Shown here: positions 1 to 64,000 of the stretch, piece by piece
Numbering within the stretch: the stretch's first letter is position 1
Layout: each line of letters starts with the position of its first letter
Assembly: GCA_913050325.1 (NCBI GenBank)
Contig: CAJWZP010000004.1
Location: forward strand, 62,001-126,000
DNA from: an uncultured bacterium
GTDB lineage: Bacteria > Desulfobacterota_D > UBA1144
Length of the DNA stretch: 64,000 bases
Direction: 5' to 3'
Notes under the pieces: model-generated
What the model was told of the DNA's origin: nothing
The model's database searches: none
What the model saw: the letters and a program-made list of their open reading frames with translations, nothing else
Program-made: the position numbers and the translations under genes

Positions 1-3000
1 TTCATCTTGACTATAAGCATTCCAATTTTTAGAAATTCCTTTTATTGAAAAAATATTATTTTTAATAATGATATCTAATAAATTATTTGCATCTTTATAG
101 AGCTCTTTTGCCTGTTTTCCATATTTTGAATGATTTAATACTTTTGGATATGAACTTTTAATTTCCCATGCCCAAAAAAAGGGTGACCAATCAATATATT
201 TGATTAAATCTTCTGTTCTAAATTTCCATTCATTTAATTTAAAATTTTTTGTCTTATTAACAATATCTTTATAATTTAAATTAAATTTTTTTTCTCTTGA
301 TTCTAATAAACTTAAAAAAGGAATCTCTTTGGAGCTATTATATCTTTTAATAGTATCGGATTGCTCATTTTTAATTTTACAAATAAATTCTTTTTTTGTT
401 TTAATGTTTAATAATTCTCTGCATACTCCAACAACTAAGGATGCATCAGGTACATGAACTACAACCCCATTACTATAATTAGGTGCCATTTTTATTGCAG
501 TATGCGCCTTGCTAGTTGTTGCTCCACCAATAAGTATAGGTAAATCATAATTTTTAGATTTAATGGTGTCAATATTTGTAATCATCTCATCTAGCGAAGG
601 AGTTATTAAACCACTCATTCCTACTATATCTGGCTTAAAATCTTCAATATTATCAATAATTTCACTACAATCAACCATTACACCTAAATCTCTAACTTCA
701 AATCCATTGCATCTAGCTACAACGGATACAATATTTTTTCCGATATCATGTACATCGCCTTTAACTGTTGCAATTAACATTTTCCCGGATGAAGTACTTT
801 TCGATTTATCTTTTTCCATAAATGGCTCAAGGTAGTTTACAGCCTTCTTCATAACTCTTGCACTTTTTACAACTTGTGGGAGAAACATTTTCCCTTCACC
901 AAATAAGTCTCCAACAATTTTCATGCCGTCCATTAATGGTCCCTCAATAATAGATAATGGAGAATCAAAAACTTGTCTGGCTTCTTCAACGTCCTCTTCA
1001 ATTTTAGTAGTTATTCCTTTAATAATTTGATGTGAGATTCTTTCTTTTAATCCAAGTGATAGCCAATCGTCTTCTCTCTGATTTTCCTTTGATTTTGAAC
1101 TTATTGAACCAGCATAATCAATTAAGTTTTCTGTAGCATCATCATTTTTATCAAAAATGACATCCTCAATTAATTTTAATAATTCCGAATCAATATCTTC
1201 ATAAACTTCTAACATTCCAGCATTTAAGATTGCCATATCCATACCTGCTTTTTTTGCATGATATAAAAATACAGAATGCATAGCCTCTCTTACCGTATTA
1301 TTCCCTCTAAAAGCAAATGACAGGTTGCTAATACCACCGCTTATGAGTGATTTAGGACATAGCTCTTTAATTTTAGGTATACATTCAAGAAAATTAATTG
1401 CATATTTTTTATGTTCATCAATCCCCGTTGCTATAGTTAATATATTGGGATCAAAGATTATATCTTGAGGTTCAAAGTCTGCTTTTTTAACTAGAAGATC
1501 ATATGCTCTTTTACAAATTGCTATCTTATTGTTGATATCTGTTGCTTGACCTTTCTCATCAAAAGCCATTACTACTACAGATGCCCCATATTTTTTAATA
1601 ATTTTTGCATATTTTAAGAATTCTTCTTCACCTTCTTTTAAACTAATCGAATTAACTATTCCTCTACCTTGAATACATTTTAAACCCGCTTCAATAACAC
1701 TAAATTTTGAGCTATCAATCATTATGGGAACTTTTATTATTTCAGGATCAGAAGCAATTAGGTTAAGGAACTTAATCATACATTCTTCGCTATCCAATAG
1801 GCCTTCATCAAAATTTATATCAATTATATGGGCGCCATTCGACACTTGTTGTTTTGCAATTTCCATTGCTTCCTCATAATTTTCTTCTTTTATCAATCTT
1901 GAAAACTTGGGCGAACCTGTAACATTTGTCCTCTCGCCTATCACCAGAAAATTATTAACCTCGTCAAGTATTAAAGCTTCTAAGCCACTGTAAGATGATT
2001 TTGATGTCTTACTAGTAAGTTCCCTAGGTTTATAATTAGTTGATTTATTAAATATTTCATTAATATGTTCTGGAGTGGTTCCACAGCATCCCCCAATGTA
2101 ATTAATTAAAGAATCAGACATATAGGATTCTACAGCATTTGCGGTATCACTAGGTGATTCATCATAGCCTGTATCAGATAAAGGATTTGGCAAACCAGCA
2201 TTTGGATAGCAAAAAATTTTACAATCAGAATAGCTAGCAAGTTCGGTTACATAATTTTTTAATGACGCAGCTCCAAGGCCACAATTCATTCCAACTGCAT
2301 ATGGACTACTATGTCTTATTGATTCCCAAAAAGCTCTTATAGTCTGACCCGAGAGAGTTCGTCCAGATTTGTCAGAAAAGGTAACAGATATAAAAACAGG
2401 AAATCTTTCATTTATTTCTTGAAAAAGATCTTCTAATCCAAACAAAGCTGCTTTAAGATTTAATGTGTCAAAAGTAGTTTCAGGAAAGAAAATATCAACT
2501 CCTCCTTTTAATAAACTTTTGGCTTGAAGATAATATGTTTCAACAAGTTCATCAAATGTGACATTTCTTTTTCCAGGATCCTCTACATCTGGTGAGATTG
2601 AGGCTGTTCTATTTGTAGGACCCATTGCGCCAGCAATAAAAATTTTTCTATTAATTGAAGATTTAAGGTCTTTTATGGCTTCTTTTGCAATTTTTACTGA
2701 TTTAATATTCATCTCATCCACAAAATCACTAAGATTATAGTCATCTTGAGCAATTAAATTTGCACCAAATGTATTAGTTTCAATAATTGAAGCACCGGAT
2801 TGAATATAGGATTTATGAATATCTTTAATAATTTGTGGATTAGTAATATTTAAAACTTCGTTGTTCCCTTTGAGATCTTTGTTATGATTAATAAAAATTT
2901 TTCCTCTAAAATCTTTTTCGACTAATGAATGTTTTTGTATCATAGTTCCCATAGCTCCATCCATAATCAATATTTGATTTTTGGAAGCTATATCTAAATC

Positions 3001-3024
3001 TTTAAATTTCTCAGATTTATTCAT
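1..3024 (-). CDS. metH: Cobalamin-dependent methionine synthase (C-terminus cut by window edge)
   Basis: Transfers a methyl group from 5-methyltetrahydrofolate to homocysteine through enzyme-bound cobalamin, in the cytoplasm. I translated the minus strand from the ATG at 3024; it stays open to base 1 (1008 codons, against about 1,230 for E. coli MetH), so the end of the SAM-binding activation domain is outside the window. Order: homocysteine/zinc domain with MNCGLGA and GGCCGTT cysteines, pterin-binding domain ([11 protein letters not shown]), cap, B12-binding domain with [11 protein letters not shown] (the cobalamin-ligand His falls at residue 759), then the start of the activation domain (ISWN-type region). 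It begins 2 bases after the MBL-fold gene and is probably co-transcribed with it. Identity is near certain. Confidence 0.97.
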
Positions 3025-3026
3025 TT

Positions 3027-3833
3027 TTAAAACTCATCTCTCATTTCTCTTAATAATTTAAATCTTTCTTCAATATTTAAATTTTGAAAATCTTCTTTAT
3101 TTTTTAACAAATCTAGAAAAGATAACTCATCGATTCTAAAAAAAGGGTTATATAATTTCTCAAAACTAATGTCTTTTAATTCTGATAACTTATCTTGATC
3201 TTTTACATCGGTAAATTTTATTATTTCATTATAAAAATCAGTATCATTATGAATTATATTTTTTAAAAAATTTAAATTATTCATTAAATAATCGTGACCA
3301 GGTAATAAATAAAACTCATCAGGTAAATTTTTCATTTTGTGATGAATAGTTCTAAAAAGCATTGAGCAATCACCTCTGAATCTCACGTTTCCAGCACCAC
3401 AATTGAATACTGTATCTCCACAAAAGATATATTTATCTAAAATTATAGATATATGTTCGGGGCAATGGCCAGGTGTGTGTATTATCTTAATTGATTGATT
3501 ACCAAATTTTATAACATCATTTTCAAAAATATTATCAAATTCATAATCAAACAAATCTTTACAAAGATCATGGGCTCTAAGCTTAATCTGATACTTATTC
3601 ATAAAAAAAGAATTATATTTAATGTGATCTGGGTGTGCATGAGTATTTATAACAAGCTCAGGAATTAAATTATTTTTTGAAATAATCTCTAATATTTGAT
3701 TTTTATCAAGAGGGTCAATTATTATAGCTTTTTTAGTTTGCTTACATTCTATTAAATAATTAATATTTTTATCACTATTTTCCACAAGAAATCTATAAAT
3801 ATTAAATTCCAAATCTTCAATCTTTTCATACAT
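3027..3833 (-). CDS. MBL-fold hydrolase, glyoxalase II / persulfide-dioxygenase-like
   Basis: Metallo-beta-lactamase fold protein of 268 aa. Metal ligands are clear: THAHPDH at residues 64-70, GHCPEH with His123, GDTVF with Asp140, and PGHDY with His180. This is the layout of glyoxalase II (hydroxyacylglutathione hydrolase) and relatives, and the C-terminal NPFFR stretch also fits. However, the loop after GDTVF reads [12 protein letters not shown] instead of the usual GCGRFFEG, so the substrate is uncertain; a persulfide dioxygenase or another thioester hydrolase is possible. It is first in a two-gene unit with metH, 2 bases apart, and divergent from the riboswitch-controlled unit. The ATG has no Shine-Dalgarno site but has TATAAT exactly 6 bases upstream. 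Confidence 0.8.
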
Positions 3834-3839
3834 ATTGTT

Positions 3840-3845
3840 ATTATA
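3840..3845 (-). promoter_or_regulatory. -10 element, leaderless start of MBL-metH unit
   Basis: Perfect TATAAT on the minus strand with 6 bases (AACAAT) to the ATG at 3833. A transcript starting about 7 bases downstream of the hexamer would begin at or beside the ATG. No clear -35 and no Shine-Dalgarno site are seen. It is one of seven such arrangements in the window. Confidence 0.5.
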
Positions 3846-3900
3846 ACCTTCATTTTAAAATCTTTTTGTTGTTTTTTAAGTTAAATTTATTACAATTATA

Positions 3901-4001
3901 AAGTCGTCATTTAACTCTACTTGCAACGACTTAAAATAAATGCTAAACGGAGAAAAGGTTTTTAAAATCCTTTCCTCTTCGAGTTACATAATTGATAGGA
4001 G
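3901..4001 (+). promoter_or_regulatory. SAM-II/SAM-V-class riboswitch with expression platform
   Basis: The 5' leader of the threonine-synthase-like gene matches the SAM-II/SAM-V aptamer as I remember it. Stem P1 is a perfect 7-bp helix (AAGTCGT 3901-3907 with ACGACTT 3926-3932). The loop holds ATTTAAC...TTGCA and the 3' tail AATAAATGCTAAACGGAG. Possible H-type pseudoknot pairs: CTCT 3915-3918 with GGAG 3949-3952, and GCA 3923-3925 with TGC 3941-3943. Downstream, GAG-A-AAAGG (3950-3958) can pair with CCTTT-C-CTC (3969-3977). The competing segment TTCCT (3972-3976) can instead pair with the Shine-Dalgarno AGGAG (3997-4001). Ligand binding would therefore free the anti-Shine-Dalgarno segment and switch translation off (inference). 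The choice between SAM-II and SAM-V is not settled. Confidence 0.82.
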
Positions 4002-4007
4002 TACGTT

Positions 4008-5237
4008 ATGTCTTTTGTAACTTGTTTAAAATGTATAGATTGCAATCCAGCTTGTGAATTTAAAAAAGAAGCTTTGTATGTATGTGATGACTGTTTTGGT
4101 CCGTTAGAACCCTGCTATGATTATGAAACTATAAAAAAAGAACTTACAATTGGTAAAATTTTAGAAAGGCCAAAGAATATGTGGAGGTATAAAGAACTCT
4201 TACCCATAGATAAGGAGCCGACAGTTGGCTTAAATACAGGTTTTACACCTCTTATAAAAGCAAATAATCTTGCGGAAGTTTTAGGTGTTAAAAATTTATA
4301 TATAAAAAATGATGGTGTAAATTTTCCCTCTTTATCTTTCAAAGATAGAGTTGTGGCTGTTGCCCTTTCCAAAGCTATAGAGCTTGGATTTGATACCGTA
4401 GGATGCGCTTCTACAGGTAATTTAGCAAATTCAGTTGCTGCGCATTCAGCATCAGCAAAACTTAATAGTTTCATTTTTATACCCTCTAATCTGGAAGAAG
4501 CAAAGATTCTTGGAACTTCGATATATGGAAAAAATGTAATAGGTGTAAATGGAAATTACGATGAAGTTAACAGATTGTGTACAGAAGTACTAGGTTCAAA
4601 TAAATGGGGTTTTGTTAATATTAATTTAAGGACCTATTATGCAGAAGGATCTAAAACTGTTGGCTATGAAATAGTTGAACAGCTAGGATGGAAAGCTCCT
4701 AAGAATATTGTAGTTTGCATGGCTTCTGGATCATTGTTAACAAAAATATATAAGTCAATTAATGAACTTGTTAATTTAGGATTAATAGATGACAACCAAA
4801 CCAAAATTTACGGAGCTCAAGCTTCAGGTTGTTCACCAATATCTACAGCTGTTAAAAATGGTTGGGAAACTTTTAAGCCTGTTAAACCTGATACTATTGC
4901 CAAATCATTAGCAATTGGAAATCCAGCAGATGGGCTTAATGCAATTAATTTATTAAATGATATAGATTCTTATTCAGAAGATGTTTCAGATGATGAAATT
5001 GTTAGCGCAATGAAGTTGCTGGCTGAGACAGAAGGAATATTTACTGAAACAGCTGGTGGCGTAACTTTGGGTTGTACAATCAAAATGATAGAAAACGGAA
5101 AAATTAATAAGGATGAAGATCTGGTTCTAGTTATAACAGGAAATGGTTTAAAAACTCAGGATCCACTTATAAATAATATCAAAAAACCATTTATAATAAA
5201 TCCAAGATTAGATGAATTTAATAAAATAAATTACTAA
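4008..5237 (+). CDS. Threonine synthase-like PLP enzyme, probably SAM-regulated
   Basis: Fold-type II PLP enzyme of 409 aa resembling threonine synthase, which converts O-phosphohomoserine to threonine. An N-terminal cysteine-rich, zinc-ribbon-like segment (Cys6, 9, 12, 16, 26, 29) is followed by the PLP lysine motif PSLSFKDR (Lys112) and the phosphate-binding STGNLANS. AGGAG lies 6 bases before the ATG. It follows a SAM riboswitch and is 10 bases ahead of a CysO-like sulfur carrier. Repression by SAM makes little sense for threonine supply, because high SAM should not shut threonine synthesis. I infer a role in sulfur transfer, perhaps O-phosphohomoserine plus protein thiocarboxylate to homocysteine. 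Plain threonine synthase remains possible; family assignment is firm, substrate is not. Confidence 0.85.
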   Translation: MSFVTCLKCIDCNPACEFKKEALYVCDDCFGPLEPCYDYETIKKELTIGKILERPKNMWRYKELLPIDKEPTVGLNTGFTPLIKANNLAEVLGVKNLYIKNDGVNFPSLSFKDRVVAVALSKAIELGFDTVGCASTGNLANSVAAHSASAKLNSFIFIPSNLEEAKILGTSIYGKNVIGVNGNYDEVNRLCTEVLGSNKWGFVNINLRTYYAEGSKTVGYEIVEQLGWKAPKNIVVCMASGSLLTKIYKSINELVNLGLIDDNQTKIYGAQASGCSPISTAVKNGWETFKPVKPDTIAKSLAIGNPADGLNAINLLNDIDSYSEDVSDDEIVSAMKLLAETEGIFTETAGGVTLGCTIKMIENGKINKDEDLVLVITGNGLKTQDPLINNIKKPFIINPRLDEFNKINY

Positions 5238-5247
5238 GGAGAATATA

Positions 5248-5520
5248 ATGTCAAAAATTAGAATACCTACACCACTAAGAAGGCTAACAAATGAAAAAGA
5301 TGAAGTTGAATCAAATGCATCATCTATCAGTGAACTAGTTGTTGATTTAGAAGAACAATTTCCTGGCATAAAAGATAGGTTATGTGAAGATGATGGAACA
5401 ATCAGAAAATTCATCAATATTTATGTTAATGATGAAGACATAAGATTTCTTGACGGTGTAAATACTAAAATTAATAATGAAGATATTGTTTCAATTATTC
5501 CCGCAATAGCAGGGGGTTAA
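5248..5520 (+). CDS. CysO-like ThiS/MoaD-family sulfur-carrier protein
   Basis: Ubiquitin-fold sulfur carrier of 90 aa ending in the Gly-Gly tail (AIAGG) that is adenylated and converted to a thiocarboxylate in this family. The segment NIYVNDEDIRFLDG closely matches Mycobacterium CysO, which donates sulfur to the PLP enzyme CysM for cysteine synthesis, as I recall that sequence. It starts 10 bases after the threonine-synthase-like gene with a good AAGGAG site, so the two are almost surely one transcript under the SAM riboswitch. No JAMM (Mec+) peptidase or E1-like activating enzyme is nearby. The sulfur acceptor is inferred to be the product of the upstream enzyme. Confidence 0.88.
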   Translation: MSKIRIPTPLRRLTNEKDEVESNASSISELVVDLEEQFPGIKDRLCEDDGTIRKFINIYVNDEDIRFLDGVNTKINNEDIVSIIPAIAGG

Positions 5521-5523
5521 GTA

Positions 5524-6567
5524 TTAATTAAAGAAATCTTTAATCTTATTGACGTATTGAGAGAATGGATTTTTATTATCTTTTTCAACCTCTTTTTGAT
5601 AATCTTCCATTAATTTTTTCTGTTTTGTTGATATAGTTTTTGGAATAGTGATGTTTAATTTGACATAAAGATCTCCAAAAGTATTTCTGTTTATTACTTT
5701 TATTCCCTTACCTTTTAACCTCATCATTTGACCAGGCTGGATACCAGAAGGAATTTTAAGCTCAGAAGTTCCTTTTAAAGTTGGAATTTCAATTTTTCCT
5801 CCCAAAACTGCTTGTGCAATACTTATTGGAACTTCACATAATATATTTTCATCTTCTCTTTTAAAGAAAGGATGATCATCGACATTGATATCAACGTATA
5901 AATCACCACTTGGTCCATTATTGATACCCGCATCACCCTCACCCGTGATTCTTAATCTTGTACCATTATCAACTCCTGGAGGAACTTTAACTTCAACTTT
6001 TTTAGTTTCAGTATCATCTGCAAATGCACCTCCTCCACCACATGAACCACAAGTTCTACTAACAGAGAACATTCCCTGTGAATAACTAACTTCTCCTGCT
6101 CCACCACAAGCATTACAAGTTTTATAAGTTCTAGCCCTTCTGACTGAAATATTCTTTTTTGATCCATTAACCGCTTCGTCAAAACTCAAATTAATGTCAA
6201 ACCTTAAATCTCTTCCTTTAAATTGAGAATTTTGTCTTTGACTCCTTCTCCCCGAAGATCTACCACTTCCAAAAAAATCATTGATTAAATCATCTAAATC
6301 TGGAAATCCACCACCTGGAAATCCACCACCTGGAAATCCACCACCCCCGGGTCCAGCTGATCCAAAAGTATCATATTGTGATTTCTTTTCTCTATCACCT
6401 AAAACTTGGTAGGCTTCATTGATTTCTTTGAACTTATCCTCTGCTTTTTTATCATTTTTATTCCTATCAGGATGATATTTTAAAGCTAACTTTTTATATG
6501 CTTTTTTTATTTCATCTTCGGATGAGGATTTATTAACACCTAAAATAGAATAATAATCTTTACTCAC
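5524..6567 (-). CDS. dnaJ: Chaperone DnaJ with a single remaining zinc centre
   Basis: Hsp40 co-chaperone that delivers substrates to DnaK and stimulates its ATPase. J-domain at residues 1-68 with HPD at 32-34, then a Gly/Phe-rich linker with three GGGFP repeats (75-90), then the C-terminal substrate-binding domains (about 120-330). Normal DnaJ has four CXXCXGXG motifs forming two zinc centres. Here only two are present (Cys151/154 and Cys173/176), separated by [12 protein letters not shown]. By alignment to memory of E. coli DnaJ these correspond to motifs 2 and 3, so zinc centre II is kept and centre I is deleted. The start overlaps the grpE end by 8 bases, indicating coupling in a grpE-dnaJ pair. 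Confidence 0.95.
6301..6345. repeat. Three tandem 15-bp units inside dnaJ
   Basis: TGGAAATCCACCACC is repeated perfectly three times. It encodes the GGGFP units of the DnaJ Gly/Phe-rich linker. The length could vary between strains by replication slippage. Confidence 0.9.
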
Positions 6568-7267
6568 TTTTTTCTCCTGATGAGACTACAACCATAACAG
6601 GTCTCAATAATTTATCATTTAAACTATAGCCTGGTTGTATTATTTCAATTACTTTATTAGATTCGAATTCTTTTGATTCTCTTAATTCAATAGCTTGATG
6701 AAAATTAGGATCAAAATTATCGCCTGGTAATATTTCTATTTTTTTAATATTATTTTTTTCTATGAATTTCTCAAAATCTTTCATTACGGCTTTCATACCT
6801 TTATAGAAATCAGTATCTTTATTTGATTCCTCATATATTTTTAATCCTCTTTCAAAGTTGTCCACAAAGAATACTACATCATTGAATAATTGTTCTATGG
6901 CACGGTTTTTTAAATTTTCACCGTCTTTTATAGATCTTTTTTTGTAATTATCAAACTCAGCGGCTAGCCTTAACAATTGTTCATTTAATTCTTTTTTTGC
7001 AGAATCTAGACCTTCAGAAATCTTTAAAAAAGAATCTAAATCCTTGGCATCAATAATTTTTAAAAAAAATTGATTATTTTTATCACTCTTATAATTTATT
7101 GTTAAAGTATCTTCATCAATATCTTGAATTATCAAATCAGTTTTTTTTAAATATGTTTTCAAATCTTTAAAATCTTTTATTTCAAAAATAATATCCGAGT
7201 TATTACTATTAGATTCCTCTTTATCTTCACTTTTGTTTTTTGATACTTTCTCTTTATCATTATTCAT
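6560..7267 (-). CDS. grpE: Nucleotide exchange factor GrpE
   Basis: Cytoplasmic exchange factor that releases ADP from DnaK. It is 235 aa. An acidic/lysine-rich disordered N-terminus (about 1-80) is followed by a long coiled coil (about 80-150, [12 protein letters not shown]) and the C-terminal beta domain with the family motif around [10 protein letters not shown] and [19 protein letters not shown]. Longer than E. coli GrpE (about 197 aa) because of the N-terminal extension. It lies between ppx and dnaJ, overlapping dnaJ by 8 bases, within the same minus-strand run as dnaK. Confidence 0.94.
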
Positions 7268-7304
7268 TAAAAATAAACTCCTACCTTAATATATGCATTA
7301 ATAA

Positions 7305-8213
7305 TTAAATCTCAATATATTTCTTAAAAATTCCTTCGAGAACTCCGGAATTTGAAACTGAATATTTATCTATCTTAAAAAAATCAAGAAATTCTAATAA
7401 AATTAAAATACCATAAACTATTACTTGCTCTCTTCCTACTTCAATACCAGGTATTTTCAACCTTTCTTTGGAACTTAATTTATATAATTTATTAAGCGTT
7501 TTTTTTGAAAAATCATACCCCAAATTACAACCGTTTATTTTATCTCTATCGAATTTATTTAATTTATAAAAAATTGACGCAATAGTTGCAGGTGTTCCTG
7601 CATTAAAAATCAATTTAAAGTTTTTTAGTTCGCGAAATCTATGATTAATATTTTTGTTAAGAAAATTTCTAATATTAATTTTAATCTCAGAAATTAAATT
7701 ATCTGAAAAAATCTCTGTTGTATTATATAAATTTAATAATTTTATAACTCCAATATTTAATGAATCATAAAAAATAAATTTATTTTTATTAACAAAAATT
7801 ATTTCTGTGCTGCCACCACCAATATCAATTAAAATTTTATTATCCTTGATATTGTCAATTGAAGACATGACACCTAGAGTAGTCAGTTCAGCTTCTGTTT
7901 CACTATCTATAATATTTAAGTCATGATTAAATTTTATTTTAAAATCATTTATAACAAAACTTTTATTATCTGACTCTCTAAAAACACTAGTTCCTACAGT
8001 GTAAACTTTCTTAACATTGTATTTCTTTATGTATTCAAAAATTCTTTCCAGGGAAGAGTAATAGATTTTAGGTAGTTCAAGATTATTATTTGAAAGGTAC
8101 TTGCCTAAACCAACAATTTCTCGATATCTAAAAGTTTCTGTATTAGAATTTTTAATATCTTTTATTAGCAATCTAAATGCATTAGTTCCTAAATCAATCG
8201 CTGCTGCTTTCAT
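7305..8213 (-). CDS. Exopolyphosphatase / pppGpp phosphatase family protein
   Basis: ASKHA-fold phosphatase of the Ppx/GppA family, 302 aa, which matches the short single-module forms. The two nucleotide/phosphate-binding loops are present: AIDLGTNAFRLLI near residue 5 and LIDIGGGSTEI near 128. These enzymes release phosphate from polyphosphate or convert pppGpp to ppGpp; the sequence alone does not decide between the two. The start overlaps the end of the carbonic anhydrase-like gene by 20 bases, so translation is probably coupled. Confidence 0.87.
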   Translation of the reverse strand: MKAAAIDLGTNAFRLLIKDIKNSNTETFRYREIVGLGKYLSNNNLELPKIYYSSLERIFEYIKKYNVKKVYTVGTSVFRESDNKSFVINDFKIKFNHDLNIIDSETEAELTTLGVMSSIDNIKDNKILIDIGGGSTEIIFVNKNKFIFYDSLNIGVIKLLNLYNTTEIFSDNLISEIKINIRNFLNKNINHRFRELKNFKLIFNAGTPATIASIFYKLNKFDRDKINGCNLGYDFSKKTLNKLYKLSSKERLKIPGIEVGREQVIVYGILILLEFLDFFKIDKYSVSNSGVLEGIFKKYIEI

Positions 8214-8757
8214 TATACTTTATATGATGTTGTGAATTCCTTACATAATTATCGGATGATTCGTTTATCATCTTATAATCTTTTTCATTTATTGGTCTAA
8301 TTTTTTTACATGGTGATCCCATATATAAATGACCAGGTTCAAGATACATTCCAGGAGGCACTAATGACCCTGCTGCTAAAATAGTATTACATCTAATTTC
8401 TGCACCATCTAATATAATTGATCCCATACCTATTAATATTCTACTTCTAATTGTACAAGCATGAATAATACATCCATGTCCAATCGTAACATCATTTTCA
8501 ATATGAGCTGGGTATTTTTTAGAGTCAATATGAATGATAGAACCATCTTGAATATTAGTTCTTTGACCAATTTGGATATAATTATTATCACCTCTCAATA
8601 TACATCCATACCAAATAGATGAGTCTTTCCCTATATTAATATTTCCTATTAGCGATGCATTAGGTGCAACAAAAACCGTGGGGTGAATAACAGGAGTTTT
8701 TTTTAAATTAAAATTAATATCTCTAAATTTTGGGTTTTGACCAACAACAGAAGCCAT
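8194..8757 (-). CDS. Gamma-carbonic anhydrase-like protein (YrdA/PaaY family)
   Basis: Left-handed beta-helix hexapeptide-repeat protein of 187 aa. Repeats run from about residue 25 to 145. The candidate metal-binding histidines lie in the characteristic order: His in DGSIIHIDS and the pair in TIGHGCIIHAC. The RGDNNYIQIGQ motif is also typical. Members are zinc- or iron-dependent gamma carbonic anhydrases or acyltransferase-like proteins; most bacterial YrdA/PaaY proteins are annotated only by family. It lies between rpmE and ppx in the dnaK-proximal run. Confidence 0.87.
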   Translation of the reverse strand: MASVVGQNPKFRDINFNLKKTPVIHPTVFVAPNASLIGNINIGKDSSIWYGCILRGDNNYIQIGQRTNIQDGSIIHIDSKKYPAHIENDVTIGHGCIIHACTIRSRILIGMGSIILDGAEIRCNTILAAGSLVPPGMYLEPGHLYMGSPCKKIRPINEKDYKMINESSDNYVRNSQHHIKYNESSSD

Positions 8758-8761
8758 AAAA

Positions 8762-9007
8762 TTATTTCTTTATATTATATTTTTTATTAAACTTTTCAAT
8801 TCTACCAGTTGTTCCGCCACTTCTTTCTTTTCCAGAGTAAAAAGGATGTGATGAGCTAGAAATCTCAACTTTCACCAGAGGATAATCTTTTCCTTCAAAA
8901 TTAATGGTCTCATCGGTTTCGACACAAGAATCAATAATGAAGTTTTGATCCGTCGTAATATCTTTAAAAAGAACTGGTCTAGAACTAGGATGAATATCTT
9001 TTTTCAT
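8762..9007 (-). CDS. rpmE: 50S ribosomal protein L31 (zinc-free form)
   Basis: Large-subunit ribosomal protein of about 81 aa. The characteristic block YPLVKVEISSSSHPFYSGK and the terminal GRIEKFNKKY identify it. I prefer the ATG at 9007 (MKKDIHP...), the usual L31 start, over the GTG at 9025 that gives six more residues. Only one cysteine is present, so this is the C-minus (RpmE2/YkgM-like) form that does not bind zinc. In many bacteria that form replaces the zinc form under zinc shortage. It sits 36 bases after dnaK. Confidence 0.92.
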   Translation of the reverse strand: MKKDIHPSSRPVLFKDITTDQNFIIDSCVETDETINFEGKDYPLVKVEISSSSHPFYSGKERSGGTTGRIEKFNKKYNIKK

Positions 9008-9043
9008 AGTTTGAAATCTTAACACTTAAAAAAATTATTACAA

Positions 9044-10939
9044 CTATTTATCAGTAAATTCAGCATCTATGACATCTTTATCATCTTTTTTATCTTCATT
9101 ATTATTTGAATCAGGAACTTGTTCCTCTTGTTGAGGACTTGATGCATCTTGATACATTTTCTCAGCCATCTTATGGGATACTTTTGTTAAATCTTCAGAA
9201 GCTTTCTTAAGTTCATCTATATTCTCAGAACCTAAAGATTCTTTAGCTTTTGCAACAGCATCGTCAATTTCTTTTTTCTCATCCTCTGAAATTTTTTCCT
9301 TGTTTTCATTAACAGCTTTTTCTGTTGAGTATATTAATTGATCTAAAGTATTTTTTTCATTTATTAAATCTTTTTTATTTTTATCTTCATCGGCTTTCGC
9401 TTCTGCATCTTTAACCATTTGATCTATTTCGTCCGATGATAATCCAGATGAAGCTTCAACTTTTATTTTTTGTTCTTTATTTGTTGCTTTATCTACAGCA
9501 GAAACATTTAAAATACCGTCTGAATCAATATCAAAAGTTACTTCAACCTGTGGAATTCCTCTTGGTGCAGGTGAGATACCATCCAAAATAAATTTAGCCA
9601 GTGTTCTATTGTCAGAGGCAATAGAACGTTCACCCTGAGTAACATGCACTTCAACACTTGGTTGATTATCCTGAGCAGTTGAGAAAACCTGACTTTGTTT
9701 AGTTGGTATTGTTGTATTTCTATTTATGATAACAGTATTAACACCACCCATAGTTTCAATCCCTAATGACAATGGTGCTACATCAAGTAATAGAACATCC
9801 TTTACATCACCTGATAGAACAGCACCTTGTATTGCAGCTCCTAAAGCGACTACTTCATCAGGATTAATTCCTTTATGAGGCTCTTTACCGAAAAAATCAT
9901 TAACAGTTTTCTGAACTAGAGGTATTCTTGTTGAACCACCTACGAGAATTACTTCATTAATATCTGTGGGCTTCAAGCCAGCATCATTTAGAGCATTCTT
10001 ACATGGCTCCAAGGAGGACTTAATCTTTGCATCAATTATTTGTTCAAATTTAGACCTTGAAATTTTTATTAGTAAGTGTTTTGGACCATTTTGATCAGCT
10101 GTGATAAATGGAAGATTAATTTCAGTTTCAAGTGAGGATGAGAGTTCAATTTTTGCCTTCTCTGCTCCTTCTCTTAATCTTTGAAGAGCCATTTTATCAT
10201 TTCCTAAGTCAACTCCATTTTCTTTTTTGAACTCATCAATTAGATAATCGATAATCTGTCTATCAAAATCATCACCACCTAAAGTTGTATCACCATTAGT
10301 AGACTTAACTTCAATTACATTGTCCCCAATCTCAAGTATTGAGACATCAAAAGTTCCGCCTCCTAGATCATATACTGCAACTAGTCCATCCTTTTTTTTA
10401 TCAAAACCATAGGCTAAAGCCGCAGCAGTTGGTTCGTTTATTATCCTTTCAACATTTAAACCCGCAATTTTACCAGCATCTTTAGTAGCTTGCCTTTGAC
10501 TATCATTAAAATAAGCAGGAACAGTAATAACTGCATCTGTAACTTTACTTCCTAAAAAAGACTCTGCAGCACTTTTTAGCTTTGAAAGCACATTAGCAGA
10601 AATTTGAGAGGGTGAATATTCATTAGAGTCTACTTTTATCCAGGCATCACCATTTTTATTTTTAACAATTTCATAAGGTAGAACTTTTCTGTCATTATCA
10701 GTTTCTTCAAATCTTCTACCAATAAGTCTTTTTGCTGAATAAATTGTTTTTTCAGGGTTAACAACCGCTTGTCTTTTTGCAGGGTCACCAACTAAAACCT
10801 CAGAATCCTTACCAAAACTAACAACTGAAGGTGTGGTTCTATTTCCTTCATCATTTATGATGACTTTAGGTTCACCAGCATCAACAAAAGAAATACACGA
10901 ATTTGTAGTACCTAAATCAATTCCAATACACTTTCCCAT
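9044..10939 (-). CDS. dnaK: Hsp70 chaperone DnaK
   Basis: ATP-driven cytoplasmic chaperone of 631 aa, normal length. The N-terminal ATPase domain (about 1-380) shows [27 protein letters not shown] and VGGSTRIP. The linker [13 protein letters not shown] leads into the peptide-binding domain and an alpha-helical lid, ending in an acidic Asp-rich tail. An AGGAG site lies before the ATG at 10939. Its partners grpE and dnaJ are downstream on the same strand after three unrelated genes. It is preceded by a possible promoter at 10974-11001. Confidence 0.98.
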
Positions 10940-10973
10940 AATATACAGACTCCTATAATATATCTATATCTTC

Positions 10974-11001
10974 AAGGTAAGCATTAAAGTTTTGATGTCA
11001 A
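10974..11001 (-). promoter_or_regulatory. Possible dnaK promoter
   Basis: Minus strand: a perfect TTGACA (11001-10996), 16-base spacer and TACCTT (10979-10974). The -10 is weak. No heat-shock sigma-32 -10 (CCCCAT) or CIRCE inverted repeat is seen. An independent dnaK transcript starting inside the 73-base gap after sucC is plausible. Confidence 0.35.
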
Positions 11002-11012
11002 GAAAATAGATA

Positions 11013-12170
11013 TTAAATTAATTCAACAACTTTAGAGGCAGCTTCTTTCATAGTATTTGCTGTTGTTATATTTAAATCTGATTTTTCAAGAGTTTCTTTT
11101 CCAAGGTCTACATTAGTACCTTCTAGCCTAACAACTAATGGAACTTTTATGCCAACTTCCTTCGCAGCTGTTATAATTCCATCAGCAATAGTATCACATT
11201 TCATTATCCCACCAAAAATATTAACTAATATAGCTTTTACATTCTCATCACTCAAAATCATTTTAAATGCTTGCGTTACTTGTTCAACGGAGGCTCCTCC
11301 ACCAACATCAAGAAAGTTTGCCGGCTCGGCACCATGATGCTTAATAATATCCATAGTAGCCATTGCTAAGCCAGCACCATTAACAAGACAACCTATGTTT
11401 CCATCCAATTTAACAAAACTAAAACCCCACTTTTTTGCCTCTAACTCTAATGGCTCTTCTTCTGTAGGATCATGTAAATCTAAATATTCTTTATGCCTAA
11501 ATTCCGCATTATCATCAAAATTAACCTTAGCATCTAAAGCTTTTACCTCATCATCATTAGTAACTATCAAAGGGTTTATTTCTACTAAAGCGCAATCCAT
11601 TTTTGTATATAAGTTATATAGACCATTGATTATTGAACTTAGTTGTTTAGTTTGATTTTTATCAAATCCTAAAAAGTAAGCAATTTTTCTTATATGGAAT
11701 GGTTGTATACCCGCTACTGGATCTATTGGTTGAGTAAGAAGTTTCTCTGGAGTCTCTTCAGCAACTTTTTCAATATCCATTCCACCTTCTGGGCTAGTTA
11801 TAATGACATTTTTTTCTGAAGACCTATCAGTAACAATTGAAAGATAATATTCTTTTTTTATTGTTGATGAAGTCTCAACATATACCTTATTTACAACTTT
11901 TCCTTCTGGGCCTGTCTGATGCGTAACCAAAGTCATTCCCAACATTTTTTTAACTGTTTCTTTTACTTCCTCAGGAGTTTTAACTAATTTAACACCACCT
12001 GCTTTTCCTCTTCCCCCTGCATGTATCTGAGCTTTAACGACGTATTCATCCGAATTTATGCTTTTTGCATAATCCTCTGCTTCATTCTCATTATCAAAAA
12101 CTTTTCCTTCAGAAGTATTAATATTAAACCTTCTAAATAAATCTTTTGCTTGATACTCATGAATATTCAT
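11013..12170 (-). CDS. sucC: Succinate-CoA ligase, beta subunit
   Basis: Beta subunit of succinyl-CoA synthetase (TCA cycle substrate-level phosphorylation), 385 aa, normal length. ATP-grasp domain at the N-terminus (NIHEYQAKDLFRRF, VVKAQIHAGGRGKAGGVKL) and CoA-ligase domain at the C-terminus (NIFGGIMKCDTIA, VRLEGTN). It ends the TCA gene block. The alpha subunit gene sucD, normally immediately downstream, is absent: the next gene is dnaK. The partner must lie elsewhere in the genome if the enzyme is active. Confidence 0.96.
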   Translation of the reverse strand: MNIHEYQAKDLFRRFNINTSEGKVFDNENEAEDYAKSINSDEYVVKAQIHAGGRGKAGGVKLVKTPEEVKETVKKMLGMTLVTHQTGPEGKVVNKVYVETSSTIKKEYYLSIVTDRSSEKNVIITSPEGGMDIEKVAEETPEKLLTQPIDPVAGIQPFHIRKIAYFLGFDKNQTKQLSSIINGLYNLYTKMDCALVEINPLIVTNDDEVKALDAKVNFDDNAEFRHKEYLDLHDPTEEEPLELEAKKWGFSFVKLDGNIGCLVNGAGLAMATMDIIKHHGAEPANFLDVGGGASVEQVTQAFKMILSDENVKAILVNIFGGIMKCDTIADGIITAAKEVGIKVPLVVRLEGTNVDLGKETLEKSDLNITTANTMKEAASKVVELI

Positions 12171-12219
12171 AAGATTCCCCCTGTTGTCTAAAAAAGATAT
12201 TAGATTTTAACAGAATATT

Positions 12220-12972
12220 TTACTTAACAATAGATTTAATTAAGCTTCTTCTCATATTAGCGATATTTTTAATTGAAATACCTTTTGGGCAGACTGCTTC
12301 ACATTCACCATGATTTGAACAAGCTCCAAAGCCTTCTTCGTCCATTTTGTCCACCATAGACTTAACTCTGGCTCTTTCTTCAACTTTACCTTGAGGAAGT
12401 TGAAGTAAATGGGATATTTTAGCACTAGTAAATAGAGCTGCAGATGCGTTAGGACAAGATGCCACACAGGCTCCACAGCCTATACATGCAGCAGAGTCAA
12501 AAGCCTCTTCAGCATCATCTTTACCGATTAATATACTATTAGCATCAGGACCATTTCCTGTATTTATAGATACGTAACCACCTGCTTGTATAATTTTATC
12601 AAAAGATCCCCTATCAACAACTAAATCTCGAACGATCTTAAAAGGTGTAGCTCTAAAAGGTTCAATAACAAGAGTATCTCCATCATTAAAATGCCTCATA
12701 TGAAGCTGACAAACTGTAGTCTTTGCTTGTGGTCCATGAGCTATACCATTTATAACAAATCCACAGGTACCGCAAATTCCTTCTCTGCAATCGCTATCAA
12801 AGGAAACTGGCTCAACACCTTCTTTTGTAAGATTTTCATTTAAAATATCAAGCATTTCCAAAAAAGAAATGTCAACTGGTACTTCATTCATTGAATAATA
12901 ATGAAAATCCCCAGAAGTTTCTTCATTCTCTTGTCTCCAAACTTGAAGCTTTAAATTAATTGATTTTGACAT
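12220..12972 (-). CDS. sdhB: Succinate dehydrogenase iron-sulfur subunit
   Basis: Electron-transfer subunit of complex II, 250 aa. The N-terminal [2Fe-2S] ferredoxin domain has [11 protein letters not shown], and the C-terminal domain has [12 protein letters not shown] and CEAVCPKGI for the [4Fe-4S] and [3Fe-4S] clusters. It resembles the SdhB of SdhCAB-type enzymes with a single large membrane subunit. The start overlaps the sdhA stop by one base, so translation is coupled. Confidence 0.96.
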
Positions 12973-14933
12973 TATTTATAATTCCTTTGAGTCATTTCGA
13001 CAAACTCATAATCTAAATCCTCTTTGTGTAAAATCGAAGTTGAATTTGGAACATATTCCCAAGCTGAAACATAAGCAAATTTTTCGTCATTACGTAATGG
13101 TTCGCCTTCACTTGTTTGATATTCCTCTCTAAAGTGTGCGCCACAAGACTCTTCTCTGTCATAAGCATCCATTGCCATAAGCTCACCAAGCTCTAAGAAA
13201 TCTGCAAGTCGTGCTGCATTTTCAAGTGATTTATTTAAATTATCACCACCACCCATAAGATTTAAATCATTCCAAAACTTATCTTTAATCTGAGGAATTT
13301 TTTCAAGAGCATCAGCTAAAGATTCTTTAGTTCTTGCCATTCCAACCAAGTCCCACATTACAGCTCCCAACTCTCTATGTAATTCGAGTACTGTTGATGA
13401 ACCATTTATTTTCAATAATGAATCATTTTTTTTCTTAACTTCATCTACAGATTCTTTAAATTCCTCAGCAGTATCTGAAACTGCATCCATAGAATTATTA
13501 GCAAGATAATTGCCTATGGTATATGGAATTACAAAATATCCATCTGCAAGTCCTTGCATAAGAGCACTTGCTCCTAACCTATTCGCACCATGATCAGAAA
13601 AATTAGCTTCACCCAAAACAAACAATCCAGGGATGTTACTCATACAATCATAATCAACCCATAAACCACCCATAGTGTAATGAATAGCAGGATAAATTCT
13701 CATAGGCATATTGTATGGACTCTCCCCAGTTATAGTTTCATACATATCAAATAAATTTCCATATTTGTCAGATATATTTTTTTTACCCAAACGATCTATC
13801 GCACTAGCAAAATCCAAATAAACAGCTCTTCCAGTAGCTCCTAGCCCTCTTCCTTCATCACAGACACGTTTAATAGCTCGTGACCCTACATCTCTTGGAA
13901 CCAAGTTTCCATATGCCGGGTACATTCTTTCTAGAAAATAATCTCTATCACTATCAGGTATTTCGTCAGATGGTCTCTTATCGTCTTCAGATTTAGGAAC
14001 CCATACTCTTCCATCATTTCTTAAACTTTCAGACATTAAAGTCAGTTTTGATTGGTATTCACCTGAAGCTGGAATACAAGTAGGATGAATCTGAGTAAAA
14101 CATGGATTAGCCATGAAAGCACCTTTTTTATGACATCTCCAAGCAGCTGTAGCATTTGAGTTTTTACCATTAGTGGATAAAAAGAAAACGTTTCCATAGC
14201 CACCAGAACAAAGCACTACAGCCTCTCCTGTGTGAGTTTCAATTTTCCCAGTTTTTAAATCCCTTACAACTATCCCTCTGGCCTTACCATCAATAATAAT
14301 TAAATCTAACATTTCTTTGTTGGTATATAGTTCAATCTGTTTCTTAGCAACTTGCCTCATCATTGAACTGTATGCACCTAGTAATAATTGTTGTCCAGTT
14401 TGACCTCTAGCATAAAAAGTCCTTGACACTTGAGCTCCACCAAAAGATCTGTTTGTCAACAAACCACCATAATCTCTAGCAAAAGGAACACCTTGAGCTA
14501 CACACTGATCAATAATATTTGTACTAACTTCAGCCAATCTATAGACATTTGCTTCTCTAGCTCTATAGTCTCCACCTTTTATTGTATCCATAAAAAGTCT
14601 TTGGACGCTGTCTCCATCATTTTGATAATTTTTAGCCGCATTTATACCACCTTGAGCAGCGATACTGTGAGCTCTTCTAGGGGTGTCCTGGATACAAAAA
14701 GTTTTTACATTGTATCCCAATTCAGCAAGAGTAGCTGATGCAGACCCACCAGCAAGACCTGTTCCAACAACTAAAATATTGTATTTCCTTTTATTTGCTG
14801 GATTAACGAGTTTCATTTCTGATTTATATTTAGACCACTTATCATGCAAATCTCCCCCGGGAGTCTTTCCATCAAGTTTTGTAACGTGTGTTACAATGTC
14901 TTTTTCTGGTAATGCTGCCTTCAATATACTCAT
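12972..14933 (-). CDS. sdhA: Succinate dehydrogenase flavoprotein subunit
   Basis: Catalytic flavoprotein of complex II, 653 aa. The FAD-binding motif [17 protein letters not shown] is near residue 56, and the flavin-linking histidine lies in [11 protein letters not shown]. The substrate-site stretch [10 protein letters not shown] and the C-terminal [15 protein letters not shown] are present. Its length is that of the Bacteroidetes/epsilon-type SdhA, longer than the alphaproteobacterial form. It lies between sdhC and sdhB (order C-A-B). Confidence 0.97.
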
Positions 14934-14946
14934 ATCTATATTAAAC

Positions 14947-15636
14947 CTAATTAATCCAAAAAATGTATAAAGGAATTACAAGAAAACCTAAACTTATAAT
15001 TAACCCTAATAAATAACTTACACTATAGGTTATTCTAGTGAAAGTCTTGCCATATATACCTAGAGATTGAAATGAACTCCAAAATCCATGGCCCAAATGC
15101 AACGAGAGTAAAGTCAATGATATTGTGTATCCTAAAACGACCCAAATACTGGAGAATTCTTCAGTTATTAATCTATATAAGTCTCGGACAGGTTCACCAT
15201 TGTTAACTGATGAATAAATAGTTTCATAATAAGGACCTAATCTAAATTGTAAAACATGCCAAATCAAAAAAGCCATAACAACAACACCTGTTATCACCAT
15301 TGAAGTAGAAGCAACAGTTTTTTTACTCTTTCCACCAGCAAAACTAGAAACAGCATATCTTGATTTTCTAGACTTAAAATTAACAAGATTAGTATATAGA
15401 GCGGTTATTATATGAAGTCCAAAAAAACCCAACAAACCTAATTCGGCTATAGTGAAAAGAATACCAAAAGATTCTAGGAAATGAGCATAAGCGTTAAAAT
15501 CTCTCCCTGGAGGTGATCCAGTGAAAATTGTAATATTTCCTAATAAGTGAACTATAAGAAAAAGAAATAACGATATACCAGTTACGGCAATTATAATTTT
15601 TTTTAAAACAGACGATACTTTAATAAAACTTGTCAT
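14947..15636 (-). CDS. sdhC: Succinate dehydrogenase cytochrome b558 membrane subunit
   Basis: Single membrane anchor of an SdhCAB-type (type B) complex II, 229 aa, with five predicted transmembrane helices. Candidate heme-ligand histidines sit in separate helices: [24 protein letters not shown] and LHLGHGFW. This suits a diheme cytochrome b558. There is no sdhD, as expected for this type. It is first of sdhCAB, 14 bases upstream of sdhA, and follows mdh by 15 bases. Confidence 0.92.
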
Positions 15637-15651
15637 TATTTTTATATCTAA

Positions 15652-16596
15652 CTATAAAATATTAAAGCTATCGATAAGATCACATAGTTCTTTTACATGA
15701 GAGGCAGAAACCTCAAGTTCTTTTTGCTCATCCTCCGACAAGTCAATTTCAATAATCTTCTCGACACCTTTACTAGAGAGTATAACGGGTAACCCCACAA
15801 ATTGGTCATTTATTTTGTACTCTCCATTTGCATATGCACAGCAAGGTAATATTTTTCTTTCATTCATAATAATAGAATATGCCATCTCAATTGATGAGAC
15901 ACCGGGTGCATAAAAAGCACTTCCAGTTTTTAATAGTTTAACAATCTCGGCTCCGCCGTCTCTCGTTCTTTGAATAATTTCATTTAATCTATTATCAGAA
16001 ATAAGTTGAGAAATTGGAACACCTGAAACAGTAGTATAATTTTTTAAAGGAACCATATCGTCACCATGACCACCAAGAACTAGTGAATCTATTTTAGAAA
16101 CAGAAATATTTAATTCCATTGACAAAAATGCTTTATATCTAGATGTATCTAAAATACCCGCCATTCCAACGATTCTCTCTTTTGGAAAACCACTAACTTT
16201 AGATGCAACGTAAGTCATCGCGTCTAGGGGATTTGTTACGACAATAATTATACAGTTAGGTGAATAATTTATTACTTTCTCGGTTACTTCTTTAATAATT
16301 TTAGTATTTGTTGATAACAAATCGTCTCTACTCATACCAGGTTTTCGGGCTAATCCAGATGTGATAATAACTACATCGGAATCCTTGGTATCTGCATAAT
16401 CATTAGTACCGATAATCTTAGACGAAACGCCAGTAACAGCCAACATTTGAGTTATGTCTAAAGCTTTACCCTGAGGTAAACCTTCGACTATATCTAATAA
16501 AACAATGTCACAAAAATTAAGCTCTAAAGCTCTATAAGCCGCAGCTGAACCTACGTTACCAGCACCGATAACTGATATTTTTGGAATTGAACTCAA
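15652..16596 (-). CDS. mdh: Malate dehydrogenase (LDH-like type)
   Basis: NAD-dependent malate dehydrogenase of the lactate-dehydrogenase-like family, 314 aa. Nucleotide-binding GAGNVGSAAA is near residue 10; the Asp in LLDIVEG favours NAD. Substrate loop LARKPGMSRDDLL has the Arg that selects malate over lactate, and the catalytic His lies in VLGGHGDD. The start codon is TTG at 16596, preceded by an AAGGCGG ribosome site. Part of the icd-mdh-sdh run. Confidence 0.95.
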   Translation of the reverse strand: MSSIPKISVIGAGNVGSAAAYRALELNFCDIVLLDIVEGLPQGKALDITQMLAVTGVSSKIIGTNDYADTKDSDVVIITSGLARKPGMSRDDLLSTNTKIIKEVTEKVINYSPNCIIIVVTNPLDAMTYVASKVSGFPKERIVGMAGILDTSRYKAFLSMELNISVSKIDSLVLGGHGDDMVPLKNYTTVSGVPISQLISDNRLNEIIQRTRDGGAEIVKLLKTGSAFYAPGVSSIEMAYSIIMNERKILPCCAYANGEYKINDQFVGLPVILSSKGVEKIIEIDLSEDEQKELEVSASHVKELCDLIDSFNIL

Positions 16597-16621
16597 ATTA
16601 ACCGCCTTATAAAAATATTTA

Positions 16622-17869
16622 CTAAACGTTATCCATATTTTTAATTATTGCATCGCCAAATTCTGAACATTTCAATAAATTTGCACCTTCAATTTGTCTA
16701 TGAAGATCATATGTTACATCCTTATCAAGAACTGTTTTTTCTAATGCTTTGACAATTAATTCTGAAACATTTCTCCATCCAATATGTTCAAACATCATTA
16801 CGCCCGACAAAATAACAGAACCAGGATTAACTTTATCTTGCCCTGCATACTTAGGTGCTGTTCCATGAGTTGCTTCAAATAAAGCTATTTCATCTCCTAT
16901 GTTAGCACCTGGTGCAAGTCCTAATCCTCCGATTTGTGCTGCACAAGCATCTGACATGTAATCTCCATTAAGATTTGGAAGTGCTAAGACATCATATTCA
17001 TCAGTCCTTGTGAGAATTTGCTGAAGCATATTGTCAGCAATTCTGTCATTTATGACAATTTTACCTTCTGGAGCTTTGCCATCATATTTGTCCCATAGTT
17101 CATCTTCTGAAATCGTTTGATCAGGAAATTCGTCTTTTGCTAATTCATAACCCCAATCTTTAAAAGCTCCCTCAGTAAATTTCATAATGTTCCCTTTATG
17201 AACAAGTGTCACGCTCTTTCTGTTGTTATCAATAGCATATTGAACTGCTTTTTTAACAAGTCTTTTTGTTCCAAAAGCACTTATGGGTTTTATTCCTATA
17301 CCAGATAAGTCTCTAACATTAGCATTTAATTTTTTCTGTAAAAATTCAATTACTTCATTTGCTTCATCTGTTCCACTCTCATATTCAACACCAGAATAAA
17401 CATCCTCTGTGTTCTCTCTAAATAAAACTACATCCATCTTTTCAGGATTTTTAACAGGCGAAGGTGTTCCATTAATCCATCTTACTGGCCTTACACAAGC
17501 ATATAAATCCATAATTTGTCTTAGTGCAACATTGAGACTTCTAATACCTCCACCAACTGGAGTAGTAAGCGGACCTTTTATTGATATTAGATATTCACTA
17601 ATTACATCTGTGGTTTCTTGAGGTAGCCATTCTTTTGTTTTTTCAACAGCTTTTTCTCCAGCATAAACTTCAGCCCATGAGATTTTTTTAGAACCACTAA
17701 ATGCCTTTTCTACAGCTGCATCAAAAACTCTAACTGATGCTGCCCAAAGATCAGGTCCAATTCCATCTCCTTCAATAAAAGTAATAATAGGATTATCAGG
17801 AATGTTATAGGTTCCATCATTATTTACTGTAATTTTTGTCCCATCACTGGGTATTTGTACGTGTGACAT
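16622..17869 (-). CDS. icd: Isocitrate dehydrogenase (NADP type)
   Basis: Oxidative decarboxylation of isocitrate to 2-oxoglutarate, 415 aa, E. coli-type homodimeric enzyme. [11 protein letters not shown] begins the fold, SLNVALRQ carries the substrate-site (regulatory) serine, and [12 protein letters not shown] carries the Lys-Tyr pair that selects NADP. An AAGGAG site lies 8 bases before the ATG. It lies between acnA and mdh. Confidence 0.96.
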
Positions 17870-17930
17870 GTTTAAACTCCTTGGAAAATGTTCAATAATA
17901 TATTAATAAAAAAAATAGAAAAAACAAACT

Positions 17931-20591
17931 TTAATTTGATTTAACCATCTGTCTTAGAACTGTTTGAAGGATTCCACCATTATAAAAGTATTCAACTTCT
18001 ACTATTGAATCAAGTCTACATAAAACATTAATTGATTTTTTCTCACCAAAATCATTGGATATTTCAACGATTATTTCAGAAAGAGGCTTTAATCCATCAA
18101 CGATACCTGAAATATTAAATTTCTCAGATCCTGTAATTCCATGTGATTCTGCACTTTCTCCATCCTTGAATTGAAGTGGTAAAACTCCCATTCCTACAAG
18201 ATTACTCCTATGAATCCTCTCAAAACTTTCAGCAATAACAGCTTTAACTCCTAATAACATTGAGCCTTTTGCTGCCCAATCTCTGGAACTTCCAGTTCCA
18301 TACTCTTTGCCAGCAATTACAACTAAATGAGTGTTTGTCTTTTTATATTCCATTGCGGCATCATAAATTGACATTGTTTTATCACTTCCAAAATGTTTTG
18401 TAAATCCACCTTCAACGTCATCTAAAATTTTATTTTTAATTCTAATATTGGCGAATGTACCCCTCATCATGACTTCATGATTACCTCTTCTGGATCCATA
18501 ACTATTAAAATCTTTTTTTCTAACACCTTTTTCTTTTAAATAGACTCCAGCCGGAGTCTCTTCTGAGAATGAACCTGCAGGAGAGATATGATCTGTTGTT
18601 ATTGAATCGCCAAGATAAGCTAGAACTCTTGCATCTTCAATATCCACAGGATCTGGTAAATCTATGGAAAAATCATCAAAGAAGCCGGGTTTTTGAATAT
18701 ATGTAGATTCTGATGTCCATTCGTATATCGAACCATCTGGAATTGATATTGATTCCCATCTATCATCGCCAACAAAAATATTCTTATATCGATTTGAAAA
18801 AGTATCTGAAAGTATAGAACTATGAACGGTATCAGAAATTTCTTTATTTGATGGCCAGATGTCTTTTAAAAAGATATCCTCTCCAGATTCTGATTTCCCG
18901 ATAGGTTCTTTATAAAAATCTATATCAACAGTTCCTGCTAGGGCATATGCAACAACAAGTGGTGGTGACCCAAGATAAGAAAGCCTTATCAAAGGATGAA
19001 CTCTACCTTCAAAGTTTCTGTTACCGCTTGAGACAGCAGCAACGTGTAGAGAATTTTCTTCTATTACTTCAGCAACCTCATCTGGCAATGGCCCACTGTT
19101 TCCAATACATGTAGTACATCCAAAACCAACAGTTTTAAAACCTATTTCAGACAGACTCTTTAACAACCCAGCATTTTCTAGATAATCTACAACAACTTTT
19201 GATCCAGGCGCTAAACTAGTTTTAACATATGACGGAACTTTCAAACCAAGTGATTTTGCTTTCTGAGCAACTAAGCCAGCGGTAATCATTACATATGGAT
19301 TAGAAGTATTAGTACAACTTGTTATAGCAGCTAAAACAACAGATCCATTTTTCAATTTTTCGTCAGTTCCTGATATGGAAAAATCTAACGAACCGTCTAC
19401 TGATCTTTTAACTAATTCTGTATTTAATGTTGATTTCATATCAGATAATAATATTCTATCTTGGGGTCTTTTAGGGCCAGCCAAAGCCGGTCTAACAGAT
19501 TCAAGATTTAAATAAAGTGACTTATAATACTCAGGATCTTTACTATTAGAGTTTCTAAAACTCCCCTGATTAGTATAATATTTTTTTACAAGATCAATTT
19601 CATCTTCGGTTCTACCTGTAAGCCTCAAATAATTCAAAGCTTCTTGATCGACAGGAAAAAATCCCATGGTTGCACCATATTCTGGAGCCATATTAGCGAT
19701 TGTAGCTCTATCAGGCAGTGGTAAATTATCTAATCCAGGACCATAAAATTCAACAAATTTACCTACAACTCCCTCTTGTCTTAACATCTCAGTAATATTT
19801 AAAACTAAATCAGTAGCAGTAACACCTTCGCTTAAATCTCCTTCGAGCTTAAAACCTATTACATCAGGGATTAGAAAGTATAAAGGCTGACCGAGCATAG
19901 CAGCTTCTGCTTCAATACCACCCACTCCCCAACCAAGAACACTTATTCCGTTAATCATCGTTGTATGTGAATCAGTCCCAACCAAAGTATCTGGAATACA
20001 TACACTCTCACCATTGGTTCCAACTTTTTGAACTAACTTTGCTAGATATTCCAAGTTAACTTGATGAACAATACCATTACCGGGTGGAACAGCTCTAAAA
20101 TTTTCAAATGCACTTTGGGCCCATCTAAGAAAAGAGTATCTTTCTTGATTTCTTTCAAATTCTAATTTTGTATTTAATAATAAAGCATTTTTTTCACGAA
20201 AATGATCAACTTGTACTGAGTGATCGATTACTAAATCGACAGGGACAAGTGGATTAATTGAATCTGTATTTTTACCTAATTTATTTATAACATCTCTCAT
20301 TGCAGCTAAATCAGCAACACAGGGGACACCAGTAAAATCCTGAAGAACAACTCGTGATGGACGAAAAGGAATTTCAAATTTTTCATTTTTATTAAAGATA
20401 AATTTTTTTATTAAATTCTCATCAACTATCTTATTATCAAGATTTCTAACAAGATTTTCTAAAAGTATTCTTAAAGAATATGGCATTAAATCGAGGTCAA
20501 ATTTAAAATGCTGTGAAACTTTCTTTAATGAAAAGAATTTTGAGACACCGCCTGAATATTTAACACTTTCTATAAAATCATTATTACTCAT
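17931..20591 (-). CDS. acnA: Aconitate hydratase AcnA
   Basis: Isomerises citrate to isocitrate, 886 aa, the full length of the AcnA/IRP family. Three cluster cysteines are present: TSCTNTSNP and GCTTCIGNSGP. The swivel domain carries GSSRDWAAKG. It heads the TCA block acnA-icd-mdh-sdhCAB-sucC, preceded by a perfect 8-bp inverted repeat and a TATTAT hexamer about 19 bases upstream of the ATG. Confidence 0.97.
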   Translation of the reverse strand: MSNNDFIESVKYSGGVSKFFSLKKVSQHFKFDLDLMPYSLRILLENLVRNLDNKIVDENLIKKFIFNKNEKFEIPFRPSRVVLQDFTGVPCVADLAAMRDVINKLGKNTDSINPLVPVDLVIDHSVQVDHFREKNALLLNTKLEFERNQERYSFLRWAQSAFENFRAVPPGNGIVHQVNLEYLAKLVQKVGTNGESVCIPDTLVGTDSHTTMINGISVLGWGVGGIEAEAAMLGQPLYFLIPDVIGFKLEGDLSEGVTATDLVLNITEMLRQEGVVGKFVEFYGPGLDNLPLPDRATIANMAPEYGATMGFFPVDQEALNYLRLTGRTEDEIDLVKKYYTNQGSFRNSNSKDPEYYKSLYLNLESVRPALAGPKRPQDRILLSDMKSTLNTELVKRSVDGSLDFSISGTDEKLKNGSVVLAAITSCTNTSNPYVMITAGLVAQKAKSLGLKVPSYVKTSLAPGSKVVVDYLENAGLLKSLSEIGFKTVGFGCTTCIGNSGPLPDEVAEVIEENSLHVAAVSSGNRNFEGRVHPLIRLSYLGSPPLVVAYALAGTVDIDFYKEPIGKSESGEDIFLKDIWPSNKEISDTVHSSILSDTFSNRYKNIFVGDDRWESISIPDGSIYEWTSESTYIQKPGFFDDFSIDLPDPVDIEDARVLAYLGDSITTDHISPAGSFSEETPAGVYLKEKGVRKKDFNSYGSRRGNHEVMMRGTFANIRIKNKILDDVEGGFTKHFGSDKTMSIYDAAMEYKKTNTHLVVIAGKEYGTGSSRDWAAKGSMLLGVKAVIAESFERIHRSNLVGMGVLPLQFKDGESAESHGITGSEKFNISGIVDGLKPLSEIIVEISNDFGEKKSINVLCRLDSIVEVEYFYNGGILQTVLRQMVKSN

Positions 20592-20627
20592 TTAAAACAA
20601 CCCTATATAATACTACCTAAATGTAAC

Positions 20628-20648
20628 AATGTTTGTTAAGCAAACATT
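20628..20648. promoter_or_regulatory. Inverted repeat between rpiB and acnA
   Basis: Perfect 8-bp arms AATGTTTG and CAAACATT around a 5-base loop. No T-run follows on either strand, so it is a poor intrinsic terminator. It lies about 37 bases upstream of the acnA start and just before a TATTAT -10-like hexamer, so an operator for the TCA unit is possible (inference). Confidence 0.4.
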
Positions 20649-21097
20649 TATGCAAAATTAATATTTTCAATTTGTTTTAACTTGTTAAGCCTATTGTCAT
20701 GCCTTCCGCCTTCATAGTCAGATGTAAGCCAAAGCTCAACAATATTTTTTGCAACGTCAACACTAACAAATTTAGAACCAATTGTAATCATGTTTGAATC
20801 ATTATGTGCACGAGACAGAGTTGCTGTATTAACATCATTTGCAATTACTGCTCTAACATTTGGAAATTTATTTGCAACAATATTCATTCCACATCCTGAT
20901 GCACAAACTAATATTCCTCTTTCAAAATGTCCCTGTGATACCTTAATAGAAACCTCTGAAGCAGAGTCAGGATAATCACATGCATCCTCACTAAAAGATC
21001 CAAAATCTTTTACCTCAAAACCAAGTTTGCTTATATAAGTCTTTAATTCTTCTTTAAGAGAAAATCCTCTATGGTCACAACCTATAGCTACTTTCAT
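20648..21097 (-). CDS. rpiB: Ribose-5-phosphate isomerase B
   Basis: Interconverts ribose-5-phosphate and ribulose-5-phosphate (pentose phosphate pathway), 149 aa. Motifs include IGCDHRGFSLK at the N-terminus and the catalytic-cysteine loop CASGCGMNIVANK. The C-terminal GGRHDNRLNK is typical. It sits 2 bases after fabF, at the end of the rpmF-fab run. Confidence 0.93.
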   Translation of the reverse strand: MKVAIGCDHRGFSLKEELKTYISKLGFEVKDFGSFSEDACDYPDSASEVSIKVSQGHFERGILVCASGCGMNIVANKFPNVRAVIANDVNTATLSRAHNDSNMITIGSKFVSVDVAKNIVELWLTSDYEGGRHDNRLNKLKQIENINFA

Positions 21098-21099
21098 AA

Positions 21100-22335
21100 T
21101 TATCCTTCAAATTTTTTGAATATAAGTGTACAGTTTGTACCCCCAAATCCAAATGAATTACTTAAAGCAATCTTCATATTCGAATCTACTGCTGAATGAG
21201 GTATGTAATTTAAATCACACCCCTCTTGTGGATTATCTAGATTAATTGTGGGAGGAGCTATTCCTTCATCAAGAGCTAAGGATGTAATTCCAGCTTCTAA
21301 TCCTCCTGCAGCGCCTAATAAATGACCAGTTATAGATTTAGTTGAGCTTACAAGTAATTTATCAGAATGATTTCCAAAGACTCGTTTAATAGCATTAGTT
21401 TCATTTATATCATTTTGCTGAGTTGATGTACCATGTGCGTTAATGTAATCCACCTGATTAGGATTGATGCCAGAATTTTTTAATGCCATTTCCATACATA
21501 TTACTGGGCCATCTATTGATGGAGACGTTATATGATGAGCATCACCACTCATACCAGAACCTAAAAGTTCTGCGTAAATTTTTGCACCTCTTTTTTTTGC
21601 GTGTTCTAATTCTTCTAAAACAATAAGCCCAGAACCTTCAGCCATTACAAATCCATCTCTATCATTGTCAAAGGGTCTTGAAGCTTTTTTAGGATCATCA
21701 TTTCTTGTTGAAATAGCTCTCATTACATTGAAACCAGATATAGCTACATGAACCAATGGAGCTTCGGCACCTCCTGAAACCATAGCAATGGCATCACCTC
21801 TTTGAATATTCATTGCGGCATACGCAATTGCATGGGCACCTGCGGCACAAGCAGTAGCTGTCGCACAATTAGGCCCTTTCAATTGATTAAAAATTGATAC
21901 ATATCCAGCCGCCATATTAGGTACCATGGAAGGTACAAAAAAAGGAGAAACTCTTGATGGACCCTTCTCTCTGTAAGCTATTACATTGTCCACAAAAGTT
22001 TGAATTCCACCAATCCCCGATCCAATATAAGATCCAATAAGATGTTCATTCTCTTTTGTAATTTCTAGACCTGAATCTTTAAGGGCCAATACAGCTGCTG
22101 CAGCAGCATAAGTAATAAAAACATCACTTCTTCTGGCTTCCTTTGCATCCATAAAATCTTCTGCATTAAAATGTTCAGCAATTTCGCCACCAAACTTTGT
22201 TTTAAGATCAGTATTATCTACTCTTTTTAAAAAATCTATTCCAGAAATTCCTTCTTTAACTTTCGGCCATATCTCATCCTTCCCTACTCCTAAAGAAGAA
22301 ACCATCCCAATTCCTGTAATAACAACTCTTTTCAT
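21100..22335 (-). CDS. fabF: Beta-ketoacyl-ACP synthase II
   Basis: Condensing enzyme of type II fatty-acid elongation, 411 aa. Catalytic triad: Cys in TATACAAGAHAI, His in NAHGTSTQQND and His in SITGHLLGAAG. The end motif NSFGFGGTNCTLIF is conserved. The start directly abuts the acpP stop. It follows the order fabD-fabG-acpP-fabF. Confidence 0.96.
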   Translation of the reverse strand: MKRVVITGIGMVSSLGVGKDEIWPKVKEGISGIDFLKRVDNTDLKTKFGGEIAEHFNAEDFMDAKEARRSDVFITYAAAAAVLALKDSGLEITKENEHLIGSYIGSGIGGIQTFVDNVIAYREKGPSRVSPFFVPSMVPNMAAGYVSIFNQLKGPNCATATACAAGAHAIAYAAMNIQRGDAIAMVSGGAEAPLVHVAISGFNVMRAISTRNDDPKKASRPFDNDRDGFVMAEGSGLIVLEELEHAKKRGAKIYAELLGSGMSGDAHHITSPSIDGPVICMEMALKNSGINPNQVDYINAHGTSTQQNDINETNAIKRVFGNHSDKLLVSSTKSITGHLLGAAGGLEAGITSLALDEGIAPPTINLDNPQEGCDLNYIPHSAVDSNMKIALSNSFGFGGTNCTLIFKKFEG

Positions 22336-22575
22336 TTATTTCTTATTTTGAACGATGTAGTCTACAGCATCACTAACTTTAAGAATTTTTTCTGCATCCT
22401 CATCGGCAATTTCTACTCCAAACTCATCTTCCATGCTCATTATTAGCTCAACTAAGTCTAATGAATCAGCACCCAAATCATCAATAAAATGAGAATCTAA
22501 GTTAACATCGCCTTCAGACTTCCCTAATTGAACAGCTATCATAGCTATAACTTTAGATTTAATTTCTTCGGACAT
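22336..22575 (-). CDS. acpP: Acyl carrier protein
   Basis: Acidic 79-aa carrier of acyl chains in fatty-acid synthesis. The phosphopantetheine-attachment serine is in [16 protein letters not shown] strong AAGGAGGAA ribosome site precedes the ATG. It lies between fabG and fabF. Confidence 0.97.
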
Positions 22576-22586
22576 CTAATTCCTCC

Positions 22587-23333
22587 TTATGTGTATAAAC
22601 CACCGTTAATCTTAAGTACTTCACCTGTAATATATGATGAATCATCTGAAGCTAAAAACAATACAGTTTTTGCAACATCCTCTGGGGTTCCAAATTTAGA
22701 TAATGGTATCATCTCCATATATTTTTTTTTAATAGCATCAGGTAAAACATCAGTAATATCTGTCTCTATAAAACCAGGACTTACAGCATTAACATTAATA
22801 TTCTTAGAACCTAACTCTTTTGCTAAGGATTTTGTAAAACCAAAGATCGCTGACTTTGTAGCAGCGTAATTCGCTTGGCCTGGATTACCCATTTCTGCTA
22901 CAACTGATGTTATAGAGATAATCTTACCGTATTTATTTTTCACCATAGATCTAACAACATTTTTAGTACAATTAAAGATTCCCTTTGAGTTAACATTAAA
23001 AACATCATCCCACTGAGATTCTTTCATTCTCATAAACAAAGAATCCCTGGTTATTCCGGCATTATTTATTAAAATATCGATTTTATCATACTTTTCTAAT
23101 ATATAATTTATTTTTTCCTCAGTTATGTCATGATTTGAAATATCAAATTTTATTGCTTCAAACTTACCAACTGGGTTGATTTCTTTTAGATGATTTATTA
23201 CTTCGCTTGCAGATTCATCTGAATTTGTATAATTAATTACAACGTTTGCATTATTTTTTGCAAACTCTATTGCAACAGCCTTACCTATACCCCTAGATCC
23301 ACCAGTTACTAAAACAATTTTATTTTCAAACAT
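22587..23333 (-). CDS. fabG: 3-oxoacyl-ACP reductase
   Basis: NADPH-dependent reductase of the short-chain dehydrogenase family, 248 aa. Cofactor motif TGGSRGIGKAVA is near residue 8; the active site Ser-Tyr-Lys lies in SITSVVAE and NYAATKSAI. NNAGIT is present. It starts directly at the fabD stop, consistent with one operon. Confidence 0.95.
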   Translation of the reverse strand: MFENKIVLVTGGSRGIGKAVAIEFAKNNANVVINYTNSDESASEVINHLKEINPVGKFEAIKFDISNHDITEEKINYILEKYDKIDILINNAGITRDSLFMRMKESQWDDVFNVNSKGIFNCTKNVVRSMVKNKYGKIISITSVVAEMGNPGQANYAATKSAIFGFTKSLAKELGSKNINVNAVSPGFIETDITDVLPDAIKKKYMEMIPLSKFGTPEDVAKTVLFLASDDSSYITGEVLKINGGLYT

Positions 23334-24248
23334 TTAAATTTTTTCCAAATCAGCCTTTTCAGAGAAATTAGAAACACTACAGTTTTTTGAAATTCTTTTT
23401 ATTAAACCAGACAATACATTTTTTGGGCCAACCTCTAAAAATTGATTAACACCTAAATTATTATTTAAATAATTAATTGATTGATGCCATAGAACAGGAC
23501 TTGTTAATTGATCCAACAAAAGATTCTTTATTTTTAATTTATCATTAAACATTTTAGCATCAAAGTTTGTTATCATAGGAATTTTAAAATCTAAAAAATT
23601 TATTTTATCCAAAACATTTCTCATCTGTTCAACTGCTGAGGACATTAGTTTAGAATGAAAAGGAGCGCTTACATCTAAAAGAACAACTCTTTTTGCTCCT
23701 GCTTTTTTTGCTAATTCCGCTGCTTTTTCAACTGCGAATTTAACCCCAGAAATCACTACCTGACCGATACTATTATAATTTGCAGGAGAAACATGAGCAT
23801 CTTTTGTTGAAGCATCTCTACAAATTTGATTTACATCTTCATCTGCCAATCCTAAAACAGCAGCCATTCCCCCAACTCCAACAGGTACCGCTTGTTGGGT
23901 AAATTCGCCTCTTTTACGAACTGCCCATATAGCATCATCAAATTGTATTGACCCGGATGCAACCAGCGCAGAATACTCTCCAAGACTATGTCCGGCAACA
24001 TATGAGGGACTAATATTTTTTTCAGATTTTAAAACCTCATTCGCAGCCGTACTAACAGTGAGAATAGCTGGTTGAGCATTAACTGTTAAATGAACTTCAT
24101 CACTTTCAAAACAAAGCTTTTTCATATCTAAAGATAATTTATCACTAGCTTTTTCGAATATTTCTCGAGCAATTTTAAAATTATCATATAAATCCTTTCC
24201 CATCCCAACATATTGAGAACCCTGGCCAGGAAAAACTAAAGCTAACAA
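23334..24248 (-). CDS. fabD: Malonyl-CoA:ACP transacylase
   Basis: Loads malonyl groups onto acyl carrier protein, 304 aa. N-terminal FPGQGSQYVGMGKD, nucleophile motif GHSLGEYSAL, and catalytic His in DVSAPFHSKLM. It follows rpmF by 24 bases. The usual plsX and fabH between rpmF and fabD are absent from this cluster. Confidence 0.95.
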   Translation of the reverse strand: MLALVFPGQGSQYVGMGKDLYDNFKIAREIFEKASDKLSLDMKKLCFESDEVHLTVNAQPAILTVSTAANEVLKSEKNISPSYVAGHSLGEYSALVASGSIQFDDAIWAVRKRGEFTQQAVPVGVGGMAAVLGLADEDVNQICRDASTKDAHVSPANYNSIGQVVISGVKFAVEKAAELAKKAGAKRVVLLDVSAPFHSKLMSSAVEQMRNVLDKINFLDFKIPMITNFDAKMFNDKLKIKNLLLDQLTSPVLWHQSINYLNNNLGVNQFLEVGPKNVLSGLIKRISKNCSVSNFSEKADLEKI

Positions 24249-24272
24249 TTTAAAACTCCAATATACATAAAT

Positions 24273-24437
24273 TTATGATTTTCTAGATTCTTGAAATTCC
24301 TCAATTGATGAATATCTGTGAGAAACTTTAAGTTCACCAGATTTTTTATTCAAAGAAACACCTGGAAGTTTCATTCCTTGATGATTTCTTCTTTTACCTA
24401 TTTTAGACTTAGATTTCTTTCTTTTTGGTACTGCCAT
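24273..24437 (-). CDS. rpmF: 50S ribosomal protein L32
   Basis: 54-aa basic ribosomal protein. It begins MAVPKRKKSKSKIGKRR and continues with NHQGMKLPG, the L32 signature. No zinc cysteines are present. AAGGA lies before the ATG, and a good promoter (TTGTAA, 16 bases, TATAAT) lies at 24461-24488. L32 next to fatty-acid genes is a widespread arrangement. Confidence 0.95.
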   Translation of the reverse strand: MAVPKRKKSKSKIGKRRNHQGMKLPGVSLNKKSGELKVSHRYSSIEEFQESRKS

Positions 24438-24460
24438 AATAAAATCCTTATTTACCCACT

Positions 24461-24488
24461 ATTATATGATATAAATTTTTTTTTACAA
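24461..24488 (-). promoter_or_regulatory. Promoter of the rpmF-fab operon
   Basis: Minus strand TTGTAA (24488-24483), 16-base spacer, perfect TATAAT (24466-24461). The expected start is around 24455, giving a short leader containing AAGGA before the rpmF ATG at 24437. It probably drives rpmF, fabD, fabG, acpP, fabF and perhaps rpiB. Confidence 0.55.
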
Positions 24489-24501
24489 TAAAATAAAAAA
24501 T

Positions 24502-25956
24502 TCATTCAGAAATAAGGTTTTTTGTATAATCATGATAAGGATTATTTATTATTTTATTTAATGGTCCAGATTCTAATATTTCACCCTCTTTTAGTACATG
24601 AACCGAGTCACATATACTTTTTATAAAATGTATATCATGTGAAATAGCTAAGATTGATAAATTGAGTTGATTTCTTAAATCATTTATTATGTCAATAATT
24701 TCATCCTGTATTTTTAAATCTAAAGATGAAATAGGCTCATCTAGGATTAAAAACTCTGGATCCCACAGTAAAGCTTTTAGAATTAGTACTCTTTGCCTTT
24801 GTCCACCACTTATATCCATGGGATATGAATTTAGAATATCTTTTTGTAAATTTAATCTTTCTAATAAATCTTTTAATTTATATTCAAATTTATTTTCATC
24901 AATCTTTATCAAATTTTTTAAGTCAATAAGACTTTTATAAATTTTTCTTTTAGGATTTAGAGTTCCTAATAAATCCTGCTGAACTTGTTGAACTTTTTTA
25001 GAATATTCAAAATAAGAGTAAGAATTAATATTTTTATTAAAAACTTTAATATCTCCATGAAAGTTTTTATATAATTTAATTAGAATCTTTGCTAGTGTAG
25101 ATTTTCCTGAACCACTGAGTCCTATAAGACCTACACAAGAATCTTTATTCATCTCAAAGTTTATATTTTTTAATATATGCTTTTCACCAATATAAAAATT
25201 TAAAGAATTTATTTCAATTAATTTATTTAAATTTATAGGTTTTAAATTTTTTTTCTCTAATTTTTTCTTTGGATATAAAGTATTTTTATCTACTAATCTA
25301 ATTGTTTTATTCTTAACTTCATAAATAAAATCACAAAAACTATCAGCAATATTGAGATTGTGAGTAACTAAAAGAATTCCTATATTTCGTGTTGCTACTA
25401 AATTATTTAATAGTTGTAAAATTTTTTTTTCATTCAAGGTATCAAGCGATGAAGTTGCTTCATCAGCAATTATTAGTTTTGGATTATTTTGAATCGCTAG
25501 AGCTATAAGTATTCTTTGAGCCATTCCGCCACTCAATTGATGTGGATATAAATTTAAAATATTTTTTGTATTATCAAGCCCAACCTCAAGTAAAAGATCT
25601 TTAATCTTTTTCTTAATTTCATCTTTTCTAATTAATATATTTTCATTAATTAAAAAATGCTTTTCAACTTTTATAGTAGGATTTAAACTGGATAAAGGTT
25701 CTTGGGGGATATAACTTACATTTTGCTGCATATTACTAATCGATAGATTATCAATTTTAAAATTTAAATAATTTTTTGATGCTTTATATTCATGTTCAGA
25801 ATCTAAAATGCACATTGCAAATAATGATTTGCCCGCACCACTTTCTCCAATTAAACCAATTTTTGCAACTTCTTTAATATTGATTGATACATTCGATAAT
25901 ATTTCTTTATCATTTATTTGTACATTTAATTTATCGATTTCTAAGAAGCTACTCAT
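24502..25956 (-). CDS. Fused two-domain ABC ATPase, oligopeptide-transporter type
   Basis: Tandem ATPase of the YejF/DppD-DppF type, about 484 aa, expected on the inner face of the cytoplasmic membrane. First domain: Walker A GESGAGKS, signature LSGGMAQR, Walker B LIIADEATS. Second domain: GLSGSGKS, ISGGQRQR and LILDEPISSLD. I place the start at the ATG at 25956; a TTG five codons upstream is less likely. Permease and binding-protein genes are not adjacent, so its substrate cannot be named; peptide or nickel uptake are the usual roles. Confidence 0.88.
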   Translation of the reverse strand: MSSFLEIDKLNVQINDKEILSNVSINIKEVAKIGLIGESGAGKSLFAMCILDSEHEYKASKNYLNFKIDNLSISNMQQNVSYIPQEPLSSLNPTIKVEKHFLINENILIRKDEIKKKIKDLLLEVGLDNTKNILNLYPHQLSGGMAQRILIALAIQNNPKLIIADEATSSLDTLNEKKILQLLNNLVATRNIGILLVTHNLNIADSFCDFIYEVKNKTIRLVDKNTLYPKKKLEKKNLKPINLNKLIEINSLNFYIGEKHILKNINFEMNKDSCVGLIGLSGSGKSTLAKILIKLYKNFHGDIKVFNKNINSYSYFEYSKKVQQVQQDLLGTLNPKRKIYKSLIDLKNLIKIDENKFEYKLKDLLERLNLQKDILNSYPMDISGGQRQRVLILKALLWDPEFLILDEPISSLDLKIQDEIIDIINDLRNQLNLSILAISHDIHFIKSICDSVHVLKEGEILESGPLNKIINNPYHDYTKNLISE

Positions 25957-25989
25957 TTTATAATCTAACAATCATTATTATTATGAGTG

Positions 25990-25995
25990 TATAAT
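25990..25995 (+). promoter_or_regulatory. -10 element, leaderless start of anchored protein gene
   Basis: Perfect TATAAT followed by 6 bases (CTAAAT) and the ATG at 26002. No Shine-Dalgarno site is seen. Confidence 0.5.
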
Positions 25996-26001
25996 CTAAA
26001 T

Positions 26002-26499
26002 ATGGAAAATAAAATCAAATTATTAATTATTATTATTGTGATACTAACTTCAGGTTTCTTTACTTTCTCATATTTTAAGAATGAAAAAAATAATAAACAA
26101 AATCAAACATTACTAACTCTGAACAAAAATTTAGATGATGAAATTCACTTAAAAAGACAAACTCTTACTAAACTAATTGGGGATTTAGAAACCTCAGATA
26201 TTACTAAAAATGATTTCTTGATTTTATTAAAGAGTATTAATTACAATTTAAAAACTATAAATGATATTAATGAAGAGGAGTTAAATATATTGATTGGGTT
26301 AATAAAAACAGAGAACAAACTCACTTTAGAAGAATTAACAACTAAACTTTCACATGATTTATACATATCAGCAATTAATCAAATATTAGTATCAAGAAAA
26401 AAATGTGAACAAGCAAAAGAAATAGTTAAAAAAATCAAATTTTACAATTCAATAAAAGATGAAGCCGATTATTTGGCATTATCTTGTAAAGGAGAATAA
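26002..26499 (+). CDS. Hypothetical membrane-anchored protein
   Basis: 165 aa from the ATG at 26002. One transmembrane segment near the start (KLLIIIIVILTSGFFTFSYF) is followed by a hydrophilic, probably helical domain that should lie in the periplasm. I recognise no family. The stop is 1 base before the ATG of the TauE-like gene, whose ribosome site (GGAG) lies within its last codons, so the two are co-transcribed. Start choice is supported by the TATAAT 6 bases upstream. Confidence 0.7.
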   Translation: MENKIKLLIIIIVILTSGFFTFSYFKNEKNNKQNQTLLTLNKNLDDEIHLKRQTLTKLIGDLETSDITKNDFLILLKSINYNLKTINDINEEELNILIGLIKTENKLTLEELTTKLSHDLYISAINQILVSRKKCEQAKEIVKKIKFYNSIKDEADYLALSCKGE

Positions 26500-26500
26500 A

Positions 26501-26851
26501 ATGATATCTTATATTTTAATAGGTATTTTAGGTGGTCTTTTAAGTGGATTTATGGGTGTAGGAGGTGGAATAATTATGGTTCCATTTATGGTTTATCTTG
26601 CTGGTTTTTCTCAACACTTAGCTCAGGGAACATCACTTGCAGTCTTAAGTATTCCTGTAATTGCTTTTGGAGCATATCAATATTATATTCAAGGGAATGT
26701 TGATATTAAGGCCGCAATTACCATAGCAATTTTTTTCATAATTGGCATAATGATAAGTTCAAAATTAGTTCATAATTTTAATTCGGAAACATTAAAAACT
26801 TTTTTTGGCTTTTTTATTATATTAGTTGGTATTAAAATGGTAATTAATTAG
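26501..26851 (+). CDS. Half-size TauE/SafE-family membrane protein
   Basis: 116 aa, about four transmembrane helices. The N-terminal GILGGLLSGFMGVGGGIIMVP is the hallmark of the TauE/SafE family of sulfite/organosulfur exporters and related transporters. Typical members have about 250 aa and seven to eight helices built from two such repeats, so this is a half-length form that may work as a dimer. I chose the ATG at 26501 (GGAG 8 bases upstream) over an upstream in-frame start. It overlaps miaA tail-to-tail by 8 bases. Confidence 0.82.
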   Translation: MISYILIGILGGLLSGFMGVGGGIIMVPFMVYLAGFSQHLAQGTSLAVLSIPVIAFGAYQYYIQGNVDIKAAITIAIFFIIGIMISSKLVHNFNSETLKTFFGFFIILVGIKMVIN

Positions 26852-27770
26852 TGATAAATTTTTCGATAAATTTTTCCAAATCTTTATAGCTTTTAAACCA
26901 GTTTAATTCTTTATCTTTTCTAAGCCATGTTAGCTGTCTTTTTGCAAGCCTTCTGGTATTAATTACAATTTTGTTAATTGATTCATCATATGAAGTTTTA
27001 TTATTCAAAAAATCTACTATTTCTTTATATCCTATTGATTTAATTGGTTTTACATTACTACCATATTTATTTAATAAACTTTGAACTTCATTAAGCAAAC
27101 CTTTTTTAACCATAGCTTGAACTCTGTCCTCTATCCTCTTATCTAAAACTTTTTTATCAAAATTGAGAGATGTTTTTATATATTTTATATCATCAAATTT
27201 TTTCCTAATATTTTTTTCAAAATGTTCTGAGGGTTTAGTTTTAGTTGAATAAAAGATTTCTAAATATCTAATAATTCTAGATTTATCATTCTTTGATAAT
27301 TTCTCGCTTAAAGATGGATCAACTTTTATAATTTCCTTATGTAAACTAGCTAATCCAAACTTCTTTATTCTTTCTTCTAATTCATCTCGCAAATCTATAT
27401 TTTTACTAATTCCCTCACTTAATCCATTTAAAAAAACATCAATATAAAGTTGTGTTCCACCACTCACAATAAATAATTTGTTTTTTGAGCTTCTAACAAT
27501 TTTTCTTGATTCATCCATATATTTCCAAGCATCATATTCATCTTTTGGATCAACAATATCAATTAGATGATGAATAATTTTTTTTCTCTGTACTTTATTG
27601 GGTTTACTTGTGCCAATATCAAAATTTTTATAAATTTGCAATGAATCAGCAGATATTATTTCGGCATTGTATTTGGTTGCAATTTTTATGGAATTTTCTG
27701 TTTTATTCGAACAAGTTGGTCCTGTAAGTATTATTACTTTCTTGATATTATATTTCTCTGTAGTTGTCAA
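26844..27770 (-). CDS. miaA: tRNA dimethylallyltransferase
   Basis: Transfers dimethylallyl to A37 of tRNAs reading UNN codons, 308 aa, normal length. P-loop LTGPTCSNKTENS, catalytic-site ISADSLQIYK and GTSKPNKVQ, and the C-terminal TRRLAKRQLTWLRKD are present. Two oddities: the P-loop has Asn where most members have Gly (GPTASGKT), and the only start is a TTG at 27770 lying inside the last codons of pnp. The 23-base overlap with pnp implies coupled translation. Confidence 0.93.
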   Translation of the reverse strand: MTTTEKYNIKKVIILTGPTCSNKTENSIKIATKYNAEIISADSLQIYKNFDIGTSKPNKVQRKKIIHHLIDIVDPKDEYDAWKYMDESRKIVRSSKNKLFIVSGGTQLYIDVFLNGLSEGISKNIDLRDELEERIKKFGLASLHKEIIKVDPSLSEKLSKNDKSRIIRYLEIFYSTKTKPSEHFEKNIRKKFDDIKYIKTSLNFDKKVLDKRIEDRVQAMVKKGLLNEVQSLLNKYGSNVKPIKSIGYKEIVDFLNNKTSYDESINKIVINTRRLAKRQLTWLRKDKELNWFKSYKDLEKFIEKFITN

Positions 27771-29850
27771 TATCTTCGTCTAAAGCTTCTTTTCTGCTTA
27801 ATCTAATTTTTCCATCTCTTTCTTTTGAAATACATTTAACGAGAACCTCGTCACCTTCATTGAGAATATCCGTTACTTGCTTTACTCTTTCTTTAGCTAA
27901 CTCAGAAATATGAATTAAACCATCTAAAGTTGGGCTTAATCCAACTATTGCCCCAAAATCTAGAATTCTTTTTACAGTTCCAACATAAAACTTATCAACC
28001 TCAATTTCTCTTACTATATATGCAATATCCCTTAAAGCATTCTTACAATTTTCTTCATTTAATGAAATAACATTTAGCCTTCCGGTGTCATCAACATCAA
28101 TTTTAACATCATTATCTTCAGTTAATTTTCTTATATTTTTTCCACCTGATCCAATAATATCTTTAATTTTAGAAGGATCTATTTGAATTGTTGTTATTCT
28201 TGGAGCATATGGAGATATATTTTCTTTTTTTGATTCAATAGTTTTAGCCATTTCTGACAATATATGAAGCCTTCCTGCTTTGGCTTGAGTTAGAGCTGAT
28301 GTCATTAACTCTTTGCTAATTCCTTTAATCTTTATATCCATTTGTAATGCTGTTAGACCATCAGAGGTACCACATACCTTAAAATCCATATCACCTAAGT
28401 GGTCTTCATCCCCCAAAATATCTGATAATATTATAGAATTATCAGCTTCTTTAATTAATCCCATAGCTATTCCTGCAACAGGTGATTTAACTGGTACGCC
28501 TGCATCCATTAATGACAGTGAAGAGCCACATACAGTAGCCATAGATGATGAACCGTTAGATTCAAGAATATCAGACACGATTCTAAGAGTATATGGAAAA
28601 TCATCTTTATCAGGCAAAATAGCATTAACAGCTCTTTTGGCTAATTCACCATGTCCAATCTCCCTTCTTCCGGTACCAAGCCTGTTTGAAACTTCTCCTA
28701 CACTGAACGGTGGAAAATTGTAATGAAGCATAAAACTCTTTTTTTCTTCTCCCATTAAAGTGTCGACTCTTTGTTGATCATCCTTACTTCCTAAAGTACA
28801 CGCAACCAAAGCTTGGGTTTCACCTCTAGTGAAAACAGCGGAACCATGAGCTCGCGGTAAAAGTCCAATTTCAGAGGAAATTGGGCGAATTTCATCAAAG
28901 TTTCTGCCATCAATCCTTGTTTTATCGTCAAACATCATTTTTCTAACATAGGATTTTTTTAAAGAATCAAAAATTTCTTTTAATTGTTTTTCATTAAAAT
29001 CATCTCTTGTACTAAATTCTGAATAAGCTTTTTTATAAAGCTCACTTGATTTCAGCCCACGTTCTTGTTTAAGTTTAATTCTGATGACTTCATTAAGCTC
29101 TGAAGAAACCATTGACTCAACTTCATCATGAAATTCTTGGTCTATATTTTTTAATGGAACTTCTCTTTTTGGATTTTCATCCGTAATTAGTTCTTTCTGT
29201 AATTCAATTATTTCTTTTATTTTTTCATGACCAAATATCAAAGCATCAATCACTTCATCTTCAGGCACAATATCCGCGCCACCCTCAACCATTAAAATAG
29301 CATCAGAACTACCCGCAATAATGAAATTTAAATCCGCATTTTCAATCTCTTCATATGAAGGATTACAAATTAATTGATTATCAACTCTGACAACTCTTAC
29401 TCCAGCAAGTGGACCATCAAAAGGTATATCAGAAACAGTTAACGCTGCAGATGCAGCAGTTATCGATAAAACATCTGGTGGATTAACATCATCTGCGGAA
29501 TAGACAGAAATTATAACTTGTGTTGGAAAATTATAATCTTTAGGGAACATAGGTCTTAGCGGCCTATCAATAAGTCTTGATATTAATGTTTCCATTTCAC
29601 CAGGTCTACCCTCTCTTTTAAAATAACCACCTGGAATTTTACCTGCCGCAAAAGCTTTCTCCTGATAATTAACAGTAAGCGGTAAAAAATTGTCATCGAC
29701 GGGATCTTTAGAGCTTACTACTGTAGCGAGAACTTGAGTATCACCTATCTGAGCAAATATTGAACCATCTGATTGCTTAGCTAACTTTCCAGTTTCTAAA
29801 GAAATGGATTTACCATCAATATCTTTTGTTACTTTTTTATATGAAACCAT
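27748..29850 (-). CDS. pnp: Polyribonucleotide nucleotidyltransferase (PNPase)
   Basis: Phosphorolytic 3'-5' exoribonuclease of the RNA degradosome, 700 aa. Two RNase PH domains (KIPGGYFKREGRPG; FTRGETQALVACTLGS), a KH domain (IIGSGGKNIRKLTE) and an S1 domain (VGTVKRILDFGAIVGL). It follows rpsO by 5 bases, the classic rpsO-pnp pair, and overlaps miaA. Confidence 0.97.
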   Translation of the reverse strand: MVSYKKVTKDIDGKSISLETGKLAKQSDGSIFAQIGDTQVLATVVSSKDPVDDNFLPLTVNYQEKAFAAGKIPGGYFKREGRPGEMETLISRLIDRPLRPMFPKDYNFPTQVIISVYSADDVNPPDVLSITAASAALTVSDIPFDGPLAGVRVVRVDNQLICNPSYEEIENADLNFIIAGSSDAILMVEGGADIVPEDEVIDALIFGHEKIKEIIELQKELITDENPKREVPLKNIDQEFHDEVESMVSSELNEVIRIKLKQERGLKSSELYKKAYSEFSTRDDFNEKQLKEIFDSLKKSYVRKMMFDDKTRIDGRNFDEIRPISSEIGLLPRAHGSAVFTRGETQALVACTLGSKDDQQRVDTLMGEEKKSFMLHYNFPPFSVGEVSNRLGTGRREIGHGELAKRAVNAILPDKDDFPYTLRIVSDILESNGSSSMATVCGSSLSLMDAGVPVKSPVAGIAMGLIKEADNSIILSDILGDEDHLGDMDFKVCGTSDGLTALQMDIKIKGISKELMTSALTQAKAGRLHILSEMAKTIESKKENISPYAPRITTIQIDPSKIKDIIGSGGKNIRKLTEDNDVKIDVDDTGRLNVISLNEENCKNALRDIAYIVREIEVDKFYVGTVKRILDFGAIVGLSPTLDGLIHISELAKERVKQVTDILNEGDEVLVKCISKERDGKIRLSRKEALDEDIDNYREI

Positions 29851-29855
29851 CTAAT

Positions 29856-30116
29856 TTACTTTCTTAATCCAAGTTTTGCTAAAATTTCAGAATATGAATT
29901 TAAATTTTTTCTTTTTATATAGGATAATAACTTTCTTCTTCTTTCTATCATCAATAACAAACCCCTTCTAGAAGAATTATCTTTTTTAAATTTCTGAACA
30001 TGTTTAGTTAGAATTTCAATCTTTTTGGTCAGAATAGCTATTTGAACTTTACTAGAACCAGTATCTCCAGTTTTTTCAGCAAACTGATTTATCACTTCTT
30101 GTTTATCTATATTCAA
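29856..30116 (-). CDS. rpsO: 30S ribosomal protein S15
   Basis: Small-subunit protein of 86 aa that binds 16S rRNA. The DTGSSKVQIAIL motif and the terminal basic RRRKLLSYIKRKN block are typical. The start appears to be TTG at 30116, with GAGG 6 bases upstream. The gene is preceded by an AT-only 9-bp hairpin at 30141-30162. Confidence 0.96.
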   Translation of the reverse strand: MNIDKQEVINQFAEKTGDTGSSKVQIAILTKKIEILTKHVQKFKKDNSSRRGLLLMIERRRKLLSYIKRKNLNSYSEILAKLGLRK

Positions 30117-30140
30117 TAAAAACCTCTAAAAAATAATAGC

Positions 30141-30162
30141 TTAATAATTAATGAATTATTAA
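30141..30162 (-). promoter_or_regulatory. AT-only hairpin upstream of rpsO
   Basis: Perfect 9-bp inverted repeat (TTAATAATT and AATTATTAA, 4-base loop), followed on the minus strand by a T-rich run. It could be a weak terminator after truB or part of an S15 autoregulatory leader. In such AT-rich DNA a chance origin is also possible. Confidence 0.3.
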
Positions 30163-30185
30163 TAAAAATCAAGTTAATTATTTCA

Positions 30186-31112
30186 TTAATCTAACAATTC
30201 TAAACTTGAATGTTTATAATAACCATCATTACTAAAAAAACTAATTATTAGTAGCTCTGGTTTATCATTAATCCCGGTAATAATATTTATTATTTTATCT
30301 TCTTTAAGGTCTTTAACTGATAGGATTCTATTATATAAATTTTCACATATATGATTTAAATCAATTTTTTTATAATTATTCAATGATTTTAGTTTGATTA
30401 ATGTTTTATGGTCAATTTGAATCCTTTTAAATATTTTTGATGGATCATAAAATATATCTTTTTTGTTTGTAATATCACTTACTTTAACAGAATCTTTAAT
30501 ATCAAAAGGTCCACTTTTCAATCTTTCAAGTTTACAGACAGTTGCAAAAGTACCTAGTGATTTGCCTATTAAGCTAACTAATGACCTTACATAGGTACCT
30601 GGAGAACACTTAACAATAAGCTCAAATGAATTTGGATTAAGATTCAAAATATCCAGTTCATAAATCCTGGATATAATCTTCTTCCTTTCAAATTCTGTAT
30701 TGTTTTTTGCCAATTCATAGTATCTTTTACCATTTAATTTTAATGCCGAATAACGTGGTGCAATATATTCAAATTCCCCTTCAAAGGATTTTATTTTTTC
30801 TTTATTTTTTTTATCAGAAATAAAAGTGTATTTAGTTCTATTATGTAAGTTTGTAATTTGTCCACAAATATCTAGGGTATCGGTTTCAATTCCTACTAAA
30901 GCTTTAACTTTGTATATTTTAGAATCTTCCTTGATATGTTTAATTAGCTTTGTCATCTTTCCTGTGAATAATGGAAGAACTCCTCCAGCCAGAGGATCAA
31001 GGGTTCCTAGAAAACCCACTTTATCAAAAGATAATGTTTTTTTAATTAGTTGTAATTGATAATTGGAGCTACTACCTTTGTTTTTATTTAATAATAATAT
31101 TTTATTTTTCAT
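30186..31112 (-). CDS. truB: tRNA pseudouridine-55 synthase
   Basis: Forms pseudouridine 55 in the T-loop of tRNAs. About 308 aa from the ATG at 31112 (MKNKILLLNKNKG), which fits the family start better than the ATG eight codons upstream. The catalytic Asp lies in GFLGTLDPLAGGVLPL. The start lies inside the end of nrnA (11-base overlap), so translation is coupled. It is in the infB-truB-rpsO neighbourhood as usual. Confidence 0.94.
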   Translation of the reverse strand: MKNKILLLNKNKGSSSNYQLQLIKKTLSFDKVGFLGTLDPLAGGVLPLFTGKMTKLIKHIKEDSKIYKVKALVGIETDTLDICGQITNLHNRTKYTFISDKKNKEKIKSFEGEFEYIAPRYSALKLNGKRYYELAKNNTEFERKKIISRIYELDILNLNPNSFELIVKCSPGTYVRSLVSLIGKSLGTFATVCKLERLKSGPFDIKDSVKVSDITNKKDIFYDPSKIFKRIQIDHKTLIKLKSLNNYKKIDLNHICENLYNRILSVKDLKEDKIINIITGINDKPELLIISFFSNDGYYKHSSLELLD

Positions 31113-32073
31113 ATGATATTTTGTCTTTAATCTCATTAATCAAGTTTTTAATATCCCCTTGATATTTGAAGCCTGATGCATTCTTATGGCCACCACCTCC
31201 AAAACTATTAGCCAGTCTTGATAAATCAATATATCCATTACTTCTCATGCTAATTTTCCATTCATTAATATCAATTTGTCTAATAAAAATACCTATTTTT
31301 ATTTCTTTATGAGAAAGTAAATAATTAGAAAAACCCTCACTGTCTTCTTTGGTAGTTTGGGTATCTTCATAGTCCTCAGTTGTGCAGTAGCTTAAACCAA
31401 GTTTTAAATCACTTATAAATATAAAATTGTTTAAAATTCTCTTTTCAATTTCTATTCGTTTAATAGACTTATCATTATTTAAAGATGATGAAATTAAATT
31501 TAAATCACCTCCATAATCAACTAATTTTGAGGATATATCAAGTGACTCGCTATTTGAATTGGAATTTTTAAAAAAGGATGTGTCTGTGACAATTCCGGTC
31601 AATAAAGGTGTTGCTATTTCGCTATCTATTTTAATTTTTAAAGCTTCAATTAACTTATAAACAATTATAGAAGTTGATGATGCATTTGTATCAATAATCA
31701 TATTACTTGATTCAATTTTTGGATTTTGATGATGATCAAGAACTATATAATCACCTTTATAATTTTTCATATAATTTTGTATTTCGTCTCCCGCTCTTTC
31801 AAAATCATTTAAATCTAGAAAAATTATTAAATCAATTTGTTCATCAACTATTTTTACTGTGTTAATTAACCCCTCAGTATTCAAAAAAGATAAATATTCA
31901 GGACAAGAATCCAAGTTATATAAAAAACAATTTTTTTGATGTTTTTTTAATGCAGAATATAAACCAATTGATGACCCTAAAGCATCTCCATCGGGGTCAT
32001 AATGGGATACTATCAACATATTATTTGAACTATTTATTAAATTTTTAATCTTATTTAAGGAATTAGAATTCAT
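31102..32073 (-). CDS. DHH/DHHA1 phosphoesterase, NrnA-like
   Basis: Bifunctional oligoribonuclease/pAp-phosphatase family, 323 aa. DHH-domain motifs are SHYDPDGDALGSS, FLDLND and VLDHHQNP; the DHHA1 domain has FGGGGHKNASGF. NrnA members degrade 2-5-nt RNAs and dephosphorylate 3'-phosphoadenosine 5'-phosphate. It takes the position between infB and truB that rbfA occupies in many bacteria, an arrangement also found in other lineages. The start overlaps the infB stop by one base. Confidence 0.93.
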   Translation of the reverse strand: MNSNSLNKIKNLINSSNNMLIVSHYDPDGDALGSSIGLYSALKKHQKNCFLYNLDSCPEYLSFLNTEGLINTVKIVDEQIDLIIFLDLNDFERAGDEIQNYMKNYKGDYIVLDHHQNPKIESSNMIIDTNASSTSIIVYKLIEALKIKIDSEIATPLLTGIVTDTSFFKNSNSNSESLDISSKLVDYGGDLNLISSSLNNDKSIKRIEIEKRILNNFIFISDLKLGLSYCTTEDYEDTQTTKEDSEGFSNYLLSHKEIKIGIFIRQIDINEWKISMRSNGYIDLSRLANSFGGGGHKNASGFKYQGDIKNLINEIKDKISYEK

Positions 32074-34622
32074 TATATACTTTGAGCGATTTTATCATGA
32101 GTAAATATCTCTAGAATATCACCTTGCTTAATATCAATTGAATCTTCTATACCAATACCACATTCAAAACCTGAAGCTACCTCTTTAACATCATCTTTAA
32201 ATCTTTTTAATGAATCTAATGAACATTCACTAATAATTTCATTATCTCTCATAACTCTAAATTTGTGTCCTCTTATAGCTTTACCATCTTTAATAAAACA
32301 ACCTGCAATTTTTCCTCTTTTAGTTAGATTGAAGACTTCTCTTATCTCAGCATGTCCAACTACTCTTTCCTCAAGTATTGGGTCTAGAAGACCTTCTAAT
32401 AATTCTTTTATTCGATCTAAAATTTCATATATTATTTGATATGTTTCACACCTAACAGATGATTTCTCTAGTAATTTTTTAACAGCACTTTCAATTTGAG
32501 TTGAAAAACCTAAAATAATTGATCCAGTTGATTCAGCTAACATATGATCTGATTCATTAATTGAACCTACTGCAGAGTGGACAATTTTTGCTTTACATTT
32601 TTCTGATTCAAAGTTTATTAAAGCAGAAATTAAAGCATCAAGGGATCCTTGAGTATCAGCCTTAACAATAACAGGAAGTTCCTTAATTTGTCCTAAAAGA
32701 ACTTCTGAGTTAATAAAATCTAATCCCACTGTATGAGATTTAAAAGCTTCCTCTTCTTTTATTGCTGCTTCACGATTTCTTATGACTTCTTTCGCAATCT
32801 TATCGGATTTAACTATATTGAATGGTAACCCAGCATCAGGAACTCCACTTAATCCCAAAATTTCTATTGGAATTGAAGGGCCGGATGTTTTTGATTGCGA
32901 ACCTTTGTCGTTTATTATAGCTCTTATTTTTCCAGAATATGTTCCACAAACAATAAAGTCTCCTCTATTTATTTCACCTTCCTTTGGAATTAATGTTGCA
33001 ACGACTCCTCGTCCCTTATCAAGGTATGATTCTAGAATAAAACCGTTTGCAGGAATTTTACTATTTGCTTTTAATTCCATAAGATCAGACTGAATAACTA
33101 TGAGCTCTAGTAACTCATCAATTCCTGTTCCATTTAAAGCTGAAACAGGTACACAAGAGACATCACCACCCCAATCATCAGGAGTAAGACCATTTTCGGA
33201 AAGCTGAGATTTAATGTTTTCAATATTTGAATCTTCTTTATCAATTTTATTTATTGCGACTATTATGGGAACATTTGCAGATTTTGCATGATTAATTGCT
33301 TCGATTGTTTGAGGCATAATGCCATCATCAGCCGCAACTACTAAAATTACGATGTCTGTTATGCTAGCTCCTCTTGATCTCATAGCTGAAAAAGCTGCGT
33401 GACCGGGAGTATCAATAAAAACAAGCTTCTTCTTATTGAAATCAAAACTATATGCACCAATTGATTGTGTTATACCTCCGTATTCATTATTTGCTACTTT
33501 AGCTTTCCTAATATAATCCAATAGAGAAGTTTTTCCATGATCTACATGTCCCATTACAGTTATTATAGGAGGCCTGTCTAATATATCTTTATCATTAAAA
33601 TTTATACCTTCGGTCATAAACTCTTTCTCATTAAAAGAATCAACATCCACATCAAAATCAAATTCAGAGGCAATTATAGTAGCTTCGTCGGAATCAATTT
33701 CATCTTTAAATGTTAGTGTTAAACCTAGCTCTTGTGCCTTCTTAATTACTTCATTTAATTTAATTTTCATTTTGTTTGCTAAAAGAGTTATTAGAATCTT
33801 TTCTTGAATTTTTATCTTTTTAGTTTTCTTTTTCTCATTATTAATCTCTTTGTTATTTTCAACTTCATCTAGATCTTTATCTTTTTGTTTAGTCTTTTTT
33901 TGATAACTATTTGAAACTAAAAATTCTTTTCTAGCTCCGGGTAATTTTGCTTTGACAGCACTTCTTAAAGCATCTAATGCCTCTTCATCAATTATCTCAG
34001 CATTAGAAGGCTTTACTTTTATTTTCTTTTTTTGTTTAGTTATATCTTTTGTTGATTCTTGTGAATCTTTTTTCTTTTTTAAGTCTGAATCAATTGGCTT
34101 ATTTATAATTGGAGGAGGAGCAACCTGTTGTTTCTTATCTTGATTAGAATTACTTTTATCTTTAAATTTATTATTAGATTTATTTTTTTTAAAATCATCT
34201 TTATTCTCTTCAACTGTTCTAACAATTTTTCTAGAACTCTGGGAAGATTTTTTAGGTTCAATTTTATTATCATTATTTATATTTTGATTCTTTAAATCAT
34301 TAGTTGGTTTCAGATCTCTTTTATCTTGACTCTCAACCTTTTTCTCTTCTTCTTTAGAAGATTCTTTTTTTATTGGCTCGGGTCTTTTTTTTCTTCTAAT
34401 TGTTACTTTAGAGCCTGATCTTTTTATAATTTCATTATCAGTTTTGGGTTTTTTTAATATAGGCTCTCCAACCAAGGAAATCTGAATTTTTTTAGCATCC
34501 TCTAACGAAATTGAGCTTGATTGAGTTCTTGCAACAATTGATAATTCTTTACATTTTGCAAGAATTTCTTTGACATCAAGTGACATCTTTTCTGACAATT
34601 CTTTAATTTTAATCTTACTCAT
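32073..34622 (-). CDS. infB: Translation initiation factor IF-2
   Basis: GTPase that places initiator tRNA on the 30S subunit, 849 aa. A long, charged, Lys/Glu-rich variable N-terminus (about 50-330, low complexity) precedes the G domain with GHVDHGKTSLLD, DTPGHAAF and NKID. Domains II-IV follow, including GVVATLIPKEGEI and the fMet-tRNA-binding C-terminal domain. It starts 5 bases after nusA. The usual nusA-infB order is kept. Confidence 0.97.
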   Translation of the reverse strand: MSKIKIKELSEKMSLDVKEILAKCKELSIVARTQSSSISLEDAKKIQISLVGEPILKKPKTDNEIIKRSGSKVTIRRKKRPEPIKKESSKEEEKKVESQDKRDLKPTNDLKNQNINNDNKIEPKKSSQSSRKIVRTVEENKDDFKKNKSNNKFKDKSNSNQDKKQQVAPPPIINKPIDSDLKKKKDSQESTKDITKQKKKIKVKPSNAEIIDEEALDALRSAVKAKLPGARKEFLVSNSYQKKTKQKDKDLDEVENNKEINNEKKKTKKIKIQEKILITLLANKMKIKLNEVIKKAQELGLTLTFKDEIDSDEATIIASEFDFDVDVDSFNEKEFMTEGINFNDKDILDRPPIITVMGHVDHGKTSLLDYIRKAKVANNEYGGITQSIGAYSFDFNKKKLVFIDTPGHAAFSAMRSRGASITDIVILVVAADDGIMPQTIEAINHAKSANVPIIVAINKIDKEDSNIENIKSQLSENGLTPDDWGGDVSCVPVSALNGTGIDELLELIVIQSDLMELKANSKIPANGFILESYLDKGRGVVATLIPKEGEINRGDFIVCGTYSGKIRAIINDKGSQSKTSGPSIPIEILGLSGVPDAGLPFNIVKSDKIAKEVIRNREAAIKEEEAFKSHTVGLDFINSEVLLGQIKELPVIVKADTQGSLDALISALINFESEKCKAKIVHSAVGSINESDHMLAESTGSIILGFSTQIESAVKKLLEKSSVRCETYQIIYEILDRIKELLEGLLDPILEERVVGHAEIREVFNLTKRGKIAGCFIKDGKAIRGHKFRVMRDNEIISECSLDSLKRFKDDVKEVASGFECGIGIEDSIDIKQGDILEIFTHDKIAQSI

Positions 34623-34627
34623 TAATA

Positions 34628-35953
34628 TTAATCTTTTAAATTTTCTCCTTCTTCATTAATATCTTCATTTGCATTCTCATCTTCTATTTCAATATTTCTC
34701 AATCTATCTTTTAACGCATTTCTTGCAGCTAATTGAATTTTTTCAATATCTTCATCATTTGTAATTCCTGAAGATTTAGAAATGGATTCTTTTTCACCGA
34801 ATGCTATATCTTCTAATGTATGATAGCCTCCAGCAAATAACAAGTTAGCATTAACTTCGGATATATTTGGTAAAGTTAAAAGTAGTTTAACAACAGATTG
34901 TTGCTCTTCTTTTAATTGGACATCAGTTTTTACAGTTATTTCCCATTCTGTAAGTTCTGAGGCAAGTCGTACATTTTGACCTCTCCTTCCAATACAAAGA
35001 GAATATTGATCCTCATCAACTATAACCTCCATAATTTTAGAGGACTCATCAAGTATGACTTTATTAACTCTAGCTGGAGATAAAGCATTACATGAATATC
35101 GTGCAGGATCTGGAGACCATGGAACTATATCAATCTTTTCTCCTTTAAGTTCTTGAATTATATTTTGTACTCTTGAACCTCTCATTCCCACACAAGCTCC
35201 AACTGCATCTATATCAGAGTCGGCGGATGATACTGAAATTTTAGTTCTTCCACCGGGATCTCTAGAAATCCCCATAATTTCTACAATCCCTTCATTTATT
35301 TCAGGTACTTCTGATTTAAATAAAGATTCGACAAAATTTTTATGTGCTCTGGATAAAACAAGCTGTGTTCCTCTTTTGTCTTCTTCAATTCTTAATAAAA
35401 CAGCTCTTAATCTATCTTTAGGTTGAAAATACTCTCTAGGGACTTGTTCATCGTATGGAATAATTGCTTCAGTTCTTCCTATATCAACTATAATTGCACC
35501 TCTAACCATTCTTCTAACTATTCCATTCACAAGTTCACCCTGTCTAGTTTTAAACTCTTCAAAAATTACTTTTGCCTCAGCCTCTTTAATTTTTTGTATA
35601 ATCCTTTGTCTTGCATTTTGAATTGCAATTCGAGAATACTTTGGATTCAATTTAATACCTATTTCTTCATCTATTTGAACTTCCGGATCCAGTTCTCTGG
35701 CTTCTTTTAAGGATATTTCCATATCGTCATCGAAAACATCTTCTACAACTCTTTTAAATTCAAAAAGTTCAATTTCATTGAATTCATTAAATTGACACTC
35801 TAACTCTTTATAAGAAGGGTCAGTTTTTAAAAGCTTATGAGCAGCTGCTACAACTGATTCGTTTACAGCATCTAAAATAACCTCTTTCTCAATACCTTTA
35901 TCTTTTGAAACAGAATCAATAACTCTTGCTAATTCATTAAACTCACTTGCCAT
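34628..35953 (-). CDS. nusA: Transcription factor NusA
   Basis: Transcription elongation, termination and antitermination factor, 441 aa. N-terminal RNA-polymerase-binding domain, S1 domain (GELVNGIVRRMVRGAIIVDIG), two KH domains (GMRGSRVQNI and CIGRRGQNVRLA), and one C-terminal helix-hairpin-helix repeat region with an acidic tail. The form is shorter than the 495-aa E. coli protein, which carries two C-terminal acidic repeats. It lies between rimP and infB. Confidence 0.95.
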   Translation of the reverse strand: MASEFNELARVIDSVSKDKGIEKEVILDAVNESVVAAAHKLLKTDPSYKELECQFNEFNEIELFEFKRVVEDVFDDDMEISLKEARELDPEVQIDEEIGIKLNPKYSRIAIQNARQRIIQKIKEAEAKVIFEEFKTRQGELVNGIVRRMVRGAIIVDIGRTEAIIPYDEQVPREYFQPKDRLRAVLLRIEEDKRGTQLVLSRAHKNFVESLFKSEVPEINEGIVEIMGISRDPGGRTKISVSSADSDIDAVGACVGMRGSRVQNIIQELKGEKIDIVPWSPDPARYSCNALSPARVNKVILDESSKIMEVIVDEDQYSLCIGRRGQNVRLASELTEWEITVKTDVQLKEEQQSVVKLLLTLPNISEVNANLLFAGGYHTLEDIAFGEKESISKSSGITNDEDIEKIQLAARNALKDRLRNIEIEDENANEDINEEGENLKD

Positions 35954-35961
35954 GATTACCT

Positions 35962-36408
35962 CTAAATATTTAAATTTGCCTTCTCTATATCTTTTAAATT
36001 AATTTTATATAATTTTCCACTATCATTTATTTCTATATCGTTATCTGAAATTTTTTCTATTGAGCCGGTGAATACATTTTTACCATCATCAAGAATTGAT
36101 ATTGATTTAATCTTCACTTTTCTACCAATATATCTTTGAAAATCATCTAATTTTTTTAATGGTCTATTAGGACCGGGAGATGAAACTTCTAAAATATATG
36201 AATTTTCGAAAAAATTATCAATATCTTTCGATTCATCAATTAAATTATTCATTTTTACACAATCTTCTATTGTAATATTTCCTCCATTATCAATAAAAAC
36301 AATTAATTTTACTTCTTTTGTATTTGAGATTACTTGAAAATCTACAAGTTCATAATTTCCATCTTTACTTAGATTAAGAAGTAAATCTTCTAATTTTTTT
36401 AAATTCAT
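35962..36408 (-). CDS. rimP: Ribosome maturation factor RimP
   Basis: Needed for 30S subunit assembly, 148 aa. The conserved block SYILEVSSPGPNRPLKK and the preceding DDGxITIEDC-type segment (DNGGNITIEDCVK) identify it. It heads the rimP-nusA-infB-nrnA-truB-rpsO-pnp-miaA unit and is separated from uvrB by a strong hairpin. Confidence 0.93.
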   Translation of the reverse strand: MNLKKLEDLLLNLSKDGNYELVDFQVISNTKEVKLIVFIDNGGNITIEDCVKMNNLIDESKDIDNFFENSYILEVSSPGPNRPLKKLDDFQRYIGRKVKIKSISILDDGKNVFTGSIEKISDNDIEINDSGKLYKINLKDIEKANLNI

Positions 36409-36430
36409 AAATTTAACCTTTAATAATAAA

Positions 36431-36451
36431 GAAGCGGGACATGCCCGCTTC
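36431..36451 (-). terminator. Rho-independent terminator after uvrB
   Basis: Perfect GC-rich 8-bp stem (GAAGCGGG and CCCGCTTC, 5-base loop), the strongest hairpin noticed in the window. On the minus strand it is followed by TTTATTATT. It separates uvrB from the rimP-nusA unit. Confidence 0.75.
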
Positions 36452-36480
36452 TACTTGAAAAATATAACATCAGTTAATTA

Positions 36481-38475
36481 CTATGCAATCTCAGATACTA
36501 AAGTAAGCTCAATTTTTTTTAATTTTTTTATTTTATCTCTCAAAGCGGCTGCTTCTTCAAATTTAAGTTCATCAGATAAAATTTTCATTTGTTCCTGTAA
36601 TTTTGAAATCACTGTGCCAATCTCGTGGGGTTGAACAGATAATTCATCTAAAACATCCGCTGATTTTTCAAGATGATAAATATTTTGCATATCTAAATCT
36701 ACTTTTTTAATAATAGATTTAGGTTTAATAGAATTATCAATATTAAATTTTAATTGTATGTCTCTTCTTCTATTACTTTCATCTATTGCGGATTTCATAG
36801 ATTTTGTTATTTCATCGGCATACATAACAACTTTACCTTTAATATTTCTTGCCGCTCTTCCAAAAATCTGAATTAAAGATGATTCAGATCTCAGATAGCC
36901 TTCTTTGTCTGCATCTAATATTGCAACTAATGAAACCTCTGGCAAATCCAAACCTTCTCTCAAAAGATTTATGCCAACTAAAACATCAAATTTATCAGAT
37001 CTAAAGTTCTTAATGATTTCTACCCGATCCAATGTTTTAATTTCAGAATGCATATATTCAACTCTCAAATCTTTATCTTTATAAAATTCAGTTAATTCCT
37101 CAGCCATTCTTTTAGTTAAAGTTGTAATAAGAACCTTATTTCCATCAGATATTGTTTTTAATATTTCATCATGCAAATTATCAATTTGATTTTTTGAAGG
37201 TCTAACCTCTATGGTTGGATCAACAAGTCCTGTAGGTCTTATTATTTGCTCTATTATGGTGTCACCAGATTTTTCAAACTCATATTTAGAGGGCGTAGCT
37301 GATACATAAACAATTTGATTGACTTTTTTTTCAAATTCGTTCAAATTAAGAGGCCTATTATCTAATGCGGATGGCAATCTAAAACCATGGTCAACCAATG
37401 TTTGCTTTCTTGATCTATCACCTTCATACATACCTCTGATTTGTGGAATAGTTTGATGACTTTCATCAATTATGAGAAGAAAATCATCAGGAAAATAATC
37501 GATTAAAGTGTTAGGTGGCTGGCCAGGTTTTCTTTGATCTAGGTGGAGGGAATAATTCTCAATTCCTGGACAAAATCCCATAATTTCCATTAATTCCATA
37601 TCTTTTATAGTTCTTTCTTCCAATCTTTTATATTCTTCTAGCTTCCCAATTTTTTTCAAATATTTTAATTGATTTTTAAGTTCTTTTTCAATTGATAAAA
37701 TAGCTTTTTCAGTGGTCTTCTTCTCAACTACATAATGTGAACTTGGAAAAATTTGAACTGAATCGATCTCTCCTTTGATTTCGCTAGTAAATATATCTAG
37801 AATATAGATGCTATCAATAATATCATCATTAAATTTAACTTTTATTCCAATATCTTCCATATTTGATGGTTGAACATCTACATAATTACCTATTGCACGA
37901 AAACTACCTCTATTGAGTTCAACTCTAGTTCTTTCGTATTGAACTTCTGTTAATTTATTCAAAAATTCATCTCTAGAGACTTTATCCCCTTTTTTTAAAG
38001 TTGTAATCATTTCATAGTATTCTTTAGGTGAACCTATTCCATATATACAGGATACACTTGATACAATTATCACATCTTCTTTATCAAAAAGTGCACTCGT
38101 AGCCGCATGTCTTAATTGGTCTATTTGTTCATTAATTTTTGAATCTTTAGCTATATATGTATTTGATGATGGAATATATGCCTCTGGTTGATAATAATCG
38201 TAATAACTAACAAAATAATGAACTTCATTTTCAGGAAAAATTTCTTTAAATTCTTCATATAGTTGAGCAGCCAAAGTTTTATTATGAGCCATTATCAATG
38301 TTGGTTTGGAGACATTCATAATAGTATTTGCGATAGTAAAGGTTTTACCACTTCCAGTTACACCTAATAGAGTCTGAGACTTTTTACCACTAATAATATT
38401 ATTCGATAATTCTTTAATTGAATTGGGCTGATCACCTTGTGGTTTATAATCAACTTTTATTTTAAAATCAGGCAT
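36481..38475 (-). CDS. uvrB: Excinuclease ABC subunit B
   Basis: DNA-damage recognition helicase-like subunit of nucleotide excision repair, 664 aa, normal length. Walker A GVTGSGKTFT, the beta-hairpin region YYDYYQPEAYIP, DESH box (IIDESHQT), motif VI QIFGRAARN, and a C-terminal UVR motif. Leaderless-type start: TACAAT 6 bases before the ATG and no Shine-Dalgarno site. Divergent from cobA-hemD. Confidence 0.97.
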   Translation of the reverse strand: MPDFKIKVDYKPQGDQPNSIKELSNNIISGKKSQTLLGVTGSGKTFTIANTIMNVSKPTLIMAHNKTLAAQLYEEFKEIFPENEVHYFVSYYDYYQPEAYIPSSNTYIAKDSKINEQIDQLRHAATSALFDKEDVIIVSSVSCIYGIGSPKEYYEMITTLKKGDKVSRDEFLNKLTEVQYERTRVELNRGSFRAIGNYVDVQPSNMEDIGIKVKFNDDIIDSIYILDIFTSEIKGEIDSVQIFPSSHYVVEKKTTEKAILSIEKELKNQLKYLKKIGKLEEYKRLEERTIKDMELMEIMGFCPGIENYSLHLDQRKPGQPPNTLIDYFPDDFLLIIDESHQTIPQIRGMYEGDRSRKQTLVDHGFRLPSALDNRPLNLNEFEKKVNQIVYVSATPSKYEFEKSGDTIIEQIIRPTGLVDPTIEVRPSKNQIDNLHDEILKTISDGNKVLITTLTKRMAEELTEFYKDKDLRVEYMHSEIKTLDRVEIIKNFRSDKFDVLVGINLLREGLDLPEVSLVAILDADKEGYLRSESSLIQIFGRAARNIKGKVVMYADEITKSMKSAIDESNRRRDIQLKFNIDNSIKPKSIIKKVDLDMQNIYHLEKSADVLDELSVQPHEIGTVISKLQEQMKILSDELKFEEAAALRDKIKKLKKIELTLVSEIA

Positions 38476-38481
38476 ATATAT

Positions 38482-38487
38482 ATTGTA
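38482..38487 (-). promoter_or_regulatory. -10 element, leaderless start of uvrB
   Basis: TACAAT followed by 6 bases (ATATAT) and the uvrB ATG at 38475 on the minus strand. No Shine-Dalgarno site is seen. Confidence 0.45.
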
Positions 38488-38540
38488 ACGGAAATCTTAA
38501 TAATTGACTTTTAAGAATCTTTTTGGTTTGCTTTCATAAT

Positions 38541-40046
38541 ATGAAGACAACTGTTTTTTTAGTTGGTGCTGGGCCCGGAGATCCTGGATTAATAACCGTT
38601 AAAGGTGAGAAATTATTAAAAATAGCAGATGTAATTGTATATGATTATCTTTCTAATCCAATCTTTCTCAATAAGGCTAATAATAATTGCAAATTAATTA
38701 ATGCCGGTAAAAGACTTGGGTTTAAAGCCATGAGTCAAGCTCAAATAAACAAAAAATTAGTTTCACTTGCAAAACAAAAATATAAGAATATTGTTAGACT
38801 CAAAGGTGGTGATCCTTTATTATTCGGCAGAGGAGGAGAAGAAGCCGAATATTTAAAAAAGAATAAAATCAATTTTGAAATAGTTCCCGGAATAACATCT
38901 GCAATAGCTGTTCCAGCATATGCCGGTATACCGATTTCACATAGAGACTCAACAAGTTCATTTTGTATTGTTACAGGTCATGAAGACCCTGAAAAAAATA
39001 AAAGTAATTTAAATTGGAAAGCGATTGCCGCTTTCAAATCAATAATCTTCTTAATGGGAACTAAAAATTTAAAATCCAATATAGAAAAATTAATAGAAAA
39101 CGGTATAGATAAAAATTCAAAAATAGCAGTTATTCAATGGGGTACCCATTCCATGCAAAAAACCGTTGAAGGAAATCTAAGTAATATTTTTTCTTTAATT
39201 AAACAAAAAAACATTAAATCACCTGCAGTTATTGTGATAGGTGATGTTTGTAAATATAGAAAAAATCTTAGGTGGTTTGAAAAGAAACCACTTTTTGGAA
39301 AATCAATTGTTGTTACCCGTGCAAGGAAAGATGCAAGTAATTTAGTGGAACAAATATTTGATTTAGGAGGAGAAGCTATTGAAATTCCATCAATAGAAAT
39401 TAAACCTATTTATAATAAGAAAAATGAGATATATATAAAAAATTCTACAAATTATGATTGGCTTGTTTTTACAAGTGTTAATGGAGTTGAAGAATTTTTC
39501 TCTAGATTTATTAAATTTCATCATGATATTAGAAAGTTGGGAAAAACTAAAATTGCTACAATTGGAAGTGAAACTGCAAGAAGTGTTAAAAGATATGGTT
39601 TAAAAGTGGATTTAATTCCAACAAAATTTATTGCTGAATCTTTAATAAAAGAGTTCAAAAATCAAAAAGTTAAAAAAAATAAAATATTAATTCCAAGAGC
39701 CGCAAAGTCTCGAGAATTATTAATTGAAGAATTAAGAAAAATGGATAACAAGGTTGATGAGATGAAAATTTATAAATCTATTCTTCCATCTAAAAAATTA
39801 AAAAACAATATAAGAGATAGAATTATGAACGAAAATATTTTTGGTGTTACTTTTACGAGTTCGTCAACTGTAGATAATTTTTTTAAGTTTATTGATTCAA
39901 AAACTTTAAAAAGAAATAAAAAAATTAAATTTTTTTGTATAGGTCCAATCACTGCAAATACATTAAAGAAATATAATTTAAGACCTAATAAAATTGCTAA
40001 AGAATTTACAATAAAATCTCTAATTAATGAGGTAATTAAGTCATAG
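38541..40046 (+). CDS. Fused uroporphyrinogen-III methyltransferase / uroporphyrinogen-III synthase
   Basis: 501-aa fusion of CobA/SUMT (about 1-240) and HemD (about 250-501). CobA part: VGAGPGDPGLITVKG, VRLKGGDPLLFGRG and EIVPGITSAIAVPAYAGIP. The HemD part begins at SIVVTRARKDAS and contains LVFTSVNGVEEFF and VTFTSSSTVDNF. HemD closes the tetrapyrrole ring; CobA methylates it on the way to siroheme and cobalamin. The ATG at 38541 matches the family start; the TTG six codons upstream is unlikely. It is followed by rsmE with a 1-base overlap. Confidence 0.93.
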   Translation: MKTTVFLVGAGPGDPGLITVKGEKLLKIADVIVYDYLSNPIFLNKANNNCKLINAGKRLGFKAMSQAQINKKLVSLAKQKYKNIVRLKGGDPLLFGRGGEEAEYLKKNKINFEIVPGITSAIAVPAYAGIPISHRDSTSSFCIVTGHEDPEKNKSNLNWKAIAAFKSIIFLMGTKNLKSNIEKLIENGIDKNSKIAVIQWGTHSMQKTVEGNLSNIFSLIKQKNIKSPAVIVIGDVCKYRKNLRWFEKKPLFGKSIVVTRARKDASNLVEQIFDLGGEAIEIPSIEIKPIYNKKNEIYIKNSTNYDWLVFTSVNGVEEFFSRFIKFHHDIRKLGKTKIATIGSETARSVKRYGLKVDLIPTKFIAESLIKEFKNQKVKKNKILIPRAAKSRELLIEELRKMDNKVDEMKIYKSILPSKKLKNNIRDRIMNENIFGVTFTSSSTVDNFFKFIDSKTLKRNKKIKFFCIGPITANTLKKYNLRPNKIAKEFTIKSLINEVIKS

Positions 40047-40753
40047 TGAAAAGATTCTTTTATAATGGAATTTTGATTGAAAATGAAATCATAGAATTAG
40101 ATAAAGAATTATATCATCACATTATAAGAGTCTTAAAGATGAAGAAAAATGACAATCTTTATCTATTTGATATCAAAGAAAATGAATATTTCTGTAATAT
40201 CCAAAAAATATATAAAGAAAACGCTGAAATAAAAGTAATGTATAAAAATAAGAAAAAATCTGATTTGAAAATAAAAATAAATGTTTATCAATGTTTGCCT
40301 AAGGGAAATCAGATTGATGATATTATAGAAAAGAATGTTGAACTCAATGTTGTAACTTTTACTCCTGTAATTTCTGAAAGAACAATTAAAAAATCAATAA
40401 ATATAAAATCAAGATGGTTAGAAATAATAAAAAATTCTTCCGAACAGTGTGGAAGAAATGATTTGATGCAAATAAGAGAGCCTATTTATTTTAAAGATAT
40501 TTTTAATGAAAATTTAATTGGTAAAAATATTATTTTTTATGAGAATTCAAAAGATTTATTAACTCTGAATGAAATTAAATCTAATAATATTTTTAATTTA
40601 ATTATTGGTCCTGAAGGTGGATTTAGTGAGAACGAAATAAAAATTGCTGAAAAAAATCATTTTGAATCATTTTCTTTGGGAAATAATATATTAAGATGTC
40701 ATACAGCAAATATACTCGCCGTTGGCATTATTTCACTTTTTAGTTCTCAGTAG
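40046..40753 (+). CDS. rsmE: 16S rRNA m3U1498 methyltransferase RsmE
   Basis: SPOUT-family methyltransferase, 235 aa. The SAM-binding C-terminus has IGPEGGFSENEIK and LGNNILRCHTANILA, the RsmE signature. The start is GTG, overlapping the TAG stop of the previous gene. The 3' end overlaps the convergent cytochrome gene by 21 bases. Confidence 0.93.
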   Translation: MKRFFYNGILIENEIIELDKELYHHIIRVLKMKKNDNLYLFDIKENEYFCNIQKIYKENAEIKVMYKNKKKSDLKIKINVYQCLPKGNQIDDIIEKNVELNVVTFTPVISERTIKKSINIKSRWLEIIKNSSEQCGRNDLMQIREPIYFKDIFNENLIGKNIIFYENSKDLLTLNEIKSNNIFNLIIGPEGGFSENEIKIAEKNHFESFSLGNNILRCHTANILAVGIISLFSSQ

Positions 40754-41989
40754 GCCCTTCTTTAAAATAATATATATAATCACAAAACTAATAAATAAGA
40801 AAGACAAAAATACTATAATTCTAGGACTTAAAAATTGATTTATATTTTTGTTAAAAATCAGAGTCAGCTTCTTTCCTTGATTTACATCCTTTAAACTATA
40901 AGTCATGTAAGATTCTTTACTAAGTTCATCAATTTGAGACATTTTTTTTGTAAATTCTAAGTCTTTTATTTTTAATTTAATTTTACTCTCAGGGACTATT
41001 ATTGTTAGTAAATCAATTTTATTTATAAAGTTTTTCTCTAATTTAGTATTAAAAAAATCCATAGGCTTATTATAAGTAAAAACTATTCTTCGTGGGCCAG
41101 GTGGTAAAGGTATTGATTCAATGATCTTATCATCCTCAACCAATAAAGTATCTTGACTTCTATGTGGAAATGCCAAGTTTTCGATGTTTTTAAATTTTGA
41201 AAATTGAATTATTTTTCTAGCTTGTTCCAACCTACTGTTATAACCAATATATATTTCTTTAGAGATATTAATCACATTATAAATTTCAGCAAAAAGTAAA
41301 TTATCGCTATCCTCATCATAACTAACAACTAAGTGTGCGGAAGAAATTTTTATTGATTTTTTATCCTGAGATGCATCATAAACTGTTAAATCAATATCTT
41401 TATTCATTTCATCAGGCATATAATAGAATTTATCCGTTGAATATTCTATACCGTCATGAAAAATTTTAACTCTATATGCAATGTTTCCTTTTAAATCTTT
41501 AATATTAAAAAAGCCATCTTTTGTTTTTACTAAATCTGACTTTAAAACTTTATCAGCCATTACAGACTCAATATTAACTTCATATTCTTTATTTAAATCA
41601 TTTGAAAAATTATTTATTTTTCCCTTCAAGCTTACGGTGGATTCTTTTGAAATATTTTTCTTTAGTGATTTTAAATAGGAAATAATTTTCAATGATTCGG
41701 AAGTACTAACATTCATATTTGGCATTGGAGGATATCCTTGATTATAAGGTTTTTTTCCATATTTTTCGTAAATATTTTCTGGATTGTTTATCCACTTAAT
41801 TAAGTCACTTTTAGAATATCTGTCTGATACGTTCCATAAGTCTGGACCAACAAATCTACCTCTTCCAACAACATGACAGGTAATACATTTTTTTTGTACA
41901 AACAATTTCTCACCTTCTGATTGATTTGAAAAAGAATTATTAATCAAACAAAATATTAGTATTAAAATTAAAAATGACAATCTAATCAT
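40733..41989 (-). CDS. Membrane-anchored c-type cytochrome at the end of the ccm cluster
   Basis: 418 aa from the ATG at 41989. Order: N-terminal signal or anchor helix (IRLSFLILILIFCLINNSF), class I-like heme domain with CITCH at residues 35-39 and a likely Met ligand in YPPMPNM, a beta-rich middle region of unknown function (about 110-380), and a C-terminal transmembrane helix followed by a basic tail. The soluble part should face the periplasm. The start lies within the stop codon region of the tiny upstream gene, which overlaps ccmF. It occupies the position where ccmG and ccmH are often found. Function unknown; electron delivery to CcmF or an apocytochrome-handling role are possibilities. 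Confidence 0.75.
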   Translation of the reverse strand: MIRLSFLILILIFCLINNSFSNQSEGEKLFVQKKCITCHVVGRGRFVGPDLWNVSDRYSKSDLIKWINNPENIYEKYGKKPYNQGYPPMPNMNVSTSESLKIISYLKSLKKNISKESTVSLKGKINNFSNDLNKEYEVNIESVMADKVLKSDLVKTKDGFFNIKDLKGNIAYRVKIFHDGIEYSTDKFYYMPDEMNKDIDLTVYDASQDKKSIKISSAHLVVSYDEDSDNLLFAEIYNVINISKEIYIGYNSRLEQARKIIQFSKFKNIENLAFPHRSQDTLLVEDDKIIESIPLPPGPRRIVFTYNKPMDFFNTKLEKNFINKIDLLTIIVPESKIKLKIKDLEFTKKMSQIDELSKESYMTYSLKDVNQGKKLTLIFNKNINQFLSPRIIVFLSFLFISFVIIYIILKKGLLRTKK

Positions 41990-42101
41990 TATCAGAGTTC
42001 CAGTCAAAATTATTTAGTTTTTTCTTATTATTAAAAATAGGTATTAATACAAAAATAGAACAAATTAATAGAACAAGTAGTGGCAAAATAACTTCAAGCA
42101 T
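41982..42101 (-). CDS. 39-aa membrane protein between ccmF and the cytochrome gene
   Basis: MLEVILPLLVLLICSIFVLI forms one hydrophobic helix, followed by PIFNNKKK and a polar tail. The ATG at 42101 overlaps the ccmF stop by 8 bases, and its stop overlaps the cytochrome ATG by 8 bases, so translation of the three is probably chained. The layout (short helix then basic stretch) resembles the first part of CcmI, but it is too short to assign. The tight overlaps and clean reading frame are the main evidence that it is real. Confidence 0.6.
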   Translation of the reverse strand: MLEVILPLLVLLICSIFVLIPIFNNKKKLNNFDWNSDND

Positions 42102-43995
42102 TCTTGACTCTCCTAAAGATTAACAAAAAACCTCCAACAATAGATATGAGACAGCCCAACCACAAAAAAGAAACAAGAGGATTTATATACAATTTTAAAT
42201 TTAATTGATTATCAGAATTTTTATCAATTAAAATAAGATAATAGTCCATAAGAAAAGAAGAATAAATTGCAACTTCTGTTTCTTTATTAATTTCTCTATT
42301 ACCTTCATATTTATATAAATTTTGTTCTGGTTTAAGTAAGAATTCATCATTTTTTGTTTTTATTAATAAATTTGCACCTAAAATCTCTTTGGCGTCAGTT
42401 TCCTTTTCATAAATATTCAATAATTTTAAAGATAAATTATTCACTGTTATCTTTTCACCTTTTGATATAGTTAAATCAAACTTATTTTCAAAATTAGATG
42501 AAAAAGAAACACCCATAATCATAATTACAACACCTGTGTGAACAAGAAATGAACAATATCTTCTAAATTTAATTTTGAAAGAATTTTGAATTTTAATATC
42601 AGATATGAATTCTTTAAAGATTGACAATAAAACAAGAAGAGAAATAAAAAAAACTAAAAAAACATTCAATGAATTAAAATATAAATAAATAATGCTAGAA
42701 ATTCCCAGAGCCATTAGAAAAGGAACTCTCAGATATTTAAAAATCAGGTCAATTCTTCCTCTTTTCCATGGCAAAAAAGGTGCCATAGACATTAAAAGTA
42801 AAAGTAATAATACATTTGGAAAATTAACTAAATCATAGAAACTAGGACCAACTAAAATTCTTTTACCAGTAAAAAATTCTGAGATTATTGGAAATGTAGT
42901 TCCTAAAAAAACGGTGACAGTTATAACTAAAAAAAGAATATTATTCAAAACAAAAAAATTCTCTTTTGATGACAAAGATTTAATTTCTTCATCAGAACCA
43001 ATATATATTCTGTTTTTATAATATAAGTATCCGGATATAAAAAGTATTGTAATAATAAAAATCAGAAAATAATCCCCTATGCTTGATTGTGCAAATGAAT
43101 GGACCGAAGATATCAGTCCACTTCTTGTTATAAAGGTTCCAAAAATTGAAAGGAAGAAAGATAAAAAAATTAATAATAAATTCCATTTTCTCAAAACATT
43201 TTTAGACTCCTGTGCATATGATGAATGTAAAAAAGCAGTTAATAAAAGCCAAGGCATTAAAGCTACATTTTCTACAGGGTCCCATGCCCAGTAGCCACCC
43301 CACCCCAGCTCTAAATAAGCCCATCTGGAACCTAAAAGTAGGCCAATAGATAAAAAAGTCCAGGAAAAATAAACCCACTTTTTAGATAAAGTTATCCACT
43401 GATTTGATTTATCTTTAGAAAATATGGATGCCATACCAAAACAAAAAGGAACTGTTATTCCAATATAACCAATATAAAGAGATAGAGGATGTATGGACAT
43501 ATAAATATTCTGAAGAATTGGATTTAACCCTCTACCATTATTAAAATTTACATCTGTGGTTTCAAAAGGATTTTCAATAAAAGAAATTAAAAAAATAAAA
43601 AATAAAATCGTAAATGTACCTATTATTCTGGAAGTAGGAAGAAGTTTATTATATGAATTTTTTTTTGATATGTATATATAAATTGATAAAATCCAAGTCC
43701 ATAATAATAAAGATCCTGCCTGTCCAGCCCATAACGAAGTTGCAGAATATAAAGGTTCAAGATCATTACTTACATTTTTAACAACATACAAATTTGAATA
43801 ATCTTTGGTGATTAATAGGTATTCAAGCAAGATAATGCTAATACTTAATAAAATAGTGGTTACTAATAAAGATCTTCTACCAAGTTCAACAAAAAGATCA
43901 TTTTTTTTTACAAATGCAATCCAATAAAAAATAAACGATATTAGAATGAACAAGAAAGATATAAATAATACATTGTCTCCTAATAAATTTATCAA
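42094..43995 (-). CDS. ccmF: Cytochrome c heme lyase subunit CcmF
   Basis: Large integral membrane protein of cytochrome c maturation System I, 633 aa, close to the 647 aa of E. coli. The tryptophan-rich heme-handling motif WGGYWAWDPVENVALMPW, the conserved LYIGYIGITVPF region and many transmembrane helices are present. It catalyses heme attachment to the apocytochrome CXXCH, normally with CcmH. It overlaps ccmE by 4 bases. Confidence 0.96.
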   Translation of the reverse strand: MINLLGDNVLFISFLFILISFIFYWIAFVKKNDLFVELGRRSLLVTTILLSISIILLEYLLITKDYSNLYVVKNVSNDLEPLYSATSLWAGQAGSLLLWTWILSIYIYISKKNSYNKLLPTSRIIGTFTILFFIFLISFIENPFETTDVNFNNGRGLNPILQNIYMSIHPLSLYIGYIGITVPFCFGMASIFSKDKSNQWITLSKKWVYFSWTFLSIGLLLGSRWAYLELGWGGYWAWDPVENVALMPWLLLTAFLHSSYAQESKNVLRKWNLLLIFLSFFLSIFGTFITRSGLISSVHSFAQSSIGDYFLIFIITILFISGYLYYKNRIYIGSDEEIKSLSSKENFFVLNNILFLVITVTVFLGTTFPIISEFFTGKRILVGPSFYDLVNFPNVLLLLLLMSMAPFLPWKRGRIDLIFKYLRVPFLMALGISSIIYLYFNSLNVFLVFFISLLVLLSIFKEFISDIKIQNSFKIKFRRYCSFLVHTGVVIMIMGVSFSSNFENKFDLTISKGEKITVNNLSLKLLNIYEKETDAKEILGANLLIKTKNDEFLLKPEQNLYKYEGNREINKETEVAIYSSFLMDYYLILIDKNSDNQLNLKLYINPLVSFLWLGCLISIVGGFLLIFRRVKNA

Positions 43996-44396
43996 ATTGA
44001 CTCCTTGTCATATTTTTCATCTTCATATTTAGTAGGACATTTTGCGAATAATTTGTCCGCATTAAAGACTGAACCCCTTAAGTCTCCTTCCACAACAGCC
44101 TCCACACCATCTTTGAAAATATCTGGAATCACTCCTTTATATTTTACTAGTAAACTTTTACCTGAATCTTCAATTACAAATTCGATTGAACCATCCGAAT
44201 TTTTTAATATCGATCCAGCTTTAACTATTCCTAGGACTCTTAATTGCTTATACCTGGGTCTTTTATCTTTTTCTGAGAGAACTTCGTTAACTGTTAGATA
44301 ATAAACTAAAGATGAATCTACAGCTTTAAAAATTAAAAAAGAAAAAAAAGCAATTATGAAAATAGCTACAATTTTAAGTTTTGTTTTCGGTCTCAT
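43992..44396 (-). CDS. ccmE: Heme chaperone CcmE, cysteine (CXXXY) variant
   Basis: Periplasmic membrane-anchored heme chaperone, 134 aa. The N-terminal transmembrane helix (about 8-24) precedes an OB-fold. In classic CcmE the heme is bound covalently to His in a HXXXY motif (LAKHDENY). Here the motif is FAKCPTKYEDE, with Cys120 and Tyr124, that is CXXXY. This variant is known from archaea and Desulfovibrio, whose Ccm systems also lack CcmG and CcmH. Confidence 0.94.
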   Translation of the reverse strand: MRPKTKLKIVAIFIIAFFSFLIFKAVDSSLVYYLTVNEVLSEKDKRPRYKQLRVLGIVKAGSILKNSDGSIEFVIEDSGKSLLVKYKGVIPDIFKDGVEAVVEGDLRGSVFNADKLFAKCPTKYEDEKYDKESI

Positions 44397-44403
44397 GAAA
44401 GGT

Positions 44404-44523
44404 CTACTTATCCTTTTGTTTATTTATTTTACTATTAATGTAAAAAATATAGGCAAAAATTAAAAACCAACACGCAATTTGGGAGTAAAACAAGTATTTG
44501 AGCGAATCAATGACAACAACCAT
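44404..44523 (-). CDS. ccmD: CcmD-like small membrane protein
   Basis: 39-aa protein, found by reading the gap between ccmC and ccmE on the minus strand. It begins MVVVIDSLKYLFYSQ, has one transmembrane helix (IACWFLIFAYIFYIN) and ends in a basic tail SKINKQKDK. This is the architecture and position of CcmD, which helps CcmC release heme-loaded CcmE. Starts at ATG 44523, 20 bases after ccmC, and ends 7 bases before ccmE. Confidence 0.83.
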   Translation of the reverse strand: MVVVIDSLKYLFYSQIACWFLIFAYIFYINSKINKQKDK

Positions 44524-44543
44524 CTTAATATTTTAACTATCAT

Positions 44544-45167
44544 TCAATATTTATCTAGTTTTAATCTGAGATCTAATATTACTAAATATAACAAATAAAA
44601 GGCAAATAAAGTGATTAATAAGGTGTCCATCATTTTATCAGATATACCTCCACCCTCTCCTCCGAAAACAACTGGGGATATACCTCGCATCACACGAACC
44701 GATATATAAACAATTGGTAAATCGATAAAACTAATTATCGCAAAAACAGCAGCATATTTTGGTGTATTTGATTTAATTGAGAACTTATAAAAAAATAAGT
44801 AACTTCCATATAAAACCAATAAAACAAAGGTTGTAGTCAACTGAGGATCCCATGTCCACCATGTTCCCCAAACAGGTTTTGCCCAAAACATTCCCGAAAC
44901 TATTGTTAAAAAAGTAAAAAGGACACCAATTTCAGCATGACAGTAAGCTTTATGTGAAAAGTTTATATTTGAAGTTAGTAAAAATCTAACTGAATAATAA
45001 AGATTTACAGAAAATGCAAAAGTAAAAACAAGAACATATCCCATGTGAAAGTAAAAAATTCTCTGTATATCTCCCATTATCCTTTCAGTCGGAGCATATA
45101 AATAATTCATATATATCGCAACAGGCATTGTTATAAATAATAAAAAATAAATTAATTTTTGATACAT
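44544..45167 (-). CDS. ccmC: Heme exporter/transferase CcmC
   Basis: Inner-membrane protein that loads heme onto CcmE, 207 aa, about six transmembrane helices. The tryptophan-rich motif VWGTWWTWDPQLT and the IFYFHMG segment with a heme-ligand histidine are intact. It lies 4 bases after ccmB. Confidence 0.95.
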   Translation of the reverse strand: MYQKLIYFLLFITMPVAIYMNYLYAPTERIMGDIQRIFYFHMGYVLVFTFAFSVNLYYSVRFLLTSNINFSHKAYCHAEIGVLFTFLTIVSGMFWAKPVWGTWWTWDPQLTTTFVLLVLYGSYLFFYKFSIKSNTPKYAAVFAIISFIDLPIVYISVRVMRGISPVVFGGEGGGISDKMMDTLLITLFAFYLLYLVILDLRLKLDKY

Positions 45168-45171
45168 AAAT

Positions 45172-45828
45172 TTACCTTCTTACAGCATAACTAAATAAAA
45201 TTGGACAAATTACAAACATAAGTATATCGAAAGCTAATAATACTTGAAAATTGAAAGAATTAATAAGATCTTCATATGAAACTAAAAAAAGATTATCCAA
45301 AGAATTAAAAGAAAGAAAAAGAAAAGGTAGAACTAATGGATAAATAGAAATAAACATAAATTGTCCTTCAGACTTAATCCTTTCTAGCATTAAAGAAAAT
45401 GTTGTTAATAGACATGCAAGACCAATTGCATAAACTAATGTAAACAAAATAAAACTTGTAGATATATCAATTTTATAATTTTGAGAAAATAGATTATAAA
45501 ACAATACAAGGAGTATCGCCTGTAATAAATAAATAAAAATATTAAATAGTATCTTTGACATACAAAAAACGGATAAATCGATAGGGAGATTATAAGCAAC
45601 AAGTTCTTGATTATTTGATGATTCACTTCTAGCAATTCTTTGACTTAATATCATATTAGTAATTAATAAAGTCATAAAATAGGAAAATAGAATATAATCA
45701 CTTTCAAGAAAAGATGTAAAAATTAAACTAAAAGTAGATAGAAGTATTAAAGTGTAAAAGAAATTAATTTTTTCATTGAATTCTATTGAAAAATCTTTAC
45801 TTAAAAAAATTATGATTATTCTAAACAT
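45172..45828 (-). CDS. ccmB: Heme ABC exporter membrane subunit CcmB
   Basis: 218-aa protein with about six transmembrane helices. The early KDFSIEFNEK and conserved YNLPIDLSVFCMSKI, comparable to the CcmB core, and its position between ccmA and ccmC identify it. It partners CcmA in the CcmABCD complex that releases heme-CcmE. The start overlaps ccmA by 8 bases. Confidence 0.86.
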   Translation of the reverse strand: MFRIIIIFLSKDFSIEFNEKINFFYTLILLSTFSLIFTSFLESDYILFSYFMTLLITNMILSQRIARSESSNNQELVAYNLPIDLSVFCMSKILFNIFIYLLQAILLVLFYNLFSQNYKIDISTSFILFTLVYAIGLACLLTTFSLMLERIKSEGQFMFISIYPLVLPFLFLSFNSLDNLFLVSYEDLINSFNFQVLLAFDILMFVICPILFSYAVRR

Positions 45829-46447
45829 TTTTCAAGTCAACCTTTCTGTTAATTTCAAATTGATAACTTCTTATTGAATTATCCGAAAATATAATCGTTG
45901 AGTCTCTGTTATTATTTATTTTTTTAATATAATTCTGAATTATTTCTTGTGTAGAGTCATCAATAAAGTTAAAAGGTTCATCAAATATTAAAACCTTAGG
46001 AGAAATTGAGATGGCAAAAAATAGCTGGCCTTTTTTCCTTTGACCATCCGATAAGTTTGTAATATTTTCATTTAAAATTTTTTTTAGATTTAAGAGGTTC
46101 ATCAAATCATCATCAAAATTTATATTATTTTGATAAATTTTAGAAAAAAATTCTAAATTTTTTCTTAGAGATAAATCATTATAAAATGATGGAACGGAGG
46201 GTAAAAACAATACATCCTTGTAAAAATCATTTTCTATATTTTGAATTTCTTTATTATTAAAATTTACTGTTCCACTGTAATCCTTGTCTAGGCCAGATAA
46301 AATTTTCAAAAGTGTAGTCTTTCCTGATCCATTTTGGCCACAAACTTGGAAAATAGATTTTTTCCTAATTTTTAATTCAAGATTTTCAAAAACTTTTTTA
46401 TTTAAATAAGATTTAGATAATTTATTACATTCAAACAGTTCATCCAT
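45821..46447 (-). CDS. ccmA: Heme ABC exporter ATPase CcmA
   Basis: ABC ATPase of the CcmABCD complex, 208 aa. Walker A CGQNGSGKTT, signature LSDGQRKK (Asp in place of the second Gly), Walker B VLIFDEPFNFID. It heads the ccm operon and is divergent from the glyoxalase gene. TAAAGT lies 6 bases upstream of the ATG at 46447, with no Shine-Dalgarno site; a second ATG at 46443 is out of frame. Confidence 0.92.
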   Translation of the reverse strand: MDELFECNKLSKSYLNKKVFENLELKIRKKSIFQVCGQNGSGKTTLLKILSGLDKDYSGTVNFNNKEIQNIENDFYKDVLFLPSVPSFYNDLSLRKNLEFFSKIYQNNINFDDDLMNLLNLKKILNENITNLSDGQRKKGQLFFAISISPKVLIFDEPFNFIDDSTQEIIQNYIKKINNNRDSTIIFSDNSIRSYQFEINRKVDLKNV

Positions 46448-46453
46448 TCTATA

Positions 46454-46459
46454 ACTTTA
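46454..46459 (-). promoter_or_regulatory. -10-like element, leaderless start of ccmA
   Basis: TAAAGT followed by 6 bases (TATAGA) and the ccmA ATG at 46447. The hexamer keeps the key TA...T positions only, so support is weaker than for the perfect TATAAT cases. Confidence 0.35.
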
Positions 46460-46478
46460 CTTCATACATCCAATAAAT

Positions 46479-46484
46479 TAAAAT
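46479..46484 (+). promoter_or_regulatory. -10 element, leaderless start of the glyoxalase gene
   Basis: TAAAAT followed by 6 bases (TTCTAA) and the ATG at 46491. No Shine-Dalgarno site is seen. It shares the 43-base divergent gap with the ccmA element. Confidence 0.42.
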
Positions 46485-46490
46485 TTCTAA

Positions 46491-46871
46491 ATGAAGTATT
46501 TACATACAATGATTAGAGTTGGTAATTTAGATAAATCTATTGAATTTTATACAGAGTTACTAGGTATGAAATTAATAAAAAAAAAGGATTATCCGCATGG
46601 GGAGTTTACTTTAGCATTTCTGAGTTTTGATGAAAATGATAAAGAGCCCTTCTTAGAACTAACTTATAACTGGGGTATAAGTAATTATGAAATTGGTAAG
46701 GGTTTTGGGCACATCGCATTGGGAGTAGAGAATATTTTTGCAATATGCGATGAAATTAAAACGAAAGGTGGTAAAATTACTAGAGAGCCAGGTCCTATGA
46801 AAGGAAGTACTTCAATACTTGCATTTGTGGAAGATCCAGATGGTTATAAAGTTGAATTGTTACAGAGATGA
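46491..46871 (+). CDS. gloA: Lactoylglutathione lyase (glyoxalase I)
   Basis: VOC-fold enzyme of 126 aa that converts the methylglyoxal-glutathione hemithioacetal to lactoylglutathione. The family start LHTMIRVGNLDKSIEFYTELLG supplies a metal-ligand His, followed by FLELTYNWG (Glu), GFGHIALGVEN (His) and a C-terminal DPDGYKVELLQR (Glu). All four metal ligands are visible. It overlaps the PTPS gene by 4 bases. Confidence 0.93.
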   Translation: MKYLHTMIRVGNLDKSIEFYTELLGMKLIKKKDYPHGEFTLAFLSFDENDKEPFLELTYNWGISNYEIGKGFGHIALGVENIFAICDEIKTKGGKITREPGPMKGSTSILAFVEDPDGYKVELLQR

Positions 46872-47272
46872 TATCAGTTACTAGAAAATCACATTTTAAT
46901 GCGGCACATCGACTTCACAATGATGATTGGAGTGAAGAGAAAAATGCTGAATTTTACGGATTATGTAATAATAAAAATTATCACGGGCATAACTACGATT
47001 TAGAAGTTACCGTTACAGGTGAAATAGATAAGGAATCTGGATATTTAATTGATATGAAATATTTAAGCGGGATTATTGAAAAAAAAGTTTGTGATAGATT
47101 CGATCATAAAAACCTAAACTTAGATACAGAAGAATTTAAGAATCTTATTCCTACTGCTGAGAACATTGCAGTCGTAATTTGGAATATTTTAAGGGATGAA
47201 ATAAATCCTGACTTTAGTATTTCCATTAAACTATATGAAACACAAAGAAATATAGTTGAATACTCTGGATAA
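46868..47272 (+). CDS. 6-pyruvoyl-tetrahydropterin synthase / QueD family
   Basis: 134-aa T-fold enzyme acting on dihydroneopterin triphosphate. Zinc ligands His14 (FNAAHRLHN), His39 and His41 (YHGHNY); catalytic Cys33 in CNNKNYHGH; DHKNLN and PTAENIA complete the active site. The CNNxNxHGHNY form is closer to eukaryote-type PTPS than to the QueD form with shorter spacing, so tetrahydropterin or queuosine synthesis are both possible. It sits directly before a photolyase-type gene, which may hint at antenna or pterin supply (inference). Confidence 0.88.
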   Translation: MISVTRKSHFNAAHRLHNDDWSEEKNAEFYGLCNNKNYHGHNYDLEVTVTGEIDKESGYLIDMKYLSGIIEKKVCDRFDHKNLNLDTEEFKNLIPTAENIAVVIWNILRDEINPDFSISIKLYETQRNIVEYSG

Positions 47273-47302
47273 AACTTTTAGAGATTTATTACAAATTTTC
47301 CG

Positions 47303-47308
47303 TATATT
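47303..47308 (+). promoter_or_regulatory. -10 element, leaderless start of the COG3046 photolyase gene
   Basis: TATATT followed by 6 bases (AAATTT) and the ATG at 47315. No Shine-Dalgarno site precedes the gene, so it may have its own leaderless transcript despite lying 42 bases after the PTPS gene. Confidence 0.42.
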
Positions 47309-47314
47309 AAATTT

Positions 47315-48805
47315 ATGGACATATTCTTTTTATTGGGGAATCAACTTTTTCCAAATAAATATATCAAAGATTTTAAAAATAAAAATATTTTTATTATGTC
47401 TGAAAGTTTTAATATTTGCTCGAAACATAAATACCATAAATTAAAAATTCAATTCATATTATCATCAATGAGATCATATAAAGACAATCTTATAAAAAAG
47501 GGCTTTAAAGTTGAATACAATGAATTAAATAATAAAAATTTAAAAAGTAATCTGTTTGATTTTTTACAAAAAAATATTTTAAAAAATAAGTCTAAATCAG
47601 TTACGACTTTTGAATTCCAAGATAATGATTTTGAAAAAAAATTTAGAAAATTTGTTAATAAAAATAAAATTACATGGAACATATTAAAATCACCTATGTT
47701 CATAAAAGATAAACAATTTTTTAAAGAATTTTTATCACAAAATAAAAAACCCCTGATGGCAAACTTTTACAAAAAAATAAGGAAAGATTTAAAAATATTG
47801 ATTGATGAAAATAATAACCCTACAGGTGGTAAATGGAGTTTTGACGAAGAGAATAGAAAAAGATTACCAAAGGATATTCTCATTCCTACAGACTTAAAAT
47901 CAAAAAAAAATGTTCATATTAAAAGTACTGAAAAGCTAGTTAATCAAATATTTAAAGATAATCCAGGTGATACCTCTAATTTTTGGCTAAGTACTGATAG
48001 GAATGAAATTGAAAAAAAATTAGATTTTTTTATAGATTATAAACTTAATTTTTTTGGGGATTATGAAGATTTTGTCAGTCAAAAAAATCAAATACTTTTT
48101 CATAGCGCTTTAAGCCCCTATATTAATTTGGGCTTAATTACTCCCGAAGAAATCATTAATAAAATATTAAAAAAAGATTTAGAAAACAAATTTAGACTGA
48201 ATTCTTTAGAGGGCTATATAAGGCAACTAATTGGTTGGAGGGAGTTCATGAAAGGAATATATGATAATTTTTCACATGATATGGAAAAAGGAAACTTTTT
48301 TAACAATGAAAACAAACTAAAAGACACATGGTACAGTGGTACCACTGGTCTAGAACCATTAGACCATGCTATTAGAAACGTTTTAAAAAATGGATGGTCG
48401 CATCATATTGAGAGATTAATGATTTTATCTAATATAATGAATTTATGTGAAATTAAACCTAAGGAAGTTTACAAATGGTTCATGGAAATGTTTGTAGATG
48501 CTTATGACTGGGTAATGAAACCAAATGTCTTCAGTATGGGTCTATTTAGTGAAGGAGGAATATTTGCAACAAAACCCTACATTTGTGGTTCTAATTATTT
48601 TTTAAAGATGATGGATTTTAAAAAAGGTGATTGGTGTGAAATCATGGATGGTTTATATTGGAGGTTTATTCAAAAAAATAAAACGTTTTTTTCAAAAAAT
48701 CCAAGATTATCAATGATGGTTAGAAATTTAGAGAAAATGGATAAGAATAGAAAAGAAAATATCTTTAGCAAAGCTGAAAATTTTATAAAAAGAAATACCC
48801 TGTGA
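47315..48805 (+). CDS. Photolyase-related protein (COG3046, prokaryotic (6-4) photolyase/CryPro family)
   Basis: 496-aa flavoprotein of the deoxyribodipyrimidine-photolyase-related family. N-terminal antenna domain (about 1-130, beginning IFFLLGNQLFP) and C-terminal FAD domain with IRQLIGWREFMKG, WSHHIERLMILSN, DAYDWVMKPNVF and FATKPYICGSNY. Most studied members (Agrobacterium PhrB, Rhodobacter CryB) repair (6-4) photoproducts and hold a [4Fe-4S] cluster. Here only Cys378, Cys424 and Cys441 are near the expected sites, and the CXXC pair I recall from PhrB is missing. Light-dependent repair or signalling is likely. Confidence 0.88.
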   Translation: MDIFFLLGNQLFPNKYIKDFKNKNIFIMSESFNICSKHKYHKLKIQFILSSMRSYKDNLIKKGFKVEYNELNNKNLKSNLFDFLQKNILKNKSKSVTTFEFQDNDFEKKFRKFVNKNKITWNILKSPMFIKDKQFFKEFLSQNKKPLMANFYKKIRKDLKILIDENNNPTGGKWSFDEENRKRLPKDILIPTDLKSKKNVHIKSTEKLVNQIFKDNPGDTSNFWLSTDRNEIEKKLDFFIDYKLNFFGDYEDFVSQKNQILFHSALSPYINLGLITPEEIINKILKKDLENKFRLNSLEGYIRQLIGWREFMKGIYDNFSHDMEKGNFFNNENKLKDTWYSGTTGLEPLDHAIRNVLKNGWSHHIERLMILSNIMNLCEIKPKEVYKWFMEMFVDAYDWVMKPNVFSMGLFSEGGIFATKPYICGSNYFLKMMDFKKGDWCEIMDGLYWRFIQKNKTFFSKNPRLSMMVRNLEKMDKNRKENIFSKAENFIKRNTL

Positions 48806-50017
48806 TTAAATCTGCCATTTTTTTCTATATTCCATATTTGGATCATACACGTTTTTTTGTTTTTCTAAATTGAAAACTCTTCCTCCTCTAGGATCTGTAC
48901 CCACTCCCGCAATATACATCCAGTTTCCATAATTTGTCTCTGTATCGTAATCCATTAAATATGATTTGAAATATCTAGCACCCGACAACCAGCTTAATTT
49001 GAGATTATTTATAAAATAACTTGCAAAAATCTGCCTAGCTCTATTAGTTATATAGCCTGTTTTTACTAATTGTTCATTAATTGAAAAAACCAAATCATCC
49101 TTGAATTCTAACTTGCTCCAGTCATAAACTTCTGGGTGCTGAATAACGTTTTCATTTTGAGAAATACCCTTAGGATTAAATATTCTCGAACCATGATAAA
49201 AGCCTAATAACTTAAAGTATTCTCTCCATAAAAGCTCGAACTTTAACCAATAGGTTGACTGATTAGACAAAACATTTTTTTCATACTCATTAATTAACTT
49301 AACTATTCTCCTTGGTGATAAAATTCCAAGAGACAAAGGAACAGATAATTGTGATGATATGTTTTGACCATGTATTTGATCTCTTGTTTCCTTATATGAT
49401 TTCACATGTTTTTTTAAATAATTTATAAAATCTTTAATAGAAAACTTCTCTATATCAACTATTCTTTCATATTCTTTATTAAGATTTGAGCGAACTTTAA
49501 AATCTATAAAATTCTTTTTTGTGTCAATGGGATTTAGTATTAGATTGTTTTTTTCTACAATTTTTCTAAATTTGCTAAATGTTTCAGGGAATCCATATGA
49601 CTCTATGAATTCTTTATGATTTATGAGGCTTTGGAGAGGAATTTTGACAATTTCCAAACTTTTAAAACTGTTTTCGATTTTATTTAAAATTTTAATTTCA
49701 TTGTCATATATAGGTTCTCTAATCAATAATTTATCTGGTTTGAGCGATTTAATTTGATAATTTAGAACATTCTCAAAACTTTTATCTATATTTATAATTG
49801 GAAATATATTCTTATCAATTAATTTATGACTTAATGAAACAGCAGAATATTTTTTTAGTTCAAAACGCTTATTAGATAAGTTTTTTAAACCCACTTCATC
49901 AATTTGTGGAATCCAAAATAAAATATTAATTTTATCTTCATGTTTATAATCTTTAAAATCTAAAAAAAGATTATCATCTAATCTATAAAGATTATTTATA
50001 CAAATTAAAATTTTGAT
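48806..50017 (-). CDS. DASH-type cryptochrome/photolyase with a non-canonical start
   Basis: FAD-binding cryptochrome/photolyase. C-terminal motifs STYWLKFELLWREYFK, GYITNRARQIFASYF, DYDTETNYGNWMYIAGVG and DPRGGRVFN match DASH cryptochromes. The first conventional in-frame start is GTG at 49894, but homology clearly continues upstream: in frame before it are KILICINNLYRLDDN (the antenna-domain RLDDN motif) and INILFWIPQ. The open frame reaches back to a stop at 50021-50023 with no ATG, GTG or TTG. An AGGAG site lies 9 bases before an ATC codon at 50017, which I use as a provisional start (403 aa). Alternatives are a -1 frameshift from the overlapping DUF2256 gene, or a base error. Confidence 0.86.
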   Translation of the reverse strand: MKILICINNLYRLDDNLFLDFKDYKHEDKINILFWIPQIDEVGLKNLSNKRFELKKYSAVSLSHKLIDKNIFPIINIDKSFENVLNYQIKSLKPDKLLIREPIYDNEIKILNKIENSFKSLEIVKIPLQSLINHKEFIESYGFPETFSKFRKIVEKNNLILNPIDTKKNFIDFKVRSNLNKEYERIVDIEKFSIKDFINYLKKHVKSYKETRDQIHGQNISSQLSVPLSLGILSPRRIVKLINEYEKNVLSNQSTYWLKFELLWREYFKLLGFYHGSRIFNPKGISQNENVIQHPEVYDWSKLEFKDDLVFSINEQLVKTGYITNRARQIFASYFINNLKLSWLSGARYFKSYLMDYDTETNYGNWMYIAGVGTDPRGGRVFNLEKQKNVYDPNMEYRKKWQI

Positions 50018-50136
50018 TTTTTAATACTCCTACATTTTCTACTGCAATAAATTACTTGATTCCATATTTTTTTCCACTTTTTTCTGTTATCAAACTTTCT
50101 ATTACAAACCGGGCATATTTTATACTCCTTTACCAT
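50005..50136 (-). CDS. DUF2256 small zinc-binding protein
   Basis: 43-aa protein found by translating the gap upstream of the DASH cryptochrome on the minus strand. Cys8/Cys11 (ICPVC) and Cys31/Cys35 (YCSRKC) form a probable zinc knuckle, with FDNRKKWKKIWNQV between them. This is the DUF2256 pattern, a family often found beside cryptochromes and photolyases. ATG at 50136 has a weak TATTTT hexamer 7 bases upstream. Its end overlaps the provisional cryptochrome start by 13 bases. Confidence 0.85.
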   Translation of the reverse strand: MVKEYKICPVCNRKFDNRKKWKKIWNQVIYCSRKCRSIKKSKF

Positions 50137-50193
50137 TCTATAAAAAATATCTAATTTTTTTAAATATTCCTCTTTTTCTTAATTTTTTTTATA

Positions 50194-50199
50194 TATAAT
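50194..50199 (+). promoter_or_regulatory. -10 element, leaderless start of the M42 peptidase gene
   Basis: Perfect TATAAT followed by 6 bases (ACCCTT) and the ATG at 50206. No Shine-Dalgarno site is seen. Confidence 0.5.
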
Positions 50200-50205
50200 A
50201 CCCTT

Positions 50206-51243
50206 ATGGATTTAAATTTATTAAAAAAATTATGTGATACTCCTGGGGTACCAGGTGTAGAAGAGGAAATCGCAAAAATTGTTAATGAAAATATAGCGCA
50301 GCTATGTGAATCAACTTACATCGATCCTATGGGAAATCATATTTATCAAGTAAATAAAGAAATTAAAAATGCTCCTTCTATTCTTGTAGATGCTCATATG
50401 GATGAGGTTGGTTTTCTTGTTTCACATATTGAAGAGAATGGAATGATCAGAGTTATAGCCCTTGGTGGAATAGATCCAAAACTTTTTTACGGTCAAAGAT
50501 TAACAATTTGGGGAAAAGAAAATATTGAAGCAACAGTAGCAGCAATCCCTCCTCACATTTCAAATAAGTCTGATTCATCTGCTACTCCTGTAGAGGATTG
50601 CCTAATAGATACCGGAATTTCAGTTAGTTCTGTCAAAAAACTCATCAAAATTGGTGATCAAGTAACTTTTTCAACGAAATGTGAAATTAACAATCAAAGA
50701 GTGTTATCAAAAGCACTAGATGATCGTGTCGGCCTTTTTGTTTTAATAGAATCAGTAAAAATTCTTGCTAAGAAAAAAATTAAATGTAATTTTTTTGTTT
50801 CTGCATCTGTTCAAGAAGAAATGGGATTAAGAGGTGCAAGAATAATAAATTCTAAAATAAACCAAGACTTCTCTATTGCATTGGAAGGAACGGTATCTAA
50901 TGACTTGATTGGTGTTCCAGCTTATAAGTCTTTAGCTAAACTCGACAAAGGTCCTGAAATTAGAATTTCTGATAAATATTTAATTGCAGATAGGAAGTTC
51001 AATAAGTTTATTGAAAATCTCGCTGTAAAAAAGAAAATACCTTATCAATTAACTGCAAAAAATGCAGGTGGAACTAACTCAACCGCTTTTCAAGTTACTA
51101 ACAAAGGTTCAAAAGCTACCGTATTATCTGTTCCAGTTAGATATCTTCACAGTCCAAGTTCTGTGTGTAAAGTAAAAGATATTGAAAAAACTATTAAACT
51201 TTTAGTTGAGATTGTTTCAAAAATACACGAATTTAAATCATGA
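50206..51243 (+). CDS. M42-family metallo-aminopeptidase
   Basis: 345-aa zinc/cobalt aminopeptidase of the FrvX/glutamyl-aminopeptidase/TET family, which trims cytoplasmic peptides as a large oligomer. Metal-ligand motifs: VDAHMDEVGF (His, Asp), KALDDRVG (bridging Asp), VQEEMGLRGA (catalytic Glu pair), and a final His in VRYLHSPS. TAGGTNSTA is also typical. It is divergent from DUF2256 and overlaps the next gene by 4 bases. Confidence 0.93.
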   Translation: MDLNLLKKLCDTPGVPGVEEEIAKIVNENIAQLCESTYIDPMGNHIYQVNKEIKNAPSILVDAHMDEVGFLVSHIEENGMIRVIALGGIDPKLFYGQRLTIWGKENIEATVAAIPPHISNKSDSSATPVEDCLIDTGISVSSVKKLIKIGDQVTFSTKCEINNQRVLSKALDDRVGLFVLIESVKILAKKKIKCNFFVSASVQEEMGLRGARIINSKINQDFSIALEGTVSNDLIGVPAYKSLAKLDKGPEIRISDKYLIADRKFNKFIENLAVKKKIPYQLTAKNAGGTNSTAFQVTNKGSKATVLSVPVRYLHSPSSVCKVKDIEKTIKLLVEIVSKIHEFKS

Positions 51244-51566
51244 AAAAAAATCCTATAGAATTTATATACCATGATGTATTTGTTAAAGATTTAAAAATCA
51301 ATCATGAAAGTCTTTATTCTTTTTACCAAAAAAAATACTCTAGTTTAAAAATTGATCTTCAAGATGAGTCTTTGCTTGAGACTATTTCTGATCATGAAAG
51401 GGAAGAATTGATTGATAAAATAAAAGTTAAAATAAATTTATATATTGATAATAATGGTAACTCGAAAAATTTAGAAGAAGAATTAATAAATTTTTTCTTT
51501 TCTGAAATTACTGAATCTATCGATTATATATATAATTTAATTATAAGTAAGCAATTAGGTGGTTAA
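51240..51566 (+). CDS. Hypothetical protein
   Basis: 108 aa, hydrophilic, charged and mainly helical in appearance, with no signal or transmembrane segment and no family I recognise. The ATG overlaps the M42 peptidase stop (ATGA), so translation is coupled to it. It ends 57 bases before nuoA. Confidence 0.65.
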   Translation: MKKNPIEFIYHDVFVKDLKINHESLYSFYQKKYSSLKIDLQDESLLETISDHEREELIDKIKVKINLYIDNNGNSKNLEEELINFFFSEITESIDYIYNLIISKQLGG

Positions 51567-51623
51567 AGTTATTCAAATTCATTGCTTTTAGGCTATTTTC
51601 AGTTAAAAATAGTAGTAGTTGAT

Positions 51624-51986
51624 ATGAGTTATTACCCTTTTTTTTTAATAGTCTTTATCTTAATTTTGTCTCTACCTATTTTAATGATAACAACTTCTAA
51701 AATTTTAAGATTCATTATTGGTTATACAAATAATACATCGGATTCTATATACGAATGTGGTGAACCAAGAGTACAAAATTCATGGACTAAAATTCCAATT
51801 TCATATTATAGAATTGCATTAATATTTATTTTATTTGATATAGAATTAGTATTTGTTTTTCCTTGGATTCTTAGCTTAAGTTCACCAACTCCAACTATAT
51901 ATATATCTTTTATCACATTTGTTGTAATCCTGTTTTTTGGATGGATATATGCTTACAAAAAAGGGTTTTTAAAATGGGAAATGTAA
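51624..51986 (+). CDS. nuoA: NADH-quinone oxidoreductase subunit A
   Basis: Small membrane subunit of complex I, 120 aa from the ATG at 51624, three transmembrane helices. YECGEP (the conserved Cys loop), [21 protein letters not shown] are typical. I chose this ATG over an upstream in-frame start at 51582 because it matches the family start. Overlaps nuoBC by 13 bases. Confidence 0.94.
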
Positions 51987-52981
51987 TTAAATCTTTAAAA
52001 GATATTGGCTCATTCATGAAGCTTCCTGGTGCAAATCTATTCGTCACAAAAACCGAAGATTTATTTAATTGGGCTTCTAAATCAAGTCTCTGGCCATTAT
52101 CTTTTGGCTTAGCATGTTGTGCAATCGAAATGATGGCAACTTTTTCATCAAGATTTGACCTTGATAGAATGGGAATGATTACCAGAGCTTCGCCCAGACA
52201 AGCTGATTTAATGATAGTTGCCGGAACAGTAACTGTTAAAATGGGAGAGAGAATTAAAACTCTTTATGATCAAATGACAGGTCCCAAGTGGGTCATAGCA
52301 GCTGGTAGTTGTGCTATATCTGGAGATCATTATAGACATATTTACAGTGTTGTACCTGGAGTTGATTGGATTATACCTGTTGATGTATATGTCCCTGGAT
52401 GTCCTCCTACCCCAGAAGCTTTTATAGATGGTATTATGGAACTTCAAAATATTATCTCCAAAGGTAAAACAAATCCAACGTTTAACGTCAGCCAAGAAGC
52501 TCTTCATAAAGAATCCTGCAATAGTGCTCCTCTTGTTGAACCTAAAGTAAAAAAACAAAAGATACTATTTCAAGATAATTTCATTAATATCGAAGATATT
52601 TATGAAGTAAGTAAAAAATTAAAAACTGAAGGCTATGATTTTCTTAACTTTATCACCGCAACAGATTTTGATAATAATTTAGTTTTAACTTACATGTTTA
52701 CGAATTATAATACTAATCATACATCTGAAGTTAATGTCAGATTAAACCCTGATAAAAAAATTAGTTCAATATCTGATATTTACATTGGAGCAGAGTGGCA
52801 AGAGAGAGAAGTATTTGATATGTTTGGAATTAAATTTACAAATCATCCTAGGCTTGAAAGAATTTTAATGCCTGAGGATTGGGTTGGATACCCTTTATTG
52901 AAAGATTACAAAATGGAACAACCAAGTTTACCCTATAGACCATCGAGAGAGGAATACGAATCTTGGAAAACAAAGTTATAG
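51974..52981 (+). CDS. nuoBC: Fused NADH-quinone oxidoreductase subunits B and C
   Basis: 335-aa fusion of NuoB (about 1-165) and NuoC (about 205-335). The NuoB part has all four cluster-N2 ligands: Cys48/Cys49 in ACCAIEM, Cys113 in GSCAISG and Cys143 in PGCPPTPE. The NuoC part has [16 protein letters not shown] and RILMPEDW. NuoCD and NuoBCD fusions are familiar; a NuoBC fusion with a separate NuoD is less usual. The linker (165-205) is low in conserved residues. The frame is continuous, so this is not a mis-called pair. Confidence 0.94.
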
Positions 52982-54105
52982 AACAAGATTATGGTGATTT
53001 AGCTTTAAATATGGGCCCCCAACACCCATCTACTCATGGTGTTTTTAGATTAAAACTTCATCTAGAGGGTGAAAGAATTAAAAAAGTGGAGTCTTATCTT
53101 GGATATCTTCATAGAGGAGTAGAAAAATTATCTGAAAAATTAGATTATGATATGATCCCTCCTGTTTTAGAAAGAGACGATTATCTTTCTCCTACCTCCA
53201 ATTCTCTTGGATTTATCAATACAATTGAATCAATGTGTAACATTGAAATACCACAAAGAGCATCTTATTTAAGAATCTTAATAGCTGAGCTTCAAAGAAT
53301 AAGTTCACATCTTGTTGCGCTAGGAACCTATGGATTAGATTTAGGGGGAGCTTTGGGAGGTGGAGCAAGTCTTTTTCTATATTGCTTCAGAGAAAGAGAA
53401 AAAATTTTAGATGTTTTAGAATCAATTACAGGTACGAGGTTTCATACCAATATGAATCAAGTTGGTGGTGTAAGATATGATTTGAATAAAATATCAACAA
53501 AGAAAACTCATGAATTAATATCTTATCTTGAACCTAAGCTTAATCAATATTTTGATGTCATATCAAATGATGAAATATTTATAAAAAGAACAAGAGGAAT
53601 TGGAATAATATCAAAAGATTTAGTTTCTCAATTTGGTGGTTCCGGTCCTGTGGCAAGAGGATCAGGTATAAATTATGATTTGAGAAAAAATAATGCCTAC
53701 GAATGTTATAATGATTTTTCATTCGAAATACCAATTGGTAAAAATGGTGATGCTTATGACAGAACTATTGTAAGAATGAAAGAAACTCTTGAATCTCTAA
53801 AAATTATTAAACAAATATTAGATAAAATCCCTGATGGTCCATTAAGTTCAAGAAAACCCTTAAAAAGTGCCAAGCTCTTAAAGCCTCCTAAAGGTTCACA
53901 TTATAAATCTGTTGAGTCACCTAGAGGTGAGTTAGGATTTTTTATTGTTTCTGATGGAACATCGATGCCATATAGAATGAAAATTAGAGCACCATCTTTT
54001 AGTAATCTTTCAATAGTAGAAAAATTACTCCCTGGAACATTTATAGCTGATGCTGTAGTTATTTTAGGTTCACTTGATCCTGTATTTGGAGATGTGGATA
54101 GATGA
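52963..54105 (+). CDS. nuoD: NADH-quinone oxidoreductase subunit D
   Basis: 49-kDa-type subunit of complex I, 380 aa, lining the quinone site. [36 protein letters not shown] and the C-terminal DPVFGDVDR are conserved. The start appears to be TTG at 52963 inside the end of nuoBC, with GAGAGG upstream; the next ATG (residue 17) would remove conserved sequence. Overlaps nuoH by 4 bases. Confidence 0.95.
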
Positions 54106-55076
54106 TAAAAGAATTTTTAACTTTTGCTTTGCCGATATTTAAGACTTTATCAATATTAATCCTTATAGTCGCCTATTTAGTTTGGCTTGAAAGAAAAGTT
54201 GCAGCCAAAATGCAATCACGAATAGGCCCTTATTTAGTAGGTAAACCTCATGGTCTGTTACAGCCTCTAGCTGATGCATTAAAATTAATGCTTAAGGATG
54301 ATTCAAGGCCGCAAAACTCTGATAGGCTTCTATTTAATTTTGGCCCCATTTGGGTAATGGTAGTAAGTCTCGCGTCTTTTGCATTATTACCTTTTTATTT
54401 TGACAATGAAATGATAAATACGAACTTAGCACTAATGCTTTTTATAGCTATTAGTTCATTGATAATAATAGGAATTTTTATAGCAGGATGGTCATCTAAT
54501 AATAAATTTGCACTTATATCAGTAGTAAGAATTATTGCTCAGATTATATCTTATGAAATACCTTTGATAGTATCACTATTAATACCTTGTATCCTAATTG
54601 GGAGCTTAAACTTTATTGAAATCATTAAGTATCAAAGTGATTTTTGGTTTGTTTTTTATCCTATAATAGGTCAGCTAACTTTCATAATATTTTTTATATC
54701 TACTTTAGCTGAAGGTAATAGGATTCCTTTTGATTTGTCTGAAGCTGAATCGGAACTTGTGTCCGGCTATACAACAGAATATTCAGGGATAAAGTTTGCA
54801 CTTTTCTATCTTGCAGAATATGTTCATCTTTTTGGTATTTCAGTTCTAGCATCTATAATTTTTTTTGGGGGTCCAAGTGGTCCCTTCATTAATTCTAATT
54901 TTCTAATAATTTTGAAGGCGCTTGTGTTCTTTACCGTTATACTTTTTGTTAGATGGAGTTTTTTTAGAATAAGAATTGATCAATTACTTAAATTTAATTG
55001 GAATCAATTAATTCCAATTTCTTTTTTTCTGTTGCTAATATCTTGTTTTATTAAATACTATAAGGATTTTGGATAG
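54102..55076 (+). CDS. nuoH: NADH-quinone oxidoreductase subunit H
   Basis: Membrane subunit linking the peripheral arm to the proton-pumping arm, 324 aa, about eight transmembrane helices. LERKVAAKMQSRIGP, GLLQPLADALKL and AEGNRIPFDLSEAESELVSG are conserved. It directly follows nuoD: the nuoEFG genes that usually come between are missing. Confidence 0.96.
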   Translation: MIKEFLTFALPIFKTLSILILIVAYLVWLERKVAAKMQSRIGPYLVGKPHGLLQPLADALKLMLKDDSRPQNSDRLLFNFGPIWVMVVSLASFALLPFYFDNEMINTNLALMLFIAISSLIIIGIFIAGWSSNNKFALISVVRIIAQIISYEIPLIVSLLIPCILIGSLNFIEIIKYQSDFWFVFYPIIGQLTFIIFFISTLAEGNRIPFDLSEAESELVSGYTTEYSGIKFALFYLAEYVHLFGISVLASIIFFGGPSGPFINSNFLIILKALVFFTVILFVRWSFFRIRIDQLLKFNWNQLIPISFFLLLISCFIKYYKDFG

Positions 55077-55573
55077 TGAATATAGTTAAAATTGTAAAGA
55101 ATGTCTTAAGAAATCTTAAGTTTACTATGGGAAATATTCCTAATGAATCTGTTACGATAAATTATCCTGAGGAAAAAAGAGATCTGCCTGATAGACTTAG
55201 AATTGGAACTTTTGGTTTAACTCAAAATGAAGAGAATGGTGAAGAGAATTGTATTGCATGTAAACTTTGTGAAAAAATTTGCCCATCAAATATCATTGAT
55301 ATTGAAATAGAGAAAAGGGATGGTAGAGGTTTTGCAAAGCGTTTCTTCCTGGACTTACAAAGTTGTATTCAATGTGAATTATGTGTGCAGATATGTCCTG
55401 TTGATGCAATAGTTATGATGAGAGTCCCAGCAAAACCCGTGACTTTAAGATCAGATTTATATCTTACAAAATCAAAAATGATGAATAATGCTAAACTTTA
55501 TAAACAATCATGGGCAAAAGGGAGTACATTGCAAAACTCTCAGAAACCTAAAATAGACAAGGAAAAAAAGTGA
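55076..55573 (+). CDS. nuoI: NADH-quinone oxidoreductase subunit I
   Basis: Ferredoxin-like subunit with two [4Fe-4S] clusters, 165 aa. CIACKLCEKICP and CIQCELCVQICP supply eight ligands. The start is GTG overlapping the nuoH stop; it overlaps nuoJ by 4 bases. Confidence 0.95.
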   Translation: MNIVKIVKNVLRNLKFTMGNIPNESVTINYPEEKRDLPDRLRIGTFGLTQNEENGEENCIACKLCEKICPSNIIDIEIEKRDGRGFAKRFFLDLQSCIQCELCVQICPVDAIVMMRVPAKPVTLRSDLYLTKSKMMNNAKLYKQSWAKGSTLQNSQKPKIDKEKK

Positions 55574-56076
55574 TTAATTTTTTAATAATAATCTTTTCCA
55601 TTATTTCTATTTTATCTGCAATATTATGCGCCATGAGCACTAAAATAATTAGGTCTACTTTTTTCTTTGGAGTAACACTTTTTTCTATATCATTTGTTTT
55701 TATCTCAATAGGTTCAAACATGTTAGGAATCGTTCAAATACTTTTATATACAGGTGGAACATTAATTTTATTTTTATTTGCTGTAATCTTAACAGCTGAT
55801 TGGGACTTCGAAAATTTATCAAATACTTTTAGTACTCCAATTAATGCACTAATAATTTCATTTATTTTCTTTCTCCTGATGTCTTATGTTTTTAACAGTT
55901 CTGACTATATGAATGAACTCTCTAAAAATTTTTCTACTTTTTCAATTTCATCAGAAAAAATAGGATCTGATTTATTTAATCAATGGTATGTTTTATTGGA
56001 AATTGCATCAATTTTATTACTTGCAACAATTATTGGGTGCCTTGCCTTATTAAAATTTAGGAGAGAAGAAAAATAA
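55570..56076 (+). CDS. nuoJ: NADH-quinone oxidoreductase subunit J
   Basis: Membrane subunit of complex I, 168 aa, about five transmembrane helices. MLGIVQILLYTGGTLILFLFAV is the conserved core helix. The start is GTG within the nuoI stop; the stop overlaps nuoK by one base. Confidence 0.92.
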   Translation: MINFLIIIFSIISILSAILCAMSTKIIRSTFFFGVTLFSISFVFISIGSNMLGIVQILLYTGGTLILFLFAVILTADWDFENLSNTFSTPINALIISFIFFLLMSYVFNSSDYMNELSKNFSTFSISSEKIGSDLFNQWYVLLEIASILLLATIIGCLALLKFRREEK

Positions 56077-56372
56077 TGTTTTGGTTTTTAATTTATTCAT
56101 CTCTTTTAATTTCCTCACTAGGAATTTTCATGTTGTTAAGTAAAAAACATATTTTATCAGTTCTCATAGGAATTGAACTAATGCTTAATGGAATAAATCT
56201 TATTTTTATTACAGTTGCAAAAGCGCATCAAAGCTATATGGCTGATATATTTATATTATTTATTCTAGTTATTACTGCATGTGAAGTTGCAATAGGATTA
56301 GCTATTTTTATATTAAATCAAAGAATAAATAAAACTATTGATATTGGTGAATTAGGTTCTCTTAAGGATTAG
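56076..56372 (+). CDS. nuoK: NADH-quinone oxidoreductase subunit K
   Basis: 98-aa membrane subunit with three helices, each carrying proton-path residues; the two glutamates are in IGIELMLNGINL and ITACEVAIGLA. Overlaps nuoJ by one base. Confidence 0.95.
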   Translation: MFWFLIYSSLLISSLGIFMLLSKKHILSVLIGIELMLNGINLIFITVAKAHQSYMADIFILFILVITACEVAIGLAIFILNQRINKTIDIGELGSLKD

Positions 56373-56373
56373 T

Positions 56374-58170
56374 ATGGAAAAAAATATAATATTGATTTTA
56401 TTACTAGCACCACTAAGTGTAATAATATGTTTTTACTTAAAAAAATATATATTTCATAAGCTAGAGAAATCATATTTATTTGTTTTGCCAACAATTTTTT
56501 ATTTTTTAATATTTCTATTACTTCTAATCAATCAAAATGATTTAAATGAATTAAGCTTCAAATATATAAAAGTACATGACATTAACATATCTCTATCGTT
56601 TTCATTTAATCATATAAACAAACTCATGTCCCTGGTTGTCTTAATAGTTTCAATATGTGTTTTAATTTATTCATCAAGTTTTATTAAATCTGAAAATATT
56701 GATAGATACTTCAGATATTCTTTTTTTATATCAATTTTTATTTCTGCTATGATTTTTTTTAGCTTATCAAATGATCTTTTATCAAGTTTTATTTTTTGGG
56801 AATTTCTTGGCTTGTGCTCCTTCTTTTTAATTGCTTACTATAATAAAGATAAAAAAGCTATTTTCTCATCTCTTATGGCTTTTTGGATTACACGATTTGG
56901 AGATTTATTTTTTTTAATGGGAATAATAATTGTTTTACTAAATGCTGAATCTTTAATGTTTTCACAAATAAATAATCTTTATACTAAAGAATATAGTAAT
57001 ATTCAGAATATCTCACTACTATTTATTTGTATTGGAGTCCTAACAAAATGTGCACAGTTCCCTTTTACAATATGGCTTCCTCGTGCAATGAAGGGGCCAA
57101 CGCCAGTTTCAGCATTAATACACTCAGCGACTATGGTTGTAGCAGGAGTTTTATTATTATTTAAGTTAGCACCTGCAATAGCAAATTATCAATTAACCCA
57201 AAACTTTATTTTTTATGCAGGACTAATAACATCTCTAACTTGTTCAATTCATGCTTTCAAAGAAGACGATTTTAAAAAAATTCTTGCATACTCTACTCTT
57301 TCTCATATTGGTTTTATGCTAATCCCTATTGGTCAAAATTTATCTGATTTAAGTTATTTTCATCTCTATTCTCATAGTTTCTTTAAATCAATGCTTTTTC
57401 TGATGGCGGGGTACATTATATTAACTTACAATTCAACTTCAATTAAAGATTTAAAAAATAAAGTTAAAATTAATTCAGTAATGGGGTTCTCCCTATTAAT
57501 AGGATGTCTTTCACTGGCGGGAGTATTTCCTCTGACAGGTTCATTTTCAAAAGAATATATAATAATAAACTTTATTTCTGATAGAAATGTTGTTGATATA
57601 GGACTTTTATTTATAAGTCTTTTTTTTACATGTATGTATTCATCTAAAATTCTATTTACAGTTATATCTTTTGAAAATATAAAATTTAATGTAGATAAAA
57701 ATATAATACTCCTAATTCCAATCGTAATTTTAGGAATTTTCTCTCTTTTAGGTTTTCAAACAAAAGATGTCTTTGATAATTTCATTAACCCAAATTTTCC
57801 TAAAATAACCTTTTATGAACTTGTATTAATCCAAATATTCATAGTATCTTCATTTGGTATTTTTTACTTTAAAGAAAGTAGAGTATTTGATTTATCAAAA
57901 AACTTTTTTAATTTTTCTTCTTACTTTGTAGAAATAGAAAAAATATATATAACAATTTATAAACATGTTTTCATTGAGTTAGCTAATTTCATAGCCTGGT
58001 TTGATAGAAACATCATAGATGGGATAATAAACTTTATTCCTTATCAAGTATCTAGCCTATCTCTGAAAATCCAATCAGTACAAAATGGTTTTATTAGAAA
58101 CTATGCGGCAATATTATTAATATTTATTATTTTATTAATTATTCTTTTAGGAGTTGGTTTAAGTATTTAG
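56374..58170 (+). CDS. nuoL: NADH-quinone oxidoreductase subunit L
   Basis: Antiporter-like proton-pumping subunit of 598 aa, about 16 helices plus the long lateral helix. FIFWEFLGLCSFFLIA, AMKGPTPVSALIHSATMVVAGV and AYSTLSHIGFM are conserved. Length is near the family norm. Confidence 0.95.
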   Translation: MEKNIILILLLAPLSVIICFYLKKYIFHKLEKSYLFVLPTIFYFLIFLLLLINQNDLNELSFKYIKVHDINISLSFSFNHINKLMSLVVLIVSICVLIYSSSFIKSENIDRYFRYSFFISIFISAMIFFSLSNDLLSSFIFWEFLGLCSFFLIAYYNKDKKAIFSSLMAFWITRFGDLFFLMGIIIVLLNAESLMFSQINNLYTKEYSNIQNISLLFICIGVLTKCAQFPFTIWLPRAMKGPTPVSALIHSATMVVAGVLLLFKLAPAIANYQLTQNFIFYAGLITSLTCSIHAFKEDDFKKILAYSTLSHIGFMLIPIGQNLSDLSYFHLYSHSFFKSMLFLMAGYIILTYNSTSIKDLKNKVKINSVMGFSLLIGCLSLAGVFPLTGSFSKEYIIINFISDRNVVDIGLLFISLFFTCMYSSKILFTVISFENIKFNVDKNIILLIPIVILGIFSLLGFQTKDVFDNFINPNFPKITFYELVLIQIFIVSSFGIFYFKESRVFDLSKNFFNFSSYFVEIEKIYITIYKHVFIELANFIAWFDRNIIDGIINFIPYQVSSLSLKIQSVQNGFIRNYAAILLIFIILLIILLGVGLSI

Positions 58171-58185
58171 TTAAATATTTATATT

Positions 58186-59700
58186 ATGTTTATATTCTCA
58201 ATTCTAGTATTACCCATTATCTCAATTTTAATTATGTCCATTTCGAAAAGAGATATTGTAATAAAATATGTGCCTATTCTAATTACAACTCTTTCTCTTT
58301 TAATTGTTTTCCAATTTATTGGTGCAAATGATTTAATAAATAATTCAAATTTTGAAAATCTATATGTTAATTTTTATACTCTTGTTAAATCTCTTGACGT
58401 TAATATGAGTTTTGAGATAAATAGAATAAATGTACTTTTTATATTTTTATCTCATATAACAATTATCACTGCGTTTTTTTCAACTATTAAAGTTAAGAGT
58501 CGATTAAAACAAATAAATATACTAATATCGCTTATATCTATTGGAATATATGGATTAATTTTAAGTAGTAATCTTTTTGTTTTCTTTTTATTCTATGAAA
58601 TTGCCGCCATACCAATATTTTTAATGATTTCTAACTGGGGCTATGATTTAAAAAGAGAAATCTCAGGCCCATTCAGTAAAGCTCTAAACTTTTTTAATGT
58701 TGGATCCAAAAATTATGGTTCATATAAAATTACAATTTATTTATTTATCGCATCTCTATTAATATTTATTGGTATTGCAATTATAGGTTCAGTTTCGGAG
58801 ACTTTCGAAATTTCCTCTATAATTCAAAGAAATAATAATATTCTCAACTCAAGTTTAGTATTTTTTTTATTTTTAATTGGCTTTGGTACTCATTCAGCAC
58901 TTTGGCCTTTTCACACTTGGGCTCCTGATGGGCATGGAACAGCTCCAACAGCTGGTTCTATAATTTTTGCCGGGATATTAATGAAAATTGGTTTAGTAGG
59001 ATTTATTAAAATTTTGCTGCCAATTATGCCTGAAGTAACAAACTTATACGCTTGGCTAATAATTTCTTTAGCATCTATCAACATAATTTATGGTGCTTTT
59101 ACAGCAATGCGTCAAGATGATTTAAAATTTATGGCTGCTTATGCTTCTTTATCACATATTGGTTATATATTTTTTGCATTAATGACTAGTAATATATCTG
59201 GTATTCAAGGTGCTATTTTTCAAGTAATATCTCACGGATTAATAATCTGTTTACTTTTTTTCTGTGTTGGATGTATTCATAAATTAAAAGGAACGAGATC
59301 AATATCAGAACTAAATTCTTTCTTAGATAATTCACCAATATTAGCTGGTTTTTTTATTTTCTGTGCTTTTGCCAGTATCGGTTTCCCACTTACAAGTGGT
59401 TTTATTTCAGAGTTTTTAATTATAAATGGTATCTATAAATTTTATGCCGCCTCAACCTATAAAATTATAATGATAATGATTCCAGTATTTGGTATTTTGC
59501 TTACCACTGTTTATATGTTCAGAGCAATAAAAAATACATGTCTTAATTTTAGCGAAAAAAATTTAAAGTTTGATGATTTATCATTTGATGAAATATTAAT
59601 TTGTATAGTCTTATGTATATTAATTATCTTCATTGGTTTATTTCCAGATATAATTCAAGCAATCATATCTAATTCATATAAAGGATTGATTATATTCTAA
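58186..59700 (+). CDS. nuoM: NADH-quinone oxidoreductase subunit M
   Basis: Antiporter-like proton-pumping subunit, 504 aa. FFLFYEIAAIPIFLMI, WAPDGHGTAPTAGSI and MAAYASLSHIGYI are conserved. Its stop overlaps the nuoN start by one base. Confidence 0.95.
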   Translation: MFIFSILVLPIISILIMSISKRDIVIKYVPILITTLSLLIVFQFIGANDLINNSNFENLYVNFYTLVKSLDVNMSFEINRINVLFIFLSHITIITAFFSTIKVKSRLKQINILISLISIGIYGLILSSNLFVFFLFYEIAAIPIFLMISNWGYDLKREISGPFSKALNFFNVGSKNYGSYKITIYLFIASLLIFIGIAIIGSVSETFEISSIIQRNNNILNSSLVFFLFLIGFGTHSALWPFHTWAPDGHGTAPTAGSIIFAGILMKIGLVGFIKILLPIMPEVTNLYAWLIISLASINIIYGAFTAMRQDDLKFMAAYASLSHIGYIFFALMTSNISGIQGAIFQVISHGLIICLLFFCVGCIHKLKGTRSISELNSFLDNSPILAGFFIFCAFASIGFPLTSGFISEFLIINGIYKFYAASTYKIIMIMIPVFGILLTTVYMFRAIKNTCLNFSEKNLKFDDLSFDEILICIVLCILIIFIGLFPDIIQAIISNSYKGLIIF

Positions 59701-61094
59701 TGCAAAACGTTATTGTGAATTTACTTCCAGAAATTTCTATAATATTAACAAGTTTTTTACTATTAATTAATTCATTATACAAAAATAAAAATTCCGAATT
59801 GGTAAATTTTATAATTACTATTGTTGGGCTAATATTATCATTATATTTTGTCACTAATCAAAGTAATCAAACTTTTTTTAATGGTAATCTAGAAAATTCA
59901 GATTTTACAAAAACAATAAAAATATTATTAATATTTGCAACGCTAATTTCATTATTTTTTATAAAGTCTAAAAATTTTAATTTTCATAATGAATTCTTTT
60001 CAGAATATTCATTTTTACTAATAATATCTTTACTCGGGGGACTTTTTCTAGTTTCGGCTCGTGAGTTTTTTACAGCAATTATATCAATAGAGATTTTAAG
60101 TATTCCTTTATATATAATTGCTGCCACAGGAACAAAATCTGGTTTATCAGTTGAAGGGGCAACAAAATTATTTTTCTTTGGTTCTTTATCAACTGTTATT
60201 TTGGTTTTTTCTGCAGTTTTACTTTTTGTAGCTACTGGATCAACATTAATAAATCTATCGATTTTAGATTATAAAGATATAGTTTCTGTCTTATGTTTTT
60301 TATTTATTTTGATTCCTGTATGTTTTAAGACAGGACTTTTACCAATGCATTTTTGGATTTCAGATGTATATCAGTCTTCGCCTCCAAGACTATTAACATA
60401 TCTTAGTACAGTACCAAAAATTGCTGTAATTTCATTTTTTATAAATATCATGATGGGTGATGGTAGCCAAATTTTTGAAGTAAAGTTATTTAAATATATT
60501 TTAAGTATTTTTTGTTTTGTTTCAATTTTCTATGGTTCAATATTAACTTTAAGACAAACCAATCTCATGAGATTACTAGCCTATTCTGGAATTCCTCATG
60601 CTGGAATGATGCTATTGTTTTCTATTGTTTATATTGGTGATTCTTTTGAATTTATGAGGATTTATTTCAGTTTTTATATCCTTTCTAATACTTGTTTGTA
60701 TTTGTGTATTAGCAATCTTGATAACTATGAAAAAGGTGGAATTGATTCTCTCAAGGGGTTATATAATGATTCAATTTTTATATCAATCTGCCTTGCTATT
60801 TCAATACTTTCATTAGCTGGAACACCCCTGACATATGGTTTTTGGGCAAAGTTTAATTTAATTATTCTAATGTATAAAACAAACGGATTATTATATTCTG
60901 TACTTATATTAATTGGATCAATGATATCATTTTATTATTATTTGAGATTAATTAAAGAAATATTTAGTGATAAAAAGATTAACACAAAAAATAAAATATT
61001 AATTTCTTTAAATGATAAATCAATAATTGCTATTTGCACAATACTGATAATATTATTAGGCCTTTCTCCAAATTTGATAAAGATTTTATCTTAA
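59700..61094 (+). CDS. nuoN: NADH-quinone oxidoreductase subunit N
   Basis: Third antiporter-like proton-pumping subunit, 464 aa. IISIEILSIPLYIIA, EGATKLFFFGSLSTVIL and LLAYSGIPHAGMM are conserved. Last gene of the nuo run; it ends 2 bases before the convergent gltA gene with no obvious terminator. Confidence 0.94.
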   Translation: MQNVIVNLLPEISIILTSFLLLINSLYKNKNSELVNFIITIVGLILSLYFVTNQSNQTFFNGNLENSDFTKTIKILLIFATLISLFFIKSKNFNFHNEFFSEYSFLLIISLLGGLFLVSAREFFTAIISIEILSIPLYIIAATGTKSGLSVEGATKLFFFGSLSTVILVFSAVLLFVATGSTLINLSILDYKDIVSVLCFLFILIPVCFKTGLLPMHFWISDVYQSSPPRLLTYLSTVPKIAVISFFINIMMGDGSQIFEVKLFKYILSIFCFVSIFYGSILTLRQTNLMRLLAYSGIPHAGMMLLFSIVYIGDSFEFMRIYFSFYILSNTCLYLCISNLDNYEKGGIDSLKGLYNDSIFISICLAISILSLAGTPLTYGFWAKFNLIILMYKTNGLLYSVLILIGSMISFYYYLRLIKEIFSDKKINTKNKILISLNDKSIIAICTILIILLGLSPNLIKILS

Positions 61095-61096
61095 AA

Positions 61097-62377
61097 TTAT
61101 CTATCGCTTATATCTTTGTAATCTCTAGAGTCGTAACCAGTATAAACTTGTCTAGGTCTTGCGATTTTTTGTTCTTTATCATTTAGTAGCTCATTCCATT
61201 GAGCAAGCCATCCAGGTGTTCTTCCAATTGTGAATAGCACCGTAAACATAGGAGTAGGAATACCCATACTTTCATATATTAAACCAGAATAAAAATCTAC
61301 ATTTGGGTATAAATTTCTTTGAATAAAATAATCTTCACTAAGAGCAATTGATTCAAGTTTTAAAGCAATATCTAATAAAGGGTTCGTACCAGTTATTTCA
61401 AAAACATTATCTGCTGCTTTTTTTATAAATTTGGCTCTTGGATCGTAGGACTTATATACTCTATGGCCAAAGCCCATTAATTTAACTTCTTTCTTTTGTA
61501 CTTTATCAAGAAAGGAAGGAATATTATCTACTGAGTCAATATCTGACAACATTTCTAAAACAGCTTCATTGGCACCTCCATGAAGCGGTCCATATAATGC
61601 TGCAGTAGCAGAGGCTACTGAAGAAAAAGGATCTGGCTCAGAGCTCCCTGTATTTCTCATAACACTTGCACTACAATTTTGCTCATGATCAGCGTGAAGA
61701 ATTAATAATGTATCCATTGCATCAACAAGAGCGGGGTTCATTTTCTTCTCGTCTCCGTCAAAAAGCATATTTAAGAAATTTTCTGAATAGCTCATTGAAT
61801 CATCTGGAGGAACAATATTTAATCCTTTGGAATGTCTATAAAAATAAGCTGCTAGAATTGGAACTTGTGCAATTAGTCTACAAATATTTTTATAATTCTC
61901 TTCTTCATCTGTAATATTTTTCGCATTAGGATAAAAGGTACCAAGTGCTGCAATAGAACTTATTAAAACACCCATTGGATGTGAATCTTGAGGAAAAGAT
62001 TTAATAATATTTTCAATACCATCAGGAACATTATTAAACTCCTTAATGTCTGACAACCATTTATCCAATTCATCTGAGGTTGGAAGTTCTCCATCTAAAA
62101 GAAGTTTAGCAACTTCTAGCTGACTACTTTTGTCGGCTAATTGTTCAATAGGATATCCTCTATATCGAAGAATACCATTGTCACCATCAATGAAGGTAAC
62201 ACTGCTTTTACATGCTGCAGTATTTTCATATGATGGATCATAGCACATCATACCGAACTCATCCTCATTTACTTTTATTTGTCTTAAATCTTTTGCCTTG
62301 ATATTGCCATCATCAATTTCAATTTCATAAGATTTCCCTGTTCTGTTATCTTTAATACTTAAGCTATCTTTGGACAT
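61097..62377 (-). CDS. gltA: Citrate synthase (type II)
   Basis: Condenses oxaloacetate and acetyl-CoA, 426 aa, the allosteric E. coli-like type. The catalytic residues are in PLHGGANEAV (His), GFGHRVYK (His) and VDFYSGLIY (Asp). HADHEQNCSASV is also typical. GAGGAG lies before the ATG, and a TATAAT hexamer lies at 62428-62433. The rest of the TCA block is about 40 kb away in the window. Confidence 0.96.
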   Translation of the reverse strand: MSKDSLSIKDNRTGKSYEIEIDDGNIKAKDLRQIKVNEDEFGMMCYDPSYENTAACKSSVTFIDGDNGILRYRGYPIEQLADKSSQLEVAKLLLDGELPTSDELDKWLSDIKEFNNVPDGIENIIKSFPQDSHPMGVLISSIAALGTFYPNAKNITDEEENYKNICRLIAQVPILAAYFYRHSKGLNIVPPDDSMSYSENFLNMLFDGDEKKMNPALVDAMDTLLILHADHEQNCSASVMRNTGSSEPDPFSSVASATAALYGPLHGGANEAVLEMLSDIDSVDNIPSFLDKVQKKEVKLMGFGHRVYKSYDPRAKFIKKAADNVFEITGTNPLLDIALKLESIALSEDYFIQRNLYPNVDFYSGLIYESMGIPTPMFTVLFTIGRTPGWLAQWNELLNDKEQKIARPRQVYTGYDSRDYKDISDR

Positions 62378-62427
62378 TTTTTCTCCTCTTAGAAAATTAA
62401 TATTACTTTTTTAATTAAACCAGTGTA

Positions 62428-62433
62428 ATTATA
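62428..62433 (-). promoter_or_regulatory. -10 element of the gltA promoter
   Basis: Perfect TATAAT on the minus strand about 50 bases upstream of the gltA ATG; the -35 region has only a weak match (TTTCGT). Here a normal leader with a GAGGAG ribosome site follows. Confidence 0.4.
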
Positions 62434-62468
62434 ACAAAAAAAAAGTTGAAACGAAAGATGGTTAAATT

Positions 62469-64000
62469 TTAAAAAAACTCCTCAAGATTGCTAAAATTCA
62501 TATTTAATAGGTCAATTGAATCATATTTTATTTTTATTTTATCATTCAATGCATAACTTTTCTTTAATTTATCTTTATCGATATCATGAAATATATTAAA
62601 TTTATTAAAATAAATAATATATTTTTTTTTCAGTTCCAAATATACATAAACAGTTTGATTAAAAATTTTATTTTCCTTTAAATATTTTAATACCCAAAAT
62701 TTATATAAATTTTTTGAGCAATTCTTAGACATTTCAAAATTGGAGCTGAGACTCTGTAGAGTTTTTTTTAAAAATTCTTCATCAAAAAGTGATCTATTAT
62801 TTTCTAAATAAAAATTAACTTGACGCATTAATATAGAATCATGATAACGCCGTATTGGTGATGTGAATTGAACATAGCTATCTAGTCCTAATCCATGGTG
62901 AGAAGAGCTTTTTGTTGAGATAATTAAAGGAGATACATTTCTAAAGAATTTAAAACTATTTTCATTATCAATAGAATCTATAATCAAATTATTTGATACC
63001 TCTTGATTTCTAAAAATTGATGGAATTTCATTATCTTTCATGAATTGTGCAATTTTTGAATTCGTTAAAATCATAAGTTCTGAAACAATTTGATAAGAAT
63101 TATAATTATTTACTTTAACTTCTAAAGAATTATTAGAATTTAAAAATATAGATATGTCTTTATTAAATTCATCAAAATCAGCATTTAAGATTCTAGTTTG
63201 TTTAACTTTAGATGTGAAATCATTTAATAAAATAAAATCTGAATTTTTCTTTAGATGTGAATCTACTTCCCTATAGGAATAATTTTTGGTTATATTCGCA
63301 ATATTTTTACTAATTTTAAAACTTAAGATTTCTAAATTTAAATCAATCTTAAAAATGATTGATATAACGTTCCTCTTTGTTTTTTCTTTTAATGATATTT
63401 GTTCTAATATTTCATCATTATATAAATTATAATTTTTTATAGGAGAATATATTGTTTGTACTCTGCTCCTAGCTTCTAAATCTTCAAAAGATTCAAATGG
63501 TACTAAATTAGAAAAATTTGTTATATGAACGTATATCTCATGATAATTATCAAAATTTTTTACCGTAAAAGCATCATCATAATCATAAGTACTTTCATCA
63601 TCTATAGTAAATGCATCAATTAATTCAGAATTTTCATAAGAATCACTGTATTTATTTTTACTTATAATTGCTGATTTTAAATCAAATTTTTCTTCTATCA
63701 ATTCAGTCAGACTAAAAACCTTTTTATCAAGAAGGAAATTAAAGAAAGATTCGTCAGTTCTTAAATCATATTTTATTTTGATATCTTGAATTAACTTAAA
63801 GTTTAATTTCTTTTTGCCTTTAATATATTTAACTATGTTATCAATTTGAGCAATAAATTTTTCTTTATATGATCTATCCCAATTTTTTAATTCAACTAAA
63901 AATAATTCATTTTCTTTTATAGAATCTTTTTCTTTCATAACTTTTTTCTTTATTTTATTCACAATTTCAGGATTATTAATATAAATTTTATCTAAATTAA
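62469..64000 (-). CDS. RNB-family 3'-5' exoribonuclease (RNase II/R), N-terminus cut by window edge
   Basis: Hydrolytic exoribonuclease. The catalytic RNB motif is intact: DDESTYDYDDAF (the four aspartates) near the middle, and the RNB C-terminal signature SPIRRYHDSILMRQ. A short S1-like tail (about the last 70 residues) follows. The frame is open to base 64000, so the protein probably starts beyond the window; internal candidates are GTG at 63962 and ATG at 63938. About 510 residues are present, against 640-800 for the family, which fits a missing N-terminus. Confidence 0.88.
   Translation of the reverse strand, partial: NLDKIYINNPEIVNKIKKKVMKEKDSIKENELFLVELKNWDRSYKEKFIAQIDNIVKYIKGKKKLNFKLIQDIKIKYDLRTDESFFNFLLDKKVFSLTELIEEKFDLKSAIISKNKYSDSYENSELIDAFTIDDESTYDYDDAFTVKNFDNYHEIYVHITNFSNLVPFESFEDLEARSRVQTIYSPIKNYNLYNDEILEQISLKEKTKRNVISIIFKIDLNLEILSFKISKNIANITKNYSYREVDSHLKKNSDFILLNDFTSKVKQTRILNADFDEFNKDISIFLNSNNSLEVKVNNYNSYQIVSELMILTNSKIAQFMKDNEIPSIFRNQEVSNNLIIDSIDNENSFKFFRNVSPLIISTKSSSHHGLGLDSYVQFTSPIRRYHDSILMRQVNFYLENNRSLFDEEFLKKTLQSLSSNFEMSKNCSKNLYKFWVLKYLKENKIFNQTVYVYLELKKKYIIYFNKFNIFHDIDKDKLKKSYALNDKIKIKYDSIDLLNMNFSNLEEFF

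Follow-up and report, generated by a model that had tools for sequence, protein, structure and literature searches.

We conclude, with a probability of about 0.5, that a SAM-II riboswitch of divergent sequence, with a translational OFF platform in which the conserved strand GAGUUA would act as the switching element, precedes a metM-metO-like homocysteine synthase operon in the window (the whole stretch of 64,000 nucleotides analysed here; the leader and operon features described below are on its + strand). The genome of the window (about 1 Mb, 92.7% complete) is taken to belong to the Dadabacteria, a class placed by NCBI in Thermodesulfobacteriota, and the isolate names suggest a marine origin. 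For the comparison, 29 homologous leaders, all from one Dadabacteria family, were used: 14 at ThrC-like gene loci (class A) and 15 before cysteine-rich micro-ORFs (class B). One further copy (L079, in genome G011), whose aptamer ends after stem P1, was left out. The strands were named as follows: strand 1, UAACUCU (3912-3918); strand 2, GGAG (3949-3952); strand 3, CCUUUCCUC (3969-3977); and strand 5, GAGUUACA (3981-3988).

Of the 13 other family genomes, 12 carry close relatives (76-95%) of the window's ThrC-like gene (4008-5237), G012 having a distant ThrC-like paralog only; counting the window and the two copies in G005, there are 14 such loci, and the leader is present at all 14. Searches with the Rfam model RF00521 yielded 15 further complete leaders and one truncated copy, in six genomes of the genera g2 and g4. 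The leader model R1 was built from the 29 leaders, and its matches in 57 genomes of the phylum were those 29 and the truncated copy; note that matches to the source leaders are expected by construction, and stricter filters were applied. In this search, all 14 family genomes had the module (at least one copy each), against 0 of 43 genomes outside the family. Two weak RF00521 matches inside the family (L071 and L080) were without the motif and were rejected.

The SAM-II-like aptamer occupies 3897-3956. In the covariance-model scan of Rfam (cmscan), it scored 25.6 bits with RF00521 (SAM_alpha; cut-off, 36) and 27.4 bits with RF01726 (SAM-II long loop; cut-off, 44). Every copy of the module lies below both cut-offs: that of RF00521 was passed in 0 of 60 genomes (best copy, 35.8 of 36) and that of RF01726 in 0 of the 14 family genomes (best, 29.5 of 44). 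Since comparable RF00521 scores occur elsewhere (26.7 bits in G028, which belongs to another family, and matches at E <= 0.1 in 3 of 14 control genomes), the score alone is unconvincing. As to the architecture, stem P1 is formed by GUCGU (3903-3907) and ACGAC (3926-3930), extended by AA (3901-3902) with UU (3931-3932), and its core of five pairs is formed in all 29 leaders. The P1 loop holds strand 1 (UAACUC in 29 of 29), within which CUCU (3915-3918) is the 5' strand of the pseudoknot P2, which joins the P1 loop to the 3' tail as in SAM-II. The conserved core motif UGCUAAA is located at 3941-3947 (UGCUAA in 29 of 29), and the conserved loop, AUUU-AC with UUGCA, is also present in the cmscan alignments and invariant columns, with one departure from the consensus (A for G in AUUUGAC, that is, AUUUG to AUUUA). 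The promoter-like hexamers TTGTTT (3869-3874) and TACAAT (3891-3896) lie just 5' of P1; with a simple pattern list, the distance from the start of the -10-like hexamer to GUCGU was 10-20 nt in 28 of 29 leaders and 11-13 nt in 24, in agreement with the promoter placement just before P1 that the available text of PMC1273637 records for SAM-II. SAM-V was rejected, as RF01826 had no match with E <= 10 at 3897-3956.

An earlier note, made from the letters of the window, had placed a SAM riboswitch here, and the conserved core, P1 and P2 support a leader of the SAM-II type, though below the Rfam cut-offs. We regard it as probably a divergent SAM-II riboswitch candidate, with predicted binding of SAM. 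It shares with SAM-II (RF00521 and RF01726) P1, the loop, UGCUAAA, P2, the promoter before P1, and a methionine-type gene downstream; in contrast to SAM-II, its Shine-Dalgarno (SD) sequence is outside P2, 44 nt downstream, behind an added hairpin (P3) and the GAGUUA element. The SAM-II class was described in Alphaproteobacteria, and the Dadabacteria copies would place control of this type in a lineage outside that group. The translational OFF control proposed here resembles that of the Sinorhizobium meliloti metA leader, also SAM-II; in the accessible part of PMC9373788, the SD (GAGG) of metA is part of the riboswitch and a terminator is located between AUG1 and AUG2, whereas the window leader has neither an SD within the riboswitch nor a terminator.

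In the window, P2 consists of four pairs (one G-U) between strand 2 and CUCU (3915-3918), with GGAG at exactly the position that the earlier note had given for it. Across the 29 leaders, P2 is 96.6% paired and shows no double changes; it is therefore conserved rather than proven by covariation. Strand 2 also forms the base of P3 (3949-3978), where its partner is 3975-3978. The second hairpin of the earlier note, GAGAAAAGG (3950-3958) with CCTTTCCTC (3969-3977), corresponds to P3 and is conserved and covarying; eight of its nine positions pair, and the internal mismatch A3953-C3974 had gone unmentioned. In the 29-leader alignment, P3 (3949-3958 with 3969-3978) has 12 pairs, seven of which are changed on both sides, and 95.7% of the cells are paired. 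P1 and P3 together have 47 double-change cells (shuffled mean, 18.0; 0 of 500 shuffles as high), the paired fraction and the covariation score were likewise reached by 0 of 500 shuffles, and sliding the partner destroys the signal. In an anchored count, the paired share of the P3 cells is 97.9%, a value that 0 of 2000 shuffles reached (shuffled value, 93.6%), and all 29 leaders leave the A3953-C3974 position unpaired (the bulge was placed there by hand in L065 and L074). Because both helices use 3949-3952, P2 and P3 are mutually exclusive, which the sequence comparison supports and which had been proposed before. Covariation in homologous leaders, suggested as a check, was thus seen for P3 but not for P2, and leaders that keep the aptamer while losing these pairings, which would have spoken against the proposal, were not found among the 29 for either helix.

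Downstream of P3 is element 5, C-GAGUUA-CA (3980-3988), the proposed switching strand. GAGUUA (3981-3986) is complementary to UAACUC (3912-3917) of the aptamer loop and is found in 26 of 29 leaders; the exceptions (GGGUUA in two and GAGUUG in one) still pair with the invariant UAACUC through G-U. Since UAACUC serves P2 as its 5' side, too, two strands can compete for the aptamer loop: strand 2 with SAM bound and strand 5 in the free aptamer. The 1:5 pairing is without double changes, strand 1 being invariant, and is therefore based on conservation and one-sided G-U changes. The other partner of element 5 is within the coding region: CGAGUUACA (3980-3988) can pair with UGUAACUUG (4016-4024, codons 3-6) in nine pairs, one of which is G-U, and in the predicted OFF ensemble of the window this stem encloses the SD AGGAG (3997-4001) and the start codon. 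The duplex has -10.4 kcal/mol, and 1 of 316 other ORF starts of the family is as good. In g1 and g3, the codon partner is in codons 3-6 (1-2 of 316 starts equal it); in g4, where the N-terminus differs, it is UAACUCA (UGACUCA in L024) in codons 2-4 (-7.4 to -7.5 kcal/mol; 5-6 of 316 as good); and in g2 it is weaker (-5.8 kcal/mol; 16 of 316). In L025 (g5), which keeps strand 5 or a variant that can still pair, no codon partner was found (193 of 316 starts as good); the 15 class B leaders have no consistent partner within the ORF's first 30 nt (16 to 316 of 316 as good). Since strand 5 in the window pairs more strongly with the codons (-10.4 kcal/mol) than with strand 1 (-4.3 kcal/mol), the ON state would have to be kinetic, needing co-transcriptional folding or ribosome loading.

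The alignment thus establishes that P1, P2 (1:2) and P3 (2:3) are conserved, that 1:2 excludes 2:3, and that strand 5, likewise conserved, is complementary to strand 1. We infer that GAGUUA alternates between the aptamer loop (ON) and the start region (OFF), for which the folding tests below were mixed. Without SAM, strand 1 would pair with strand 5 and strand 2 with strand 3; strand 5 could then not reach the start region, and ribosomes could load. With SAM, P2 would lock strand 1, the base of P3 would open, and strand 5 would be freed; the ribosome site would then be closed by strand 5 on codons 3-6 (class A, including the window), by the freed strand 3 on the SD, or by both, strand 3 on the SD being more likely in the micro-ORF leaders. 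The platform would in this way provide the aptamer loop with a second partner strand, one that can also contact the region of the start codon. The likely sense of the switch is OFF, through a translational platform, as in the earlier note, where bound SAM was to block translation; an intrinsic terminator was ruled out, because no U-run follows the hairpins, an absence that the note had also recorded.

In that note, the masking of the SD was assigned to TTCCT (3972-3976), released on loss of the second hairpin. TTCCT and AGGAG (3997-4001) can form five pairs, one of which is G-U; since 3949-3952 and the SD share GGAG, this complementarity is not independent evidence. In the predicted OFF ensemble of the window, the strand 3:SD score is 0.00 and GAGUUACA on the codons dominates, and the predicted cost of opening the SD is the same whether the P3 base is formed or lost (0.78 vs 0.78 kcal/mol). 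The assignment fared better in the micro-ORF leaders, where predicted strand 3:SD scores reach about 1. Opening the region from the SD to +18 in class A cost on average 9.53 kcal/mol in the OFF state, 7.05 with 2:3 and 1:5, and 9.17 with 2:3 only; the OFF state was costlier than 2:3+1:5 in 12 of 14 leaders (p = 0.0017) and than 2:3 only in 7 of 14 (p = 0.24), where this and the following p-values are uncorrected, the leaders are related, and SD to +18 is the only one of several accessibility tests that separates the states in class A. With either ON state, the class A effect was absent or reversed for the SD alone (3 of 14) and for SD to AUG (5 of 14). In class B, with three footprints (SD alone first), the OFF state was costlier than 2:3 in 13, 11 and 10 of 15 leaders (p = 0.005, 0.003 and 0.02) and than 2:3+1:5 in 10, 12 and 11 of 15 (p = 0.11, 0.01 and 0.05). 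For SD to AUG in all 29 leaders, the OFF state exceeded 2:3 in 16 (p = 0.006; the difference in cost is slight) and 2:3+1:5 in 15 (p = 0.48). The nested minimum-energy fold of the window holds P3 and the start-region stem together, and nested folding alone shows no switch there. On these models, masking in the window leader is probably due to GAGUUACA pairing with codons 3-6 and not to TTCCT pairing with the SD; the TTCCT route may hold for the copies in the sister genera and give an incomplete account of the window.

These results bear on a switch of four strands, that of the earlier note, in which P2 frees strand 3 for pairing with the SD and strand 5 has no switching role. The strand common to P2 and P3, the costlier SD to AUG with strand 3 free in 16 of the 29 leaders and the costlier SD in 13 of the 15 micro-ORF leaders all agree with it, as does the retention, in 26 of 29 leaders, of the C opposite the P3 mismatch, which would be expected of a base with a second pairing role. 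We nevertheless consider it rather unlikely: for the window, the 3:SD score is nil and the SD opening unchanged, the cost of the SD alone rises in only 3 of the 14 class A leaders, two leaders (L018 and L019) have AGGU as the SD, with the strand 3 complementarity weakened to -2.7 kcal/mol, and the conservation of GAGUUA is left unexplained.

A SAM-II aptamer that acts mainly through RNA stability or a block of ribosome standby, P3 and the start-region stem being formed at all times, would fit the nested fold, in which both are present, and S. meliloti SAM-II leaders stabilise mRNA at high SAM according to the accessible part of PMC9373788; as neither the shared strand 3949-3952 nor the conserved complementarity of 3912-3917 and 3981-3986 is explained by it, it appears improbable to us. 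We give hardly any credence to a decayed SAM-II-like sequence without riboswitch function. The low RF00521 score, with its equals in G028 and the control genomes, is what such a remnant would give, but at least one copy persists in every genome of the family, and the promoter spacing, the invariant core, the covarying hairpin and the sulfur gene context are against decay.

The reading preferred here, a SAM-II switch operated by strand 5, also concerns the genes that follow. From profile matches, the gene at 4008-5237 encodes a ThrC-like PLP enzyme (thrC, TIGR00260, 278 bits; PALP domain), probably a homocysteine synthase of the MetM type, and the adjoining gene at 5248-5520 encodes a GG-ending, ThiS/MoaD-like sulfur carrier that is probably MetO-like; a ThrC-like PLP enzyme adjoining a GG-ending carrier is the MetM/MetO arrangement. 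Related loci of the ThrC-like gene were taken as the best 80 of 379 stretches, 73 of them outside the family. A small ORF ending in GG was found within 700 nt downstream in 33 of the 80 by a simple scan, which misses some. An above-threshold SAM-I riboswitch was found 71-238 nt upstream of the gene match in 12 of the 73 non-family loci (6/20, 1/20, 4/20 and 1/13), ten in Planctomycetota, one in Terriglobia and one in FCPU426 (L088:2821-2929, L092:2775-2895, L145:2764-2867 and nine more loci); no SAM-I was found upstream in the other 61 of these 73 non-Dadabacteria loci. Because of this context, SAM-II here and SAM-I before homologs in other phyla, we read the gene as one of methionine biosynthesis rather than threonine biosynthesis, and an automatic annotation as threonine synthase is probably mistaken in these genomes. 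That the gene is the true threonine synthase was considered and set aside as improbable: a second paralog (29-31% identical) is matched in 13 of the 14 family genomes, and the SAM riboswitches speak for methionine. PF01053 (MetB/MetY/MetZ) had matches in 14 of 14 genomes, above its 27-bit cut-off in 11, all partial (at most 153 of 381 positions and 37.8 bits); we read them as other PLP enzymes. MetM-MetO is the best reading of the operon, and homocysteine synthesis is predicted. The homocysteine synthase MetM is known from Streptomyces, with a SAM riboswitch upstream of metM in S. albulus (Hasebe et al. 2024, as presented in the available text of PMC12172450), and the window has in common with S. 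albulus the ThrC-like enzyme, the neighbouring sulfur carrier and, by prediction, the SAM riboswitch upstream, which is SAM-II-like in the window. The same text describes a cyanobacterial ThrC that is 51.6% identical to MetM and has a neighbour resembling metO; that enzyme was seemingly not fully MetM-like in cells. In the window, a divergent gene for a GloB-like metallo-hydrolase (3027-3833) has its intergenic region in common with the riboswitch.

The 15 class B leaders (L043, L044, L045, L046, L047, L048, L065, L067, L072, L073, L074, L075, L076, L077 and L078), all from g2 and g4, are located at about 1500-1600 in most loci and at 1113-1206 in L075; some of them are on the - strand. In each, the module is directly 5' of a cysteine-rich micro-ORF of 21-33 codons (89 Cys in 418 codons altogether), with a similar SD spacing of 9-11 nt. 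Fourteen of the 15 micro-ORFs end in CCC plus one to three residues; in L074, which has unread bases, CCCC is further from the end. Asn codons directly after Cys are AAC in 15 of 15 cases (other Asn codons of the micro-ORFs, 16 of 36; neighbouring genes, 182 of 921), counts which are not independent because the micro-ORF sequences are related. The micro-ORFs end well before the SD of the downstream gene, which encodes a rhodanese-type sulfurtransferase with a SufU-like gene behind it (six leaders), SBP56 (three leaders; 108.9 bits with the MtoX model, below its cut-off of 650) or sulfite reductase (six leaders), one representative of each group having been judged. At the counterparts in g1, g3 and g5 (seven sulfurtransferase, six SBP56 and four sulfite reductase loci), R1 finds no copy of the module, and no such micro-ORF was found in the 330 nt upstream; at one of them, L199, there is an ORF at -326 that contains three Cys and looks unrelated. 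When GAGUUACAA was paired with the micro-ORF Cys codons, the gain over synonymous recoding was modest (13 to 164 of 300 recodings per leader as good), and the sequence that follows the micro-ORFs has a weak consensus fold (-1.15 kcal/mol).

For g2 and g4 we put forward, at slightly less than even odds, that the SAM-II module gates a cysteine-rich leader peptide in a two-input device, and that the module spread from metM, before which it stands alone in g1, g3 and g5. SAM would set the translation of the leader peptide, and the supply of Cys-tRNA would set its effect on the sulfur gene; if true, this would be a natural RNA circuit joining two sulfur signals, SAM and cysteine. Searches of one open-access library for SAM-II or other riboswitches together with Dadabacteria, cysteine leader peptides or uORFs listed no report of this combination. 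The proposed arrangement is like the B12 riboswitch of Mycobacterium tuberculosis ppe2, where a micro-ORF is gated and its start masked or unmasked by strands; the ligand and the RNA are different, and in ppe2 the uORF is required for translation of the gene, as stated in the accessible part of PMC11260477, whereas the Dadabacteria micro-ORFs are cysteine-rich and end well ahead of the gene's SD. A C-terminal cysteine cluster before cysteine-metabolic genes is also a property of the Cys-rich uORFs of mycobacteria, for which attenuation was speculated; unlike class B, they are described in the available text of PMC4633059 on leaderless mRNAs, with no riboswitch in front.

Several minor observations concern the same loci. 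In L079 (about 1509 to 1735), P1 and its loop are kept, the remaining aptamer and the platform are gone, but the SBP56 gene downstream and a micro-ORF with Cys are still present. The SBP56 loci L206 (G005) and L205 (G012), also in g2 and g4, showed no module and no micro-ORF before the gene. A hairpin stands directly before the SD of the downstream gene at L043:1744-1765 and at the same place in L045-L048 and L073-L076; its variants (CUGG..CCAG, CUGAC..GUCAG, CUAG..CUAG and UUGAC..GUCAA) show apparent covariation by eye. A box, GTTACTTTTTTTATACTACT, absent from the window, is found with at most two changes 5' of sulfurtransferase or SBP56 genes at nine of the 18 loci scanned, each of them from g1 or g3 (e.g., L200:269-288, L201:1406-1425 and L214:1422-1441), and is possibly a protein operator or a promoter.
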